From Lodderomyces elongisporus (taxonomy: Eukaryota > Ascomycota > Pichiomycetes > Serinales > Debaryomycetaceae), in the NCBI RefSeq assembly GCF_030384665.1, contig NC_083675.1, positions 1 through 64,000 of the forward strand: a stretch of 64,000 bases of DNA, given 5' to 3'. The position numbers and the translations under genes are program-made. The notes beneath the pieces are model-generated. The model saw nothing but the letters and a program-made list of their open reading frames with translations. It had not been told where the DNA came from and searched no databases. Shown piece after piece: positions 1-64,000 of the stretch; the stretch's first letter is position 1; every line of letters starts with the position of its first letter.

Positions 1-447
1 TGTTTCAAGTGCATCCTTACACCGAGTTTCAAGTGCATCCTTACACCGAGTTTCAAGTGCATCCTTACACCGAGTTTCAAGTGCATCCTTACACCGAGTT
101 TCAAGTGCATCCTTACACCGAGTTTCAAGTGCATCCTTACACCGAGTTTCAAGTGCATCCTTACACCGAGTTTCAAGTGCATCCTTACACCGAGTTTCAA
201 GTGCATCCTTACACCGAGTTTCAAGTGCATCCTTACACCGAGTTTCAAGTGCATCCTTACACCGAGTTTCAAGTGCATCCTTACACCGAGTTTCAAGTGC
301 ATCCTTACACCGAGTTTCAAGTGCATCCTTACACCGAGTTTCAAGTGCATCCTTACACCGAGTTTCAAGTGCATCCTTACACCGAGTTGCAAGTGCATCC
401 TTACACCGAGTTGCAAGTGCATCCTTACACCGAGTTTCAAGTGCATC
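1..447 (-). repeat. Telomeric repeat array, 24-bp unit, ~18.5 copies
   Basis: The first 447 bases are a head-to-tail array of a 24-bp unit. On the minus (G-rich) strand one unit is GGTGTAAGGATG followed by CACTTGAAACTC. The core GGTGTA(A/C)GGATG is shared with the 23-bp Candida albicans and 25-bp Kluyveromyces lactis telomere repeats (recalled from family knowledge). The C-rich strand runs 5'-3' inward from base 1, the orientation expected at a left chromosome end. Copies are identical except two near the inner edge (about 389 and 413) that have TTG where the others have TTT, and base 1 departs from the unit. All frames lacking stops here are open only because 24 is a multiple of 3, so the 152-codon reading frame is not a gene. 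Strongly supported as telomere; exact terminal length is unknown because the window is cut. Confidence 0.93.
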
Positions 448-1394
448 TACTATTTATCAACCATTAAAGTCTATAATCAAGTGAAGCAATCCATATATCC
501 CTTGACGTTTACTTGTTTCTTTCATGATATCCTTATTTTTACCTTTACTTCATGATCCTTATGATGATGTAGTCTTTAAATTTTTGTTTGCAAACAGAAT
601 CAATTTTTGCAGTTCTGTTGATACTGTCATATTTTTTGCTCATTTTTAAGTCAAACTAGTTCACGCATTATTAATTTTTCTCACAACTTTGTACAATGAT
701 TACCCTCTTCCATTCATCATCTAGTCATGTCGAAGACAATTTCGGTTATTTGATCAATTCCATATGTTTTAACAATTTATGTCAGCATTTCAACCCCTTC
801 CTGTGGTTACTCAAACACGCTGCTTTGGATTTACTATTAGCACTTCTAAAACTACTGTGCCGAGTTCAAAGACAGTATCACGTGATCTGTGAACATCCAT
901 CACAATTCTCTCCATCAATACTTTCTTGTCTCCATAGATGAATTCGACCAGGATTTTGTTAAGGATAAGATCTACAATTTTCTTTTAGACCCCCTTTGGT
1001 AAGAATAACTTTTAGATATTTAGAGAATGAGACTTATGTAATCACAATACGTATACCAATTATTTTAGATCTTGCTTTTTGTTTTTCCTTAGATGCGAGC
1101 TCATCAGCATGCTTCCATGGTATTCTCAGACTAAAGCACATCAAACTCTGATTGGTCAAAGTGCAACTCACAAATAGCGGACATCATGTAAATAGTATCC
1201 CACTACTTGCAGAAAATTCAAGCAAAACCTGGTATAATACACGGCAACTTCCACTTTAACACTACAATGTTGTCCTTCAAAACAACCGAAAAGTCATTCT
1301 ACAAATCCAAAGTCGTTTCAATATTGTTAGTCATTTAGTCCACTTCTCGTAGTCATTTCTGTATATTGATAAACATATAAACACAACCCTCGGA
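448..1394. other. Subtelomeric spacer without a convincing gene
   Basis: About 950 bp lie between the last telomere repeat and RPC11. It is AT-rich and has no repeat family or transposon that I can recognise. A plus-strand ATG frame of 81 codons (696-941) has no recognisable domain. On the minus strand 984-811 is a stop-bounded 57-codon frame without ATG whose translation looks protein-like. A CACGTG palindrome sits near 881. Nothing here is supported as a functional gene. Confidence 0.6.
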
Positions 1395-1730
1395 TCAGTT
1401 CTCCTTCCATCGGTGTCCACACTTGACACACTTGTAAAATGTAGTCATGGGCTCATCGGCAGATCTTATTTGAAGTTGGAAAAAGTACGCCTTGGTGCCT
1501 CCACATGAATCTATCGGACACTGTGTCGTGGTTTGGTCCACATTGTCCCAAGTTCCCTCTCCTCCCAAAACATCGTCCACTTCCTTTCTGTTTAGTAGTT
1601 TTCTGTCGTATATCTGAAGACCGGTGATTTTAAATTCATAGGGACACGTCGAGCAGTAGAACCGGTTGATGTTATCGTCACCTGCCGAGATCAAAAGCAT
1701 ATTCAGACAATGCGGGCAAAATGTAAGCAT
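1395..1730 (-). CDS. RPC11: RNA polymerase III subunit C11 (Rpc11)
   Basis: This 111-residue protein is the small Pol III subunit needed for transcript cleavage, termination and reinitiation. It has two zinc ribbons. The N-terminal one has CPHC near residue 5 and CSTC near residue 27. The C-terminal TFIIS-like ribbon has CPIDSC near residue 70 and CVKCGHRW at the end. Length matches yeast Rpc11 (110 residues), which is essential. The ATG at 1730 opens with the typical MLTFCPHC. It is divergent from ORC2, sharing a ~257-bp promoter, and is the first gene in from the telomere. An alternative would be Rpa12 or Rpb9, but the length and N-terminus fit C11 better. Confidence 0.95.
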   Translation of the reverse strand: MLTFCPHCLNMLLISAGDDNINRFYCSTCPYEFKITGLQIYDRKLLNRKEVDDVLGGEGTWDNVDQTTTQCPIDSCGGTKAYFFQLQIRSADEPMTTFYKCVKCGHRWKEN

Positions 1731-1949
1731 CTTAGAAATGTATGTATGTTAAGCGCTTGGTGGTTGTGGTTGTGGTAGTGGTAGTGGTAGTGTGGGTGAG
1801 ATGATATTATTTGGTGGTGGCACTTGATGTAGATACCAGCTCTAGATGTTCCTTTTTCGTTTCTATCGCGAGATGCAATCTCGTTTTCCAAAACCTTTTC
1901 AATGATGCGCGAAAATATTCAAAACAAAAAAAGCCTCGGAACCCACATA

Positions 1950-1957
1950 AACCCTAA
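1950..1957 (+). promoter_or_regulatory. Tbf1-type AACCCTAA motif in the RPC11/ORC2 promoter
   Basis: AACCCTAA lies 31 bp upstream of the ORC2 ATG, in the divergent RPC11/ORC2 promoter. It matches the core recognised by Tbf1 in budding yeasts. Only the motif is seen; binding is inferred. Confidence 0.3.
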
Positions 1958-1987
1958 AAAAAGGGAATACTCTCTGCTCCACAACAA

Positions 1988-4057
1988 ATGTCGATCAGCC
2001 CACTCAGATCACCTTCGAAAAAGACAAGAGAAATAATCAATGTTGATTTGCGACGATTCAGTGCAACGAGCTTGTCTCCAGTAAAGACAACGCCCAATGG
2101 ACGGTCCGGATTGAGGTCGCCGGAGAAAAGACTGATTATCGACTTGGACCAATCAGCAAAGAAACGGGCAAAACGCACCTTGTACAGCAGATTGATGCAA
2201 GAGTATGAAGACTCGAGTGAAAATGAATTGGCCGGTCAAGAACTCAAACTTGCAGAAAAGATTCTTGACGAGTATAACGTCAACTATGGGAGCGACGTCG
2301 AGTTAGAAATCGATGAATCCGAGTCGAAACCGACAAGACGACGAAGACAGAAACGTACTCCAAAAGCAAAAAGCAAGGTTGAACATTTTCTGGAAGACAG
2401 CATGGACTCTGACTTGGATGTCGACTACGAAGCAGAAAAGGAGATAAAGAAAACTGAAGCAAAGCCAAGGGCATTTAAGCGTCGAAGAAAGCCCGAGGTA
2501 TTAAACAAGGTGAAAAGCATCTTTCAACAAGACGATGACATGTTTGGTCTGCTGCAGTCGTTAAAGGCTTCTTCATCGTCACCAGCACCAGCATTTGCAC
2601 CGGTATCTGAACCAGCATCTACACCAGCATTTGAATCAACATCTGCATTGGAACCTGCATCAGAGTCGAATCCTCCATCTCAATCACGATTGCAATCACC
2701 AAAGAGAAAACCCGCAAAACCCACCAGTTCATTTGCCGAGACACTACTCCAATCAAATCAGTATACAAACAACATAATCAGTGGAGTCAAAAATGGCGAC
2801 GAGAAAACTAAAACTGAGGCAAAATTTGAACCACTCCCACTTCCCAAGTTGGACACAGACGGCCACATCGCCGATGAAGAGTACCTCATAAAATACATGA
2901 ATGGACAGGACCCCTCGAAAACAAATTACGAAAGATTAGTTGACGAGCAAGCATTCTCGTTGGAAGGACCCGAAGGTTACTTTGAACAACTACATGCCAG
3001 GTTCAGATCCAACACCAAATCATTGAGCTCGTCTGCACCTTTAGTCACCAGAGATGAGTTTCGAAAGGCAATCCAATTGGGCGACCTGCTCTTGCACGAG
3101 TCTAAACAAGCTCTTAAGAAAGTTCACAAATCCCTTTACCACCAATGGTGCTTTGAGCTTTCGCAAGGTTTCAATATCAATTTCTTTGGTGTTGGCTCCA
3201 AGATCAACATCATCAATGACTTTGCTGAAAACTATTTTATAGATTGGTGGAACGATGTCTATACAGGCAAAACTCCTCCCCAAATCCTCGTTGTCAATGG
3301 CTACAACCCAAATGTCGATTTCAAGTCCATTGTTTTGCAAATAGCTGATATCCTTGTTCGAGAAGAAACTGCAAAGCTTCCCAAACACATTTCCGAAACA
3401 GTTCCTTTCCTCGTTGATTACATGAAAAACCAAAAGTTGACTATGCCAAAACTAGTGTTGATTGTACACAGTATAGACGGAGAGGCGTTGAGACTGGATA
3501 AGATCCAAGGGCTTTTTGCGCAACTAATCAGCATCCCCGAGATTTGGGCAATCACGTCAACGGATCACGTGAATGCGCCACTATTGTGGGATCTGTCAAA
3601 GTCCAAGAACCTGAACTTGATCTGGCACGATATGACAACTTATGAAGGCTACACTTCAGAGCTTTCGTTCAAGGATATTCTTGGCTTAGGAAAATCCAAA
3701 AAGTTTGTTGGTAGTCTTGGTGCCAAGTTTGTGCTTGGCTCATTAACTGAAAACCACCGCACATTATACCGCAAGCTTATGGAGAGTCAGTTGAACAAGA
3801 TGAAACCCGTCGCTGATGTGAGAGGTGTGGGTCTCAAGGGAGTTGTAAAGTACGCTACGGAGCTCAGAGAGTTGCTCAGGGAGTGTCTTAGTGCATTCAT
3901 TGTAGCAAACGAGATTACGTTTAGAACAATGATGAAGGAATACATTGACCACAAAATGTGTCAATTGGTCAAGGATGCAGCCGGGTTGGAGCTTTTGTTT
4001 ATCCCATTCACCTATGGAGAAATAGAAGAGCTTAGCAAGCAAGAATTTGAAACGTAA
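1988..4057 (+). CDS. ORC2: Origin recognition complex subunit 2 (Orc2)
   Basis: This 689-residue protein is one of the six ORC subunits that mark replication origins and load MCM. Residues 1-270 are disordered, with basic SPSKK-like N-terminal motifs, acidic stretches and an S/P/A/E-rich segment. The conserved ORC2 AAA-like core runs about 315-600 and includes the ILVVNGYNP and IWAITSTDHVNAPLLWD segments. The last ~90 residues form the winged-helix region ending FIPFTYGEIEEL. Yeast Orc2 is 620 residues, so this copy is slightly longer in its disordered head. The ATG at 1988 follows a pyrimidine-poor leader. CTG codons occur, for example near 2550, and would be serine in the CTG clade. It sits only ~1.5 kb from the telomere repeats. 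Confidence 0.95.
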   Translation: MSISPLRSPSKKTREIINVDLRRFSATSLSPVKTTPNGRSGLRSPEKRLIIDLDQSAKKRAKRTLYSRLMQEYEDSSENELAGQELKLAEKILDEYNVNYGSDVELEIDESESKPTRRRRQKRTPKAKSKVEHFLEDSMDSDLDVDYEAEKEIKKTEAKPRAFKRRRKPEVLNKVKSIFQQDDDMFGLLQSLKASSSSPAPAFAPVSEPASTPAFESTSALEPASESNPPSQSRLQSPKRKPAKPTSSFAETLLQSNQYTNNIISGVKNGDEKTKTEAKFEPLPLPKLDTDGHIADEEYLIKYMNGQDPSKTNYERLVDEQAFSLEGPEGYFEQLHARFRSNTKSLSSSAPLVTRDEFRKAIQLGDLLLHESKQALKKVHKSLYHQWCFELSQGFNINFFGVGSKINIINDFAENYFIDWWNDVYTGKTPPQILVVNGYNPNVDFKSIVLQIADILVREETAKLPKHISETVPFLVDYMKNQKLTMPKLVLIVHSIDGEALRLDKIQGLFAQLISIPEIWAITSTDHVNAPLLWDLSKSKNLNLIWHDMTTYEGYTSELSFKDILGLGKSKKFVGSLGAKFVLGSLTENHRTLYRKLMESQLNKMKPVADVRGVGLKGVVKYATELRELLRECLSAFIVANEITFRTMMKEYIDHKMCQLVKDAAGLELLFIPFTYGEIEELSKQEFET

Positions 4058-4468
4058 TGTGGAGGAGGAGGATGATGAAGATGATGATGATGAGGAGGAG
4101 GAGGATAAAGCTGAAGACAATGAAAGGTTATTGTATGTGTGTAAATTGTGTACTGGTATTATATAACTTGTATGGCGAATCAAAGTCTACTTGCGCGCAG
4201 TTCTTTAAGGTAAAAATAAAAAGAGCAAAAATGAAAAAAAAAAGACAAAAAGGAAAATACAAAATTAAACGTCTGGCGTGACTTACTTACACACTAGGAT
4301 CTAGCCATATAACATCCAAATTTTAGCAAGTTAAGTCGATCCAACCTGAATTAGATTTGATCAAGTACCAGTTAAATAAGTTTGCAATCGTTCATAAAGA
4401 TCTCAGCTTGCAATATCGCGAACTAGAGTTATCACATTTCATCACTGCAACCACATACAACCACGAAT
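4058..4468. other. ORC2-COX16 intergenic region
   Basis: The first part holds an imperfect purine-rich GAGGAGGATGATG run (4058-4110) just after the ORC2 stop. It keeps a 74-codon frame open, but the low-complexity, Met- and Arg-rich translation argues against a gene. The rest is the COX16 promoter; no clear TATA or site is seen. Confidence 0.5.
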
Positions 4469-4849
4469 ATGCCTAGTTTTGGAGTTCACACGTTTAGAGG
4501 CAAAAAGGAGCAAGAGGCATACAACAAGACTATTGCCGGAAAGTACGCAAAACTTGTAAAAAAAAACCACTTTTTATTCCTTGGCTTACCATTCATTCTT
4601 TCAATCGTGGCTGGTTCGCTATACTTGCAAAAATTCACCAGTATCAAGTGGGAGAAATACGACGACAAGTACCAGCAGTTGGGAGAAGAAGAAATGATGG
4701 ACTTGATTGAAAACAAGAGGAAATTCGACAAGAAGGACGACTACTATAGACTACAAGGCTTTTTGACCGACCACTTGGAGAAAGAGGTTAGTGATGATTA
4801 TGAGATTGTGAGAGTGCAACGAAAGAAAGAAGATGAACCAGTCTGGTGA
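4469..4849 (+). CDS. COX16: Cytochrome c oxidase assembly protein Cox16
   Basis: This 126-residue protein is a mitochondrial inner-membrane factor for Cox1/Cox2 insertion into complex IV. One membrane span is visible at about residues 36-52 (FLFLGLPFILSIVAGSLYL). It is followed by the conserved stretch rich in Lys and Asp, FTSIKWEKYD, and a charged intermembrane-space tail. Length is close to yeast Cox16 (118 residues). The start is the only ATG compatible with the conserved SFGVHTFRGKKEQEAYNKT head. It is tandem with the LYAR-type gene downstream. Confidence 0.93.
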   Translation: MPSFGVHTFRGKKEQEAYNKTIAGKYAKLVKKNHFLFLGLPFILSIVAGSLYLQKFTSIKWEKYDDKYQQLGEEEMMDLIENKRKFDKKDDYYRLQGFLTDHLEKEVSDDYEIVRVQRKKEDEPVW

Positions 4850-5222
4850 TGAATTTTGGGTTTTGTTATTACTGTTTTTACTTTTCTTCTTTTCTCTTTC
4901 GTTATGAAAAAAAAGAATCAATGGATCTTTACTGGATAGCAGGACCAGATTCATATCGCTGGGTCGTTTGTTTATGAAATTTAAGATGGATCGTGTTCTA
5001 CACCTCTTTTCCACCATTGCAGCATAAATCAGGGAATTTAAAAAAATTTAAAAAAATAAAAAATAAAAAAATATAATTTAAAAAATATTAAAAGATTAAA
5101 AGTAAAAAATAAAAAAGGAAGAATCAAAAAAGAAATGAAAAATAAGGACATCGCGCCAAAATTGAAAACTACAACAAAGACTTAACAAAGCCCATCGCTC
5201 TACTAAACACCAAAAATACACA
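4850..5222. other. AT-rich spacer upstream of the zinc-finger gene
   Basis: The spacer between two plus-strand genes holds a long A/T block (5035-5140) of repeated AAAAATA/TTTAAAAA. Near 5190 CCATCGCT gives GCGATGG on the other strand, close to the PAC element of ribosome-biogenesis promoters. No gene is seen. Confidence 0.5.
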
Positions 5223-5762
5223 ATGGTCTCATTTTCTTGTGAAGTCTGCAATGACACAGTGATCAAAAAGAAACTCAACCAGCACCAGCAGAGATGCTAC
5301 GGCGCGTACTTTACCTGTATTGATTGTTCAACCACATTTCAGGGAAACGACCACAATCAGCACACATCCTGTATTTCAGAGGCAGAGAAATATGAAAAGG
5401 GATTGTACAAGGGAAAGAAGGGAGAAAACAAGAAGGCAGATACTGCAAAGGCAAAACAAGCACCTAAAGTAGAAAAGAAGGAAGAGTCAAAGAAAGCAGC
5501 CAAGAAAGAACCAAAGGAAGAGCCAAAAGAAGAACCAAAGGCAGCACCAAAGGCAGCACCAAAGGAAAACACAAAAGCGTCTGCCAAAGCATCCAAGAGC
5601 AAATCGTCAAGCGCTGCTGACTCGCTCGCCCCACTTGTAAATAAATCACAAAATTTCTACAAAGTTTTAAAGAAAGCCTCCAAGGACGACTCAAAGGCTT
5701 TGAAACAGCTTTTAAAGAATTTGACAGTTGCCAATGTTGACGGAAAGTTGGTAATTAGTTAG
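5223..5762 (+). CDS. LYAR-type C2HC zinc-finger protein
   Basis: The 179-residue protein opens with a zf-LYAR domain. CEVC sits near residue 7, then HQQRC, CIDC and a final H/C pair within the first 60 residues, followed by the conserved SEAEKYEKGLYKG. Residues 65-125 are a K/E/P/A low-complexity tail, and the last 45 residues form a helical lysine-rich end. The family includes nucleolar human LYAR and the small yeast protein YCR087C-A. A nucleolar or nucleic-acid-binding role is inferred from family only. The near-PAC GCGATGG just upstream fits ribosome biogenesis control. Confidence 0.85.
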   Translation: MVSFSCEVCNDTVIKKKLNQHQQRCYGAYFTCIDCSTTFQGNDHNQHTSCISEAEKYEKGLYKGKKGENKKADTAKAKQAPKVEKKEESKKAAKKEPKEEPKEEPKAAPKAAPKENTKASAKASKSKSSSAADSLAPLVNKSQNFYKVLKKASKDDSKALKQLLKNLTVANVDGKLVIS

Positions 5763-5874
5763 CAGAGTATTTTTTTTAGAAAGAAAACAATAAATCAATA
5801 GATCTTTAACCCTGTGACTTCACTCTAATTGACTTTTATTTATATATATATATATATATAGTTCTTAACTTAAG
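5763..5874. repeat. Short convergent spacer with (TA)n tract
   Basis: The 112-bp gap between the converging LYAR-type gene and CSM1 contains a (TA)n run at 5840-5860. It probably supplies the 3' ends of both transcripts. Confidence 0.5.
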
Positions 5875-6612
5875 CTATTTTCTATTTAAAGCTTTGTTGA
5901 CTTTTCCATAAAACTGCGCTAGCGTGTTGAAAGGGAACGATAAATATTCACATAGATAATCCGGTAGAACCTTTACCAAGTTCTTTTGGTTTGCTTTATA
6001 TGCCGAGTCTCTTGTGCCATCGTCTTCCAAAAACGTCGGTACATAGTTGATCTGCGACGAGTCGACTTTGGACAATATAAGCAGGTACTCAATAAACAAC
6101 TCCTTATTGGAAGACGTCTGTTTGATATCAAAAGTATACCGCGTTGGCGACTCTTCGAAGTTGGTAACTTTGATCCCCGTGAGTAACTCCAAAAGGTCTA
6201 GTGTGAAACATATATGCTCCCTCTCCTTTTCGAAATCGTCTTGCTTGATCTTTTTCTTCCTAATCGGCGATGTGAATTCAGCATTGCTGGAGGACTCCGA
6301 CAATCGCTGTGTCAACCTCTCATTCTCTTCTCGTAGTTCTTGAATTAGTAGGTGATCTTGTGACATCTGCTCCTCGGCCAAATCCTTATACTTGTTGTGA
6401 ATTATATCGGCATTGGTATGTACATTTTCATTGACCAAATCGATAAGCGTTCCAATATCTGTTGTTGAAATCACGTCTTCCGTAAGTATAGTAGGTGATT
6501 TGCTTGAGCCTGGTCTCGAACCAGCACTAGTGGGCTTCTTGACTTTACTTTTGCTCAATTCGGAAACGGCATCCTTGACACTGTCTTTAGCTTTAGATTT
6601 CTTAGGTGGCAT
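5875..6612 (-). CDS. CSM1: Monopolin subunit Csm1
   Basis: This 245-residue protein is the Csm1/Pcs1 component of monopolin, which clamps sister kinetochores in meiosis I and acts in rDNA organisation. Residues 1-45 are basic and disordered (MPPKKSK). A parallel coiled coil spans roughly 60-110. The conserved globular kinetochore-binding domain occupies 130-245 and includes FDIKQTSSNKELFIEYLL and LPDYLCEYLSFPFNTLAQFYGKVNKAL. Length is somewhat greater than yeast Csm1 (190) because of the head. It is divergent from RTT103. Confidence 0.88.
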   Translation of the reverse strand: MPPKKSKAKDSVKDAVSELSKSKVKKPTSAGSRPGSSKSPTILTEDVISTTDIGTLIDLVNENVHTNADIIHNKYKDLAEEQMSQDHLLIQELREENERLTQRLSESSSNAEFTSPIRKKKIKQDDFEKEREHICFTLDLLELLTGIKVTNFEESPTRYTFDIKQTSSNKELFIEYLLILSKVDSSQINYVPTFLEDDGTRDSAYKANQKNLVKVLPDYLCEYLSFPFNTLAQFYGKVNKALNRK

Positions 6613-7116
6613 TATAGAGGAAGTTGTATGATTTCTTCTGTTCTATCTTGTTTCGGTATGATTTGGTATGGTATTGTATAACTTGGTTAATTTTATTTTA
6701 TTTGTCTTTGTCTTTGTCTATGCAAATGTCTATGTTTGGTTTCGTATATTTAATATAAATATAATTGTCTATATCTTTCCAGGTAATCTACCTTTATTTG
6801 TTGTGGGTTTTTTATTTTTTCCTTTTCTTAGTCTTGGTGAAACCAAAACATCTCTCCAGAACAAAAATCGCAGACTCGCAGCATTCTCTCCAGATACTCT
6901 CCAAAAACTCCTCAAAATCAGACCGGCAGAAACAATAAACGCATCTTTGGTTTTTTTTTTCTCAACCTCACTTTGAGATTCACTCTTTCCTCCACACACA
7001 CACACACACACAGACACACTTACATACATATTTGTCGAAATCCTGTCAGACTTCCCTTCAAATTTGATCGCAGTTGGATCTCCATTTTATCATAGCTAGA
7101 TTTACCCCTTTCCAAA
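6613..7116. promoter_or_regulatory. Divergent CSM1/RTT103 promoter region
   Basis: This 504-bp region serves two divergent genes. It holds a repeated GGTATG series near 6655-6672, TTTGTCTTTGTCTTTG near 6700, a poly-T run at 6951-6960 and a (CA)n run at 6993-7012. No RNA gene or start-deciding motif is seen. Confidence 0.5.
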
Positions 7117-8424
7117 ATGTCTCTCAAATCGTCATTTTCATCTAAGCTAGAAGCGATCAACGAGACACAGGAGTCCATCACCTCTTTGTCAAAGTTCATG
7201 CTTGCCAATGTTCTGGCATCGGAGGAATTGGTAGACATCTGGAAGTCACAACTCACACGTACCTCATCGGATAGTAAAAAATTACTTTTGATATACCTTT
7301 GCAACGATGTAGTGCAACAAGCCAAGCGTCTGAATAGGGTGCAATATATTCAGAGCTTCAGCAAGATTCTACCGAACGTGGTCAGCCCTGTGTATGCCCA
7401 AGTAGATCCAAAAATCAAAGCCAAGATCGATCGAGTTGTTTCAGTTTGGGAACAGCGACAAGTGTTTTCTACATACTACCTTGATGATTTGAGAAAGGCA
7501 TTCAAATCTGCAAAGCCACTAGCAGCACCAGTATCGACATCCAGTACCACGGCGGCTTCGACTTCGACTTCGACCTCGAGCAATCAGCCAATAGTGAACC
7601 TCGAGTTGAAAGTCATCAATGACCTTCTCCAACATGTGGAGCAACTTACAAATATCAGTCAAGGAAACCTTACGCAATTGGGAATACAGTCCAAGACATA
7701 TCTCAACTTGAATGCAGACAATTTGCCCAAGACGCAAATTCATCTTAATAAGCTCAACGTTTTGGAGAAGCTTAGCAAGGTTTCAATCAAGAATATCGAG
7801 GAAATTAAGCAGACCAGAGAGAGTATTATTTCGAATATAGAGTCGTTGGCATCCGTCATAACGGAAGGTATTAGGGCAGATGAGACAAAAATTGCGGTAA
7901 TCAAGGACAAGATGGAGAAGATCAAGGAAGTGCGAGCGAAACTAAAAAGCGAGGCTGGCGAGCAGGAGGAAAAATTCAAAGGCGGAGATGGAGCTGCAAA
8001 TGATAAAGGAAGTGGCAGGGATGCAAATGCCGATGACAACAACAACAACAACAACAATAATAATTCTAATAGTGAAGATGAGGATGAGTTGCCCAAATAC
8101 GAAGACGAGGAAGACTCTGAAAATGAGCCAGAATTAAAGAAACGGAAGACGTCGCCTAGTCCATCTGGAGGATCAACTCCTAGAAAAGTTGCATTTGCTG
8201 AAGATATTGAGGTGAATGAGTTTGAACAGCAAGACAGTGAGGAAGAAGAGGAAGAAGAGGAAGAAGAAGAGGAGAAGGAGGAGGAAGAAGAACAAGAAGA
8301 AGAAAAGACGCTGGAAGATATAGACAACTATAATGAAAATGGCAACGATAACAATACCAGTACCTCACTGTCGACCGAGGAGACTAGCTCGGAAGTCATG
8401 GATTTGCTTCTGCATCTCACATAA
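7117..8424 (+). CDS. RTT103: CID-domain termination factor Rtt103
   Basis: This 435-residue protein binds Ser2-phosphorylated Pol II CTD and recruits the Rat1 exonuclease for termination. The CTD-interacting domain spans about residues 1-135, with LSKFMLANVLASEELVDIWKSQL and LIYLCNDVVQQAKR. A coiled region covers about 165-290, including the segment that precedes REVRAKLKSEAGE. The C-terminal third is low complexity: a poly-Asn run near 308-317 and a long poly-Glu tract near 375-398. Length is close to yeast Rtt103 (409). Its target, the RPB1 CTD, is encoded at 15.3-20.5 kb in this window. Confidence 0.93.
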   Translation: MSLKSSFSSKLEAINETQESITSLSKFMLANVLASEELVDIWKSQLTRTSSDSKKLLLIYLCNDVVQQAKRLNRVQYIQSFSKILPNVVSPVYAQVDPKIKAKIDRVVSVWEQRQVFSTYYLDDLRKAFKSAKPLAAPVSTSSTTAASTSTSTSSNQPIVNLELKVINDLLQHVEQLTNISQGNLTQLGIQSKTYLNLNADNLPKTQIHLNKLNVLEKLSKVSIKNIEEIKQTRESIISNIESLASVITEGIRADETKIAVIKDKMEKIKEVRAKLKSEAGEQEEKFKGGDGAANDKGSGRDANADDNNNNNNNNNSNSEDEDELPKYEDEEDSENEPELKKRKTSPSPSGGSTPRKVAFAEDIEVNEFEQQDSEEEEEEEEEEEEKEEEEEQEEEKTLEDIDNYNENGNDNNTSTSLSTEETSSEVMDLLLHLT

Positions 8425-8500
8425 TATCTATATATACACCTATATATATATCTATATATACACCTATATATACACCTATATAAACATATAATAATTTTTG
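8425..8500. repeat. Imperfect CTATATATACAC minisatellite
   Basis: About five imperfect copies of a 12-14-bp CTATATATACACC unit fill the gap between the convergent RTT103 and HMI1 genes. It is likely the shared 3'-end region. Confidence 0.6.
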
Positions 8501-8519
8501 TTTTTTTTCATTCTAAAAT

Positions 8520-10343
8520 TCACACTAGAACCTTTCTATACAAATTCAATAAATGTTTACCGGCATTAAAACTTTTGGTGCTCGGGATCGCTCGATTCAA
8601 ATCAACAGCAACATGCTTCATATACTCCTGAATTGTATCCAAATTCTTTTCACCACGCTCACCTCCAATGTAAAGGAAATTTTTGGCCCTTGTCAATGCC
8701 ACGTACTTTAGTCGCGACTCTCCAAGTTTCATTCGACCATTATTTGGAACAAATACAACTGGAAACTCCAACCCTTTTGCCTTGTGCACTGTAGAAACAT
8801 TTACAGCGTCGTGATCCAGGATAGGTTCGGCATCGAAATAATGTCGCAAAAAATACTCGAGAAATGTTGAATTCGAGTTTGCTCTCGAGTCCAATAGATA
8901 ATTTGTATGTGCAATCTTTAGTGACGAGTAAAAATCAGTAAGGTTTTGCTGCAAGTCCTTATCTTGTGCAAAGAAATTCCATTTCTTGGTAATTCGAGCA
9001 AGCGACCCCATAATGGTTATTGGAGTGTCCAACCCAAGTCTCTCTTGCTCAAGAAGATTGAGAAACTCTTGGAATCTCGCATCTTCCAATGTCAATTTGA
9101 GAAAACTTTCAAGCTTATTGTGTGAACTCTTGTTCCATTTTTTGTAGTTTGTAAATATTTTTTTAACTTCCCTTTTCCCCATGCCAAATTTCTTGAGCAT
9201 AAGCAATAATGCAAAATCAGAACCATAACTTTTGTTCAACACGTGTAAGATATCCAAAAATAAGTGTATATCAGAGTTTGCCCACCCGAGACCATTGTAC
9301 TTGTTGCATTTAATCCCATACTCTTTGGTCAACATCTCCGAAATGGTATCAACCTCCGCATTGGACCTCACCAAGATCATAAAGTCGGAGAATTTAAGTA
9401 TCCCTCCTGAAAGTGCAATCAACTCAACAATATCCGTGCAAATGTTACCCTGTCCAACAGTTTTGACTCCTGCATTCTTCATGCTCCTAATTTCTGTTGG
9501 AATAATGGCATCTGCACTCTCAAGTATCTCTGGAGTTAATCGAAATGACTCATTTAGGAAAACCCTATCCACTGGAAACCCTAACTGCTTGATAAACTCC
9601 TCAGTAATAGATGGCCTAGAGCCAAGAAACTCATAGATATACTGGTTCTTATCTCCAGCCAATGTTATATGTTTGGGAATGCCATGCTTTGCAATTTTGG
9701 TGATAAATGGTAAAAGGCTTGGTTGCATATCCTGAAACTCATCAATTATCAATACTTTGGCATTGGCAATGGTGTTCAACTTGCCATCAGACTTGTCTAG
9801 TAGTTCAATAGCAGCAGAGATCAACCCCAGGTACCGCACTAAACCGTTCTGGTCCATGTAATCAACTATTTCTCTGAATCGCTTTACCGGGATAGCATAT
9901 TTCTCTGCAATAGCCTCAAGACTGGCTCCATCCTTTACTTCCAAAGTGGCTTGCTCAAGTATTTTGGGCTTGGCATTGAAGAAATCAGCAAAGCTTCTCC
10001 AACTGGCATCATCTAAAACACTATACGGTGGTTTTCCCGCATGGTACTCTGCACCATTGTCTTCCAATAACATCGAAGCAAAAGAGTGGAAAGTCTTGAT
10101 TACCAAATCGTTAGCAACTGATCCAAATGAATTGTAAATGGTGTTTCTTAATGAATTCACTGCGCGATTAGTTAATGATAACACGATTATTTCATCAGCT
10201 TTGACACCTTTTGCAAGAAGAGACTCGATCCTCTTTGAGATGCACAAGCTTTTACCGCACCCTGGACCACTTTGTATTGAAAGCACTGTTCCTGGAGCAT
10301 GTCCTTTATTTACAGCAACTAGTTGCGCCGATGTCAACTTCAT
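8520..10343 (-). CDS. HMI1: UvrD-type mitochondrial DNA helicase Hmi1
   Basis: This 607-residue superfamily 1A helicase resembles Hmi1, the 3'-5' helicase for mitochondrial genome maintenance. Visible motifs are Walker A GPGCGKS (26-32), DEFQD motif II, AGDKNQYIYEF motif III, STVHKAKGLEFPVVF motif V and YVALTRAKNFLYIGG motif VI. The N-terminus starts straight into the Q-motif with no presequence. The C-terminus, about the last 20 residues, is basic and amphipathic (KHLLNLYRKVLV). That matches the unusual C-terminal mitochondrial signal described for yeast Hmi1. It is shorter than yeast Hmi1 (706). A nuclear Srs2 assignment is less likely because there is no long C-terminal extension. Confidence 0.88.
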   Translation of the reverse strand: MKLTSAQLVAVNKGHAPGTVLSIQSGPGCGKSLCISKRIESLLAKGVKADEIIVLSLTNRAVNSLRNTIYNSFGSVANDLVIKTFHSFASMLLEDNGAEYHAGKPPYSVLDDASWRSFADFFNAKPKILEQATLEVKDGASLEAIAEKYAIPVKRFREIVDYMDQNGLVRYLGLISAAIELLDKSDGKLNTIANAKVLIIDEFQDMQPSLLPFITKIAKHGIPKHITLAGDKNQYIYEFLGSRPSITEEFIKQLGFPVDRVFLNESFRLTPEILESADAIIPTEIRSMKNAGVKTVGQGNICTDIVELIALSGGILKFSDFMILVRSNAEVDTISEMLTKEYGIKCNKYNGLGWANSDIHLFLDILHVLNKSYGSDFALLLMLKKFGMGKREVKKIFTNYKKWNKSSHNKLESFLKLTLEDARFQEFLNLLEQERLGLDTPITIMGSLARITKKWNFFAQDKDLQQNLTDFYSSLKIAHTNYLLDSRANSNSTFLEYFLRHYFDAEPILDHDAVNVSTVHKAKGLEFPVVFVPNNGRMKLGESRLKYVALTRAKNFLYIGGERGEKNLDTIQEYMKHVAVDLNRAIPSTKSFNAGKHLLNLYRKVLV

Positions 10344-10752
10344 TTGTATTGAACAACCCTTGTTGTTTTTCTTTTGGGCTTTATTAATTTATTTATTTGT
10401 TGGATGGTTGGTTGGTGTGTTTATTTCTTCTTTTTCGTTTCTTACTTGAAGTCTTTATTTTATTGCATTCTATTTTAGTAAAGAGTGTTAAAACTGTAAT
10501 CGTATAGTTGATTCCATTGTGTGGCACACAGACAAATTGCAACACAAATCCTTCTTAAAGAATTAAAATCAAATTGGTACACAAAACCGCACACTAACTG
10601 GAACCAAGAGTTAGAATATATGAAAAACGTCAAAAAGCAAAAGTAGTTATAAATACACACACGCACACAAATTGATCCGCTCGACTCTTTACTTTGTCTC
10701 CACATCACTCAACTTTATACATACACACACATATATATCAAGATATCCATCA
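10344..10752. promoter_or_regulatory. Divergent HMI1/VPS52 promoter region
   Basis: This is 409 bp with T-rich and CA/TA-rich tracts near 10655-10740. A non-ATG reading frame continues 27 codons upstream of the VPS52 ATG from a TTG at 10672, but there is no reason to call it translated. Confidence 0.5.
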
Positions 10753-12276
10753 ATGACAATAGCAGTGCTTGAAAAAATACTACCACTTGATACGAACCAT
10801 GGTGCAGGTGTTGAGGCTAGTCCCCACGCTGAAGCTAACCGAGCGGACACTTCTGAATCGGAATTGAAACATCCCACCAAGGAACTCGACAGCGAAAGCC
10901 TCGTCGAATTGATGGCCGACTTTCGAGCTTACAACAAACAGCTTGCAAAATCACGACATGATCTCGAACCCATTGGCAAGCTATTAAACACATTTTCAAA
11001 GGACTTGAAAGAACTATCTTCAAGTCTCGTTGACTTGGAAAAACAATCAAATGATCTTACGCAGGACTCGAAATTCAACAAAGAAGTCACCAAACGCCTC
11101 GAACAAGTAATTCAGCAAAAAGTGCTTCCACCAGATGCAATCAAAGACATACTCAAAGAAGATTTATCAAATCATTACCTTGAAAAAGTACAACTCGTAC
11201 TAGAAAAAGCACTGCCCGATGCAGCTACCCTCATTGAAGCAAAAGTGATGGAGAGGTTCCGTGACTTTATGATTGAAAAAATTCGGTCACTAAGAGCTGA
11301 ACGGAGCACTCCGTCACAAAACGTCCAGCAACAGCTTCTCGAAGCAAACAATTTATACGTGTTTTTGCAAGTACGACAACCCGTTTTGGCAGACCAATTG
11401 AAGCAAGCCTATTTCCATACCATGCGTTGGTACTACAAGAGCAAGTTTGCAAAGTATATTTATGCATTGGAGAAAGTACAACGCAAGCCACTGGATGGAC
11501 CAGTCTTTCTCCGTCCTATTATTTTATCGTCATTTGAACAACGACTTAAAGCACTAGGGACAAAAGAGCGATGCATTCCGTCGCAGTTGGCAGAAACAAT
11601 TCCAACAACATATTACATGGAGTTTATACTACGTCAATTCTTGACCGCGCTCGAAGACAATGCAACAGCCGAGTATTACTTTGTTGTTGAGTTTTTCCAC
11701 CACGGAGAGGAAAAAGACCATTCATGGGTTTCGGAAGTGTTTGGTGATGTATTTGACTTGAGCACCAGTTTCCTTCAATATTTGGTCAACGGCACAAGCG
11801 ATATATTTGGAATTTTATTGCTGATAGAAGCTATACAACAGGCGCGGGAAAGACTAACCAACAACCATGTTCCTATAATAGATGCGCATCTAAATTCGTT
11901 GCTTTTACAGCTTTGGCCAATGGTTACTCGAAACATAGACCTCAATTGTGAATATCTCAAGCGCAATATTGTGAAAACGCCCAAGTCATTAGCACCATTG
12001 CAAATAAGTCAGCAGTTTGGTCTTTTTTATCTGGCCTTGCTCAACTTTAGAGAAGACCATGGACCCATTAGTCTGCGGATAGGTAGAGTTCGAGACGATT
12101 TTGAGAATGGACTTACAAAAGCTAGCGCTCACTTTAAAGGTGTAAACCGAGAGATTTTCCTCTACAACAATTACTTTTTGGTGTTAAATATTTTAAAAAA
12201 TGAGGCTGCTGAAGCTGAAGCCGAAATTAAACATTTTCAATCACTTGCTGACGCGTACCTGACAACACGTTCGTGA
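10753..12276 (+). CDS. VPS52: GARP complex subunit Vps52
   Basis: The 507-residue protein is the Vps52/Sac2 subunit of GARP, which tethers endosome-derived vesicles at the late Golgi. An N-terminal amphipathic coiled-coil region at about 45-125 (LNTFSKDLKELSSSLVDLEKQ) precedes the alpha-helical Vps52 family body with SKFAKYIYALEKVQRKPLDG and FFHHGEEKDHSW. I start at the ATG at 10753. The frame runs open further upstream, but only from a TTG. Length is a little under yeast Vps52 (641), mostly through shorter linkers. Confidence 0.93.
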   Translation: MTIAVLEKILPLDTNHGAGVEASPHAEANRADTSESELKHPTKELDSESLVELMADFRAYNKQLAKSRHDLEPIGKLLNTFSKDLKELSSSLVDLEKQSNDLTQDSKFNKEVTKRLEQVIQQKVLPPDAIKDILKEDLSNHYLEKVQLVLEKALPDAATLIEAKVMERFRDFMIEKIRSLRAERSTPSQNVQQQLLEANNLYVFLQVRQPVLADQLKQAYFHTMRWYYKSKFAKYIYALEKVQRKPLDGPVFLRPIILSSFEQRLKALGTKERCIPSQLAETIPTTYYMEFILRQFLTALEDNATAEYYFVVEFFHHGEEKDHSWVSEVFGDVFDLSTSFLQYLVNGTSDIFGILLLIEAIQQARERLTNNHVPIIDAHLNSLLLQLWPMVTRNIDLNCEYLKRNIVKTPKSLAPLQISQQFGLFYLALLNFREDHGPISLRIGRVRDDFENGLTKASAHFKGVNREIFLYNNYFLVLNILKNEAAEAEAEIKHFQSLADAYLTTRS

Positions 12277-12379
12277 GAAAAAAATGATTGATACATAGAT
12301 GTGTATATGTACATATATATATATGCATATGTATATATACGTCTTTATATCTCTATAGTGCATCCCCTTCCTCTTTAGT
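12277..12379. repeat. Convergent spacer with TA/TG-rich repeats
   Basis: This is a short 3' spacer between VPS52 and RFC4 with alternating GTATAT/ACATAT at 12300-12345. Nothing else is seen. Confidence 0.4.
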
Positions 12380-13345
12380 TTAGAGATTGCATATTTTGGC
12401 ATACATTCCACTCAACTGTAGATAAGTACCTAAACCTTCAAGCACTCTCATATGCGTAAACCCAATCTCTTTGATCATCTCCAATCGTTTCAGTTCATCA
12501 ACATTGGGAATAGTCTTGGCAACTTTGAACGACAGCGTAACTATATCAATTGCCGAATAACCCTTCAGCCAAAGACCATCCAATAACTGCAATGCTTGGT
12601 CTATATCCTTCTTGAGCGAGTGCGTCAAGATCTTTTGAATCACCAAAGGATGCGGCTGATCAACAATCTTGAACACGTTGACATCATTGACAAACCCGAA
12701 CCCTGCTACAGTACTCTGTAAGTTATTAATAGCTTGACGCATATCTCCCTCTGCGCTAAATATCAACGCTTGCAACCCTTCGTTGTTGAATTTGACATCC
12801 TCGGCCTTTATGATCTCGAGTAATCTGGCCAACACTTCTTCGTCGGATAATTTATTGTATCGAAGAATAGCACACCGTGATTGCAAGGGCTCAATGATTT
12901 TCAGCGACTGGTTGCATGCAAACACAAACCTTGTCGTATTGGAATAAATCTCCATAGTCCTTCTTAACGCTTGCTGAGCTCCAGGGGTCATTGAGTCGGC
13001 TTCGTCCAAAATAATGATCTTGGTTCGTCCTGGCGGTATCAGGATCTTTGTCTGGGCAAATTGCTTGATCTTGTTTCTAACTACATCGATACCTCTATCG
13101 TCAGATGCATTAAGTTCCATGGTTGCTTGGTGGTAGTATTCTTTCCCAAGAAGTTCATATGCGAGACAATGCACCGAAGTGGTTTTCCCAATACCAGGCA
13201 AGCCTGAAATAATCATATGAGGGATGTTGCCGTCTTTCGCAATGATCTTTAACCTTTCAACTGTTTCTTCGTTTCCCACAATGTCATCCAAAACACGTGG
13301 ACGATACTTTTCTACCCATGGCAAATCCAAAGTGGTGTGTGACAT
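12380..13345 (-). CDS. RFC4: Replication factor C subunit 4 (Rfc4)
   Basis: The 321-residue AAA+ subunit of the RFC clamp loader loads PCNA at primer ends. Walker A GLPGIGKT is at 48-55, Walker B ILDEADS near 113-120, the SRC arginine-finger motif LQSRCAI near 155, and the family head LPWVEKYRPRVLDDIVGN at 8-25. Length matches yeast Rfc4 (323) and the sequence is closer to Rfc4 than to Rfc2, Rfc3 or Rfc5 through IAKDGNIPHMIISG. Start ATG is at 13345. Confidence 0.96.
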   Translation of the reverse strand: MSHTTLDLPWVEKYRPRVLDDIVGNEETVERLKIIAKDGNIPHMIISGLPGIGKTTSVHCLAYELLGKEYYHQATMELNASDDRGIDVVRNKIKQFAQTKILIPPGRTKIIILDEADSMTPGAQQALRRTMEIYSNTTRFVFACNQSLKIIEPLQSRCAILRYNKLSDEEVLARLLEIIKAEDVKFNNEGLQALIFSAEGDMRQAINNLQSTVAGFGFVNDVNVFKIVDQPHPLVIQKILTHSLKKDIDQALQLLDGLWLKGYSAIDIVTLSFKVAKTIPNVDELKRLEMIKEIGFTHMRVLEGLGTYLQLSGMYAKICNL

Positions 13346-14020
13346 TTTGCTTGGAAGTTTAATTTCCTATATAAATGTGAAAGTTGAAAAAGACAAGTGT
13401 TTATTACAGCTTGTTGGAAGTTTCGTAGGTAGTTTCCAGCGGGGTTCGGGTTCTTCCTGTTTTTTTTTTTTTTCTTGAAAGGTATTGTCCCAATCCAAAT
13501 GCCTACGCGCAACGCGTGTCATATATGAGAAGTAGTTTTAAACAAGTTTGCAATTTCTGTGCTTTACATCTCGCTACCAATAACTGGCGATTAAACTTCT
13601 GTTGAGAAGCTGACTTTATTATAATCACTTATATATTTACTAGGTTGAAGCTGTCGATAAAGTTGTTGCTCTTTCTCTTGAATTCCTCTGATATACTACA
13701 TTTAACTTGTTGTGAGCATAAAAAGAGTACTATATTTGGTAAGTTGCTTATCATAGGTAAACGTATATAGAATAATTTCTTCTTTTATCAAATTGAAACT
13801 TTACCTTGACCAAAAGTTGGTCCCATTTACTCTATGATACATCTTCTACTTCTGGTGTTTCCGCCTAGCTGAATACCGAGGTCATAAAAGGTCAGGTACC
13901 AACAGATCATTTGATATCTCAATATATATTTTTTAAAAAGACGGAGGAGAAAAAAAATCTTGTCTTGCTTATATTATGCTAAATAAAATTCACCATAAAC
14001 AGGTCTTACACTACACTGCT
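13346..14020. other. RFC4-POP3 intergenic region
   Basis: This 675-bp region lies between two minus-strand genes. Two compact inverted repeats are visible: CTTCT/AGAAG with a 4-nt loop near 13600, and GACCAA/TTGGTC with a 3-nt loop near 13809-13823. No ORF with domain character and no tRNA is seen. A small non-coding RNA is possible but unsupported. Confidence 0.4.
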
Positions 14021-14983
14021 TCAATTCACATCCCCAACTGTCACATCCATTGCCAGATCATCCTTGTGTTCTTTTGCTGTTGAAATCTGTGCAGAACCTT
14101 GCTGTGTGTTTGTACTCCCCTTTAAATTTTGTTTCCCTGTCGTATGCTTATTGTCCTCGTTATCAATATCAATATCAATATCATCACCAACACCAACACC
14201 AACACCACTGCTAACCCTTTCCTCTTTTTTCTCCCCCTTCTTCTTCTTCTTCTCCTTCTTCTTTCTGGCTCCTCGTGTAGTGGCGACCTGCGCTACTTTT
14301 GGAGGGAAGAATAAATGCGGAGAGTCAAAGATCTGATTCAACCACGGAGCCTCAACATCAGCCACTTGTTTTTCTATATACTCAATCAAGTTGTGCGCCT
14401 CTTTAACTTCTGCGCTGATACCCACAATACCCGTGTTGGGAGTGCCCGTCATCTGCGATAGCCTCTGCATACTCCCTCGAGGCAATTGCACCAACTTTAC
14501 CCTATCCTGTGACGACTTGGAAGCAGTAAAGCAAAGCACTGGAAGCATGCTTGTCAACAAAGGTGGTGTTATATCGTACTTGCATACCAATAAGCATTTA
14601 ATCTGATCTCGACTATCCTTGTGTTTCCCTCGGTTGTTTGCTGCTTGTGCTTCCAACTTCCCCACTGTTGAATTAAATCCTAAACTTATTCCCTTTACAG
14701 CAGAAGCTGGTCCATTTTTGGAAGTGGAAGATCTTCGTGACTCAAATAAAGGACCTACAAGTGCTTCAAAAAGATCCAAAGTATCTGTAGCTACTTGTGG
14801 TTCCACAAACGGCCAAATGTTGGACTGTGTGAATGGGTTGTCTAGAAGTGCTTTGAACACTTGGTTTTTCTTGTTAGCTCGCAGCTTCAATGACGAGTCA
14901 AATCCCGCAGAATTGCCTCCCTTATTTGAATTAGAGTCGCCTTTAGTTGGACCATCTTTATTGGAAATCTTGCTTTTCGGCAT
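14021..14983 (-). CDS. POP3: RNase P/MRP protein subunit Pop3-like
   Basis: I call a 320-residue protein from the ATG at 14983 (MPKSKISNK). The longer frame upstream reads through an AT-rich Phe-rich stretch that looks like spacer. After a disordered head, residues 35-230 carry the Pop3-type core: QVFKALLDNPFTQSNIWP, LLVCKYDITPPLLTSMLPVLC and VKLVQLPRGSMQRLSQMTGT. This is an L7Ae-like fold in the family that binds the RNA of RNase P and RNase MRP. The last ~90 residues are lysine-rich and then repetitive, so it is longer than yeast Pop3 (195). Confidence 0.72.
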   Translation of the reverse strand: MPKSKISNKDGPTKGDSNSNKGGNSAGFDSSLKLRANKKNQVFKALLDNPFTQSNIWPFVEPQVATDTLDLFEALVGPLFESRRSSTSKNGPASAVKGISLGFNSTVGKLEAQAANNRGKHKDSRDQIKCLLVCKYDITPPLLTSMLPVLCFTASKSSQDRVKLVQLPRGSMQRLSQMTGTPNTGIVGISAEVKEAHNLIEYIEKQVADVEAPWLNQIFDSPHLFFPPKVAQVATTRGARKKKEKKKKKGEKKEERVSSGVGVGVGDDIDIDIDNEDNKHTTGKQNLKGSTNTQQGSAQISTAKEHKDDLAMDVTVGDVN

Positions 14984-15281
14984 GTCTGATTTGAAAATGT
15001 GAGATGCGTTCAACACTTTATTAGAAAAGTGGGATGCTTTAGAAGAATATAGTCTCTCTTTCAAAAATTTAAAAATAAAAAACAGAAAAACAAAAATAAA
15101 AAGAAAATTTAAAAAAAAATACATCAACAGATGAATAGACTTTATGGTAGCGAATCTGAATTTTTATTTACGCAGTAGATGCATACATACACATATACAT
15201 ACACACACGTATATACGTACATACCATTTATACAATACTGAAATTTGGTTACAAAATAATGCCTCAACGAACAAAATTAAA

Positions 15282-18200
15282 TCAATCCTTTTTAGATGGC
15301 GACTTTGGTTTATACTCTGGTGATTTAGGTGAGTAGTTTGGCGATCTAGGAGAGTACTGGGGAGATGTAGGGGAATATTGTGGAGATGTAGGTGAATAAG
15401 AAGGTGATGTAGGTGAGTACGAAGGTGATGTTGGAGAATATTGCGGTGATGTAGGTGAGTACTGTGGTGAAGTTGGAGAGTAACTTGGAGATGTTGGAGA
15501 GTATGATGGAGATGTTGGTGAGTAACTTGGCGAAGTTGGTGAGTATGAAGGTGATGTTGGGGAGTAGCTTGGCGAAGTTGGCGAGTAGCTTGGAGATGTT
15601 GGTGAGTAACTTGGAGATGTTGGTGAGTACGAAGGTGATGTTGGTGAGTACGAAGGTGATGTTGGTGAATATGATGGAGAAGTAGGTGAGTAACTTGGAG
15701 ATGTTGGAGAATAACTTGGCGAAGTTGGCGAGTAGCTTGGAGATGTAGGTGAGTAACTTGGAGATGTAGGTGAGTAACTTGGCGAAGTTGGAGAATACGA
15801 AGGTGAAGTTGGAGAATAAGATGGAGATGTTGGAGAATAGGATGGAGATGTAGGTGAGTAACTTGGAGATGTCGGCGAGTATGATGGAGATGTTGGGGAG
15901 TATCCATAGCCTGGACTGGTTCCACCATATCCTGGACTGGTACCGCCGTATCCTGGTGTTGTGCCATAGCTGAATGGCGAAGTATTGCCAGGCGAGGTTG
16001 GTTGGCCACCATAAGAAGTCAAACCTCCATTCATGTTATCCGACATGGCGTTATGCACCGGCGAGAAACCTGCACCCTCATCCACAACAATCTGCTCATC
16101 CTCCATCTCAAGATCTCTGTATGGAGTAGCACCACCGTCATCAGCAACTTCAACCATTGCAACATTAGTAGGTGCCTGCTGCAACATCTTGTCATCAACC
16201 ATAACATCGAATGAACCGGTTCCCAAGGGAGCCATTTGACCCAACATAACATTCTCCGAAATACCTTTACAATCGTCCAACTCTGCTGAAGCTGCAGCGT
16301 CCAACAAAATCTCAACGGTTTCCTCGAAAGAACAACGCATCAACGCACCTGTGTCGGATCTATTAATACCATGACGAGTAATGGCCATCAAGTGACCACG
16401 AGATGTCATAACATCCACCAACAATGCCATATGACGATAGTTGACATAAGAACCATCAAATGCAATAACATTCAAAATCTCCTTGAACAACGCCGATCTA
16501 GTAGCCTCGATACCCAACACCGACAAAATCTCAATAAAGTCATTAGAATAAGTACGTGCGGAATCAACTCCCGGTACTGCCATGACATCGGCCAAATTAA
16601 CACCATCGGTTTCCAAAACCCACTCCTTACCTTGTTTAAACTCACCGGTCGCATCTGGTTTACTAACCTTGTGTTGCATCATAAACACTCTGGTAATACC
16701 AGGAATACCACGCAATGAGATAGACTCCAACATGTGCGCTTCAATTCTCTTCAATATTTGATCTTCTTCGGCATCAGCATCCTCGTCCAAAGACTTAGGA
16801 TCCCTAACAACACGACAACGGATAATCAACTTATCTGCAGTATCATCGGACCAGATAACAAACAAGTCATCACCAAAGTTCTGTGATATTTTCTCGGCAA
16901 CTTGCGCCATGGTCAATTGCTTATCCAACATCTTTGCACGGTCCAACTCCAATCTCAACAACCATGGTGACTGCTTCTCAATGCTCTCCTCGACTTTTTG
17001 ATCGGGAATTGCAAAATAAGCTTCAACCGTATCGTAATCCTCTTCAATCACCGTAGTTCTTGGATCAGGATCATAATAGATTTCTGTTGATGAGGTAACA
17101 TTCTTCAAAGTTGTGTGCTCAATAGACGATTGAACAATCTTGGCCAGCTCGATATCAGATGCCACTTCTGGGTCCAAATAAACTGTTAATGCTGGTGTTT
17201 TGATGTTTTTGGCAACATTCAAAATCTCCTTCAATCTAGGAACACCCAATGTAACATTCTTTGAAGAGACACCGGCATAGTGGAAAGTGTTCAACGTCAT
17301 TTGAGTAGCAGGCTCACCAATCGATTGCGCAGCAACAACACCAACCATCTCACCAGGATGGACCACAGACTTTTGGAATTGAGTTTCAATCTCACCCAAT
17401 GCCCATTCAAATGAAGCCTTGTTAAGCTTGAACTCCTCAATAACCCTACGCGATGCAAGTCTTGATCTAACAAGACATTGGAACAACAACGTAGCATTTT
17501 CTTGTGCTTCCTTCATAAGCGGAGTATCACCTCTCACAACAAGGAATTTTGTGCACAAATCACGTACGCTCTCAACAATCTCGTCCAACCTCAAGTCCGA
17601 AGGCTTATCACGGCCACTGTGGAATATCTGCTGAGCATTCTGGATAATACGACGCAAATTGACTGGTAATGGCCAGCTAAAATCACCATTGGGGAAAACA
17701 ACATCTCTCAAATACTTTCTATCCTCAAGCAATTGATTATACTCTTCATCGAGTATTTTTTGCAACTCGACATCACCTTGGATTTCCTCACCAGACTCGA
17801 GCAAATTCGTTGAAATTGAAGCATTCTTTTCCAACACATCAATTCTATAACGCCTCTCAAAACTCTCATCTGATCCTGGAATCGTATCAACAGATTGTTT
17901 CTCAACTTGAGTAGCATCAATACCATCTTCACCATAGATGAATTGGATAATGTCACCAAGTGAGTTTCTTGTTGTACCATCATAATGCACCATAATGTCT
18001 TCCAAGGCTTTAACCAAACGACGTTGGATATAACCAGTTTCGGCTGTCTTAACGGCGGTATCAATAAGACCTTCTCTACCAGCCATCGCATGGAAGAAAA
18101 ACTCTTGTGGGGTTAAACCTCTCAAATACGAGTTTTCAACAAAACCTTTAGACTCTGGTGAGTAATCATCTTTGGTGAAATGAGGAAGAGACCTATCGGC

Positions 18201-20519
18201 AAAACCAAATGGAATTCTCTTACCTTCAACAATTTGCTGACCAACACAGGCACTCATTTGCGAGATATTAATAAAGGAACCTTTGGAACCTGAAACCACC
18301 ATCTGTTTAACATTGTTTAAATCTTTCAAACTCATTTCTGCAGAACGACCTGCAGTATCACGCGCTTGATTCAAAACACGAGAAACATTGTGTTCAAAAG
18401 ATTCTCTCAAAGTCATACCTGGCTCTGGCTCCAACTTGTTATGCTGGGCATCCAAGATAATCTCCTGCACCTTGGCCTTAGCCTCTTGAATAGTCTTTGT
18501 GATATCCTTCATTGTTGCAGCATCAGCAATTGTATCACCAATACCAATACTGAAACCATTATGAAGAAGCCAAAAGTTGACAACTTTTTGAATCGAACTA
18601 AACAATTGTGCACAAACTGTAGGTCCTTTTTCTCTCATAACAGTGTGGATCAATCCTCCACCTGTAGCACCAACTGTTTTCTTGTCAACAACACCAAACA
18701 TGATTTCACCATCAACAATCAACATTCCGGTATCCTTGGCACTAAGCAAATCTCTTCCTCCATCGAATCTTTGCAAGTGAATACCCTTTGGTATTGCTAA
18801 AGAAAGCATTTGCTTTCCTGACCAAAGTGGCTTGGGCTTGATAATGGCTGGTGGAGGAATGACACCATCCCAATTTGGTATCCAGTAACACATATTCATT
18901 ACTTGGTCATACTCGATGAAAATATCACGCAAAGTCATTTTACGGATACCACACAATGTATCTTGAACAATACCCATCACTGGTTTATTTGATTGAGGAG
19001 AAACAATCTGCAAAGGCACAGCACAAATCTGCGACAACTCTGACCGTGTCTCTGGAGATTGTGGAACATGCAAGTTCATTTCATCACCATCGAAATCGGC
19101 ATTATATGGAGAAGTAACAGACAAGTTCAATCTAAATGTTGAGTATGGCATAACTTTAACTCTGTGCGCCATCATAGACATCTTATGCAATGAAGGCTGA
19201 CGGTTGAACAAAACGGGATCCTCATCCATAAGATGACGCTCCACCCTCCATCCATATTGCAATGCGATATCTCCAGCTCTCTTATTGTATCTCAAATCAA
19301 TACGATCACCAGTATCTCTAATCACATACTTGGCACCTGGGTGCTCGCTGGGACCGTTCCTCACCAATTCCGTTAATTTGTGAATATTGTATGGTGTAAC
19401 AATCTCAGGATATGTCAATGTCTTTGCAATCGAGATGGGGACACCGACTTGGTCCAAGTCCAAGTTGGGATCACCAGAAATAACAGTACGTGCTGAAAAG
19501 TCAACTCTCTTACCCATCAAGTTTCCTCTCAAACGACCTTCTTTACCCTTCAATCTCGCTCTAATCGACTTGATCGGACGACCAGTCTTTTGCAAAGCTT
19601 GAGGTTGCCCTGCAATATCATTATCCATATATGTGGCAACATGGAATTGTAACAATGCCTCGAATTCACTAATGACGTGTTGTGGAGATCCATCCATTTC
19701 CAAACGCTGCACATTCATGTTTGCCTTGATCACATCTGCCAACTTGAATGTCAAGTCATCTTCTCCTCTAGCAGTATCATTGAACGCAATACTTGGTCTA
19801 ACCGGTGGTGGAGGCACTGGCAAAACAGTGATCAACATCCACTCGGGTCTCGCGTAATCTTCATTGAATCCCAAACGATAGCAATCTTCTGAGGTTATGT
19901 GCTTGAAAATTTGGAGAATCTCTGTAGGGGTTAATTGACGACGCTCTGGTTGGTCATTATCTTCAAAGTTTTTATTACTTTTCCATGTACCCCAAAGCTT
20001 GAGACCATCTCGACGAATTGTGGGTTGCGTGTGCCCACATCCACCACGCTTGCCTTCAATTTCGCTTGTCTCACAAATCATCTTGCTTTTGCATAGACCC
20101 CAAACAGCATTAAATCTCTTTTTAGGGTCTCTGATCTTGATTGCTTGTGCCATTAATGGGTTTTCTTCATCAAGCAAGAGCTTGCCACAATGGAAACATA
20201 TACTTTCCAAAACCTTCTTGATTTTGGCAATGAATCCAATATGGAACACGGGTCTGGTTAATTCTATATGGCCGAAATGTCCCGGACATTCTGACATATC
20301 TTCTCCACAAGTTTGACATTTGTAGTTACGATCGATGGAGCCTAGCCTTGGGTCATTCAAACCGCCTTCTTTAAAACGTTTTGTAGCTTGGTCAAATGTT
20401 TCTGGGTAAACAATCTTTGCCACACTAATGGCTCTGATCTCTTCCGGCGACATAAGACCAAACTGGACTTCCTTGATCGATTTCAAAGGTGCACTTGAGT
20501 GAGGAAACTGACGACTCAT
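15282..20519 (-). CDS. RPO21: RNA polymerase II largest subunit Rpb1
   Basis: The 1745-residue catalytic subunit of Pol II contains the N-terminal zinc site [20 protein letters not shown], the [10 protein letters not shown] active-site triad, the trigger-loop and bridge-helix region with [16 protein letters not shown], and the foot and cleft blocks in order. A linker ends in [14 protein letters not shown] units. Then come 29 contiguous heptads (15902 down to 15294). The first 20 are all YSPTSPS. The distal nine include four with Q at position 7 and three degenerate basic ones, ending KPKSPSKKD. Yeast Rpb1 is 1733 residues with 26 heptads. The ATG at 20519 gives [13 protein letters not shown]. 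Its upstream region is unusually long. Confidence 0.98.
15294..15902 (-). repeat. 21-bp heptad repeat of the RPB1 CTD (29 copies)
   Basis: Twenty-nine in-frame 21-bp units encode the CTD. Synonymous codons vary between units, so the array is protein-conserved rather than freshly amplified DNA. The period keeps other frames open over the same region, giving a spurious 282-codon frame at 15164-16012. Confidence 0.95.
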
Positions 20520-20914
20520 ACTGTATTATTTCTGATAATGCTTTCTTTTTATCTTGATTAAGAATATAACTCGTGTTTTTCGGTTAATTTTATGGTCACC
20601 TTTTGAAAAAAAAAAAAAGAAAAGGGATTTGATAAAAGTATATTTTTTTAAGGAATTTTTTTTTTTTGGAAATAGTTTTCTGTTTATTTTAAAAAGTTTT
20701 GGGAAAAATAATTGTTGACGGTTTTTTTTTCTGAAATAATTTATATTAAATGTGAATATGTAAAATCTGGTGCTTATGATTCAATAATAAACTAGACACT
20801 TTTGGATGTAAATAAAAAATCAAAAGTGTACTTGTGAAAAAAAAATGTCTCTATAAGATGCAATAATAGTTTTAACGATAAAGAATAGTGTTGGTAGTAT
20901 TAATGGTAATAATG

Positions 20915-20953
<39 letters not shown>

Positions 20954-22747
20954 CAAGGGATGGTTTGAATGCAAACAAGCTAATGAGTGCAACAAGGAGT
21001 TGTGTAGTTTTGGTAAGTTTAGCTGATTAATGAGTTTGAAAAGAACAATAATCTATCACAATTTCAGACAAAGACAACAACTAATGACAATGAGGGTAAT
21101 AATAAGTTAGAACAACGATGGGTATTTGATGTTTGACGTTGAGTAACTGATATTTGATGTTTGATGTCTGATGGCGCAGTCTCTGTTCTTAGCAATGCCA
21201 AATTAAAAAGTTTAAAACAAAAAAATTAACAAAACTAAATGGCAAGTTGAATCCAAGTCTTAATCTATCTCAAGCCTCCAGTACTTTTTCGTAGATAAGT
21301 TTATGGTAGTCAGTAGTTTGCCGTGTGGAAGAAAGGGAGGGTGGTCTATGTGTGTATGTGTGGGTGTGGTAGTGGTGATGTTGTTGTTGTTGAACACTGG
21401 TTTTGTTGCTGACCCATATTCGACTTGTATTTTTTTTTTTCGTTTTGGTTTCTTCTTTTTTGGAAAATTTTATTGTTGTTGTTGTGTTGGTGGTGGGGGA
21501 GAGAAAGAGAGAACTTCGTGCTACCAAATGAGTGGCAAACATTACTCAGTTGACTCTGATTGCACTTCTTTTTTAGTAGCTGGTAAATGGTACATTCTAC
21601 ATGCTAAAAATGTGAATTAGTAAAAACTAAAGTGATTGATGGTTGTGGTGTATCTAAATGGATATTGGTTAAGTTTACAGGTGTTTATAAGTGTTTTTTG
21701 GGAACAGTTTAGTGGGAAAGTTTATCTGTTGATGTTTTAAATTTTTGTCCGTTTGGTTTTTAAACATGTTAAAGTAAATTTGATGCAAAAATTGACCAAA
21801 AAAAAATCTTCATCATTATTCTACTAAGAGCTTGTTACTTCAGTAGAGATATCTATTTCTTTTTCTTACAATTATATATCACACCTTTAATTACTGACCA
21901 AAATAGCCAGTGAGCTCTAGATATCACTCCAAGACAGTTGGCTAGGCAAAAAAAAAAGAAGAGGTTGTTATGTTGTTTAACTCTTTTACCATAGTGTGTA
22001 GATATTTCTGATGGGGGATCTAATAGGTCGTGTAATTGTGTCTACTCTTATTTTTTCGGAAGGATACAGAAGATGAGTGCGAGTGAAAGTGAAAGTGAAG
22101 AAGAAGTAAAAAAAAATTAAAAAATTTAATAGGAATGGAAATAGCCTGACATGAAAGAATTAGAGAGAAGAAACAAGAGAAAAGGGAGAGAGGGAGAGAG
22201 AGAGAGAGAGGGAGACCAAGAGACTTAGTACAAAGTTTGTAGGAGAGGAAAACAGATCTAATATACACACAAAGGTTGAAACAACGAAAATTATCTATAA
22301 TAAAAAAGAGTTTTTTGTTCTTTCAATACAACAGTTGGTGTATCTTTTACTACTTTAGCCGACCACATACATCCATCAGACCGCTTCACAGCTTCACAGC
22401 TTCACCTGCTATACTGCATGGAGTAACAAGAATTTCTTCACAAAGAAATACTCAAGGTCATTGCTAACAAAAGAAAAAAAATTAGGAGAAAAAGAAGAAT
22501 TCAAACTTGTGGATTAAAGTTCATCGCTATTGCAAACACATAAACGATTCACTACAGATTATAAGAAGCAGTTGTACTATTCCATTGACTTTTTTTCCCC
22601 CCTTGTTTTTTTGTTTGTTCATTTTCACTAAATCACTATCAAAATCTCCTAAAAAAACTGTTGAAGGAATTAAAATTGTCGGTTTCATTAAAAAAACTTT
22701 TACTTCTCACAAATTTTGCTATATTAACCTGGTGCCTTTTCAAAAAA
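20520..22747. promoter_or_regulatory. Long divergent RPB1/CKA2 intergenic region
   Basis: At 2.2 kb this is the largest spacer in the window. It holds A/T homopolymers, an AGT trinucleotide run (about 20920-20952), TTTGATGTTTGATG-type repeats near 21120-21170, a G/T-rich stretch at 21340-21500 with a CT-rich partner, and a (GA)n tract at 22186-22212. An inverted repeat TAGCCA/TGGCTA encloses AGTGA/TCACT at 21906-21945. Several 60-100-codon frames occur, but their composition is simple-sequence. No RNA gene is firmly seen. Confidence 0.5.
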
Positions 22748-23734
22748 ATGTCGAACCAAGCAGATTTGAATGTCCTCTCGACAAAGCCAACATCATACTA
22801 CGATTATGAGTCGATGTCAATAGAGTGGAATGACCAGAAAAACTATGAGATATTGCGCAAAATCGGACGAGGCAAGTACTCCGAAGTATTCTTGGGCTTG
22901 GATTTGGTCAAGGGCCAGAAAGTTGTCATCAAGGTACTTAAACCAGTAAAGCGCAAGAAGATCAAACGAGAAATTTCGATATTGAAGAACTTGGTCAACG
23001 GGCCCAATATAATCACTTTACTCGATATTGTCCGAGAGCCACAGCTGAAAACACCCGGTTTAATCTTTGAAAATGTCAACAATATAGACTTTAGAACTTT
23101 ATACCCAACATTTACGGACTTTGACATTAGATTCTACATGTACGAGCTTTTAAAGGCCTTGAGCTACTCACACTCGATGGGGATCATGCATAGAGACGTT
23201 AAGCCACACAATGTGATGATTGACCACGACAAAAAGATCTTGAGGCTTATTGATTGGGGATTGGCAGAGTACTATCACCCAGGAACAGAATACAACGTGA
23301 GGGTGGCATCAAGATATTTTAAAGGACCCGAACTATTAGTCGATTATAGACTCTATGACTATTCCCTAGATCTTTGGTCATTTGGCTGTATGCTAGCCTC
23401 AATGGTGTTTATGAAGGAACCTTTTTTCCACGGAAAGTCAAATACTGACCAACTTGTACAAATTGTTAGAGTTTTGGGCTCTAGTAACCTCAACAAGTAC
23501 CTTGAGAAATATAATCTTACTTTGGGAGACGAATACGAGGATATGGGGTACTACACGCGAAGACCATGGGAACGTTTTATCAATGAAAATAACCAGCATT
23601 TGGTCTCGAATGAGTTTTTGGACTTTATTGATCATTTATTGAGATACGACCATCAAGAGAGATTAACTGCAAAGGAGGCAATGGAGCACCCATACTTTGA
23701 TCCAGTAAGGACTTACACTCCAACCTCATCTTAG
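22748..23734 (+). CDS. CKA2: Casein kinase II catalytic subunit alpha'
   Basis: The 328-residue kinase phosphorylates acidic Ser/Thr sites across many processes. I start at the ATG at 22748 (MSNQADLNV); the frame opens 29 codons earlier, but the added head is not family-like. It has the glycine loop GRGKYSEV (40-47), the VIKVLK lysine, the basic KRKKIKREI substrate-recognition cluster, HRDVKPHN and the CK2-specific DWG in place of [32 protein letters not shown] follows in the activation segment, quoted here only as its motif. The C-terminal part ([19 protein letters not shown]) is closer to yeast Cka2 than Cka1. Confidence 0.9.
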
Positions 23735-24012
23735 AATCGATTTTTGTTTTATATTCTGCTTCATCAAAATATTAATAATATTAATAATAATAACTGTAAT
23801 AATTTTAATCTATTTTGTGCGTGTAATGGGAGAAATCTGCTCTAAATGCTGTAGCATTATTACCATTACTAAGGTTTGAAGAAAAGCTAAAGAAAGAGTA
23901 GACAAAGACAAAGCTATAGACAAAGACAAAAAATATTGAAAAACCTATAGTTACATAATATGTATCTCTACTTCAATCCTAACCTCTATAACATACCCCT
24001 TTTGTTTCCTCC

Positions 24013-25356
24013 CTATTCTAATGTCATTCGCCCAAAAGCTTTGTTCAAGGATTTGGCTTTCTTTCCTCTAGATACAGAATTTGCCGCCTCTTGCAATTTC
24101 TTCTTCTCCTCATCCTTCTTGGCCAATTTTCTTCCACCACTTTCTAACTCATAATTATCCAAGAAATCGTCAAGCAAACCTTCCAAATCGGTTCTCTCTT
24201 CTTTCATATCAAATGGTTTAACTTGTTGCGGAGCGCGAGCTTCACTGGCACTGCCCACATACTTTTTGTTCAACTGCTCATACCTATCATCGAGCAATGA
24301 CAACCCTTCTGTTCTAAACAATGCTGAAGACGACATCGAAAATGAACTGGTATCGGTCATGGCACCTTTCTTCTTACGCAACTTGGTCTTCGATTTCTTA
24401 CTTCGTACATCGGGCAAATCACCAAGCTGGTCATCATCATCATTATCATCATCGACAACCTCTCCATTCAAATGTGCTTGTGATTGTGCTTGTGCTGACT
24501 CTTGATCTTCCTCGTCATCCTCTTCGTCGAAATCATCATCTGAATCCCAATCGTGCTGTCGATTTTTATCCTCTTTTTTGAATTTCATGAAATCTCGCTG
24601 CCAATTTGTGTTTACTTCTTCTTTTCCCACCAACTCTTCAGGGGTTTCATCATACTTTGCATCATACTGGTCTGCATAGTTATCAAGATCCCACTCGTCA
24701 TAATCTCCATCTTCACCATCATAATAATCTTCATAAAATTCATCTTCATCTTCAACTTCTCCACTCTTTAACAAATCAGCAAAAACATCATCCTCATAAT
24801 CTTCTTCGTCTTCACCATTTTCTCCACCTTTATGGACAACCTCTTCGATATATGCTTCATCTTCCAATGCCTCCAACACCTCTCTCAATCTGGGATCCAT
24901 ATCTGGTTGAAAGCCTTTCAACTCATCTGGAATACTTTGATTTAAATCACGCAACACTTTTCTCTTTTGCTCCGAAGGTAATTGGTCCCTCAAGAGATCC
25001 TCCAATTTCATCTTTTGTTTCCTTTCGGCCTCTTCTCTCTGCTGCTTTCTAGCAATAAAGACACCATCGGAGTTTCCCAATGGTTTCAAATGCTGCATAT
25101 AATCATATTTGGAATCATCATAAGTGATACCATATTGTGCCGCCATTCCTTCATTCTCTCGAACTTTATCCTTGAGCGATTCCTCAAGATCATGAGTCGT
25201 AAAGATTCTTTTGTTGTTTCCACTGGTGGATTTGCCTTGATTCGTGGGCACCAACACGTTCAGCGAAGCGTCATCGTCAAAGAATCGTGCATCGTCGTGA
25301 GCTCTATGGACAACGTTATACGTTGTAGCATTTTTTTTATCAAACTTTCTACCCAT
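24013..25356 (-). CDS. LTV1: 40S ribosome biogenesis factor Ltv1
   Basis: The 447-residue protein assists late 40S maturation and export and is released upon phosphorylation by CK1. The N-terminal block shows VVHRAHDDARFFDDDASLNVLVP, then AAQYGITYDDSKYDYMQHLKPLG, and later GFQPDMDPRLREVLEALEDEAY. All are Ltv1 signatures. The middle is very acidic (D/E 175-300), and the C-terminus has the basic VKPFDMKEERTDLEGLLDDFL region. Length is close to yeast Ltv1 (463). A PAC-like GATGAG lies about 125 bp upstream. Confidence 0.94.
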   Translation of the reverse strand: MGRKFDKKNATTYNVVHRAHDDARFFDDDASLNVLVPTNQGKSTSGNNKRIFTTHDLEESLKDKVRENEGMAAQYGITYDDSKYDYMQHLKPLGNSDGVFIARKQQREEAERKQKMKLEDLLRDQLPSEQKRKVLRDLNQSIPDELKGFQPDMDPRLREVLEALEDEAYIEEVVHKGGENGEDEEDYEDDVFADLLKSGEVEDEDEFYEDYYDGEDGDYDEWDLDNYADQYDAKYDETPEELVGKEEVNTNWQRDFMKFKKEDKNRQHDWDSDDDFDEEDDEEDQESAQAQSQAHLNGEVVDDDNDDDDQLGDLPDVRSKKSKTKLRKKKGAMTDTSSFSMSSSALFRTEGLSLLDDRYEQLNKKYVGSASEARAPQQVKPFDMKEERTDLEGLLDDFLDNYELESGGRKLAKKDEEKKKLQEAANSVSRGKKAKSLNKAFGRMTLE

Positions 25357-25862
25357 TCTTGAAAGGTAATTTGATGTTGGTGATGTAAAAAAAAATGGAG
25401 CCGTAAATGAACCGTAGAAAGAGGTCTAGGCAATCTGATTTTAATAGTCTCTTCCCGTTGCGGAGAGAATAACAGGACGAGATGAGGAAACTTTGACACA
25501 CAAAAAAGTGTTTTGTTGATTTTTTAATGTTTTATTTTTTATTTTTTACTTTTTTTCCTTTTCTTTTCATAACCATTAGTTCCACAATAGATAGAGAGAG
25601 AGAGAGAGAAAACGGAAAACCAGAAAAACAACAACCAAAAAGAAATAGAGGAAATGACACTTTGAGAGATAGTTAGCTTACTTCAAATCATCAAGATGTA
25701 ACCTAATAAAACTAGAAATGAATAAACTCTAAAACTATATATCTAATAACCACATAGTCCCTCCCTCCACACCTCTCTTTGTCCCAAATGTTATGAAAAA
25801 AAAATCACACCTTTCAAATTTTGCCGGAAAAAAAAATATACAATGATAATGGAAAAAAATAT
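25357..25862. promoter_or_regulatory. LTV1 promoter with PAC-like GATGAG
   Basis: This 506-bp spacer has LTV1 upstream sequence at its low end and the MATE gene 3' end at its high end. CGAGATGAG at 25478-25486 resembles the PAC element of ribosome-biogenesis genes. Poly-T blocks and a (GA)n run near 25592-25608 follow. No gene is seen. Confidence 0.4.
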
Positions 25863-27302
25863 CTACTGAGCATCGTGCATCTTGTCTGATGTCTCAACAA
25901 TCTCATCCCAGTTGCTTCGATAAATCACAAAACATTGACTCATGGCCAACAGTCCAACAGCAATAATCAAACCATACCACAATCCAGGTAAGCCAATGCT
26001 AGTCTTGAATGCTAGATAGTATTGCAAAGGGATAGCAACAACATAATAAGCAAGTGCGTTCAAGATTGAACCAATACGTTGTCTCCCTTGGCCACGCAAT
26101 ACACCAGTGGCAACGACGTTAAAAGTATCACCAATCTGGTTGATTCCCGCCAAAATACTCAAATCTGCAGCAACTTTCAACACATCTTTGTCTGAAGTGA
26201 AAACTTTGGCCAAAGTATGTCTTCCAACAATAAAGATGGTCAAGTTGGTTAAACCAATAATTCCCGCAGTCAAATAGAAAATATTGGTCGTGATCTTGGC
26301 GCTTTTCAACTCTCTCGTGCCGATGGAATGGCCAATACGGGTACTTATTGCCACAGCGTAAGCAAAAGGTGGCTGGTAGAACAAAGTGACCAAACTTGAG
26401 ACGATGGACTGTGCAGCCAACGCAGCAGTGCCAAAAGAGGCAGCATAAAATACCATCACTTCGAATGCAAGGTACTCTGAAATAACCATTACTACACCCG
26501 GTAACGCCAACTTGATCATGGGTGACCAATTGATGAATGCCCTCTTGGTGAACCCACCCCAGCACTGGCTACCATCGATGCACACCACATAGGCCAATGT
26601 TGTAAATGTAATGATCCAATAAGTGCAAGCAATCGACAATGGGATACCGGTGAATCCAAGACTAGTGCTGGGATTATGAACAAACAACCAGTTCAAGTAT
26701 ATATTAAAGGGGAGCGATACCAACAAGACATACGTGCCGGCTTTGAAAATGTGTTGTGCTTGAAGAAACCTTTTACCTGCTTCAAACAAGATATAGGCAG
26801 GGACACCCAAAGTATGCCACTTGAGGAATATCTGTGCCATTTCCACAATCTCCACATCTTTAACAAAGAGGCTTAAAATAAACCCCGCGTTGAACCACAC
26901 AAACGAAAGCGGGATCATAGTCACAAGCATAATAAGACAGGCTCTTTGGAAATAAACACCTACTCCGTGTAAATTTCCAGCACCATACGCTTGGGAACAA
27001 AATGTATCTAATGCAGTAGCCATACCTTGGAAAATGGCCAACCCGGTCATATTAAATGTACATATAGCAATCGAGCATGCTGATAATTCCTTGGGCCCTA
27101 ATCGGCCAGCAAAATACATTGAAGTAGTTGAAAATGCATACTGCAAGAAAAATGTGATGACGAGCGGGATAGTAGCTTGTACTAGCCGCTTTAATTCTGT
27201 AACATATGTGATATTCTTGACTCCCTTCATTGGCTCGACGATTTGTTCACAGCTTTCATAGCTTCTATAAGCTCCTATGAGCAAAGCTTCTTCTGTGCTC
27301 AT
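25863..27302 (-). CDS. MATE-family multidrug/cation efflux transporter
   Basis: I call 479 residues from the ATG at 27302 (MSTEEALLIGAYRSYE); the frame opens earlier only through a GTG. About twelve membrane spans are visible, arranged as two six-helix halves typical of MATE proteins. Family motifs include SMYFAGRLGPKELSA near span 2 and RVLRGQGRQRIGSILNALAYYVVAIP-type sequence in the second half (VLRGQGRQRIG). Fungal members such as Erc1 use H+ or Na+ gradients to export organic cations. The substrate here is unknown. Confidence 0.88.
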   Translation of the reverse strand: MSTEEALLIGAYRSYESCEQIVEPMKGVKNITYVTELKRLVQATIPLVITFFLQYAFSTTSMYFAGRLGPKELSACSIAICTFNMTGLAIFQGMATALDTFCSQAYGAGNLHGVGVYFQRACLIMLVTMIPLSFVWFNAGFILSLFVKDVEIVEMAQIFLKWHTLGVPAYILFEAGKRFLQAQHIFKAGTYVLLVSLPFNIYLNWLFVHNPSTSLGFTGIPLSIACTYWIITFTTLAYVVCIDGSQCWGGFTKRAFINWSPMIKLALPGVVMVISEYLAFEVMVFYAASFGTAALAAQSIVSSLVTLFYQPPFAYAVAISTRIGHSIGTRELKSAKITTNIFYLTAGIIGLTNLTIFIVGRHTLAKVFTSDKDVLKVAADLSILAGINQIGDTFNVVATGVLRGQGRQRIGSILNALAYYVVAIPLQYYLAFKTSIGLPGLWYGLIIAVGLLAMSQCFVIYRSNWDEIVETSDKMHDAQ

Positions 27303-27842
27303 TGGATAGTTTTTTTTCACTTTCTTTTTTTTTTTTTTTTGGTTCTTCCCACCTCTACTGTTTCACGTAGTACCCTGGTCGTCCGTGAATGTACAAAAAA
27401 AATAAAAAATGGATGCAAGCAAGCAAGCAAGCAAAGAAAAAAAAATTTTTAAATAAAGGAATGTGGTGGGCAGCACATTGCTCTGTGAAAAGAAGCATTT
27501 CATTTCCGTTTTATATGTACGATGATGATCAGTGCAACACAAAAATGCGCGGGTTTTCACACAATAGAAATTTTTGAAACGTCCAAAAGAGAGAGAGCGG
27601 AAGAGAGCGGAAGAGAGGGAAAGAGATGGAAAAAGAAAATTAAAGGGAGGAGGAAAAGCGGATCTTATATCCTATTTAGGCAGGCGATGCGCAATTTTGT
27701 CAAACTGAGATAGTAGATATCTATAAAGATAAACAGTCCCACGTGATTGATCAATTTGTTGATTGTGAAAAATTGTTGGTATTATTGGTTATCTACTCTT
27801 TTTCTTTTGTTTTTTTTTTCCTTCAAATCTCGGTCAACTCGA
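27303..27842. promoter_or_regulatory. Upstream region of the MATE gene with a CACGTG site
   Basis: This 540-bp spacer includes a 17-T run near 27325, an (AAGC)n stretch at 27417-27433 and a purine block GAGAGAGAGCGGAAGAGAG at 27587-27620. A perfect CACGTG at 27740-27745 is the likely Cbf1-type E-box. No gene is seen. Confidence 0.4.
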
Positions 27843-28931
27843 TTAGATAAAGATATACAATTTCTTATCGTTCTGAAAACACTTAAATATTGTCGAGACG
27901 TATTTGACGTCCAAAGATACCGGGACTCTGAGCTCCAGGGTTCCCAGAAATTGATAGCTGGGATTGTTACTTTTGATAATAATTGTTTTATCTGTTGGAG
28001 AAAAGCGCACTTTATATTCCACAACTTGGACCGATTTACTTTCAAAGATGATACACAAGTTATAACCATCACTGTTTAATTTTTTAAAAGTGAGTGTATA
28101 ATCAATTGACCTTTGTGTGCTGGTATTACTCAGTGGTTTCAGAGACTGGTTTCCATTTTCTTTAACTGATGCTTTGGCTTTCACCTCTTCAATTAATGGT
28201 TTATTTTCAATTTCCTCAATTAATGGTTTACTTTTCACCTCCTCAATTAGTGGCCTATCCTTTGCATTACCAGCCAATGGTCTGTTGTCCACCTCTTCAC
28301 TAAAAGGTTTCGTCTTCACCTCCTCAATTAACGTGTTCTTGGTATTTTCACGATTAAACAAGTCAGGTAGCTCTCCATCTTCCTCCATGGCGTCATTCTC
28401 AGTTAAATCTCGCACGACATTCAGTGCTACATTATCCTCCATATCTCGTAACTTTGTTCTCGCGCTTTCCAACTCCTGCCGCGTGATCTCAGTTTCTGTT
28501 AAGTCTCCCTTGGATAACATTTTGGGAATGCTATAATCCCTCTCCAAAGTCATCGAGTTGATCAACTCGATGGATTCAATACACCATTCAATCAAGATGA
28601 GACGCAAGTCTTTGCTAATTTGACACCACTGGAAACATCGCGTATTGATGCAGCAGTCATAAACAAGAGAAGGGAACCCTTTTTTATCTGTGGCCTCTCT
28701 TTCTCTAGATACAATAATTGGTATTTCCCATTGGTTTTCAATAATCAAAGGAAAAACAATATCGGGATCAAAGGCAACATCAGGCTGAGGCACCTGATCA
28801 TCGTGACATATATTGATAAACGTTTTGGTCGATATTCTGCTTGTATCTTTGCATTCTAAGATCTTTGTCTTGACAACAAACCCAGGTTTAGGATGCAATG
28901 TAACTTTGTCATTGACATCAATGAGGGACAT
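27843..28931 (-). CDS. PIH1: R2TP complex subunit Pih1
   Basis: The 362-residue protein is the Pih1 adaptor that links Hsp90-Tah1 to Rvb1/Rvb2 for snoRNP, PIKK and Pol II assembly. The PIH-N domain spans about 8-170, with LHPKPGFVVKTKI and WEIPIIVSREREATDKKG. The C-terminal CS-like beta domain covers about 270-362 (YTLTFKKL through RVPVSLDVKY). Between them lies a tandem array of six 9-residue units of the type PLIEEVKSK. Length matches yeast Pih1 (344). The motif that binds Tel2 phosphopeptides is expected in PIH-N. Confidence 0.82.
   Translation of the reverse strand: MSLIDVNDKVTLHPKPGFVVKTKILECKDTSRISTKTFINICHDDQVPQPDVAFDPDIVFPLIIENQWEIPIIVSREREATDKKGFPSLVYDCCINTRCFQWCQISKDLRLILIEWCIESIELINSMTLERDYSIPKMLSKGDLTETEITRQELESARTKLRDMEDNVALNVVRDLTENDAMEEDGELPDLFNRENTKNTLIEEVKTKPFSEEVDNRPLAGNAKDRPLIEEVKSKPLIEEIENKPLIEEVKAKASVKENGNQSLKPLSNTSTQRSIDYTLTFKKLNSDGYNLCIIFESKSVQVVEYKVRFSPTDKTIIIKSNNPSYQFLGTLELRVPVSLDVKYVSTIFKCFQNDKKLYIFI
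28173..28334 (-). repeat. Six 27-bp units inside PIH1
   Basis: Six contiguous 27-bp units encode 9-residue repeats: TLIEEVKTK, PFSEEVDNR, PLAGNAKDR, PLIEEVKSK, PLIEEIENK and PLIEEVKAK. The inner units are diverged and the outer ones similar, so amplification is not very recent. Confidence 0.85.
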
Positions 28932-29402
28932 GGACGCGGTGGTGGAATAATAGTATAGTATCGGTAATTAAAGTGTTACTATGAGTAGTTGTAACTGCAA
29001 GATATATATGAAAAAAAATAAGGTGGGCAAGTGACTCAATGGATGACTGATGATATATATGTTGGATGAGAGATGACTCTGAGTCTTTTATTCTTTCCAG
29101 CTCCTTTGAAATTTTCATTTTTTTCTTTTTTTCATTTTTTTTTTTCTTCCTTCACCTTTTTATGAAAAATCCCAACATTTTCAAGCGCGTATTGTTTATA
29201 AGTACTTCATGCATTTTGGTGCTTTAAGCACGCAAGATCTCAAAGATTCTAAACTACGCATACATTTCCAACAAGTTTTCCAAATACCATCACATATTTA
29301 TTTGTTCTTCTTCTTTCTTTCTTTCTTTCTTTCATTCTTCTTCTTCTCCCCTTTTTCTTTTACTTCATAAACACCTTTGAGCTTCATCTCACTACTTTAA
29401 TC
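28932..29402. promoter_or_regulatory. Divergent PIH1/BPL1 promoter region
   Basis: This 471-bp shared promoter carries poly-T near 29125-29150 and pyrimidine-rich (TTTC)n at 29310-29335 before BPL1. No RNA gene is seen. Confidence 0.45.
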
Positions 29403-31412
29403 ATGAACGTTTTGGTTTATTCAGGACCTGGTACCACTGCAGAGAGTGTCAAGCATTGTCTTGAAACATTGAGATTCCATCTCTCATCTCATTATGCCGT
29501 TGTCCCAGTAAGTGAAACAGTGTTATTGAAAGAACCATGGATGCGGAAAACAGCAATGTTTGTTCTTCCTGGCGGGGCAGATCTCCCTTACTGCGAGACT
29601 TTGAATGGTGAAGGAAATGCAAGGTTGACCAAATACGTCAGAAGCGGGGGCAAGTTTATGGGATTCTGTGCTGGTGCCTACTATGCGTCGTCAAGATGCG
29701 AGTTTGATGTTGGTGGACCATTGGAAGTTTCAGGCTCCCGTGAACTCAAGTTTTACCCTGGAGTAGCTCGTGGATGTGCTTTCAAAGGGTTTGAGTATAA
29801 TCTGCAAGCAGGAGCCAGGGCAGCAAGGTTGGCTGTAAACTCATCCCTATTACCTGGGGCTCCATCAACAGTGTACAACTACTACAATGGTGGGTGTGTA
29901 TTTGCCAATGCATCACTGATTAACGACGTTGAGGTGCTAGCAACATACGATGAGAATATTGATATCCCAGATGACGATGGAAGTAAAGCAGCAATAATAT
30001 ATAGAAAAGTGGGCAAAGGTGATGTGATTTTAGCAGGTTCGCACCCAGAGTATACACCGGATGCTTTCTCCAGTGATAATGGAGACGAAAAATTGGACAA
30101 GCTTGTAGCCACTTTAAAGGAATCCGATCATGTTAGAAAACTTTTGATGAGGCAATTGTTGAAGAAAATAGGTCTCTCGGTACCGGACGATATCGATTCC
30201 AAAACGCCAGCATTGACACCGATTTTCATTACCTCGCCATATGAAAACAAAGTCGAGGATATGGAAAAGCACATAGTGCAAAGCTTAGAGATTCTGAATG
30301 GGTATTTACAAGATAGCAATGACCTGTTTCTATTCCAGGAATATCCTGGCCAAGACCAAACCGACGAAGTTGTTGTTGTTGAAGATGCCTCAAATAGACC
30401 CAAGGTTTTGGAGTTTTGCAAGTCTGGCACTTTTCCTGCTCCAGAAACCACGCCAAATTTTGATATAAAAACATATTTCGAAACCTTGACTTACCTCGGT
30501 GGAGGTGTCAATACTGTGTTTGGAGGCATTTTGGGCTATGCTGAAGTGATTACGTCAACAAATACTATTCTCGAGAAGAACCAGCAATTTTTGGAGTCTC
30601 TTCCTCACGGGTTTGCAATAACCACCGCAACACAAATTGCAGGTAGAGGGAGAGGAGGCAATGTATGGATCAACCCTCGCGGGGTTATGGCTACATCCGT
30701 CTTGTTCAGAGTCCCACAATCGCAACAACGTTTGATAATTACCTTGCAGTACTTGTGCGGTCTTGCTCTAATTGAGGCCATCTTGGGGTATGGCAGTAAT
30801 GTATCTGGTAAAGGTATTGGTTACGAGGACTTGCCCGTAAGAATCAAGTGGCCAAATGATATCTTTATACTCAAGCCTGAGTACATCGATTCCTTACAGC
30901 ATCAAGTGAGCACGACCCTTGATGGAGAAGATGAGAAATACGTCAAGATCTCGGGTGCTTTGGTCAATTCTCAGTACATCAATGGACAATATAACCTTGT
31001 TTGGGGTTGTGGTGTCAATGTGTCAAATCCTGCACCAACTACATCGTTGAATTTGGTATTGGAGAAGATCAACAAAGTTAGACAACAGCAGGGCAAGTCG
31101 GCACTACCACCATATGAACCTGAAAAGTTATTGGCTAAATTGATGTACACAATTGATAGTTTTTACCGAGTGTTTGAAAAGTCCGGGTTAGATCCATTTT
31201 TACCTTTGTACTACAAGAGATGGTTCCACCTGAACCAAAAAGTCGATGTTGATGGTGCCAATGGCAGAAGGTCCTGTATAGTGCGAGGCATTACCTCAGA
31301 TTACGGTATGCTTGTAGCTGAAGATGTTCAAACAAAGGAAACATTACATTTGCAGCCAGACGGAAACTCCTTTGACATTTTCAAAGGATTGATTTATAAA
31401 AAGAATACATAA
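29403..31412 (+). CDS. BPL1: Biotin-protein ligase (holocarboxylase synthetase)
   Basis: The 669-residue enzyme attaches biotin to acetyl-CoA carboxylase, pyruvate carboxylase and Arc1-type acceptors. The N-terminal half (1-240) is a glutamine-amidotransferase-like domain with FVLPGGADLPY and the nucleophile-elbow-like FMGFCAGAYYASS. The ligase domain follows with GRGRGGNVWINP near 414-425, the glycine-rich biotin/ATP loop, and IKWPNDIFI near 481. A C-terminal beta domain closes at YGMLVAEDVQTKETLHLQPDG. Length is close to yeast Bpl1 (690). Confidence 0.96.
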   Translation: MNVLVYSGPGTTAESVKHCLETLRFHLSSHYAVVPVSETVLLKEPWMRKTAMFVLPGGADLPYCETLNGEGNARLTKYVRSGGKFMGFCAGAYYASSRCEFDVGGPLEVSGSRELKFYPGVARGCAFKGFEYNLQAGARAARLAVNSSLLPGAPSTVYNYYNGGCVFANASLINDVEVLATYDENIDIPDDDGSKAAIIYRKVGKGDVILAGSHPEYTPDAFSSDNGDEKLDKLVATLKESDHVRKLLMRQLLKKIGLSVPDDIDSKTPALTPIFITSPYENKVEDMEKHIVQSLEILNGYLQDSNDLFLFQEYPGQDQTDEVVVVEDASNRPKVLEFCKSGTFPAPETTPNFDIKTYFETLTYLGGGVNTVFGGILGYAEVITSTNTILEKNQQFLESLPHGFAITTATQIAGRGRGGNVWINPRGVMATSVLFRVPQSQQRLIITLQYLCGLALIEAILGYGSNVSGKGIGYEDLPVRIKWPNDIFILKPEYIDSLQHQVSTTLDGEDEKYVKISGALVNSQYINGQYNLVWGCGVNVSNPAPTTSLNLVLEKINKVRQQQGKSALPPYEPEKLLAKLMYTIDSFYRVFEKSGLDPFLPLYYKRWFHLNQKVDVDGANGRRSCIVRGITSDYGMLVAEDVQTKETLHLQPDGNSFDIFKGLIYKKNT

Positions 31413-31807
31413 TTTAGATGATAGAGAGGAGTAAAATGGCAAATAAACTAATAGATAATTGTTTTTATAATGAAAACAGTGACAAAGAAAAGAGGTAAAA
31501 AAAAGGGATGAGTAAGGGATTTGAACAAGTTTTGGGTCGGGGTCGTATAAACTAACTTATGTATGTATATATATATATATATATCGCTGAATACCGAGCA
31601 ACCGCCGAGGGTGAGATTTAAAATTAAGACCGCGTCACGTGAAAGAGGAAAACTGAGCACCATAGACAATAGTCCCTTTTTTTCATGTTAATTTTTTTTA
31701 TATATATTTTTTTTTTATTTCACTTTGTATTTTTGTAAAGCCACTTTTCTCCACACGAACCAGTTTGTTTTTCATCTTATTTTTGATACATAATAGTAGA
31801 AACAAAG
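31413..31807. promoter_or_regulatory. COQ2 promoter with CACGTG
   Basis: This 395-bp spacer between two plus-strand genes includes a (TA)n run at 31568-31584 and a TCACGTGA palindrome whose CACGTG core is at 31636-31641, 170 bp upstream of COQ2. Cbf1 control of respiratory genes in Candida makes this a plausible operator. No gene is seen. Confidence 0.45.
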
Positions 31808-32941
31808 ATGAACTTTCTTCGACTTCCGAGGTCGCCACTTGTTTTCAAAAGATGCTTCACCAAATCGTTAGTGCTTTCGCAATTGAGCAGTGCCAATGTT
31901 CCACCACCAAACTCACAGAAACCGCAGAAACCACAAAAGCAACAGGATCAACGTCTCACCCAATTGGAGATTGCTAGGGCTAAATTCACTCCAGAAGAGT
32001 TGGAGCTCGCTCGGGTGACAAGAGAAGCGAAGCTTGGATGGCTTAAAAAGTGTCCCGAAAAGTGGATACCTTATTTGGAATTGATGAGACTTGAGAAACC
32101 AGTGGGCACATTGCTATTGCTTCTCCCATGTTACTGGGCAATCACTATGGCCTCGTATTCAATCCATGCTCCACTCGCAACAACAGCTACAGCAGTGGGT
32201 CTCTTCTCGGCGGGGGCATTGATTATGAGAGGTGCAGGGTGCACCATTAACGACATTTGGGATCGAAATTTGGATAATCAGGTAGCAAGAACAATGGAAC
32301 GACCAATCACAAGTGGACGTGTCACAGTACCACAAGCAGTGGCATGGCTTGGTGTGCAATGCTTTGCTGGATTAGCAGTGCTCTTGTCCTTACCGTTTGA
32401 ATGTTTTTACTTGGGTGCCTTTTCATTACCATTTGTCTTTGCATATCCTTTGTTCAAGAGATTCACTTATTACCCACAAGCCATTTTGTCCATTTGCTTT
32501 AGTTGGGGATGTTTATTGGGATTCCCCGCCGTTGGTGCGCCATTGAATTTGTGGGTCGCCTTGCCATTATTCATTTCCAATTGGATTTGGTGTCTCACGT
32601 ACGATACAATCTATGCACACCAAGATAAGAAATACGATATCAAAGCTGGGATCAAGTCTACTGCATTGGCCTGGGGATCAAACACTAAGCCTATATTGAA
32701 AGGTTTGACCGCAGCACAAGCTGGATTCTATGCCATGGCAGGGGTAATGAACTCTATGGGTCCTGGTTTTTACATTGCGGGTGCATTTGCTATTGCTAGA
32801 ATCTACAATCAGATTATTAAGGTAAACTTGGACGATGAAAAAAGTTGCTGGAGCGCATTCACTTCAAATATCCAAACAGGGTTCATTTTCTGGTATGGTA
32901 TATTATTTGACTACTTTTTACAATTACTTGGATATTTATAA
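31808..32941 (+). CDS. COQ2: Para-hydroxybenzoate polyprenyltransferase Coq2
   Basis: The 377-residue UbiA-type prenyltransferase joins the polyprenyl tail to 4-hydroxybenzoate in ubiquinone synthesis, in the mitochondrial inner membrane. Residues 1-25 are a basic, acid-free presequence (MNFLRLPRSPLVFKRCFTK). The first aspartate-rich motif is NDIWDRNLD near 149-157. The second is YDTIYAHQDKKYD near 265-277. Eight or nine membrane spans are visible. Length matches yeast Coq2 (372). Confidence 0.96.
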   Translation: MNFLRLPRSPLVFKRCFTKSLVLSQLSSANVPPPNSQKPQKPQKQQDQRLTQLEIARAKFTPEELELARVTREAKLGWLKKCPEKWIPYLELMRLEKPVGTLLLLLPCYWAITMASYSIHAPLATTATAVGLFSAGALIMRGAGCTINDIWDRNLDNQVARTMERPITSGRVTVPQAVAWLGVQCFAGLAVLLSLPFECFYLGAFSLPFVFAYPLFKRFTYYPQAILSICFSWGCLLGFPAVGAPLNLWVALPLFISNWIWCLTYDTIYAHQDKKYDIKAGIKSTALAWGSNTKPILKGLTAAQAGFYAMAGVMNSMGPGFYIAGAFAIARIYNQIIKVNLDDEKSCWSAFTSNIQTGFIFWYGILFDYFLQLLGYL

Positions 32942-33071
32942 ATGAGTAAGCCAAAAAAAAAAAAGTTTATTTCTGTTTATATTTTTGTTTGTTCTAATTC
33001 ATTTTTCAGTTTTCAATTTTTCACTTTATTTATTGGTTCATTGACCGTTATTAACTTGTTCTCTATTTTTT

Positions 33072-35705
33072 CTATAGTAGATCTTTTATAATACGTCTAG
33101 ATTGCGATATATTGGATTTGAGTAAATTCTTAGTTAGCACCTGCTCCCTAGCTTTCATTTTGACCTCGTTAATACATTTCTTTAAATACTCACTCAAATA
33201 TGCTACAGGCATCTTTCTTGGAAGCAACTGAATTATCTCCAATGGCGGTATTTTGCTGGCATAGCTCTGTACAAAGTGCTGGATTGCCATTTCAGTGGAT
33301 ATCCCTTCTTCATATAAACCTAGGTAAAATTTGAGAATTAAAAGTAGCTTTGAAATATCAGTTGGTAGTTCTTTTGTGTTTACAAGGTCTTTGTAGTGGC
33401 ATGAACGAGGAACTGGCCGAGATCCTCCAGCAGCTAATTGTTCGGCAGCAGAAAAATCACCAAAGTTCAACAATGCAGCGGTATCATTATCTCTAATCAT
33501 CCTGTGATACTCAAAAACTTTGTCCTTTGGAATATTTACAGATTCAACAATTGTCAACTCGAAGGATTTTATGTATAGGTTCAAAACTTGGTCATTTGGT
33601 TGAAGAGATAAATAATCTATCCAAAGTAGTTTGGGCCACTGGTTTTCTGTAATATCGTTAGCCTTGGCATACTGTGACTTCAAGTCAGAGAATCGGTCGG
33701 GGTTTGCTTCCGTCAACAAAACTAATGCCTTGGTTACCGCGTGAAATAGTTCATTAGCAAGTTTGGATTTTTGGTTCTTTACCCATAACTTTTCGAGTAT
33801 TTCAACTTGCAATACAGCAAGATCCACCTCATCTTGGCCTGACGCGAGACCGCCAAGGATCTCTTTGTTGAGCTGAAGATATTTTTCGCTTTTCCGCATA
33901 AATTTATACGTCTTATCCTTATTTTGTTTCAACAAAACCATCACCAAATTGGTGTAATCCTGATCCTCGAGTACACCTCGTGATAACAAATCAATACCAT
34001 CATCCACAAGTTCATTGCTTATATGTTGTTGTAAAAACTCCAGATACGCTTTAGCCGCCTCCTTGCCGAGCGCTGCATAAATTTTCGATACCGATTTGAA
34101 CATTTTCTTTTCGGTCAACACAGTCAATATTTCCTTATCAGTTGCCAAGCTGGTCCACTTATCCCTAGTTAAAAATGTTTGAATTTTTTCTTCCTCAGTA
34201 CATATCTGGTAAACGAGCTTCCTAATTTCTGGAGAAACATCTGAGGGCTCCAAGGCCAGCAAGTACTTTTCCATTAATTCTGCATCAGAATAATCCCATT
34301 CATTTACAATGTTGTTCAATCCAGGAAACACCTCATACGTGTATTGGTCACCTCCTCCGAGTAGTTTGATTGCCAAATTAGGATCAACTACCAACTTGCC
34401 ATCAAAACGACGTTTGGTAAGAAGGTCAAACACAGGTTTTTCATCTGATAAAAATGAAGCAAGCAATTTGACGTGAACTGCATAATCAGATTCATCGGTA
34501 TTGTTGAATACTTTTTCAAATTCATCAGTAATCAAAGCATTTTGAAATGCTTCGTGAATTGAAAGCGTAGATGAAACAGGGTGTAGTGCATAGACATTCT
34601 TGTTGCTAAAAACGATCAAATTACTTTGTTTTGTTGTTGACTGTGTTTTACCTATAATCTCTTGCTCCGGCTGGTCAATATAGTATGTTGAATTATTCTG
34701 AACATGAAAAGATGTAATTTCAGCTGACTCAAGTTTAACCTCTTTTCCCTCATCTTTTTTTTTCTTACTACTGTCATTCTCACCAATAAACTTTTTTTCA
34801 GTCACTTTGTTTTCTTTTTTCTGTTCCTCCTTCTCCTCTTCTTCTTCCTCAACCAGCGCATCAATCAAACTTTGAAATTGAGTATTATCCTTAACCCGTG
34901 CCGTCTTTACATGTTCCAACGATTCCAAAGATGAAACAACAAGTGTACTTTGAAAAACAGCATAAACATACGGCCACACAACTGTAACACTATCAGGGTA
35001 ACCATGGTCAACCCATGTCAATGTTCCTCTAGTTACGTCACCATGCCAATTGATAAACATCGCCATCGAAGTGTTCAAATCAGTCAGAATTGTAAATAAG
35101 TATTCTTCCGAGCCAGTACTTGTATAAAATTGTTCTAAATGGGGTTCAAATTTGTCCCCTGAATTGTATTCGAAAAGCGGCAGCATTGCACCATTTTTGA
35201 TTATGAAATATTTTTCGTTATCGGCTCCAAATATCATACCATTTTTGTTTGGCAGTGTGCAAAGCATAGCCCTCGAGACATCATAAGTCCTACTCACTGA
35301 CCAGCAGTTAGCAGATAATGTGATACTTTGAATGCTAGATGATGTAATACTCATTATGCCATTGAGGTTTCCATCTACATTGGGACATATATTTTGTACA
35401 TCTTTCAATTCAGTGTTTGTCGAGATTGGCGTGAGTTCTGGTAATGAAAAGGCCTTTAAAACATCGGCAACCAAGACAAACACTTGCTCCAGATCTTTTA
35501 AACAAATAATCTTGTTTATATGCTTTTTTAGTGGGAGCTGGCCAATAAGTAGATATTCAGTAGCATCCTCGAATATGTAATAGTGAAGTAGTTCTCCGTT
35601 TGATGTTCCAATGTAAATACTTCTTTCGTAACTCGCAACGGCACTGATAGACTCATTGGATAGCGGTAGATTGGAAACAATGGGGTCCAATTGGAGAGGT
35701 ATCAT
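33072..35705 (-). CDS. VPS3: CORVET subunit Vps3 (CNH/TGFBRAP1 family)
   Basis: The 877-residue protein begins with a citron-homology (CNH) beta-propeller domain (about 15-270; AVASYERSIYIGTSNGELLHYYIF) and continues as an alpha-solenoid. The C-terminus resembles the Vps39/TGFBRAP1 family (KIPPLEIIQLLPRKMPVAYLSEYL, then a basic helical end). Vps3 recruits CORVET to Vps21/Rab5 endosomes. An acidic and lysine-rich insert interrupts the middle near 285-335. HOPS subunit Vam6/Vps39 is the main alternative, but the short CNH head and AAEQLA segment near the end resemble Vps3/TGFBRAP1 more. Confidence 0.75.
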   Translation of the reverse strand: MIPLQLDPIVSNLPLSNESISAVASYERSIYIGTSNGELLHYYIFEDATEYLLIGQLPLKKHINKIICLKDLEQVFVLVADVLKAFSLPELTPISTNTELKDVQNICPNVDGNLNGIMSITSSSIQSITLSANCWSVSRTYDVSRAMLCTLPNKNGMIFGADNEKYFIIKNGAMLPLFEYNSGDKFEPHLEQFYTSTGSEEYLFTILTDLNTSMAMFINWHGDVTRGTLTWVDHGYPDSVTVVWPYVYAVFQSTLVVSSLESLEHVKTARVKDNTQFQSLIDALVEEEEEEKEEQKKENKVTEKKFIGENDSSKKKKDEGKEVKLESAEITSFHVQNNSTYYIDQPEQEIIGKTQSTTKQSNLIVFSNKNVYALHPVSSTLSIHEAFQNALITDEFEKVFNNTDESDYAVHVKLLASFLSDEKPVFDLLTKRRFDGKLVVDPNLAIKLLGGGDQYTYEVFPGLNNIVNEWDYSDAELMEKYLLALEPSDVSPEIRKLVYQICTEEEKIQTFLTRDKWTSLATDKEILTVLTEKKMFKSVSKIYAALGKEAAKAYLEFLQQHISNELVDDGIDLLSRGVLEDQDYTNLVMVLLKQNKDKTYKFMRKSEKYLQLNKEILGGLASGQDEVDLAVLQVEILEKLWVKNQKSKLANELFHAVTKALVLLTEANPDRFSDLKSQYAKANDITENQWPKLLWIDYLSLQPNDQVLNLYIKSFELTIVESVNIPKDKVFEYHRMIRDNDTAALLNFGDFSAAEQLAAGGSRPVPRSCHYKDLVNTKELPTDISKLLLILKFYLGLYEEGISTEMAIQHFVQSYASKIPPLEIIQLLPRKMPVAYLSEYLKKCINEVKMKAREQVLTKNLLKSNISQSRRIIKDLL

Positions 35706-36064
35706 GAAATCATGAACTCATAAAGATTTAGGAGGTTGTAAGTAAAAGAAAGAGAGGAAGAAAAGAATCAAAGAGTGGACGGCGGATCCTAGCTGCGGAA
35801 TTATATGCGGTTGCCTGTTTGTTGATCAATTTCGAGCAAAAGTTTGGCAAGAGATACTGCGCGCGCACACACAAAGTTTGGAGATCACCCAAATATATAT
35901 ATAGTATATATATAGTATATGTACAATATATATGTCCAATGTTACTATGTATTACCACCATCACTACCATCATTATTACCGTGTCCAAAATACTTAAAAC
36001 TAACTAGTTAGAGCAAAAGTAAGCTGTTCTAATCTCATGCTTAACAATTTCATACTATTCCGCA
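35706..36064. other. VPS3 upstream / PRO1 downstream spacer
   Basis: This 359-bp spacer contains alternating TATATATAG repeats at 35893-35930. It holds VPS3 upstream sequence and the PRO1 3' end. No gene is seen. Confidence 0.4.
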
Positions 36065-37339
36065 CTAGACTGCTTTTGCCGCTTCCTTTCCAGCATTGAC
36101 CAATGATACATGTGACTCTGAAGGCGTGAGTGGCGGAAATGCCAAACTGTCTCTATGAGCAACGTACTCACTATCTGCATAGCCCAATATAGACTCGATT
36201 TCATTACTCTTGTGTCCCTTAATTGCACGTATTTCATTAGCAGAGTAGTTAACACGACAATGTCCAATCTCTTCAGTATTGCTACCAATAACTTTGATCG
36301 AAACACATTCGTTTTCATGAAAATTGCCCACAACATCAACAATACCTGCAGGCAATAAACCAGCACGGTCCCTCCTTGTCAATGCCGCATAGCAACCTTG
36401 GTCTATCACCAATGTGCCCTTGGTCTTTAACCCATGCAAGATCCAAAACTTTTTATCCGACTTGATTTTTGCCAGTTGCGGTAAGCTCAAGAACCTGGTG
36501 TGCAATGGGATAATCTTTTTGTCTATATCTCGCTGCAATATTTGTTCTTGTTCAGTTATGCTAACCTCTTTTTGCGACTGGATATGCGCAACAATGTCTA
36601 GTATATAGTGAGGTTGATTCGACAAAGTAATAATTGTAGTCACTCCAACACTGGTAGCTAAGCCAGCAGCAATCAACTTTGTCGTCATTCCTCCCGTGCC
36701 AACGCCGGATCCTGCTTCCTCACTAGTGACCACGTTCAATTCGTCTACTCTATCAACTACCAAAATTGGTTTTGCATCTGGGTTGGTCTTTGGATTGTCC
36801 AGGTAAAGACATTCAACATCTGTCATGAGAAACAAGTAGTCTGCATGCACCATACCTGCCGTGATTGCCGATAATGTATCGTTATCACCAAACTTGATTT
36901 CTGAAACGGATAATGTGTCATTTTCATTAACTATAGGTATCACGCCCATCTCCAATAAAGAGTCCATCGTATTCTGTGCATTTCTGTATTGCGTAAAGTC
37001 ATTTATATCATTTCGAGTCAACAATATCTGACTACTGGTTTGACCCAATTGCTGAAACATGCTATTAAACAACCCTATAAGTCTCCCTTGTCCAATAGAC
37101 GCCAAGGCTTGGACTTCCGATAGCTTTGTAGGTTTCTTGCTCAAGTTCATAACCCTCATTCCAAATGCAATAGCACCAGATGAAACAATCACAATCCTAT
37201 GGCCCTGTCGCCTTAGCTTTGTAACAGTCTCGACTATGTGGGCTAAGTTTGCAATTCTAGGCTCCCGGGTCACAGCATCGACCAAGGACGATGAACCAAT
37301 CTTGACCACAATCGTGAGGTGTCCACTAGTTTTTGTCAT
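36065..37339 (-). CDS. PRO1: Glutamate 5-kinase (Pro1)
   Basis: The 424-residue enzyme makes gamma-glutamyl phosphate, the first step of proline synthesis. The amino-acid-kinase domain has VVKIGSSSLVD at 10-20, VSSGAIAFGMR near 52, NENDTLSV near 140, FGDNDTLSA and the GVGTGGMTTKL loop near 210-220. A C-terminal PUA domain (about 295-395) has GLLPAGIVDVVGNFHENECV. Length matches yeast Pro1 (428). Feedback inhibition by proline is known for the family. Confidence 0.97.
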   Translation of the reverse strand: MTKTSGHLTIVVKIGSSSLVDAVTREPRIANLAHIVETVTKLRRQGHRIVIVSSGAIAFGMRVMNLSKKPTKLSEVQALASIGQGRLIGLFNSMFQQLGQTSSQILLTRNDINDFTQYRNAQNTMDSLLEMGVIPIVNENDTLSVSEIKFGDNDTLSAITAGMVHADYLFLMTDVECLYLDNPKTNPDAKPILVVDRVDELNVVTSEEAGSGVGTGGMTTKLIAAGLATSVGVTTIITLSNQPHYILDIVAHIQSQKEVSITEQEQILQRDIDKKIIPLHTRFLSLPQLAKIKSDKKFWILHGLKTKGTLVIDQGCYAALTRRDRAGLLPAGIVDVVGNFHENECVSIKVIGSNTEEIGHCRVNYSANEIRAIKGHKSNEIESILGYADSEYVAHRDSLAFPPLTPSESHVSLVNAGKEAAKAV

Positions 37340-37840
37340 TGTTGAACAAAAAATAAAAGATGCTAAGGTGTATGTCTTAAGAAGAAATAAGTGATGAAAT
37401 TCAAAGTATGTTGTATTTGTGAGTGTGTGAGTGTTTTTTTTTTTTCATTTAGCGTGGGGTGAGAGCGGAGCGGACTCGGTGTAAAAAAAAAAAAAAAAAC
37501 TGAAAAATTTCGAGATATGATAATGACTAATTGCACAAAATTGCTGATTGACACGATTCAGCTTCAGCTCGTGTTCTACTACTCCACGTCGCAAAACGTA
37601 CAGACCCTTGAACAGTAGAACAAAAAAAAGGAAAGCTAAGGATAAGTTGAAAAACCCTTTCTTGATCCAGCAAAATACATTTCAATGATCTATAATCTAT
37701 GATTCATACTCTATAATCTAAAAATTATACTCTATAATCTATAGTCTATGATCCATACTCTATAATCTATGGTTTAAATAATATATGCACGCATTTTTTA
37801 TTCCATGGTGAAACTGTAGCTCTCCATCACCCAACAACAT
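37340..37840. other. PRO1 promoter and IAH1 3' spacer with a minisatellite
   Basis: This 501-bp spacer has a T run and an A run near 37436 and 37482, and a CTATAATCTA repeat cluster at 37685-37775. No gene is seen. Confidence 0.45.
37685..37775. repeat. Imperfect CTATAATCTA / ATCATAC minisatellite
   Basis: Four or more diverged copies of a ~21-bp unit built on TCTATAATCTA plus a CATAC/TATAC end lie just downstream of IAH1. They are too diverged for a fixed unit and have no coding sense. Confidence 0.7.
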
Positions 37841-38644
37841 CTACTCGCGTGAATAACTCGTGGTTGTAAAAATCGTGTTTAGATCGCTAGGATCAATCAC
37901 TTTCCAATCAGCAAGCTTCATGAGCATCTTGTTTGGAAGCAACTCGGGGTAATGTTTTTCGATGGCATCCATGATACCAGCAAACATCAACCTGTAAGCT
38001 TTCCCTGTGAAATGAACACCATCATGAACTAATTGTTCCAACAGAGACCCGATTTCCCAATGCTCATTGTCCTCTTTAGCTGCAAATAATTGCTCTTTGG
38101 TCCAGCCTTGGCTTTCTCTGAAAATATCCCACAAGTCGACAAAGGCCACATTATGAGCCTCTGCAACTTGTCTAGCTGCACTATTATATTGATAATTTCG
38201 CTCGTTGTTCGTGGCTTCTCTTGTTACAGATTCCATACTTGTTAGCCCTTTCTTTGCAAGTCGTGAATCATGGAACGTTGGTCCAATAACTATAGGTCGG
38301 ATATTATTGTTTAGGGCCAACTCAACTAAAGTATTAATGTTTCTTGAGTAGTTTTCAAGTGAAACTGGTTGAATGTCATTGTTATCCTCAAAGGCATCAT
38401 TAGTGCCAAAGAATATAGTCATCAATTTGACGTTGTCACGATCACCATTCAATTCCGCATCGAGCAACTTGGGCAAGATCAACGTAGCATGTTTGCTGTT
38501 GTAGCCACTAAATCCGCGGTTGATTATATCAAGCTTGCGAATATATTTGTCTTGCAATGCTGCTTGTAATGAGAAACCATCAAGTATCTGGCTGCTGTAT
38601 TGAGTGATGGAGTCACCAAATAAAATAAATTTGCCGTAATTCAT
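37841..38644 (-). CDS. IAH1: Isoamyl acetate-hydrolysing esterase Iah1 (SGNH hydrolase)
   Basis: I call 267 residues from the ATG at 38644 (MNYGKFILFGDSITQY). A longer frame would add a Phe-rich head that reads through pyrimidine-rich promoter DNA. It is an SGNH/GDSL hydrolase: FGDS at 9-12 gives the nucleophile serine, the GTNDAFED block carries the oxyanion Asn, and DGVHFTGKAY gives the Asp/His pair. Yeast Iah1 (238 residues) cleaves short acetate esters such as isoamyl acetate. The ordering and spacing of blocks match. Confidence 0.94.
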   Translation of the reverse strand: MNYGKFILFGDSITQYSSQILDGFSLQAALQDKYIRKLDIINRGFSGYNSKHATLILPKLLDAELNGDRDNVKLMTIFFGTNDAFEDNNDIQPVSLENYSRNINTLVELALNNNIRPIVIGPTFHDSRLAKKGLTSMESVTREATNNERNYQYNSAARQVAEAHNVAFVDLWDIFRESQGWTKEQLFAAKEDNEHWEIGSLLEQLVHDGVHFTGKAYRLMFAGIMDAIEKHYPELLPNKMLMKLADWKVIDPSDLNTIFTTTSYSRE

Positions 38645-39331
38645 CTTTGAGGAAGTATACTGGAAAAGGAAGTTAAAACTGATAACGAATGGGTGATAAA
38701 GGAAAATGGAAAAAAAGAAAAAGAAAAGGAAAGGAAAAGGAAGGAAAGACAGAAAGAACAAAAAACGAACAAAAAAAACACAAACTTGTAGAGGTTGTTG
38801 TTCGGTAAAAAGGGATTAAATGCAAATATAAGGAATAGGGATATGACTGAACTGTGTTAAATTCAATAAGCTTGGATACATGGTCTTGAACTTTGAAACT
38901 TAAAAGCGCCATCATAATGCGGTCTTAAAATATACGAAGTTTCTCAAAGTACACAAGTTTCATGTTATTTCCACCCCTCTTCCCCCGTCTTTGAACGCCA
39001 CACCTTTAATTGAAAAGACTACTAAACATATAGTGAGACACGGGTATAATGTGTGGTGTATAAAATTTCCTTGTTCCAAAAAAGTAGGGTGAAGAAGGAG
39101 GTTTTTTGATTACAAAAGGAGTGAAGTATGGATACATTTAAATGCTTGTTCCTTTGAACATATGCCTCCCAATAGTTGAAAAATAAAAGGAAAGGTATTT
39201 ATGCAATTTATACTAGGGTCTATTTATTAAAAGATACATTAAAATGAACAAACACACCCACACCCACACCCACACACAAGCACACACACACAAGCACATT
39301 AAATTGAAACAAAAAACGACCCCTATTTTCC
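38645..39331. other. IAH1 promoter and SPP2 3' spacer
   Basis: This 687-bp spacer contains an A/G-rich block at 38695-38760, and a CA-rich tract at 39246-39298 composed of CACACCCACACC repeats and (CA)n. No gene or RNA is seen. Confidence 0.45.
39246..39298. repeat. CACACC-type tract resembling Rap1 sites
   Basis: A run of CACACCCACACC-type repeats is followed by CACAAG/CACA repeats just downstream of SPP2. It resembles the ACACCCACACA recognition core of Rap1, but may just be simple sequence. Confidence 0.6.
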
Positions 39332-39949
39332 CTATTTTTTTGCTCTCTTGACTAGTGGAATATCTGCTTCTTGACTCTGAAGTTCTTTGACTAGCTCGAG
39401 ATTGTCAACTTTGGCACCAATTCCTAAAGTGACGCCTAGTCGTCGATTACGTGCTGCAGTATCAAATTGTTTCTTATTACTTGGACCAGCTGCACGTCCA
39501 TTTTTATCTTCATCTTCATCTTCATCTTCATCATATCCCAAGCCTCGTAAAAATGCTGCTCCAAATTCATCGACTGCATCCTGATCAGGCTCTGATTCTG
39601 AGTCAGAAACATAATGGCGTCGTCGAATAATTGTTGTAGAATCTGACTCGGACTCATGGTCTTTATGCTCCGAATTCGTTTTCCTTTCAAATTCAGTCAC
39701 TCCATATTTGATTTTTTCTGGTTCTTGCTTTAGTGATTTACTAGTTGCAGTAAGTGAAGAGTTAGGTTTGAGTGGAAGTTTGCGCTTTGCAGCTGTCTTG
39801 TACGGTGTAACGGAACTATCAATAATTGTGATGACCGAAGCATTAGCAGTAGTAGTAGTAGACGTAGACGAAGACGAAGAAGCATTTCCCAAGTTGTTTG
39901 CACGTTGAAGAAGCTTGGGCTTCGTTTTTTTGTTTATCTTGATGCCCAT
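39332..39949 (-). CDS. SPP2: Spliceosome-activating G-patch factor Spp2
   Basis: The 205-residue protein resembles Spp2, which tethers and activates the Prp2 helicase for the first catalytic step. It has a lysine-rich head (MGIKINKKTKPKLLQRANNLG), low-complexity Ser/Thr runs, the G-patch-like segment FGAAFLRGLGYDED near 129-142, and a C-terminal RRLGVTLGIGAK motif typical of Spp2. Length is close to yeast Spp2 (185). An EDEDEDED insert follows the G-patch. Confidence 0.85.
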   Translation of the reverse strand: MGIKINKKTKPKLLQRANNLGNASSSSSTSTTTTANASVITIIDSSVTPYKTAAKRKLPLKPNSSLTATSKSLKQEPEKIKYGVTEFERKTNSEHKDHESESDSTTIIRRRHYVSDSESEPDQDAVDEFGAAFLRGLGYDEDEDEDEDKNGRAAGPSNKKQFDTAARNRRLGVTLGIGAKVDNLELVKELQSQEADIPLVKRAKK

Positions 39950-40259
39950 TTTTTTTTAGCATAAGCTTGGCATGGGGTCCTTAAGGAAAGGTATTGATGA
40001 TTTGGTGGAGAATTAATGGAGAATTGATGATTGTGTACTGCTGCCAAAAGACAAACTGGAATATGCAAAGAGCGAACTCCACATTTTTCACATTTTTCAA
40101 AACTTGAAAAGCTTGCATTTTTAACAATTACAGACTTTCAGTTTTTTCTACAAAAATTACAAAAACCTAATAATAATCCTACAAGAAATTAGAAACATTA
40201 ATTAGTTGATTCTGCTTAGCATCACGTCGAGGAAGTCAAAAATAAATAAAAAAAAATAA
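39950..40259. promoter_or_regulatory. Divergent SPP2/SET-gene promoter
   Basis: This 310-bp region holds AT-rich tracts (CACATTTTTCACATTTTTC repeats near 40080-40100). No RNA or ORF is seen. Confidence 0.4.
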
Positions 40260-41279
40260 ATGCTGAGTCTAAGTATGGAAGTAGATATACCGGGTGTTAC
40301 TAAACAGGAGTTTGAACAATGGATTCAAGAATTGCAAATAAAATCACATCCTAATTTGTCTATCGAAAAGAGTAAATTGGGTGGTTATGGATTGTTTTTT
40401 ACAGCAAATGCTAATGCTGCTCTGCAAGTGCTAGATAATGGAGAAGTAAAAGAAGAAGAAGAAGAAGAAGAAAAAGATGATGATATCGAGATCTTAAGAA
40501 TTCCACACTGCTATAACTTGAATACTTTGGGGAATCTTTTACGAGAGGTGAAACAGAGAGACGAACAATTTGAATCTGTAGAACCAAAAGAGTCCTCCAT
40601 TATAATTAACTTTCTTAAAGCATCACAGCAGTCAGAGACCGGGATCTTGCTATCCTACATTCTAGCATTCCATACTATCAAAGGACTACCAGATAGCGAA
40701 TATCATAGAGAATCACCATTGCGACAATTCGATGTATATTTACAAGTCCTTTATACAACTTGGGTACCGGCACTCGCCCAATTAAATAATAAACAAGGTG
40801 ATGTCGAATTGGACAAAAATACCAGAAACCAAGAAAACGAAGCAAAGGAAGCAAGCAATGGGGAAACTGCATTGGACTTTGTTAGATTCACCGAATTTGT
40901 AAAAGAAGAATACCAAAGGTATATTGAGGAAGTACAAACGAATATTCCAAATCTTGACATAATAAATACCATTACCTGGGAAGTGTTTTATCAATATTCG
41001 CAGGCGATCCGCTCAAGGATTCTTGAAATCCCACGAATGGTGGGAGTTGAAGATGGCGAAGAAGTATACACCACAGATGTATCGCTTGTCCCAATTTTGG
41101 ACTTTGCCAACCACGCTACTCTGGGGACAAACAATCTGTACTTTGACATTGATCTAGAAACAAAAGATATAATTTTGAATTTGAGCCAGCCGCTGAATGG
41201 AAAGTTTGAAATAACGATTAGCTACGATCCCGATGACACAACAGATCAATTCCTTTTCACATATGGGTTCAAAAATTAA
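40260..41279 (+). CDS. SET-domain protein lysine methyltransferase-like, short C-terminus
   Basis: The 339-residue protein begins with a typical fungal SET-protein head (FEQWIQELQIKSHPNLSIEKS) and the SET N-flank IEKSKLGGYGLFFTA. An EEEEEEKDDD insert follows near 65-75. The SET core motif ILDFANHATLGTNN sits near 280, then GKFEITISYDP and FLFTYGF at the very end. Family members such as the Rkm/Efm/Ctm1 enzymes continue with a ~100-200-residue C-terminal substrate-binding domain. This one stops at TAA right after the YGF motif. It could be a truncated or degenerate copy, or a short subtype; the residual SET signatures look intact. Substrate unknown. Confidence 0.7.
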   Translation: MLSLSMEVDIPGVTKQEFEQWIQELQIKSHPNLSIEKSKLGGYGLFFTANANAALQVLDNGEVKEEEEEEEKDDDIEILRIPHCYNLNTLGNLLREVKQRDEQFESVEPKESSIIINFLKASQQSETGILLSYILAFHTIKGLPDSEYHRESPLRQFDVYLQVLYTTWVPALAQLNNKQGDVELDKNTRNQENEAKEASNGETALDFVRFTEFVKEEYQRYIEEVQTNIPNLDIINTITWEVFYQYSQAIRSRILEIPRMVGVEDGEEVYTTDVSLVPILDFANHATLGTNNLYFDIDLETKDIILNLSQPLNGKFEITISYDPDDTTDQFLFTYGFKN

Positions 41280-41700
41280 CAGTAGTAAATGTTTTTCATT
41301 GAATCAAAATAGAGTAATGATTTTTACGTTAACCTCTTGTATAAATAGATAATTATACTCACAGATTTTATTTCTTTTTCTTTTCTTTTCTTGTCTGTTT
41401 TATTTTGTATGAATTATGTTAAATCATTTTCAAGAAACGATTTGTTGCATGTAGTTTCATAGAGAAAAAGAAAAACAACAAACCCAAATTAATCACCAAA
41501 TCGGTCCTTGCCTATTTTACGTCCTTTGTTTCAATATAGCCTTGAGTATGGCTAATAGACTCAAAAGACGTGCTGTTAAGAAACAAGCACATCTATGAAT
41601 TTTTACTCCGAGAATGGAGATCCCACAATCGAGCATTGATACAAGCCGCCAAAAAGGGACAAAAGAAAAAGAGGAATAAAAAAATACATCACCAGAAAAG
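41280..41700. other. Spacer downstream of SET gene
   Basis: The spacer is AT-rich. It contains small inverted repeats: TAGCC/GGCTA near 41538-41555, and GTGCT/AGCAC extended by GTT/AAC near 41570-41590. These may be part of a larger structured transcript. No ORF is seen. Confidence 0.35.
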
Positions 41701-41718
41701 CAGAAGAAACAGTGTCAC

Positions 41719-41769
41719 ATTGCGACACTAACTTGTCGCAATATGCCCATATTTCCACAAAGTGGAAAT
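41719..41769. other. Two adjacent perfect hairpins
   Basis: ATTGCGACA/TGTCGCAAT (9 bp, 6-nt loop, 41719-41742) and ATTTCCAC/GTGGAAAT (8 bp, 3-nt loop, 41751-41769) lie nine bases apart upstream of a TATAAATA box at 41834. Perfect stems of this size next to each other are unusual in AT-rich spacer DNA. They could be a regulatory palindrome pair, or part of an RNA that extends into 41.9-42.2 kb. Confidence 0.4.
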
Positions 41770-41914
41770 TCGTGCCAAACCCAAAAATGAGAAGATTTGA
41801 CGAAGACAATAGAATTAAATGTAGAAATGAGAATATAAATAGAGGAGAGAAGTCGCATCTTGAACTACTCTCAATTTATATAGAATTATCGATAAATATT
41901 AGTTTTATTGGTCA

Positions 41915-42182
41915 CCATAAGTTAGACGCAATCTGCCGTGTATTCGCAGAGAATGGCCACTCTGCCGAATGCCTTCACTTAACAGATTGTGTCAGATAAT
42001 TTACACCTTACACTTAAGACATTTGTTTTACTCAGTATACAATCAAGGAAGAATTCACTCCCTTCGAATATAGTCAATTGGTAGTTAAATATAATCGTTG
42101 TCACTAGTGAGCTAGGTAGCGAAATCTAGTGTACAGCAGTCGCACACTTACGAGGAGTGACGTTGCTATGTGATAAACAGAG
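41915..42182 (+). ncRNA. Candidate structured RNA, H/ACA-like
   Basis: A TATAAATA box at 41834-41841 precedes a strong hairpin. The lower stem GACGCAATCTG (41925-41935) pairs with CAGATTGTGTC (41983-41993) over 11 bp with one G-U. An internal loop follows, then an upper 12-bp stem (41940-41951 with 41960-41972, one bulged C) capped by AATGGCCA. The hairpin is followed at once by AGATAA (41994-41999), which matches the H-box ANANNA. ACA at 42177-42179, three bases before the end, matches an ACA box. GTAGCGA/TTGCTAT and AGTGT/ACACT give a weaker 3' hairpin. The distance from pocket to H box (about 21 nt) exceeds the usual 14-16, so guide function is uncertain. Orientation rests on the box order. 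Confidence 0.45.
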
Positions 42183-42184
42183 GG

Positions 42185-42207
42185 AAAAAAAAAAAAAAAA
42201 AAAAAAA
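42185..42207 (+). repeat. 23-A homopolymer
   Basis: A run of 23 A bases ends the candidate RNA region and begins the HCR1 leader. Such runs are prone to length errors. Confidence 0.9.
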
Positions 42208-42358
42208 GAAAATTCGAACTAACAGTTTGCTTCTAGTGAAAGAAAATTACCAGCTGCAATCAAAACCCACATTATCCACAATCAACCTACTTTTTAGTTC
42301 ATTTTACTTTTTTTTAAAAAAAAAACAAAAAGAAACAAACAAACAAACATAAATTTGA

Positions 42359-43213
<855 letters not shown>

Positions 43214-43281
43214 AGGATATGATACGAGTCTTGCAACTGTTTCAGGGCAAAAGATACTGAAACAATATGGGATTATACGTG

Positions 43282-44929
43282 TTATGTTTTCCGAGGAGTA
43301 ACAAGCTTGAATTGGATCAATTTTTTATCATAGCATAAGAGGTCAAGAGGATCTTTGCGTGGCACTTGTTGAGTTTGGATGATGCTATTTTGAGGTCCCC
43401 TCATGAGCAATAGCGCATTAGATACACTGGCCCTATCATGGGATTCTTTTTGGCTAGATACTTGTCCTTCAAGACTTATCGGAGACAGCATCAATATGTA
43501 GTTGTCGCAATTACCATAATTATCATTTGTACCACAGCTATTGTAATCATTATAATCTTTAATTGAGCCTTTTGTTGTAGACAACCTTTGTTGATCTACC
43601 ACCTTCTCTGAAGAAGAGCTTCTACTTTTGACCTGAACACCAACTTTTTTAGCTCCGAATTTAAAGTGAAACTCGTCGCTATTGGGAGTACACGAAAGTG
43701 GACCCCACATTCCTCCAGAATCGCTACAAAGTCCAATTTTTGTTCCAATTTCGGTTCCAATTGGTTTAATCAGTCTATGATGGTTAGTAGGTTCAACGCT
43801 TTCAGTCTCTGTATTAAGCAAGTTTTTAATTGAGCACTTTTCACGCGTATTCTGTACTTGAGAATTGGGTAATGAATCATCTGATTGGAGTGTTCCAGTC
43901 ATGTTACCGAAAAATTGTGGTACTGGAATATATAGCTCACTCTCTTTGTCACCGTCCGTCTTATCACTATCCTCCTCCTCATCATCATCATCTTCATACA
44001 AAGTCAGGAATCCTTCATCTCCAGATTCAATTTCGCTTTGTACTTGTGACTTGCCAAATTTTTGCAAGTGTTGCTTAGGACGATTAACGGTTGAATCAGG
44101 GTTTTTTTGGAGCGTAAATTGTATACAATCAACGGGATCAAGTTTCTTTCTAGCTCTTGGTATGTGACTTGTCTGTGCCAAGTCCTTAGCAAATGTACCT
44201 GCCGTTAAAAATGCAAATCCTGGAAGTGGTTCACCAAGTAGATGTTTGTGCGCAGTTTTACCTTCTGTAGCCGACTCATTTGGGGGAGGAGTATTGCTCA
44301 CCAATAACTTAAAGTTGTCTTTATCATTATCTTTATCTTTATTTCTAGCTTTATCTTTAACCAAACGGGGTGGTTGCAACACATTTCTCTTCCCAAAGCT
44401 GTTCACTTCTCTCAGATTAATATTGTTATCATCTTTAAAAATTGAGTTTCCATTTCGTGATTTGGTTTCATCATCAGTATATTTAAATTCTCTGTCAGCA
44501 ACATGAATATTCAGAGATCTTACCACCTTTGTTTTGGAATTGGTATTTCTCTTTAGTGTCAACAGTCTCAATTTAGCTTTCTGTTTTCTTTTAGCCTGAT
44601 TTGATAATGGTGTTGATTGTTCAATGAATGGCTCGCTAAACTCGGCATCACTGCTATCTCCAAATATCTTTTGCAACTCAATATATGGATCCAAATGTTT
44701 TACTTGTGGTGATAATCGTGGTGGTGGTGTTGACTGTGGTTGTGGCTTTGACGAAAATGATGGCAAAGGCAATGACGTTAGCAGTTCTGCCCTTAAACGG
44801 TGGTTTGCTTTTTTGGAAAAAGATCTAAGCTTTTCTTTATCCCCACAAAGTTAGTTTACTTTTCTCATAAGAGACAAATAGGAAACGTCTATGGTCTCAC
44901 TTACTGTTTTTTAATTTACTAAACTTCAT
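43282..44929 (-). CDS. Unrecognised disordered protein with a probable 5' intron
   Basis: Exon 2 (44834-43282) is an open frame of about 500 codons without an ATG near its start; it merely begins after a stop at 44853. Upstream, an ATG at 44929 opens MKFSKLKN, then a GTAAGT 5' splice site at 44904, an ACTAAC branch at 44855-44850, and AG at 44836-44835, giving a 70-nt intron. The first AG after the branch keeps the frame. The joined head is basic (KKLRSFSKKANHRLRAE). The body is S/T/N-rich and low complexity with a DDDDEEEDSD run, GNMTGTLQSDDSLPNSQ, and a conserved-looking end QVPRKDPLDLLCYDKKLIQF. I do not recognise the family. The 3' end is within 70 bp of the HCR1 stop. Confidence 0.6.
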
Positions 44930-45277
44930 CTTCCCATAGCATCAGCAGTATATGTCTTTGGCTTCACTTTTACCTTTGCTTTTGCTTATGGCTTTACTTT
45001 TGTTTTTATTTTTATTTTTATTTTTATTGTTACTTTTATTGTTGTTGTTTCGATTTCTGATTGCCCATTTTGGCTGCCAAATTTATCAATTTACTGGTGT
45101 AGAATGTGGGGACTGGAGATTTCCAGCTTTACATTTGAGTGCGCATCATTACGATATCAAATAAATTTCTCCAATTCGCGTTTCATACTTTAAAACCTCT
45201 TATAGCAAACCTTTATTTCTCATTATTCTACATTTCACATAGCTTATCCTCACCAACACACACAACTCATCGACAAT
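44930..45277. promoter_or_regulatory. Divergent promoter between the 43.3-44.9 kb gene and TRS31
   Basis: This 348-bp region has a (TTTTA)n stretch at 44998-45035 and no domain-bearing ORF. A 70-codon plus-strand frame over it is Leu/Phe-rich simple sequence. Confidence 0.4.
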
Positions 45278-46021
45278 ATGTCTCGCGATAATGATTTCAT
45301 TGTACCCTCGACTTCAATTCAAAAACTAACAATTAATGATACATCGAAATATGGATTTGGTTACAATCCATCTGTGGGACCCGCGTCAAACTATATCACC
45401 TCGGAATCGTCGCATATTCTTCTTAATAAACGTACCAATATCCAACTAACTCCTACTTCGCAAAATTCCATATACGATAAGAATTTGACTTCAAAGAAAG
45501 CGCAGGAGATAAGCTTATCGTCGCTATCTTTTTTATTTTGTGAAATTGTCAGTTGGGCACACAAACAGTCCAAAGGCATTCAAGATCTCGAGAACCGCTT
45601 AAATGGGCTTGGATACCAGATTGGCCAGCGATATTTAGAGTTGATAAAACTAAGGGAAGGGTTCAAGTTGAGCAAGAGAGAAATCAAGGTGATTGGCATA
45701 CTACAATTTATCCACGGACCATTTTGGAAAACAGTGTTTGGTAAAGTAGCCAATGAGTTGGAGAAATCGCAAGATATTGTTAACGAATATATGATTGTCG
45801 ATAATGTACCGATGCTCAATAGGTTTATCAGTATACCAAAGGACTATGGAGACTTGAACTGTTCTGCGTTTGTTGCGGGGATCATTGAAGGCGCTCTTGA
45901 TAGCAGTGGATTCAGTGCCAATGTAACGGCACACAACTCAGGAACAGAGGCCAATCCGTTGAGAACAGTTTTTTTGATTAAATTTCACGAACAAGTTATG
46001 ATTCGAGAGAACTTGAGGTGA
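45278..46021 (+). CDS. TRS31: TRAPP complex subunit Trs31 (TRAPPC5)
   Basis: The 247-residue protein is the Bet3-family Trs31 subunit of TRAPP, a Rab GEF and tether at the Golgi and ER. The N-terminal 70 residues are disordered. The family body shows SSLSFLFCEIVSWAHKQSKGIQDLENRLNGLGYQIGQRYLELI, with the GYxxGxR signature, then WKTVFGKVANELEKSQDIVNEYMIVDN and YGDLNCSAFVAGIIEGAL. Length is near yeast Trs31 (283). Confidence 0.94.
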   Translation: MSRDNDFIVPSTSIQKLTINDTSKYGFGYNPSVGPASNYITSESSHILLNKRTNIQLTPTSQNSIYDKNLTSKKAQEISLSSLSFLFCEIVSWAHKQSKGIQDLENRLNGLGYQIGQRYLELIKLREGFKLSKREIKVIGILQFIHGPFWKTVFGKVANELEKSQDIVNEYMIVDNVPMLNRFISIPKDYGDLNCSAFVAGIIEGALDSSGFSANVTAHNSGTEANPLRTVFLIKFHEQVMIRENLR

Positions 46022-46542
46022 CCAATGGGTGGGGAAGAAGGACAAAAGATGAAAGAACATTAAGAATAGAAATTGCAGACCTATAAAATTTTTGTGTATA
46101 TGTTAGTCAACAAAGAACAAATATATTGCCAAACTTTAAGAGCGGGGAATAAAGAAAAGAAAGCTAGTTGTTATTTGTAGTCTTTCCTGTTTTTCAACGC
46201 ATTAATCAAATCCTGTAAATAACAATAACGACGTAAACAAAATGCTACTCTGAGCTCCAATGCAAGATAATGCCCACACATGGGCTTGTCAAAAAAAAAA
46301 AAAAGATTTACATCCTCTTTTTTCATATATACAGATCTGTGTTTATCTCTGTATCCGTCCTGAACATTTGTTGACGTAATTCTCCGCGAAACTTTTGTGC
46401 CCACGAAACTGAAAAAATGAACCAAAAAAAAAAGAAGAAAAAAAGAAAAAAAAATTGGAAATTGGAAATTGATCTTTACGAGACTGAATTAGAGTCCAAC
46501 GATTGACTAAACTTGATAATAGCCAGCTCCACGAACTTTACA
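46022..46542. promoter_or_regulatory. TRS31-ARD1 spacer
   Basis: This 521-bp spacer contains A-runs near 46290 and 46420-46455. A minus-strand 84-codon frame here is low-confidence and shares no domain. No RNA is seen. Confidence 0.4.
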
Positions 46543-47172
46543 ATGGGTATTACGATACGACAGGCGACAATAAATGACGTTCAGGCGATGCAAAATGCCA
46601 ACTTGCACAATCTACCGGAAAACTACCAGCTCAAATACTATATGTATCACATTCTTTCGTGGCCACAAGCTTCGTTTGTCGCTACTACATACGACGAAAT
46701 AGTTCCAGTGAATGACGAAGAAGTTGATATAGATAATGTGGAAGACCCCAAGGGTGATACTGCGTACATAAACAAGGGTGAAAAGATTGTTGGCTACGTA
46801 TTGGGCAAGATGGAAGACGATCCCGAGGCAGCAGACAAGTCTGTCCCACATGGTCATATTACATCTTTATCTGTCATGAGGACATATCGTCGAATGGGAA
46901 TTGCTGAGAAGTTGATGCGCCAGTCGCTTTACGCCATGTGTGAGCTGTTTGGTGCCAAATACGTTTCATTGCATGTACGGAAATCGAATAGAGCAGCCTT
47001 GCACTTGTATAGAGACTCTTTGCAGTTTGAAGTGCAGTCAATCGAAAAACTGTATTACCAAGATGGAGAAGATGCATATGCAATGAGATTGGACTTGAAG
47101 TTGGAAGAATTGTTACCTTCGCTAGCGCAAAAGGCACCAGAGGATGATTTGACTCAAGATTTATTATTATAA
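46543..47172 (+). CDS. ARD1: N-terminal acetyltransferase catalytic subunit Ard1 (Naa10)
   Basis: I call 209 residues from the ATG at 46543 ([13 protein letters not shown]); the longer frame starts at a TTG. It is the catalytic subunit of NatA. The GNAT core has [48 protein letters not shown] with the acetyl-CoA loop RRMGIA, and [23 protein letters not shown]. An acidic insert ([16 protein letters not shown]) sits in the middle, as in yeasts. Length is near yeast Ard1 (238). Confidence 0.95.
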
Positions 47173-47337
47173 ACTAAAGAAGGAGAAAGCAAAGTTGATA
47201 ATAAAAAAAAATAGAAATTAAAATAAAAATAGGAAAGTAGATGATGATGATGATGAATAGGAGGATGAGTATAGAAGCAGGCAAGGAGATAGGAAAATGA
47301 GAATGAACAAAACATTAGATGCACTTGAATCTCATAT

Positions 47338-47916
47338 TTAGTATCTCTCTTTTAACCTACTTGCAACTGTACGCAAGTTACCGTAAACTTTACCGGGAGG
47401 TGATCCCAAAATAAGTGACACGACGGCTTCTCTTGCCATTCGTATATGTGTGAATCCTCCCAATATATGTATCTTGGAATCAGCAAGAACTATTCTTGTC
47501 CTTGTAGCATTCTCTATAGCAAACTTGGTTTTCCCGTCTTTTCCGGCAATACGACCAATAGCTCTGCTCAAATGGTCACCAGTTAAGGTTTTGACATCTT
47601 TGATCTCAAAAGTCTCAATGTACAAGTCATCTAATCTTAGTAGTGCAATCGCGTCATCTACATCAAAGCCCAATGTGAATGCCTTGATGAAATCTGCTCC
47701 TTTTTGTAAACCACCATCAACGGTGTCTTTTGTACTTCGTAGTTCAACTGCCTTCAGCTTGAGGTTCATACGAACTTGCAATTTCAAGTGCTCTACCAAA
47801 GGTGGATATATCTTGGTCCATGCATTCTTGAGTGGTGTCATTCTATGTGGTGGAATAGGTACTTTCCTCGACTCAGCCTTGGTCATTGTAGCTGGCTTTG
47901 TGGTTGTAGCAGACAT
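47338..47916 (-). CDS. PNO1: 20S pre-rRNA processing factor Pno1/Dim2 (short head)
   Basis: The 192-residue KH-type protein chaperones the 3' end of 18S rRNA in pre-40S particles. The signature [34 protein letters not shown] occupies 19-53, and the KH2-like part includes [39 protein letters not shown]. It lacks the acidic N-terminal extension of ~80 residues seen in yeast Pno1 (274). No in-frame ATG upstream was found, so the short form seems genuine unless a 5' exon is missed. Confidence 0.92.
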
Positions 47917-48316
47917 CGTATTAATTTATGTAGTTCTTTAGCCTGTTTTGTCTATGATAATAGTAACGATGTAGATGGTGCTGACGAAGATATTAGTGTA
48001 GACGTATAAACTGGATGCTCTTCTTCTTCTCTTTTCTTCTCTTCTCTTTTCTTCTCTTCTCTTTTCTTCTGCTTTGACCTCTTCTCAAATTATAACTAAG
48101 AGATTTTGCTGATAACAAAGACAGGAGAAAAAAAAAAAAAGAAAAAAAAAAGAAAATAGAGAGACAGAGAGAGAAAGAGAGGGGAGAAAAGAAAATATGT
48201 AAATTGTCACGTGCACGCTACTATCCTAAACAAGTACAGTATTAATATTCATGTTCAATATTGTTCGTAGAATCAGTAAAAAGAATGGAGCTTCTAATAC
48301 TGTGCCGCTCCTACCT

Positions 48317-48332
48317 CCCCCCCCCCCCCCCC
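48317..48332 (+). repeat. C16 homopolymer
   Basis: Sixteen consecutive C bases lie within the PNO1/TRX1 spacer. The minus strand is a G16 run that could form a quadruplex and is a sequencing-error hotspot. Confidence 0.9.
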
Positions 48333-48812
48333 GCTTTCCCCACTTACCTTCCAGACACGGCTGAAAAAAGAAAAGTTTTGATTTGTGATCATTTGTATTT
48401 AAGCAAATTTGACAAATGTAAAGAAAATTTTCTGGTAAGTTATGGGTTCTAGTGTAAGCAAACATATTTCTCACTAGTGACTTACATTGCATCCATCAGT
48501 TGATGTGGATTGTGGGATTAATGAATACTTAAACAGAATGATGAACTCCATCATAACATGTACTTTATGGTATACAATGCACCTTTTCCAATTGTATCCA
48601 TACTTTACTTTTCTTAGAGTATATTCTAATCGAGCGGATTCGAATAGAACAGAACGATATGGAAGAGAACAGAATCAAATGGAAGTAGAATTTGTAAGCA
48701 CTCTTGAGTTCAAGTTCTTGGAGCTTGAATAATAATCACGTGACTGTGTATAAACGTGTCATATCTCTCTACATTTGAGCCTTACACTGTGAACATAACT
48801 TTTTTTTTGACA

Positions 48813-48834
48813 TTAGTAATGCCACAATTAGTAA
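48813..48834 (+). promoter_or_regulatory. Two Yap1/Cap1-type sites upstream of TRX1
   Basis: TTAGTAA occurs twice, 15 bp apart, about 300 bp upstream of TRX1. This matches the AP-1 (Yap1/Cap1) element TTA(G/C)TAA. Thioredoxin genes are known Yap1 targets, so oxidative-stress control is inferred. Confidence 0.55.
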
Positions 48835-49133
48835 TTCACTCGCAAAGTTCGAGACCTTTCAACCGACGCATGTTCATAGAAATATTTGTTTTTGTGTTCT
48901 TTATTTTATATTTATTTTATTTTATTTATTAAAATTAACTTTGGTGGATGATATGTAAGCAACAAAGCAATAACCTGAGCGCGAAAAGAAAAAGAGGGTG
49001 AGTATATAAGAAGACATTCAGTTCCAACGTTTTTCTGTTGTCCAACTCTTCAATTCTCATTTTAAATCACAATAAGAAGGTTAAATTTTTTATTCAGATT
49101 TTACAACAGCTTAATAATAATACACATTAAAAA

Positions 49134-49448
49134 ATGGTTTCACAAGTCAGCAGTGCTAAAGAATTCGAAGACACCATTAAGAGTTTCCAAGGATTGGTTG
49201 TGGTTGACTTTTTCGCCACTTGGTGTGGTCCATGTAAGATGATTGCTCCATTGTTGGAGAAATTCTCAACCCAATACACTGAAGTCAAATTCCTCAAGGT
49301 TGATGTTGATGCCGTACAGGAATTGGCTCAACAATACCAAGTTACAAGTATGCCAACCTTGTTGTTCTTCAAGAACGGTGAAGTTATTGAAAAAGTTATT
49401 GGTGCCAACCCATCAGCTATCAAGAAAGCCATTGAAACAAACAAGTAA
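49134..49448 (+). CDS. TRX1: Cytosolic thioredoxin (first of two)
   Basis: The 104-residue thioredoxin has the redox centre WCGPC with cysteines at 31 and 34, the cis-proline segment SMPTLLFF, and the VVDFFATW core. No presequence is present, so it is likely cytosolic. It acts as electron donor to peroxiredoxins, ribonucleotide reductase and PAPS reductase. Two TTAGTAA elements upstream suggest oxidative-stress regulation. It lies in tandem with a second thioredoxin 720 bp downstream, so the pair arose by local duplication. Confidence 0.97.
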   Translation: MVSQVSSAKEFEDTIKSFQGLVVVDFFATWCGPCKMIAPLLEKFSTQYTEVKFLKVDVDAVQELAQQYQVTSMPTLLFFKNGEVIEKVIGANPSAIKKAIETNK

Positions 49449-50169
49449 ACCTAGCTTTGGTTCAGACTATTATAGAGGTGGAGTAAGGTTGACTCAATTG
49501 AATGAATACAACTTTAATAATTGAATAAATAAAGAAACACATAAATATATATAATAATAAAAAAAATACAAGTTTTTGTTTTCAATTAGAAATTAGTATT
49601 GTCACAGTATAAACCATTTGGTCTAACTGTTTTGTTCTTTTTTTCATAAAGATGTTTTCTAGTAAATAAAAAACACAACATTTGAAATTGAATTTCAATC
49701 TACATCTAGACCTAAATCTCAATCTGTTATTAGACAGACAGACACCTGTAGTACTAATTATAATATGTATTCTCTAGAACAAATAAAGGTCAATACTGCT
49801 ACTGTCGGAAGCGGTGGGGAATACAACTCAGGGATGGGGATGACCTAAACTGTGTCACGTGGTATGAGGCACATGATAATAATAATCAAGAATATTCAAA
49901 GCTTCGCTTTTTTTTTCATAATATTTTTTTTTTTTGCTTCAAGATATGGCTCAATTACAAGGATGATGATGTAATTTTTGTTTGTCGCGATCCAGAGAGT
50001 GTTTTGAAAAACCCCATCTAACCAAAAATAACAGAAAGAAAGAGAAAGAAAAATAAAAGAAAAGAAAAGGTATTGTGGAGTAAAACTGCAGTTTTCTTGT
50101 GTACACTTTATTACGTTCCATAAATCAACTGCACTTTAGCTGCACTTTTAACTTTCAGTATCTTTTCCA
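49449..50169. promoter_or_regulatory. Spacer between the two thioredoxin genes
   Basis: This 721-bp region holds a CACGTG at 49856-49861, 310 bp upstream of the second thioredoxin, and T-rich runs near 49908-49935. No TTAGTAA pair like that of the first gene is seen. No gene is seen. Confidence 0.45.
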
Positions 50170-50481
50170 ATGATCACCAATATCACATCAAAAGCACTCT
50201 TCCAAGGAGCCCTTTCTTTCAAAGGATTGGTTGTTGTTGATTTCTTTGCAACTTGGTGTGGTCCATGCAAGATGATCTCACCTCTCTTGGAAAAATTCAG
50301 CAATGAATACAAACAGGTGAAATTCTTAAAGGTTGACGTTGACCAATCGCCAGAGATAGCACTGGCCTACCAAGTGAGTAGTATGCCTACTTTTCTTTTC
50401 TTCAAGAATGGAGAACAAATACATAAGGTTGTCGGCGCAAACCCTTCTGCATTGAAACAAGCAATTGACTCCAACGCGTGA
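50170..50481 (+). CDS. Cytosolic thioredoxin (second, tandem)
   Basis: The 103-residue thioredoxin has WCGPC cysteines at 30 and 33 and the SMPTFLFF cis-proline segment. It shares LVVVDFFATWCGPCKMI and the ending GANPSA with the upstream paralogue but has a different head (MITNITSKALFQGALS) and replaces SAIKKAIETNK with SALKQAIDSNA. Divergence across the whole length argues against a very recent duplication. It also lacks a presequence. Confidence 0.95.
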   Translation: MITNITSKALFQGALSFKGLVVVDFFATWCGPCKMISPLLEKFSNEYKQVKFLKVDVDQSPEIALAYQVSSMPTFLFFKNGEQIHKVVGANPSALKQAIDSNA

Positions 50482-51013
50482 TTAAAGGGTAGGAGCTATT
50501 TGCTATTTGCTATTTGTTATTTGTTATTTGCTGTTCACAGTTCACTATTCTCTTTGTTACTTGTTTTATTATTAGACCAATGAAGTGAGAATACACGGTT
50601 TCTTTGTGCAGAGCTGCAAATTAAAAAAAAAAATATAAGATAATAGTATATATGCATATTGATATATTGTTTATACAAGAGGATCATTGATTACAGCGCA
50701 TGTATCAATGCTATAATTGAATAACTTTAGACTCTAGTGATAAATTGTAGTCTCCTCATTTTCTTCTATGATTATTTACTGGCTTGATAACAGAAGGTAT
50801 ACATAGCTTATTCTCCATAATATATATATATATGTATGTATGTATGTATGTATATTACACAGATCTACATCTAACATTTTGTTTAAATCTCTACTAAACA
50901 CTCGCAAGTCCAACTACTAAATGTAAGCAAACTCTAACAGAACTTGTATCTCTTGTATTCAAAGCTCCTCATGATCGTATGTCAAAGCCACCGTTGTTTA
51001 CTATCCTTACAAA
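50482..51013. other. Convergent spacer with (TATG)n
   Basis: This 532-bp convergent spacer between the second thioredoxin and VNX1 has TATTTGCTATTTGTTATTTG-type repeats near 50500-50530 and a (TATG)n tract near 50832-50853. No gene is seen. Confidence 0.45.
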
Positions 51014-53590
51014 TCAAAACTTCACTCCATTCTTAAAGTAGGCACCATATCCATCATCTAATTCCTCAATGATATCATTAAACCAAAATCCAATAAGAAC
51101 AACAATATAAATCAAGATCAAAATTACACCCTTGAAATAGTTGGATTTCCCTTCTGCATAGATATATGTAAACAAATAAATGGAGATCAATGTCGCAATA
51201 ATATCCCATCGAGGGAATACCAATGAAAATATTTGCTCAACATTCACATATCCTTTGAGCATAGAGTAAACAACCAAACTTGGAATTTGGATCAAAACAA
51301 CTTGTAAAGCATATGCACTACCAATCTCCATAGACAACGCAACATTACCACCAATGGCAAACGAAATGGCATTCAAAAACTCCGTAGTGTTTGGAACCAA
51401 TGCAAAAATTGTTAAGCCCAAGAATTTAGGGTTGATCGGGAAGTCGGCCAAAATAGAGTCAACGTTATCAACCAAAATCTCAGCAATAATCGCATAAAGA
51501 ACAGTGGCGCTCAATAATATAACAGTGGACTTATTTCTTGACCAGTTGGGCGCATCATGGCCAGATCCATCGTGCTCGTCTTTTGTAGGCTCATGTTCTG
51601 TAATTTTACGCTCTGAAGGCTTTGCCAAATGCTGCCTACTGATGCTCTGAACTCTTTGTGGTTGTGATTGTGGTTGTTGAATAGGGTAGATTTGTGGTTG
51701 CTGTTGCTGTTGCTGCTGTGATTGCTGATGCACTGCAAGACTGGAAACACTCGGTGATCGAAGATACTCCTCTTTCCTTGCCTCGTGAGAATTAGCAGCC
51801 CAAATCAACGACGCATGAGTACGCAACGTAAAGTAAAGACCACATATGTAAGCAGCAAATAATGCCAAAGCCACAATCAACGAAAAGGGTTTAATCACCT
51901 TGTAATATAGAGGGTCCAACGTGAATGAAGGTTGGATAAACCTGCATTTCGTGCAATCGTCCAAATTGTGTCTAACATCACAACTATTGCACTTGATCTC
52001 GTATGCACCATATATTTGGTAGAATAAAGATGGCGCAAACATAATCACCATGGCAAACAATAACATCGTTGAAGAAACACCTGCAGATCTGGGATTATAT
52101 CTCTGCGTCTTCCGCTTAAGTGCTCCTCCACACATGGAGAGGCCTGGAAGTAATAGTACACCACCAAGTATCGAACCAATCATCGAACCTTCAACCAACT
52201 TGCCTTTAGCTTGGTCCAATGCAACACAGTATAAAAAGATTTCAACAATAGTAGAGAAAAATGCGTTGATAACAGCACCAACACCCATAGACGATTGCGC
52301 CGAGATAGAAGCAACGGCCTGACCAATGAAATACGCTAATGGAATAATGGAAAACAAACACAAACAGAAAACTGTGTTTGAGTCCGTTAAAAACGAATCC
52401 CAGTGTAGTTGTTCTTTAAGAATATAATAGTCAAAGATGACAAACAAAACAACTGATAGCAAGTTGATGAAGAAGATGTTTGTTCCATCGATAGTGTATT
52501 TATAGTAGTGGTATCCGCAACATCTATAAGTACACAACAAGATCAGTTGTTTTTTGTTTCTCAAGTTGGGGTTCAGCTCTCTCTTTTTATAATAATCCTT
52601 TTCCATTTCAAAATCCAAAGCCAATGGATGACGTCTGAGATGGTAGTTTAAGATTCCCGTAATGTTAGCCATGGGAATGGTGAACACAAACAACCAGCAA
52701 AGGAAGCCAATAATGTATGAAATGGGTTGGATAATCACGTAAAAGTATAAATAAAAAGCAATTCTTCCTGCACTCCAATCGCCTCTTCCAAAAAATCTCA
52801 CCTTGATATCATTTGGATCCAGATCTTCAGCAATGGCAGATGAATTATCGGCAGTATTATTATCAACCGCCGGTCCGGAACTGGCGTGGGAACCTCCTGA
52901 GCCCGAGCCTGCATTTGCATCTGCATCTGCACCTGAACCTGAACCTGAACCTGAACCTGAACCTGAACCTGATTGAGCACTGGGGGATTGACCCTCATTC
53001 TCTAAGGAGCTGTAAGCATCACGCAAGGGCCTGCCCTTGTGATCTTTCATCAAATTCTTCATCAAACCCGTAGTTTCGTTTGCACCAGTGTACCGCCTAG
53101 GTGGCGCAAAAAACAATCTACCCTCTTCTTGCAATCTCCATTGATGGAACTCATTCAATGTTCTTCCCTCTAATAAATCCTCATCAAGATAATTCTGGTC
53201 CTTGTTGAGCAAAACAAATTTTCCAAACGGGTATAACCAATATCTTCCTAACTTCAAAAACGCAGTAATATAAGGTCTCAGAGCCTTTCGCAAGCCTAAT
53301 CCAGAAAAAATAAACACAAAGGCAGCACCCACAAGACAAGCAACGTATATGAAAAGCCCAGCAGTGAAACTCCAAATCAAGTTGGTTACCTGAACACCCC
53401 AAAATCTTCTGGATGCAGGACGTCTTTGTCCAAAATCATGAATATCCTCCTCAGCTCTAGTGGCTACAGATCGACTTTTCTTGTACAATGATGGTTTCCA
53501 AATTTTGATACCAAACGGATGCGTCGAGTTGATGGCATTCTGACGTTCTTTCAAATTTAAGGTATCTACTGACAGGTCTGAACGAATGGA

Positions 53591-53642
<52 letters not shown>

Positions 53643-54325
53643 GCATTAACGTTATTATCGTCAATGTCATTGGCGGCATCATTATAACCTTCTTCACCGA
53701 CGACGGCACCATCACCCTCACCCTCACCGGCACCGGTACCTGCGCCAGAACCATTCTCATTTTCGTTTTCGTTAGCAGCAGAACTACGTTCATTTGTTTG
53801 TTCTTGTTCGCCTCTACGCACTTGCTTTCTGCTTCTATCATTCTGTAGGCTTTGCAACACTGTATCCACATCATCCATATTTTGCTCTTGATAAGTTTGC
53901 TGATACTTTCTCAATGGACTCTTGCTGCTACGTCTCAAACTCAATGCCTTTAATGCATCATTGTATCCTTCAATATAGTCTCTATCGTTTTTTACACTTA
54001 TGTTTGAGTCAGAATTGTTTGCATCTCCATCATCTCCATCGCCTTCTTGTTCATTGATATCATCGTCAACTGAATAGATTAATTTCGGATGTGACCCACT
54101 CACCGCCTTCCATAATCGCGGTCTAGATTTCCTTCTTGTAACACTTGTAGATCTGTTTCTAGTACTTCCACTATGGCTCCCAGTTCCTGTTCCAGCCCCA
54201 CCCTCTATGCCGCCGCTACTACCGGTGGCCAGATTGTTAGCAGAGCTAGAAACTTTCAAAGTGTCGTCATGTGGTAAATTTCTGTTGACAAGGCTTTTAG
54301 ACGGGCCGTGCCCTTGCTTCGACAT
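51014..54325 (-). CDS. VNX1: Vacuolar monovalent cation/H+ antiporter Vnx1-like (CAX family)
   Basis: The 1103-residue membrane protein resembles yeast Vnx1 (908), a CAX-superfamily Na+,K+/H+ exchanger of the vacuole. A long cytosolic head (1-330) is low complexity, with a D13-like run near 229-245 and SGSG repeats near 450-465. Two Na+/Ca2+-exchanger-like helix bundles follow, with the signatures SSMGVGAVINAFFSTIVEIFLYC and GSILGGVLLLPGLSMCGG in the first half, and NTTEFLNAISFAIGGNVALSMEIG in the second. A Cys-rich loop (CNSCDVRHNLDDCTKC) sits between. Vcx1 is shorter and lacks this head. Confidence 0.88.
53593..53640 (-). repeat. (GAT)n poly-Asp run in VNX1
   Basis: A near-pure GAT repeat encodes about 16 Asp residues in the VNX1 head. 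It is an in-frame microsatellite likely to vary in length. Confidence 0.9.
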
Positions 54326-55476
54326 TTGATTATATTACAGTTTGTAATGAGTATATCCCAGTGCAATAGTGTATGATATGCAGATGAACAAATACTTTAG
54401 ATTTATATATAGATATATATATATCTACATATATATATATAAAAACTATTTGTATATTACTATTGTTGTTGCTGTTTGAAAATGGTTACAGCTTGTGTTT
54501 ACGTGTGTGTGTCTGTGTGTGTGTATGATTGGGGGTGTGCGTGTGAAACTAGAGTAACAAAGGTTACTATTTGATTACAAAACTCAAACTTACACAAAGG
54601 CTTCCTTAAAGCCGGATGTGTATGGAATAAAAAAAACAATAAGGGCCAACTAACACATCATCACACTATAAAGTATTTCCTTGCAAGCATGCGTTACGAT
54701 ATATATACATATATATTGTCTAATACATACTCTGTCAAAGTATTGTAAAGGATTACCCGTTTATTTGTTTCTTTCTTTTCATGGTGTATCAACCAGAATA
54801 TATTCTTGATGCCAATTGAAAGTTTGTATGGCCAGTAAACACTTTTCAAGATTGTTCCAAACTTTATTTTGGATTAAAAAAAAATATTAAAAGTTTACTT
54901 TGTTTTCGTCAAATGTTAATCTTATTGCTCTCGCCTTGAGCACAATAAAAGTTTAGATACCTTTACACCTAATGATTACTCTTTTCATATAGACAACATT
55001 TGACTTCATTATAAAGCTTTAGTCTCAAAATGTTTCTAAAGTAAAAAATAGAACAATACAACATTAAACCATTTGTGATAGATACAATTGTGTATTAGCA
55101 ATATTTCTATACGATTTCGTAAACAAAAAAAAAAAAAAAGAAAGAAGACAAACAAATTCAGATGACGACTTTTATCTACTCTGTTTACCCTGCTTTTTAC
55201 ACTGAAACCAAATAAGATTGGTTTGTCAAAAATTAGCCCCATTACTAAAATTTGTTTTATTATTATTATTTTCTCTTTTTGGCTCCTAGGGTTTAGGTAT
55301 GAGTTTGGGTTTTGCACAAATTCCAATCCCTTGAAGTTGTGGACACAAAGTGAGTCCTATTTAAATTACATCAAAAATGCCTGCCAATACCTACCCGTTT
55401 CTTTTAAAAAAATTATTCAACACTCAAAGCACTCTAGCAGTTGAGGTTCTCAGTCAGCTTCACATTGTTCCATTAT
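54326..55476. other. VNX1 promoter and DFM1 3' spacer
   Basis: The VNX1 end has (TA)n palindromes at 54408-54445 and TG-rich tracts at 54500-54545. A hairpin TTATTG/CAATAA with an inner CTC/GAG stem lies at 54921-54947. A TAGGGTTTAGG (Tbf1-like) stretch occurs near 55288. A 96-codon minus frame (55326-55036) is AT-driven. No gene or RNA is firmly seen. Confidence 0.4.
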
Positions 55477-56613
55477 TCATCCTCCAAGTCTATGGCCCTT
55501 GCCTTTAAACGCGCCGTCACTCTCTCCAAACCAAGAGTACCCTGTAGAGCTTCCTGTTGATTGGGAATGCGAGTGAGACTGTGATTGATGATGATGATGT
55601 TGTTGTTGTTGCTGCTGCTGTTGTTGTTGATAATGTTGAGGTCCAGCTTGTTGTTGTGGCAGTACGGCCCTTCTTATTCCAGGGTTCACTTTTCCAGGTG
55701 CCGTGGTAAACGCCGTAGTACGAACTGAGGTGTGGTATGGATATGACAACAAGGAGTAGAGCCATTTGGGTGCTTTTAGATAACCCTTGTCGTATATGCT
55801 GTCCTCAATAAAGTCGTGGAGGTTTGAACTGGCGCGTTGGTCGATATGGGTCAAGCCCACTCTTTGGCCCTCGACATTTCTCTTTTTTCTAAAGCCATAA
55901 GCACCTGATAATAAATTGTACAATGGCATTGTGTTGGATTGAACACAGAGGTACAAGTAACCACTCAAGATCCCAACTAAAGTATCAATCAACGCAACTG
56001 GTCCACCCAAAATCAATTTCACAATCAAATTTCCCAAAGGCAAGTAGTATGCCTTGATAGGAACAAGTCCAAGCAAATTAATTCTTGCATTCTTCAAGCT
56101 TCTTGACCAAACATATGTCAAACAGGCCAATAAATTCTCATGTGGGAAATACGTGGCGGGTGAGTAGTCTCCCGCTACAGCATCCAAGAACAAATTGGAT
56201 ATTTGAATACATGTACCACAAAGGATAATAAACCACAAGTAATCTGGGAAATTTCCCTTGAACTTACCTTCGTAGGCCTCCAAGTGGTTTGAAAACGTGT
56301 AGAAAAAATACGTGTCAAATAACGCATTGATCCTATTTGGTGACATGATCCCTGAGGGCACCAAAAACGACGTAACAAATCGATACCATCCAATAACAAC
56401 CAAAGAAATGGTTCTCAATATCGTAAATGTACTTCCTTTTTGAATCACATAGCGTACAAGGGCATAGTCTTGCAACACCGCATTGAGGTTGATGTAGAGT
56501 TTTGGAAATGCTTCAAATGAAGTGACACCGAGACATGCTAAAACAGTTGATATAGTAAAGAACCGGGTCACGGGCGGTATGCTTTTGATGTTATCAATCA
56601 ATGCGTTATTCAT
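55477..56613 (-). CDS. DFM1: Derlin-family Dfm1 with C-terminal SHP box
   Basis: The 378-residue protein is the derlin Dfm1, a rhomboid pseudoprotease that retrotranslocates ER membrane proteins. Six or so spans are visible in residues 15-220. The WR-like segment and GxxxG-type region of the derlin fold follow in order (FDTYFFYTFSNHLEAYEG, SYLYLCVQSNTMPLYNLLSGAYG). The tail is low complexity: poly-Q, His-rich HHHHQSQSHSHS and poly-S runs. The very end, FKGKGHRLGG, is an SHP box that binds Cdc48. Yeast Dfm1 has two SHP boxes; only this one is clear here. Confidence 0.9.
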   Translation of the reverse strand: MNNALIDNIKSIPPVTRFFTISTVLACLGVTSFEAFPKLYINLNAVLQDYALVRYVIQKGSTFTILRTISLVVIGWYRFVTSFLVPSGIMSPNRINALFDTYFFYTFSNHLEAYEGKFKGNFPDYLWFIILCGTCIQISNLFLDAVAGDYSPATYFPHENLLACLTYVWSRSLKNARINLLGLVPIKAYYLPLGNLIVKLILGGPVALIDTLVGILSGYLYLCVQSNTMPLYNLLSGAYGFRKKRNVEGQRVGLTHIDQRASSNLHDFIEDSIYDKGYLKAPKWLYSLLSYPYHTSVRTTAFTTAPGKVNPGIRRAVLPQQQAGPQHYQQQQQQQQQQHHHHQSQSHSHSQSTGSSTGYSWFGESDGAFKGKGHRLGG

Positions 56614-57127
56614 GTGCTCTACTTTGTGAAAAAATTTGGTCTGATTCTGACTTAGTCTCTCTTGATTTGTTTATGTTTTCTAGGTTCTATTGTTTCTTGA
56701 TTTTTGCTTTTTTGCTTTTTTGGTTTTTTCCTTTATTGGTTTCTTGCTCCTGGTATGGGTTGGGTGTGAAATTAGTAGAGTCAGAAAAATAACAACGAAA
56801 TCAATTCCCCCAAAAGTTTTGCATTCAAAGCATTCGAAAGGAAAAAAAAAATAGAGAGAGAGAAAGAAAATAGATAAAAATAAAAAATAAAAAACGAGAA
56901 GAAAGAAAGAAAGAAAGAAAGAAAAGAAGAAAGAAAAATATACCTATCAGAACCACTTGCCTTGAATAATCTCTTATCTTATATCAACAACCCTAGAATT
57001 CCATTCAGGCATTGTACTTCCTACAATTTGATTTTTCATTTCATTTTCTTTTTTCCTATTTTCTTTTTCCTTTTTCCTGTGATTTACCTTACCTTACCTA
57101 TAAAGATATATAAACGACCAGTGCACA
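56614..57127. promoter_or_regulatory. Divergent DFM1/SMD1 promoter region
   Basis: This 514-bp region is rich in (GAAA)n (56900-56935) and TTTTC runs. A TTACCTTACCTTACC repeat near 57080-57100 lies just upstream of SMD1. No RNA is seen. Confidence 0.45.
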
Positions 57128-57505
57128 ATGAAGTTGGTACGATTCCTAATGAATGTACCCAATTCTACAAACCAGCCCATCACAGTGGAGTTGAAGAATG
57201 GTAACATTGTGAATGGAACTCTTTTATCTGCAAACCCTCAGATGAATCTCAATTTGAAGAATGTTAAATTGCAACAACTATATCAGGACCCCATTTTGCT
57301 TCAATATATAAACATTAGAGGAAACCAGATCAGACAGATATTACTACCGGATGATTTAAATATTGATGGTGTGCTAGAAAAGTCGCAGACTAAAATCAAA
57401 GGACAAGGAGCTGGTCCCAGCGCGAAACCTGTGTCACGAAGAGGCGGTAGAGGCGGAGGTTCAGATCGTGGTGGAAGAGGAAGAGGCAGAGGCAGAGGTA
57501 GATAG
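57128..57505 (+). CDS. SMD1: Core spliceosomal protein Sm-D1
   Basis: The 125-residue protein is SmD1 of the Sm heptamer on U1, U2, U4 and U5 snRNAs. Sm1 motif VELKNGNIVNGTLLSANPQMN is at 21-40 and Sm2 LQYINIRGNQIRQILLPD near 57-75. Both bracket a short loop. Between them lies the D1-specific region; the head MKLVRFLMNVPN is D1-like. The C-terminus is Gly/Arg-rich (RGGRGGGSDRGGRGRGRGRGR-type), as in animal SmD1, and may be methylated. Confidence 0.94.
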   Translation: MKLVRFLMNVPNSTNQPITVELKNGNIVNGTLLSANPQMNLNLKNVKLQQLYQDPILLQYINIRGNQIRQILLPDDLNIDGVLEKSQTKIKGQGAGPSAKPVSRRGGRGGGSDRGGRGRGRGRGR

Positions 57506-57841
57506 AGAATGACGTGCAATCCTTTGAAGAAAAATGGGGTGGCCAGAAGAAAGGCAACGACATTCTAGAGTATTGACTAATATTCAATGGTGAAATGCTG
57601 GACCTGCTGCTTTCAATCTCGTACGGCTTAGTTGGAAAATTGTTGTTATTATTATCCTTTTTTGGGGTTCTGACCTTTTAGTTACTTTCGAAAAGGAAAT
57701 GACAAACATAAAACAGCTATAACAGGAGGAAATGAATATTTTTTTTTAAAAAAAAAGAGAGAAAAGGGTAGATAGAAGTTTAGAGTATTTAATTTGTTGT
57801 TTGAATAATTTTCATTTTATTCCATTGTCTATATACATGTC
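57506..57841. other. Convergent spacer SMD1-MRPL25
   Basis: This 336-bp spacer between converging genes has an A/T run near 57740-57760. No ORF or RNA is seen. Confidence 0.4.
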
Positions 57842-58315
57842 TTAGAACCATTTTGGCTCTCTTTCTTTTTGCTTCTTGAGCAATTTCTTGTAACTTGGTC
57901 TAGCAGCAACAATAATCTTGTCCATATTCTTGATAGCTTCGGCACGTTTTCTCAATTTCTCTTCAATCTCAGGTTTGCTTACCGCACTAGCAGGATGGGT
58001 CATACCAAGCATCCATTTCTTGTTGTCGTATTTCTCTTCGTAGAATTTTCTAGGCACAGGTGGTAAGAGATCTTCAATACCAAACTTTTTGGCCATCTTG
58101 AACAAGTCAGCGGATCTTCGACGTGAAATGGGAGCACCGCGCCATTTTCCAGTATCAGGGTTCTTAGTGTGGTAGAAAGGGTTCATGTCTGGATCAGTTG
58201 TGAGGGAAGGGCCATCTTTGTATTGAGCAAACGGTCTTGGTGGGTACTTGATGAAAAAATTGTGTAATTTTTGGGGAAGCTTAGCAAATGCTTCCTTAGC
58301 CGTTAGGGAGGACAT
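57842..58315 (-). CDS. MRPL25: Mitochondrial large-subunit ribosomal protein mL59 (MrpL25)
   Basis: The 157-residue protein matches the fungal mL59/MrpL25 of the mitochondrial large ribosomal subunit. Recognisable blocks are FAKLPQKLHNFFIKYPPRPF near 10-30, NPFYHTKNPDTGKWRGAPISRRRSADLFKMAKKFGIEDLLPP near 47-88, and the ending KKLLKKQKEREPKWF. Length is equal to yeast MrpL25 (157). No obvious cleavable presequence is needed in this family. Confidence 0.93.
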   Translation of the reverse strand: MSSLTAKEAFAKLPQKLHNFFIKYPPRPFAQYKDGPSLTTDPDMNPFYHTKNPDTGKWRGAPISRRRSADLFKMAKKFGIEDLLPPVPRKFYEEKYDNKKWMLGMTHPASAVSKPEIEEKLRKRAEAIKNMDKIIVAARPSYKKLLKKQKEREPKWF

Positions 58316-58699
58316 AATGATAATAGTTGTAAAGGGGTGGGATTCAAGAATGAATATGGTATAAGGTCAGGTAGTTGATTTATCAACCAAGTGTATTATT
58401 TCTATTGTATTGGTTGTAGTTTGTAGATTTGAGAGTTGAAAAGAGGTGAAAAATTATAGACATGGTAGCGCGTTTCCTTTTGCACACACACTCCCTCACT
58501 CAACTCAACTCACACAAGCAAAAGCAAAAGCAAAAGCACCAACGTATGCTTTCAACTATATTACATCTAACATTCTACTTCGTGTTTTTACTACAATGAA
58601 ATATTTTTGAATGATTTGAAAACAACTTGATGTATTCCAAAGAATATTGAAAATATTTTATATATATATAAAAAAATATAAGAAACTATTCCTAATACT
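58316..58699. promoter_or_regulatory. MRPL25 promoter and XYL2 3' spacer
   Basis: This 384-bp spacer has a (CAAAAG)n tract at 58516-58538 and a (TA)n run near 58660. No gene is seen. Confidence 0.4.
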
Positions 58700-59788
58700 T
58701 TACTCTGGACCATCAATAATACACTTGACGGCTTTTCCTGCACGCACAAAGTCGTATGCCTCAACAGCCTCCTTCCATGGAAATACATTTGTAATCAATT
58801 TCTCAAAATCAACTTGCACATTTTCTTTGCCATTTGCATAGTTTTTCTCCAAAATCTTTATAGAAGTAGCATAGTCACCATATCCGTATCTGAAACTACC
58901 AAGCAATGTCAATTCCCTGCTGGAAAATTCGACAATGGGGAAAGAAACATCGCCGCTTGCATTACCAATTTGCACCACTTTACCTCCGTCTCTAACAGTT
59001 TGCACTGCCAATTTAATGCATGGCTCTGCTCCAGTACATTCCAATACAACATCTGGCCTAATACCATCAAATGCCTTGATCAAATCCTCAGCTCCGCCGG
59101 ATTTGGAGTTAAAAGTGTAATTGGCGGCGCCAATCTCCTTGGCCAACTTCAATTTCTCATCAACAACATCAACAACCATAATGTTCAAAGCACCAAAGAT
59201 CTTGGCGGCTGCAGCCGTCAATAAACCAACCGGGCCACCTCCAAACACTATGACATTCTCGCCAAATGATAAATTGGCCAATCTAATCCCGTGAACACCA
59301 ACACTCAATGGTTCTACCATGGCACCCAACTCCAAACTAACATTGTCTGGCAATTTGTACAAGAAATCTTCGGGTGACTTGTAGTACTTACATAAAGTAC
59401 CAGGTGGATTGGGCTTCTTTGGGTCGGATTCGGGAGTTGCAGCAAAACACATATCGGGGTCAATTTCGTATTTACCGGATTTGTAAGCTTCACTGTATCT
59501 TGAGGGAACACCGGGTTCAATTGCAACCCTATCGCCTTTTTTCAAATTCTTTACACCTTCACCAACTTCGTGAACCACTCCCGAAGACTCGTGTCCCAAC
59601 ACCATTGGCTTGGTCAATTTGAAAGCGCCGATTTTACCATGTGCATAGTAGTGGATATCGGAACCACAGATTCCTGTTTTCTTGACTTGGACAATAACAT
59701 CTGTAGGATGCTCAATCTTGGGCACAGCCAAGTCTTCAAAGACAATATCGTCTACTTTTTTAAGTACCAAAGAAGGATTTCCTGACAT
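58700..59788 (-). CDS. XYL2: NAD+-dependent xylitol dehydrogenase (D-xylulose reductase)
   Basis: The 362-residue medium-chain dehydrogenase oxidises xylitol to D-xylulose. The catalytic zinc site is TGICGSD with Cys41, GHE at 65-67, and a downstream Glu. The Rossmann GGGPVGLL is near 180. The Asp ending the second strand (VVDVVDEK) favours NAD over NADP. The structural-zinc lobe after EPGVPSRYSEAYKSGKYEID lacks the four cysteines of related sorbitol dehydrogenases, as in Scheffersomyces stipitis Xyl2 (363 residues). The gene suggests growth on pentoses or polyols. It could also act on sorbitol. Confidence 0.92.
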   Translation of the reverse strand: MSGNPSLVLKKVDDIVFEDLAVPKIEHPTDVIVQVKKTGICGSDIHYYAHGKIGAFKLTKPMVLGHESSGVVHEVGEGVKNLKKGDRVAIEPGVPSRYSEAYKSGKYEIDPDMCFAATPESDPKKPNPPGTLCKYYKSPEDFLYKLPDNVSLELGAMVEPLSVGVHGIRLANLSFGENVIVFGGGPVGLLTAAAAKIFGALNIMVVDVVDEKLKLAKEIGAANYTFNSKSGGAEDLIKAFDGIRPDVVLECTGAEPCIKLAVQTVRDGGKVVQIGNASGDVSFPIVEFSSRELTLLGSFRYGYGDYATSIKILEKNYANGKENVQVDFEKLITNVFPWKEAVEAYDFVRAGKAVKCIIDGPE

Positions 59789-61063
59789 TTAGATGTGTAT
59801 AATGTATATGTGAGGTTCAAAACAAGGTTTGAAGAAGAAAAGGAATTTATAAATATATATATATATTGAAAATAAAAGAAGGAAGAAGGATAAATTTAAA
59901 TCTTAAAATTTTGGACAAAACATTGATATGATTTATCAGTAAGGGGGGACTGCAAGTGTTGGGTGATAGTTTGTCATATTTATATTGCAAAAACAAATGA
60001 TTAATGATTGCTCAAGTTCTAATCTTGTTTGCATAAAATGTGTGCTTGCGTACATACGTGCCTACCTATGTATACGCATACGTATTGTGTATGTGTAATT
60101 TGTTGTTTTTTTTTTTTTCTTTCAAGAGAGTATAATAAAAAAGTATGTTAATAAAGAGTGAGGTGGGGGAGATAGAAGGAAGTTGGTGGTGGAGGAGGAG
60201 GAGGAGGGAGCTATAAGGTAGTGTAGTATGGAGTACTAAAATCTCTCAGCACAATTCTCGTTCCGAAAAACTCTCTTGCTAAACTTCGATCATATTCTTC
60301 CACGAATTCCTCCTTAAATTCTTCCGTTAACTGGGTTCATTTGCGACATACGATTGTTTTGTTTTGTTTTTTTTTGTTTTCTAATCCTGTCTTCAGAGTT
60401 TTATGCTTGTGATTACTTACATACTGCATTAACCGCTCAACCTCTTTGTCGGTTTACTTTTTTTAATAAGTCCCTGTTACTTATTTTGTTTTCTGTTGTC
60501 TGTAAATTTTCCATCTTATTTTTTATATTTTTAAAGTATTTGCAAAAACAAAAGTTGCAAGTCCAATATACTTGTCTTGAGGAAAGTCAAAACTAAAAAA
60601 ATGGCTCGTGTATTTTATAATTTTCAGGTCAATTGTCTAAAAGAAATAAAAGTTGAAGAATAGAGAAGAGAAGAATCAGAAAGAATTGAAAAGAAATAAC
60701 ATACACACGGTTCAAATTAAATAAAAATAGATTGAAAGAGCCATGGTATGACTTGTGTTTTGTTAACCTATCTTTCTTGCTTACTTTGTGGAGAACCAAA
60801 GCTCCGTGGACTGCAAAGATTCAACTACGTTAACAAAAACCTACAAATATTCAGCTTTGTCTTTACTTATATGTATTGTTTTTTTTCTTCTATTTCTTCT
60901 TCTTCTTCTTCCATCTTGTGTTTCCTCAAACACTGAAAAATGGTGATGAAAGAAGCAAAGGAAATAAAAAGAAAAGAAAAGAAAAGAAAGCTATACCTCT
61001 ATCCAGTCAAATATTTGAATTTTTTTTCATCCTCGTGCACCATTATCTCTGCCTCTAAGTTGT
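59789..61063. other. XYL2 promoter and ATP16 3' spacer with a coding-like patch
   Basis: This 1.27-kb spacer contains a palindromic run of ACATACGTGCCTACC-like sequence near 60050-60085, (GGAGGA)n near 60185-60210, and AT-rich simple sequence around 60640-60700. A minus-strand coding-like patch (60211-60514) is listed separately. A 62-codon plus frame at 60748-60936 has no recognised domain. Confidence 0.4.
60211..60514 (-). CDS. Possible small spliced or frameshifted gene
   Basis: On the minus strand an ATG at 60514 opens MENLQTTENKISNRDLLKK, stopping at 60437. A frame bounded by stops at 60340 and 60211 ends in LTEEFKEEFVEEYDRSLARE then FFGTRIV and FSTPYYTTL. The spacing permits two readings. 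An intron from GTAAAC (60457) to CCCAG (60331) joins both in phase 0, giving a 58-residue protein. Alternatively, two single-base errors near 60450 and 60335 join a middle frame. There is no clear branch point. I do not recognise the protein. It may be a real small gene, a decayed one, or chance. Confidence 0.33.
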
Positions 61064-61546
61064 TTATTTAGCAACGTGTTGTAAAGCTTCCAAGACTTCC
61101 AATTCGATGCTGGCTTCAGCAGCAACTTTTTCATCTCCTGATTCGGCTCTCTTTTGTGCGTCCGAGATCATGTTCTTGACAGCATTAACATCAAAGTCTT
61201 CTGGCTTGAATGCTTCGATTGCGCTGATGGTCAATTTGTTACCTGGTTGAACCATTGCCAAGCCTCCACTTACGAAATATTGTTCAGATTCACCATTCTT
61301 CAAAATAACCTCAAGCAAACCTGGTCTCAATTGTTCAACAACTGGAATGTGGTTGGCCAAAATACCCAAGTCACCGTTGACGGATGGCAAGTTGACTTGT
61401 TGAACATCTTGGTCGGAGTAAAGGGTTTGGTATGGTAATGCCAACGACAATTTCAAGGCATCTGATGCAGCAGCCTCAGTGGCGTATGATCTTCTAACAG
61501 CAGTTAAAGATTGCTTTGCAACTTGACGGAATGATTGTCTAAACAT
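61064..61546 (-). CDS. ATP16: Mitochondrial F1-ATPase delta subunit
   Basis: The 160-residue protein is the F1 delta subunit (bacterial epsilon) of ATP synthase central stalk. Residues 1-22 form a basic, acid-free presequence (MFRQSFRQVAKQSLTAVRRSYA). The N-terminal beta-sandwich shows VNLPSVNGDLGILANHIPVVEQLRPGLLEV and YFVSGGLAMVQPGNKLTISA. The C-terminal helical hairpin ends EASIELEVLEALQHVAK. Length equals yeast Atp16 (160). Confidence 0.96.
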   Translation of the reverse strand: MFRQSFRQVAKQSLTAVRRSYATEAAASDALKLSLALPYQTLYSDQDVQQVNLPSVNGDLGILANHIPVVEQLRPGLLEVILKNGESEQYFVSGGLAMVQPGNKLTISAIEAFKPEDFDVNAVKNMISDAQKRAESGDEKVAAEASIELEVLEALQHVAK

Positions 61547-61905
61547 TGTATGTATATGTTGTTGTTGTTGTAGCAGTAGTGACGGTTATGACGATGATCT
61601 TTGTACCAACAACCTCTTTTGCTTCAAACTCGGTCGCTGTTTCTCACTTGTTGGATCCTCTTGCAATAATTTTCAGTTAAAGAAACAAACTTGGTAGCTC
61701 CCACTGAAGAAATGAATGTGGGAAATAATCTAAACTCTACCAAAATGCGAACAGGGAAAACAGTGTGGATTATATGCAGTATATCTACTTAGAGACTTAC
61801 TGAAATATAATTGGCTTACCATTCTAGACTTCCTAAATAGGTAATATCTTCAAACTCAAACTCAAATTCAAACTCAAACTTGTATAAATTTATATACTAC
61901 ATATA
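61547..61905. promoter_or_regulatory. ATP16 promoter and MED2 3' spacer
   Basis: This 359-bp spacer carries TTGTTGTTGTTG near 61558-61570 and an AACTCAAATTC-type repeat at 61850-61880. No gene is seen. Confidence 0.4.
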
Positions 61906-63225
61906 CTAACTACTAAATTGATTCAAAAAGTTGTCAACATCAAACTCATCACCCATTTGGTTCATATTCATATTACTAGAATCGTCCTCGCCTTCGAGTC
62001 CGGCATCCAATAAGCTCATGTTTAATCCATCGAGGATCAGCTCATCATTACCCAAAAGATTATTCATGTCCAAGTCCATTTCTTCAAGATTGTCGTTCTG
62101 AGCTGCAGGTTGGCCTCCTCCATTCTTTTGCTCACTGTTTTTGGTACTATTGTTATTGTTGTTGTTGTTGGCGGCAGCGGTGTTGGTTGTATTACTATTG
62201 TTGCTGCTGTTGTTGTTATTATTGTTATTATTATTGATATTATTACTAACATTTGCACCGGCATTGGCACCAGCACCAGCACCAGAACTTGTAGCTTCGC
62301 CCGTGGTTTTGGATATAGGGTCATCCGCAGGCGTTTTGAACAAATCATCAGTTTGTTGTTGTGAAAAATTCATGTCATTATCAATATCCATGTCATCAAA
62401 AACATTGTTTCCGCCATTTTGCACAGCTTCACCACCATTGCCTCCGCTACCTCCAATGCCGCTACTCCCCATAGGCATATCTAGATTCAAGTCGTTGTAG
62501 TTGATTGATGATAAAAAGTCGTCATTTTGATTTCCATCATCGTTTCCAACTCCTTGTAAGTCATTCATGTCAAAGCCAATAAAGTCATCGAAATTATTAT
62601 ATTGGTTCGACTGTAGTGATTGTCCCAAATCTTGTTGTTGCTGCTGTTGCTGTTGTTGTTGTTGCTGCTGGGAAATGGCTTCTCGGTTCCTTCTTTCCTC
62701 CTCCTCTTTCTCTTCCTTTGCCCTTCGAGCCGCTTCTCTTTCCTCTTCTTCTTTCTTTAGTCGCTCTGCTTCAGCTTTTTCCTTTTCTGCTTGAGCTTTT
62801 GCCTCAGCTTCTGCCTTGGCTCTAGCTTCTGCCTCAAGCTTAGCCTTTGCAGCTGCTTCAGCCTCAGCTTTCTTTTTTGCCTCGGCCTCTTCTTTCAATC
62901 GCTTTGCTTCCTCTGCTTCTCTCCTTTGCCTTTCCAATTCCTCTTTGATTTTCATCTCCTGTTGTTTTTGTTTATTCTCAATCATAGTGTCGATACACCA
63001 TTTAGCATCATTGAATTTAAATACCGTTTCGTCTAAAATGTCATCAAACTTGTTTATATGGTTAGTCAATTGTTGGATAATCGTAGGTTGAATAAGCTGG
63101 TTGTTTGGTCCCGTGATTAGTCGGTTTTGCTTTTCATTGTTGTTGATGATTTCAAAGATGAAACCGGCAGTTCGTAGAATGTCATTGAATGCAGAATCAA
63201 GTTTAGTCTGTAAATTTGCTGACAT
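61906..63225 (-). CDS. MED2: Mediator tail subunit Med2 (TLO family)
   Basis: The 439-residue protein has the Med2/TLO N-terminal domain in residues 1-100: NLQTKLDSAFNDILRTAGFIFEII, then RLITGPNNQLIQPTIIQQL and DILDETVFKFNDAKWCIDTMIENK. These match the TLO proteins of Candida albicans, which are Mediator tail subunits. A long KAEAEAKAKAE-type coil spans about 105-185, then a Q13 run. The tail is Asn/Gly-rich and ends in repeated acidic-hydrophobic motifs (EEMDLDMNNLLGNDELILDGLNMSLLDAGLE and FDVDNFLNQF), which look like an activation domain. It is chromosome-internal, unlike the subtelomeric TLOs. Confidence 0.88.
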   Translation of the reverse strand: MSANLQTKLDSAFNDILRTAGFIFEIINNNEKQNRLITGPNNQLIQPTIIQQLTNHINKFDDILDETVFKFNDAKWCIDTMIENKQKQQEMKIKEELERQRREAEEAKRLKEEAEAKKKAEAEAAAKAKLEAEARAKAEAEAKAQAEKEKAEAERLKKEEEEREAARRAKEEKEEEERRNREAISQQQQQQQQQQQQQDLGQSLQSNQYNNFDDFIGFDMNDLQGVGNDDGNQNDDFLSSINYNDLNLDMPMGSSGIGGSGGNGGEAVQNGGNNVFDDMDIDNDMNFSQQQTDDLFKTPADDPISKTTGEATSSGAGAGANAGANVSNNINNNNNNNNNSSNNSNTTNTAAANNNNNNNSTKNSEQKNGGGQPAAQNDNLEEMDLDMNNLLGNDELILDGLNMSLLDAGLEGEDDSSNMNMNQMGDEFDVDNFLNQFSS

Positions 63226-63503
63226 TGTGTTGGTATACTGCTGTTGTATACACCTTATAAATGTTGTTTTATAATAATCTTGTTTAGGTGGTGATGGATA
63301 GGGAATAAGAGATGGTTGAAAACAATCGTGGTGAAGTTCAAATGGTTTTCTTCCAAGACACGGCTCGTGGAAACAATAAAGTCGGAGATTTCACCAAATG
63401 TGAGACTTCACTTTCTTATTTTTTTTTTCTTTTTTCTTTTTTCTTTTTTCTTTTTTTCTTTCGGTTCCGTTATCTAATTTACTTTTATTTTTCCCCTCCC
63501 TCC

Positions 63504-63535
<32 letters not shown>

Positions 63536-64000
63536 TTAGTTTCAATCATACAGTTATAAAGGAACAAATAGACATACTATTTGAGGCATGTGAAGGATGG
63601 AAAAAAAGATCATAGAAAATGGTGAAGATGTAATAAAGACACCTATACATACATGTATATGTGTATATAGATGTAACACCAGATGGAACCACTGCAAGAA
63701 TTGCACAAGAGAATCAATCAGTATGTCTATGAGTAAAGTCAAGCGGATAGCTCTCCTCTTTCAAAAACATTTTTTGCAACAAATATTATGCTTTCAAATT
63801 CAAGCCAAAATTTAACCAAATTTACAACCAAAATTGTACTACACATATATTACATTCCATTTCATCACAATGTCAAGAAGTAAATATCATTTTTCAAAAA
63901 GTAAGAAAGAGTACCAACATTTGAGAAATCATTTAGTTTCATTTGCCACTGAATAATGCAGAGTTTTGACAGGTACTCTTTTTTTGGTCAACTTTTCATG
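63226..64000. other. Gene-free right edge of window
   Basis: This region holds the divergent MED2 promoter and T/C-rich simple sequence: TTTTC repeats at 63410-63470, then (CT)n and CTGTCT runs at 63495-63535. A 3' splice-site-like CTTTAG ends at 63539, followed by a 24-codon coding-like frame (63541-63615). A GTATGT splice donor-like sequence lies near 63720. A spliced gene that continues past the window is possible but not shown. Confidence 0.35.

Follow-up and report, generated by a model that had tools for sequence, protein, structure and literature searches.

Telomere repeats and C-strand ends in related systems

The telomeres of C. albicans and K. lactis consist of long non-canonical units of 23 bp and 25 bp, respectively (PMC12134996), with a GGTGT-AC-GGAT core, and the CaRap1 site has been described as GGTGT-N2-GGATG (PMC4416457). 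For Lodderomyces elongisporus, the motif AAGGATGCACTTGAAACTCGGTGT has been reported at both ends of the eight contigs of the NRRL YB-4239 assembly ASM3038466v1, which match the karyotype (PMC10586162). The telomere itself is therefore known and ordinary, and the repeat identified here is correct and already in print; the common register of the contig tips, the template and the array inside contig 6 that are described below go unmentioned in the available text of that paper. One telomerase RNA gene, TER1, has also been reported for this species, with no coordinates in the accessible part of the report (PMC5033589).

It has been shown that the C-strand of telomeres can end at preferred positions of the repeat, namely 5'-CTAACC in mammals and 5'-AACCCT (~50-60%) in Ustilago maydis (PMC6167521), and a preferred end is mentioned for Euplotes as well (PMC5562816). 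The latter paper (2017), in its available text, left open whether N. castellii prefers one C-strand end, and the corresponding text of PMC6167521 (2018) states that, among fungal telomeres, none had been the subject of a reported study of C-strand 5' ends comparable to its own. Our search of open-licence papers for HiFi reads combined with C-strand and overhang found no paper.

The telomeric array at the left end of contig 3

The window analysed here (64,000 nucleotides) is the left end of contig 3 (C3; 2,328,861 bases) in an assembly of 8 contigs and 16,086,460 bases, in which C1 has 3,597,007 bases; it covers C3:1-64000, and over its first 10 kb it is identical to the C3 left-end sequence used in the comparison of contig ends below. 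A 24-bp repeat occupies window positions 2-447 (446 bases; 18.6 copies of period 24 with 99% matches according to Tandem Repeats Finder), and its unit on the G-strand, GGTGTAAGGATGCACTTGAAACTC, runs outward along the - strand, so that the C-strand faces outward with its 5' end. The initial annotation had described 18.5 units with almost no divergence in precisely this orientation, in good agreement with these figures. Divergence within the array amounts to two T->G changes (positions 389 and 413, + strand), which fall in the two full units adjoining the innermost partial unit; the resulting two degenerate units at this inner edge (386-433, - strand) read GCAACTC in place of GAAACTC. The array is preceded by a single T at base 1 (+ strand), where both the repeat and the candidate template described below require A; this T lies outside the repeat and pairs with a 3'-terminal A of the G-strand.

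The 12-base core GGTGTAAGGATG, which had been proposed to be common to C. albicans and K. lactis, is not present there in full: the repeats printed in PMC12134996 match it at 11 of 12 positions in C. albicans (GGTGTACGGATG) and at 10 of 12 in K. lactis (GGTGTACGGATT). What is conserved in the L. elongisporus unit is the CaRap1 site (PMC4416457), in the form GGTGT-AA-GGATG, and the units of the array hold sites of this type. In contrast to both other species, the unit is 24 bp long, has AA rather than AC between the two core elements, and ends in the tail CACTTGAAACTC, so that the proposal of a distinct length and tail stands. A literature text search for GGTGTAAGGATG returned matches that concern other subjects, as judged by titles and the beginnings of abstracts.

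All 16 contig ends (8.9 to 10 kb each) contain the array with the G-strand 3' end outward, as the initial annotation had expected, with 11 to 21 exact 36-mers per end, all of them in the expected sense. Across the genome, the 36-mer was counted 128 times in forward orientation, invariably at right ends, and 139 times in reverse, at left ends (126) and in an array inside contig 6 (13). An exact census of the C-strand 18-mer, which would miss diverged copies, gave 154 forward and 141 reverse matches. The left ends account for 139 forward and 0 reverse matches and the right ends for 0 and 141, and the remaining forward matches are 14 in the contig 6 array and one elsewhere in C3. Thus, the expectation that the repeat belongs to ends rather than to internal loci is borne out at 16/16 ends, whereas one array, also outward-facing, does lie inside contig 6; this array and the single C3 site are the only occurrences outside contig ends in this census. 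Single-base substitutions other than GAAACA were detected at the left (L) or right (R) ends C3L, C3R, C4R, C5R, C6L and C7R, within the three innermost full units. At C1R, the middle part of the array has one full unit between two short GGTGTAATTC units, an arrangement that is absent from the other 15 ends.

A candidate telomerase-RNA template

The single C3 site, C3:1310241-1310272, consists of 32 nt of the C-strand, TTACACCGAGTTTCAAGTGCATCCTTACACCG (24+8, or 1.33 copies of the unit), and the next base on either side breaks the match to the repeat. It is the only exact 18-mer match outside arrays in the genome-wide census, and at the sequence level this is what had been predicted, namely one template of ~1.2-1.5 copies. 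The 3-kb stretch around it contains no open reading frame longer than 116 aa; a 90-aa frame that spans the template is taken to be fortuitous. An Rfam search of this candidate TER locus produced three matches up to E=1, each below the gathering score and unrelated by name. Downstream of the template, at C3:1311953-1312000, a GTATGT resembling a 5' splice site is followed by TACTAAC, a pair that recurred at this spacing in 36 of 5000 mononucleotide shuffles. In Candida relatives, the 3' end of telomerase RNA is processed by the spliceosome. This mechanism is the subject of PMC4299874, where the available text contains nothing on L. elongisporus. We infer from the sequence that C3:1310241-1310272 is the template in use and belongs to the TER1 of PMC5033589.

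Most contig tips share one register of the repeat

Less expected than the repeat itself is the position at which the assembled chromosomes stop, which is one and the same base of the unit at most ends. Read on the G-strand, 12 of the 16 contig tips end in ...GAAACA, although within the repeat GAAAC is followed by TC. Ten of these 12 end in unbroken ...GGTGTAAGGATGCACTTGAAACA, and the other two (C4R and C8L) are scrambled just inside. The four tips that lack the extra A end in ...GAAAC (C5L), ...GAA (C5R and C7L) and ...TTG (C8R), i.e., 1 to 5 nt before the position of the terminal A, so that all 16 tips fall in a 6-nt span. If registers were uniform, the chance of at least 12 of 16 tips at one base would be ~1e-12, that of at least 10 of 16 ~2e-9, and that of all 16 within 6 nt ~1.5e-8. 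These are contig tips rather than mapped 5' ends, their terminal position rests on the assembly, and they are probably single terminal reads, such that n=16 does not represent a population. At the 10 unbroken tips, the CaRap1 site of the terminal unit is intact and lies 10 bp inside the duplex end.

The terminal A is untemplated because the template has A at this position and would give T after GAAAC. We also considered whether it is encoded by the end of the template, and this is ruled out given that the template yields T and that its 5' edge corresponds to ...GGTGTAA, a position different from the tip. The 24-mer that includes the extra base has 14 matches, none of which is the template. If the C-strand end is fixed there, this position, which falls 9 nt before the template edge and midway along the template copy, would be set by the last event of C-strand priming or trimming and not by telomerase.

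The library kit used for the L. elongisporus assembly is given in PMC10586162, and in the description of PMC12130431 this kit first strips single-strand overhangs; end repair and A-tailing come next, and then the ligation of overhang adapters. Such a treatment would cut a native end back to the 5' end of the C-strand and add one A, and the tips can therefore be read as 5'-GTTTCAAGTG. The T at base 1 of the window is best read as this A-tail, and positions 2-11 (+ strand) as the putative C-strand 5' terminus. Together, the 16 contig tips likely reflect a preferred or fixed C-strand 5' end. This would be comparable to mammals and U. maydis, where C-strands stop at preferred repeat positions (PMC6167521); those cases differ in that 6-bp repeats were studied by STELA, whereas here the evidence comes from the contig tips of a budding yeast with a 24-bp repeat.

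Further irregularities near the tips are a GG-AT-GTAAGG insertion in C6L and a TG duplication in C8L. The assembly paper reports that 12,416 bp of rDNA were trimmed from the left telomere of contig 8 (PMC10586162). The remaining tip ends in CACTTGTGAAACA, that is, GAAACA with a 2-nt duplication, which suggests that the rDNA may have joined at the tip of a native read and not in the cell.

Internal GAAACA scars and the left end of contig 6

The GAAACA sequence also occurs inside contigs, twice in the tip region of C4R, once in C6R, once in C7L (match 116-139) and once in contig 6 at 10,458. String-graph contigs switch reads where the next read starts, and we take each internal copy to be a scar left by a switch of the assembler to a read that starts at its own native tip.

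The contig 6 scar belongs to an outward-facing array of ~365 bp (about 10,442-10,807). The sequence distal to this array, C6:1-10443, matches C7:116-10560 at 99.9% over 10.44 kb and carries reading frames with RhoGAP and CFEM domains. At the inner border, contig 6 reads CCCAGT|GCATCCTTACACCG and contig 7 reads CCCAGT|ATGGACATGG, and the junction has 3 nt (AGT) in common with the repeat. L. elongisporus is diploid (PMC10586162). The simplest reading is that the end of contig 7 was copied or joined onto an existing telomere of contig 6 and that this older telomere remains the terminus in a fraction of the molecules; the left end of contig 6 may also be a chimera. The scar at 10,458 suggests that some contig 6 molecules end there, beneath the 10.4-kb copy of the contig 7 end.

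A model of the chromosome end and its alternatives

We propose that the window starts with a native telomere extended by telomerase on the C3:1310241-1310272 template, and that its recorded tip results from a preferred C-strand end followed by A-tailing in the kit (probability about 0.88). Under this model, telomerase would copy the 32-nt template TTACACCGAGTTTCAAGTGCATCCTTACACCG by one 24-nt unit per round and realign through the 8-nt TTACACCG, which is present at both template ends. Rap1 would bind the GGTGTAAGGATG sites in the duplex and Cdc13-type proteins the 3' tail, and, through its synthesis and trimming, the C-strand would come to start at one preferred base (5'-GTTTCAAGTG). This would place the end of the duplex 10 bp past the last Rap1 site, with the 3' tail starting as TC-GGTGTAA. 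Most contigs would end in ...GAAACA because the kit cut off this tail and added A.

That the array is instead an internal satellite or an assembly artefact is barely conceivable; one array does lie 10.4 kb inside contig 6, but the presence at 16/16 ends, the single orientation, one matching template sequence and the reported match between contigs and karyotype (PMC10586162) all point to a telomere, and we regard the native telomere at the start of the window as near certain. A more serious concern is that the common register could be technical, with true ends that vary and with end-repair enzymes or the trimming of reads or contigs stopping at a preferred sequence; in principle, a kit enzyme could favour one register. 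There are only 16 tips, of which four stop 1 to 5 nt before the terminal A and two more are scrambled just inside. Yet a 24-bp tandem array truncated at random would yield all registers, and both humans and U. maydis are known to have preferred C-strand ends (PMC6167521), so that we consider a technical origin rather unlikely.

The extra A could also be cellular if a polymerase left an untemplated A on blunt leading-strand ends and telomerase sometimes extended these, leaving GAAACA inside the array. This would account for the five additional copies inside contigs (four lie no more than ~125 bases from a contig tip, and the remaining one is in the contig 6 array, in its outermost unit) and for the clean T->A change at the C6R and contig 6 scars, as expected from mismatch extension. 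Nevertheless, A-tailing in the kit predicts one A at every end (PMC12130431), an identical scar would arise within a string-graph contig from a read that begins at its own native tip, and the small indels at some scars fit a switch between reads; a cellular origin of the A is thus quite unlikely. Returning to a preferred C-strand end with a kit-derived A, the stricter version, in which the C-strand 5' end is fixed at one base of the 24-nt repeat and the scars mark native ends, including a second end of contig 6 at 10,458 in some molecules, is one that we moderately favour.

If correct, a budding yeast would provide a case of precise C-strand end definition, and long-read libraries prepared with overhang removal and A-tailing would record C-strand ends for free in HiFi assemblies. 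A 24-nt unit resolves registers four times as finely as a 6-nt unit, and hence priming by polymerase alpha, trimming by nucleases and protection by Rap1/Cdc13 could predict separable positions. The raw HiFi reads for the L. elongisporus assembly are public (SRX19568455).

Sequences adjoining the array

Between the array and the first gene there is a short stretch (448-1394) with no match of at least 150 bp to the other 15 ends among the matches listed (the comparison covered 8.9-10 kb per end with E up to 1e-10 and left out matches that ended in the first 560 query bases). The first gene (1395-1730, - strand) encodes an RPC11-like product, a small RNA-polymerase subunit whose zinc ribbons are of the RPB9 and TFIIS types (Pfam PF02150 and PF01096). 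It is followed by the gene for origin recognition complex subunit 2 (ORC2; 1988-4057, + strand; PF04084 and PF24882). With these two genes 1-4 kb from the telomere, the gene-free subtelomere is short at this end.

Among the other ends, the left and right ends of contig 2 have ~1.2 kb in common at 89% identity, array included. Besides the arrays and this pair, the only other pairs of ends among those listed are C6L/C7L (99.9%) and C4R/C5L (467 bp at 68%, 4-10 kb inside). Further into the window, Tandem Repeats Finder identified a 42-bp (21-bp) tandem array of 12.4 copies at 15381-15902.
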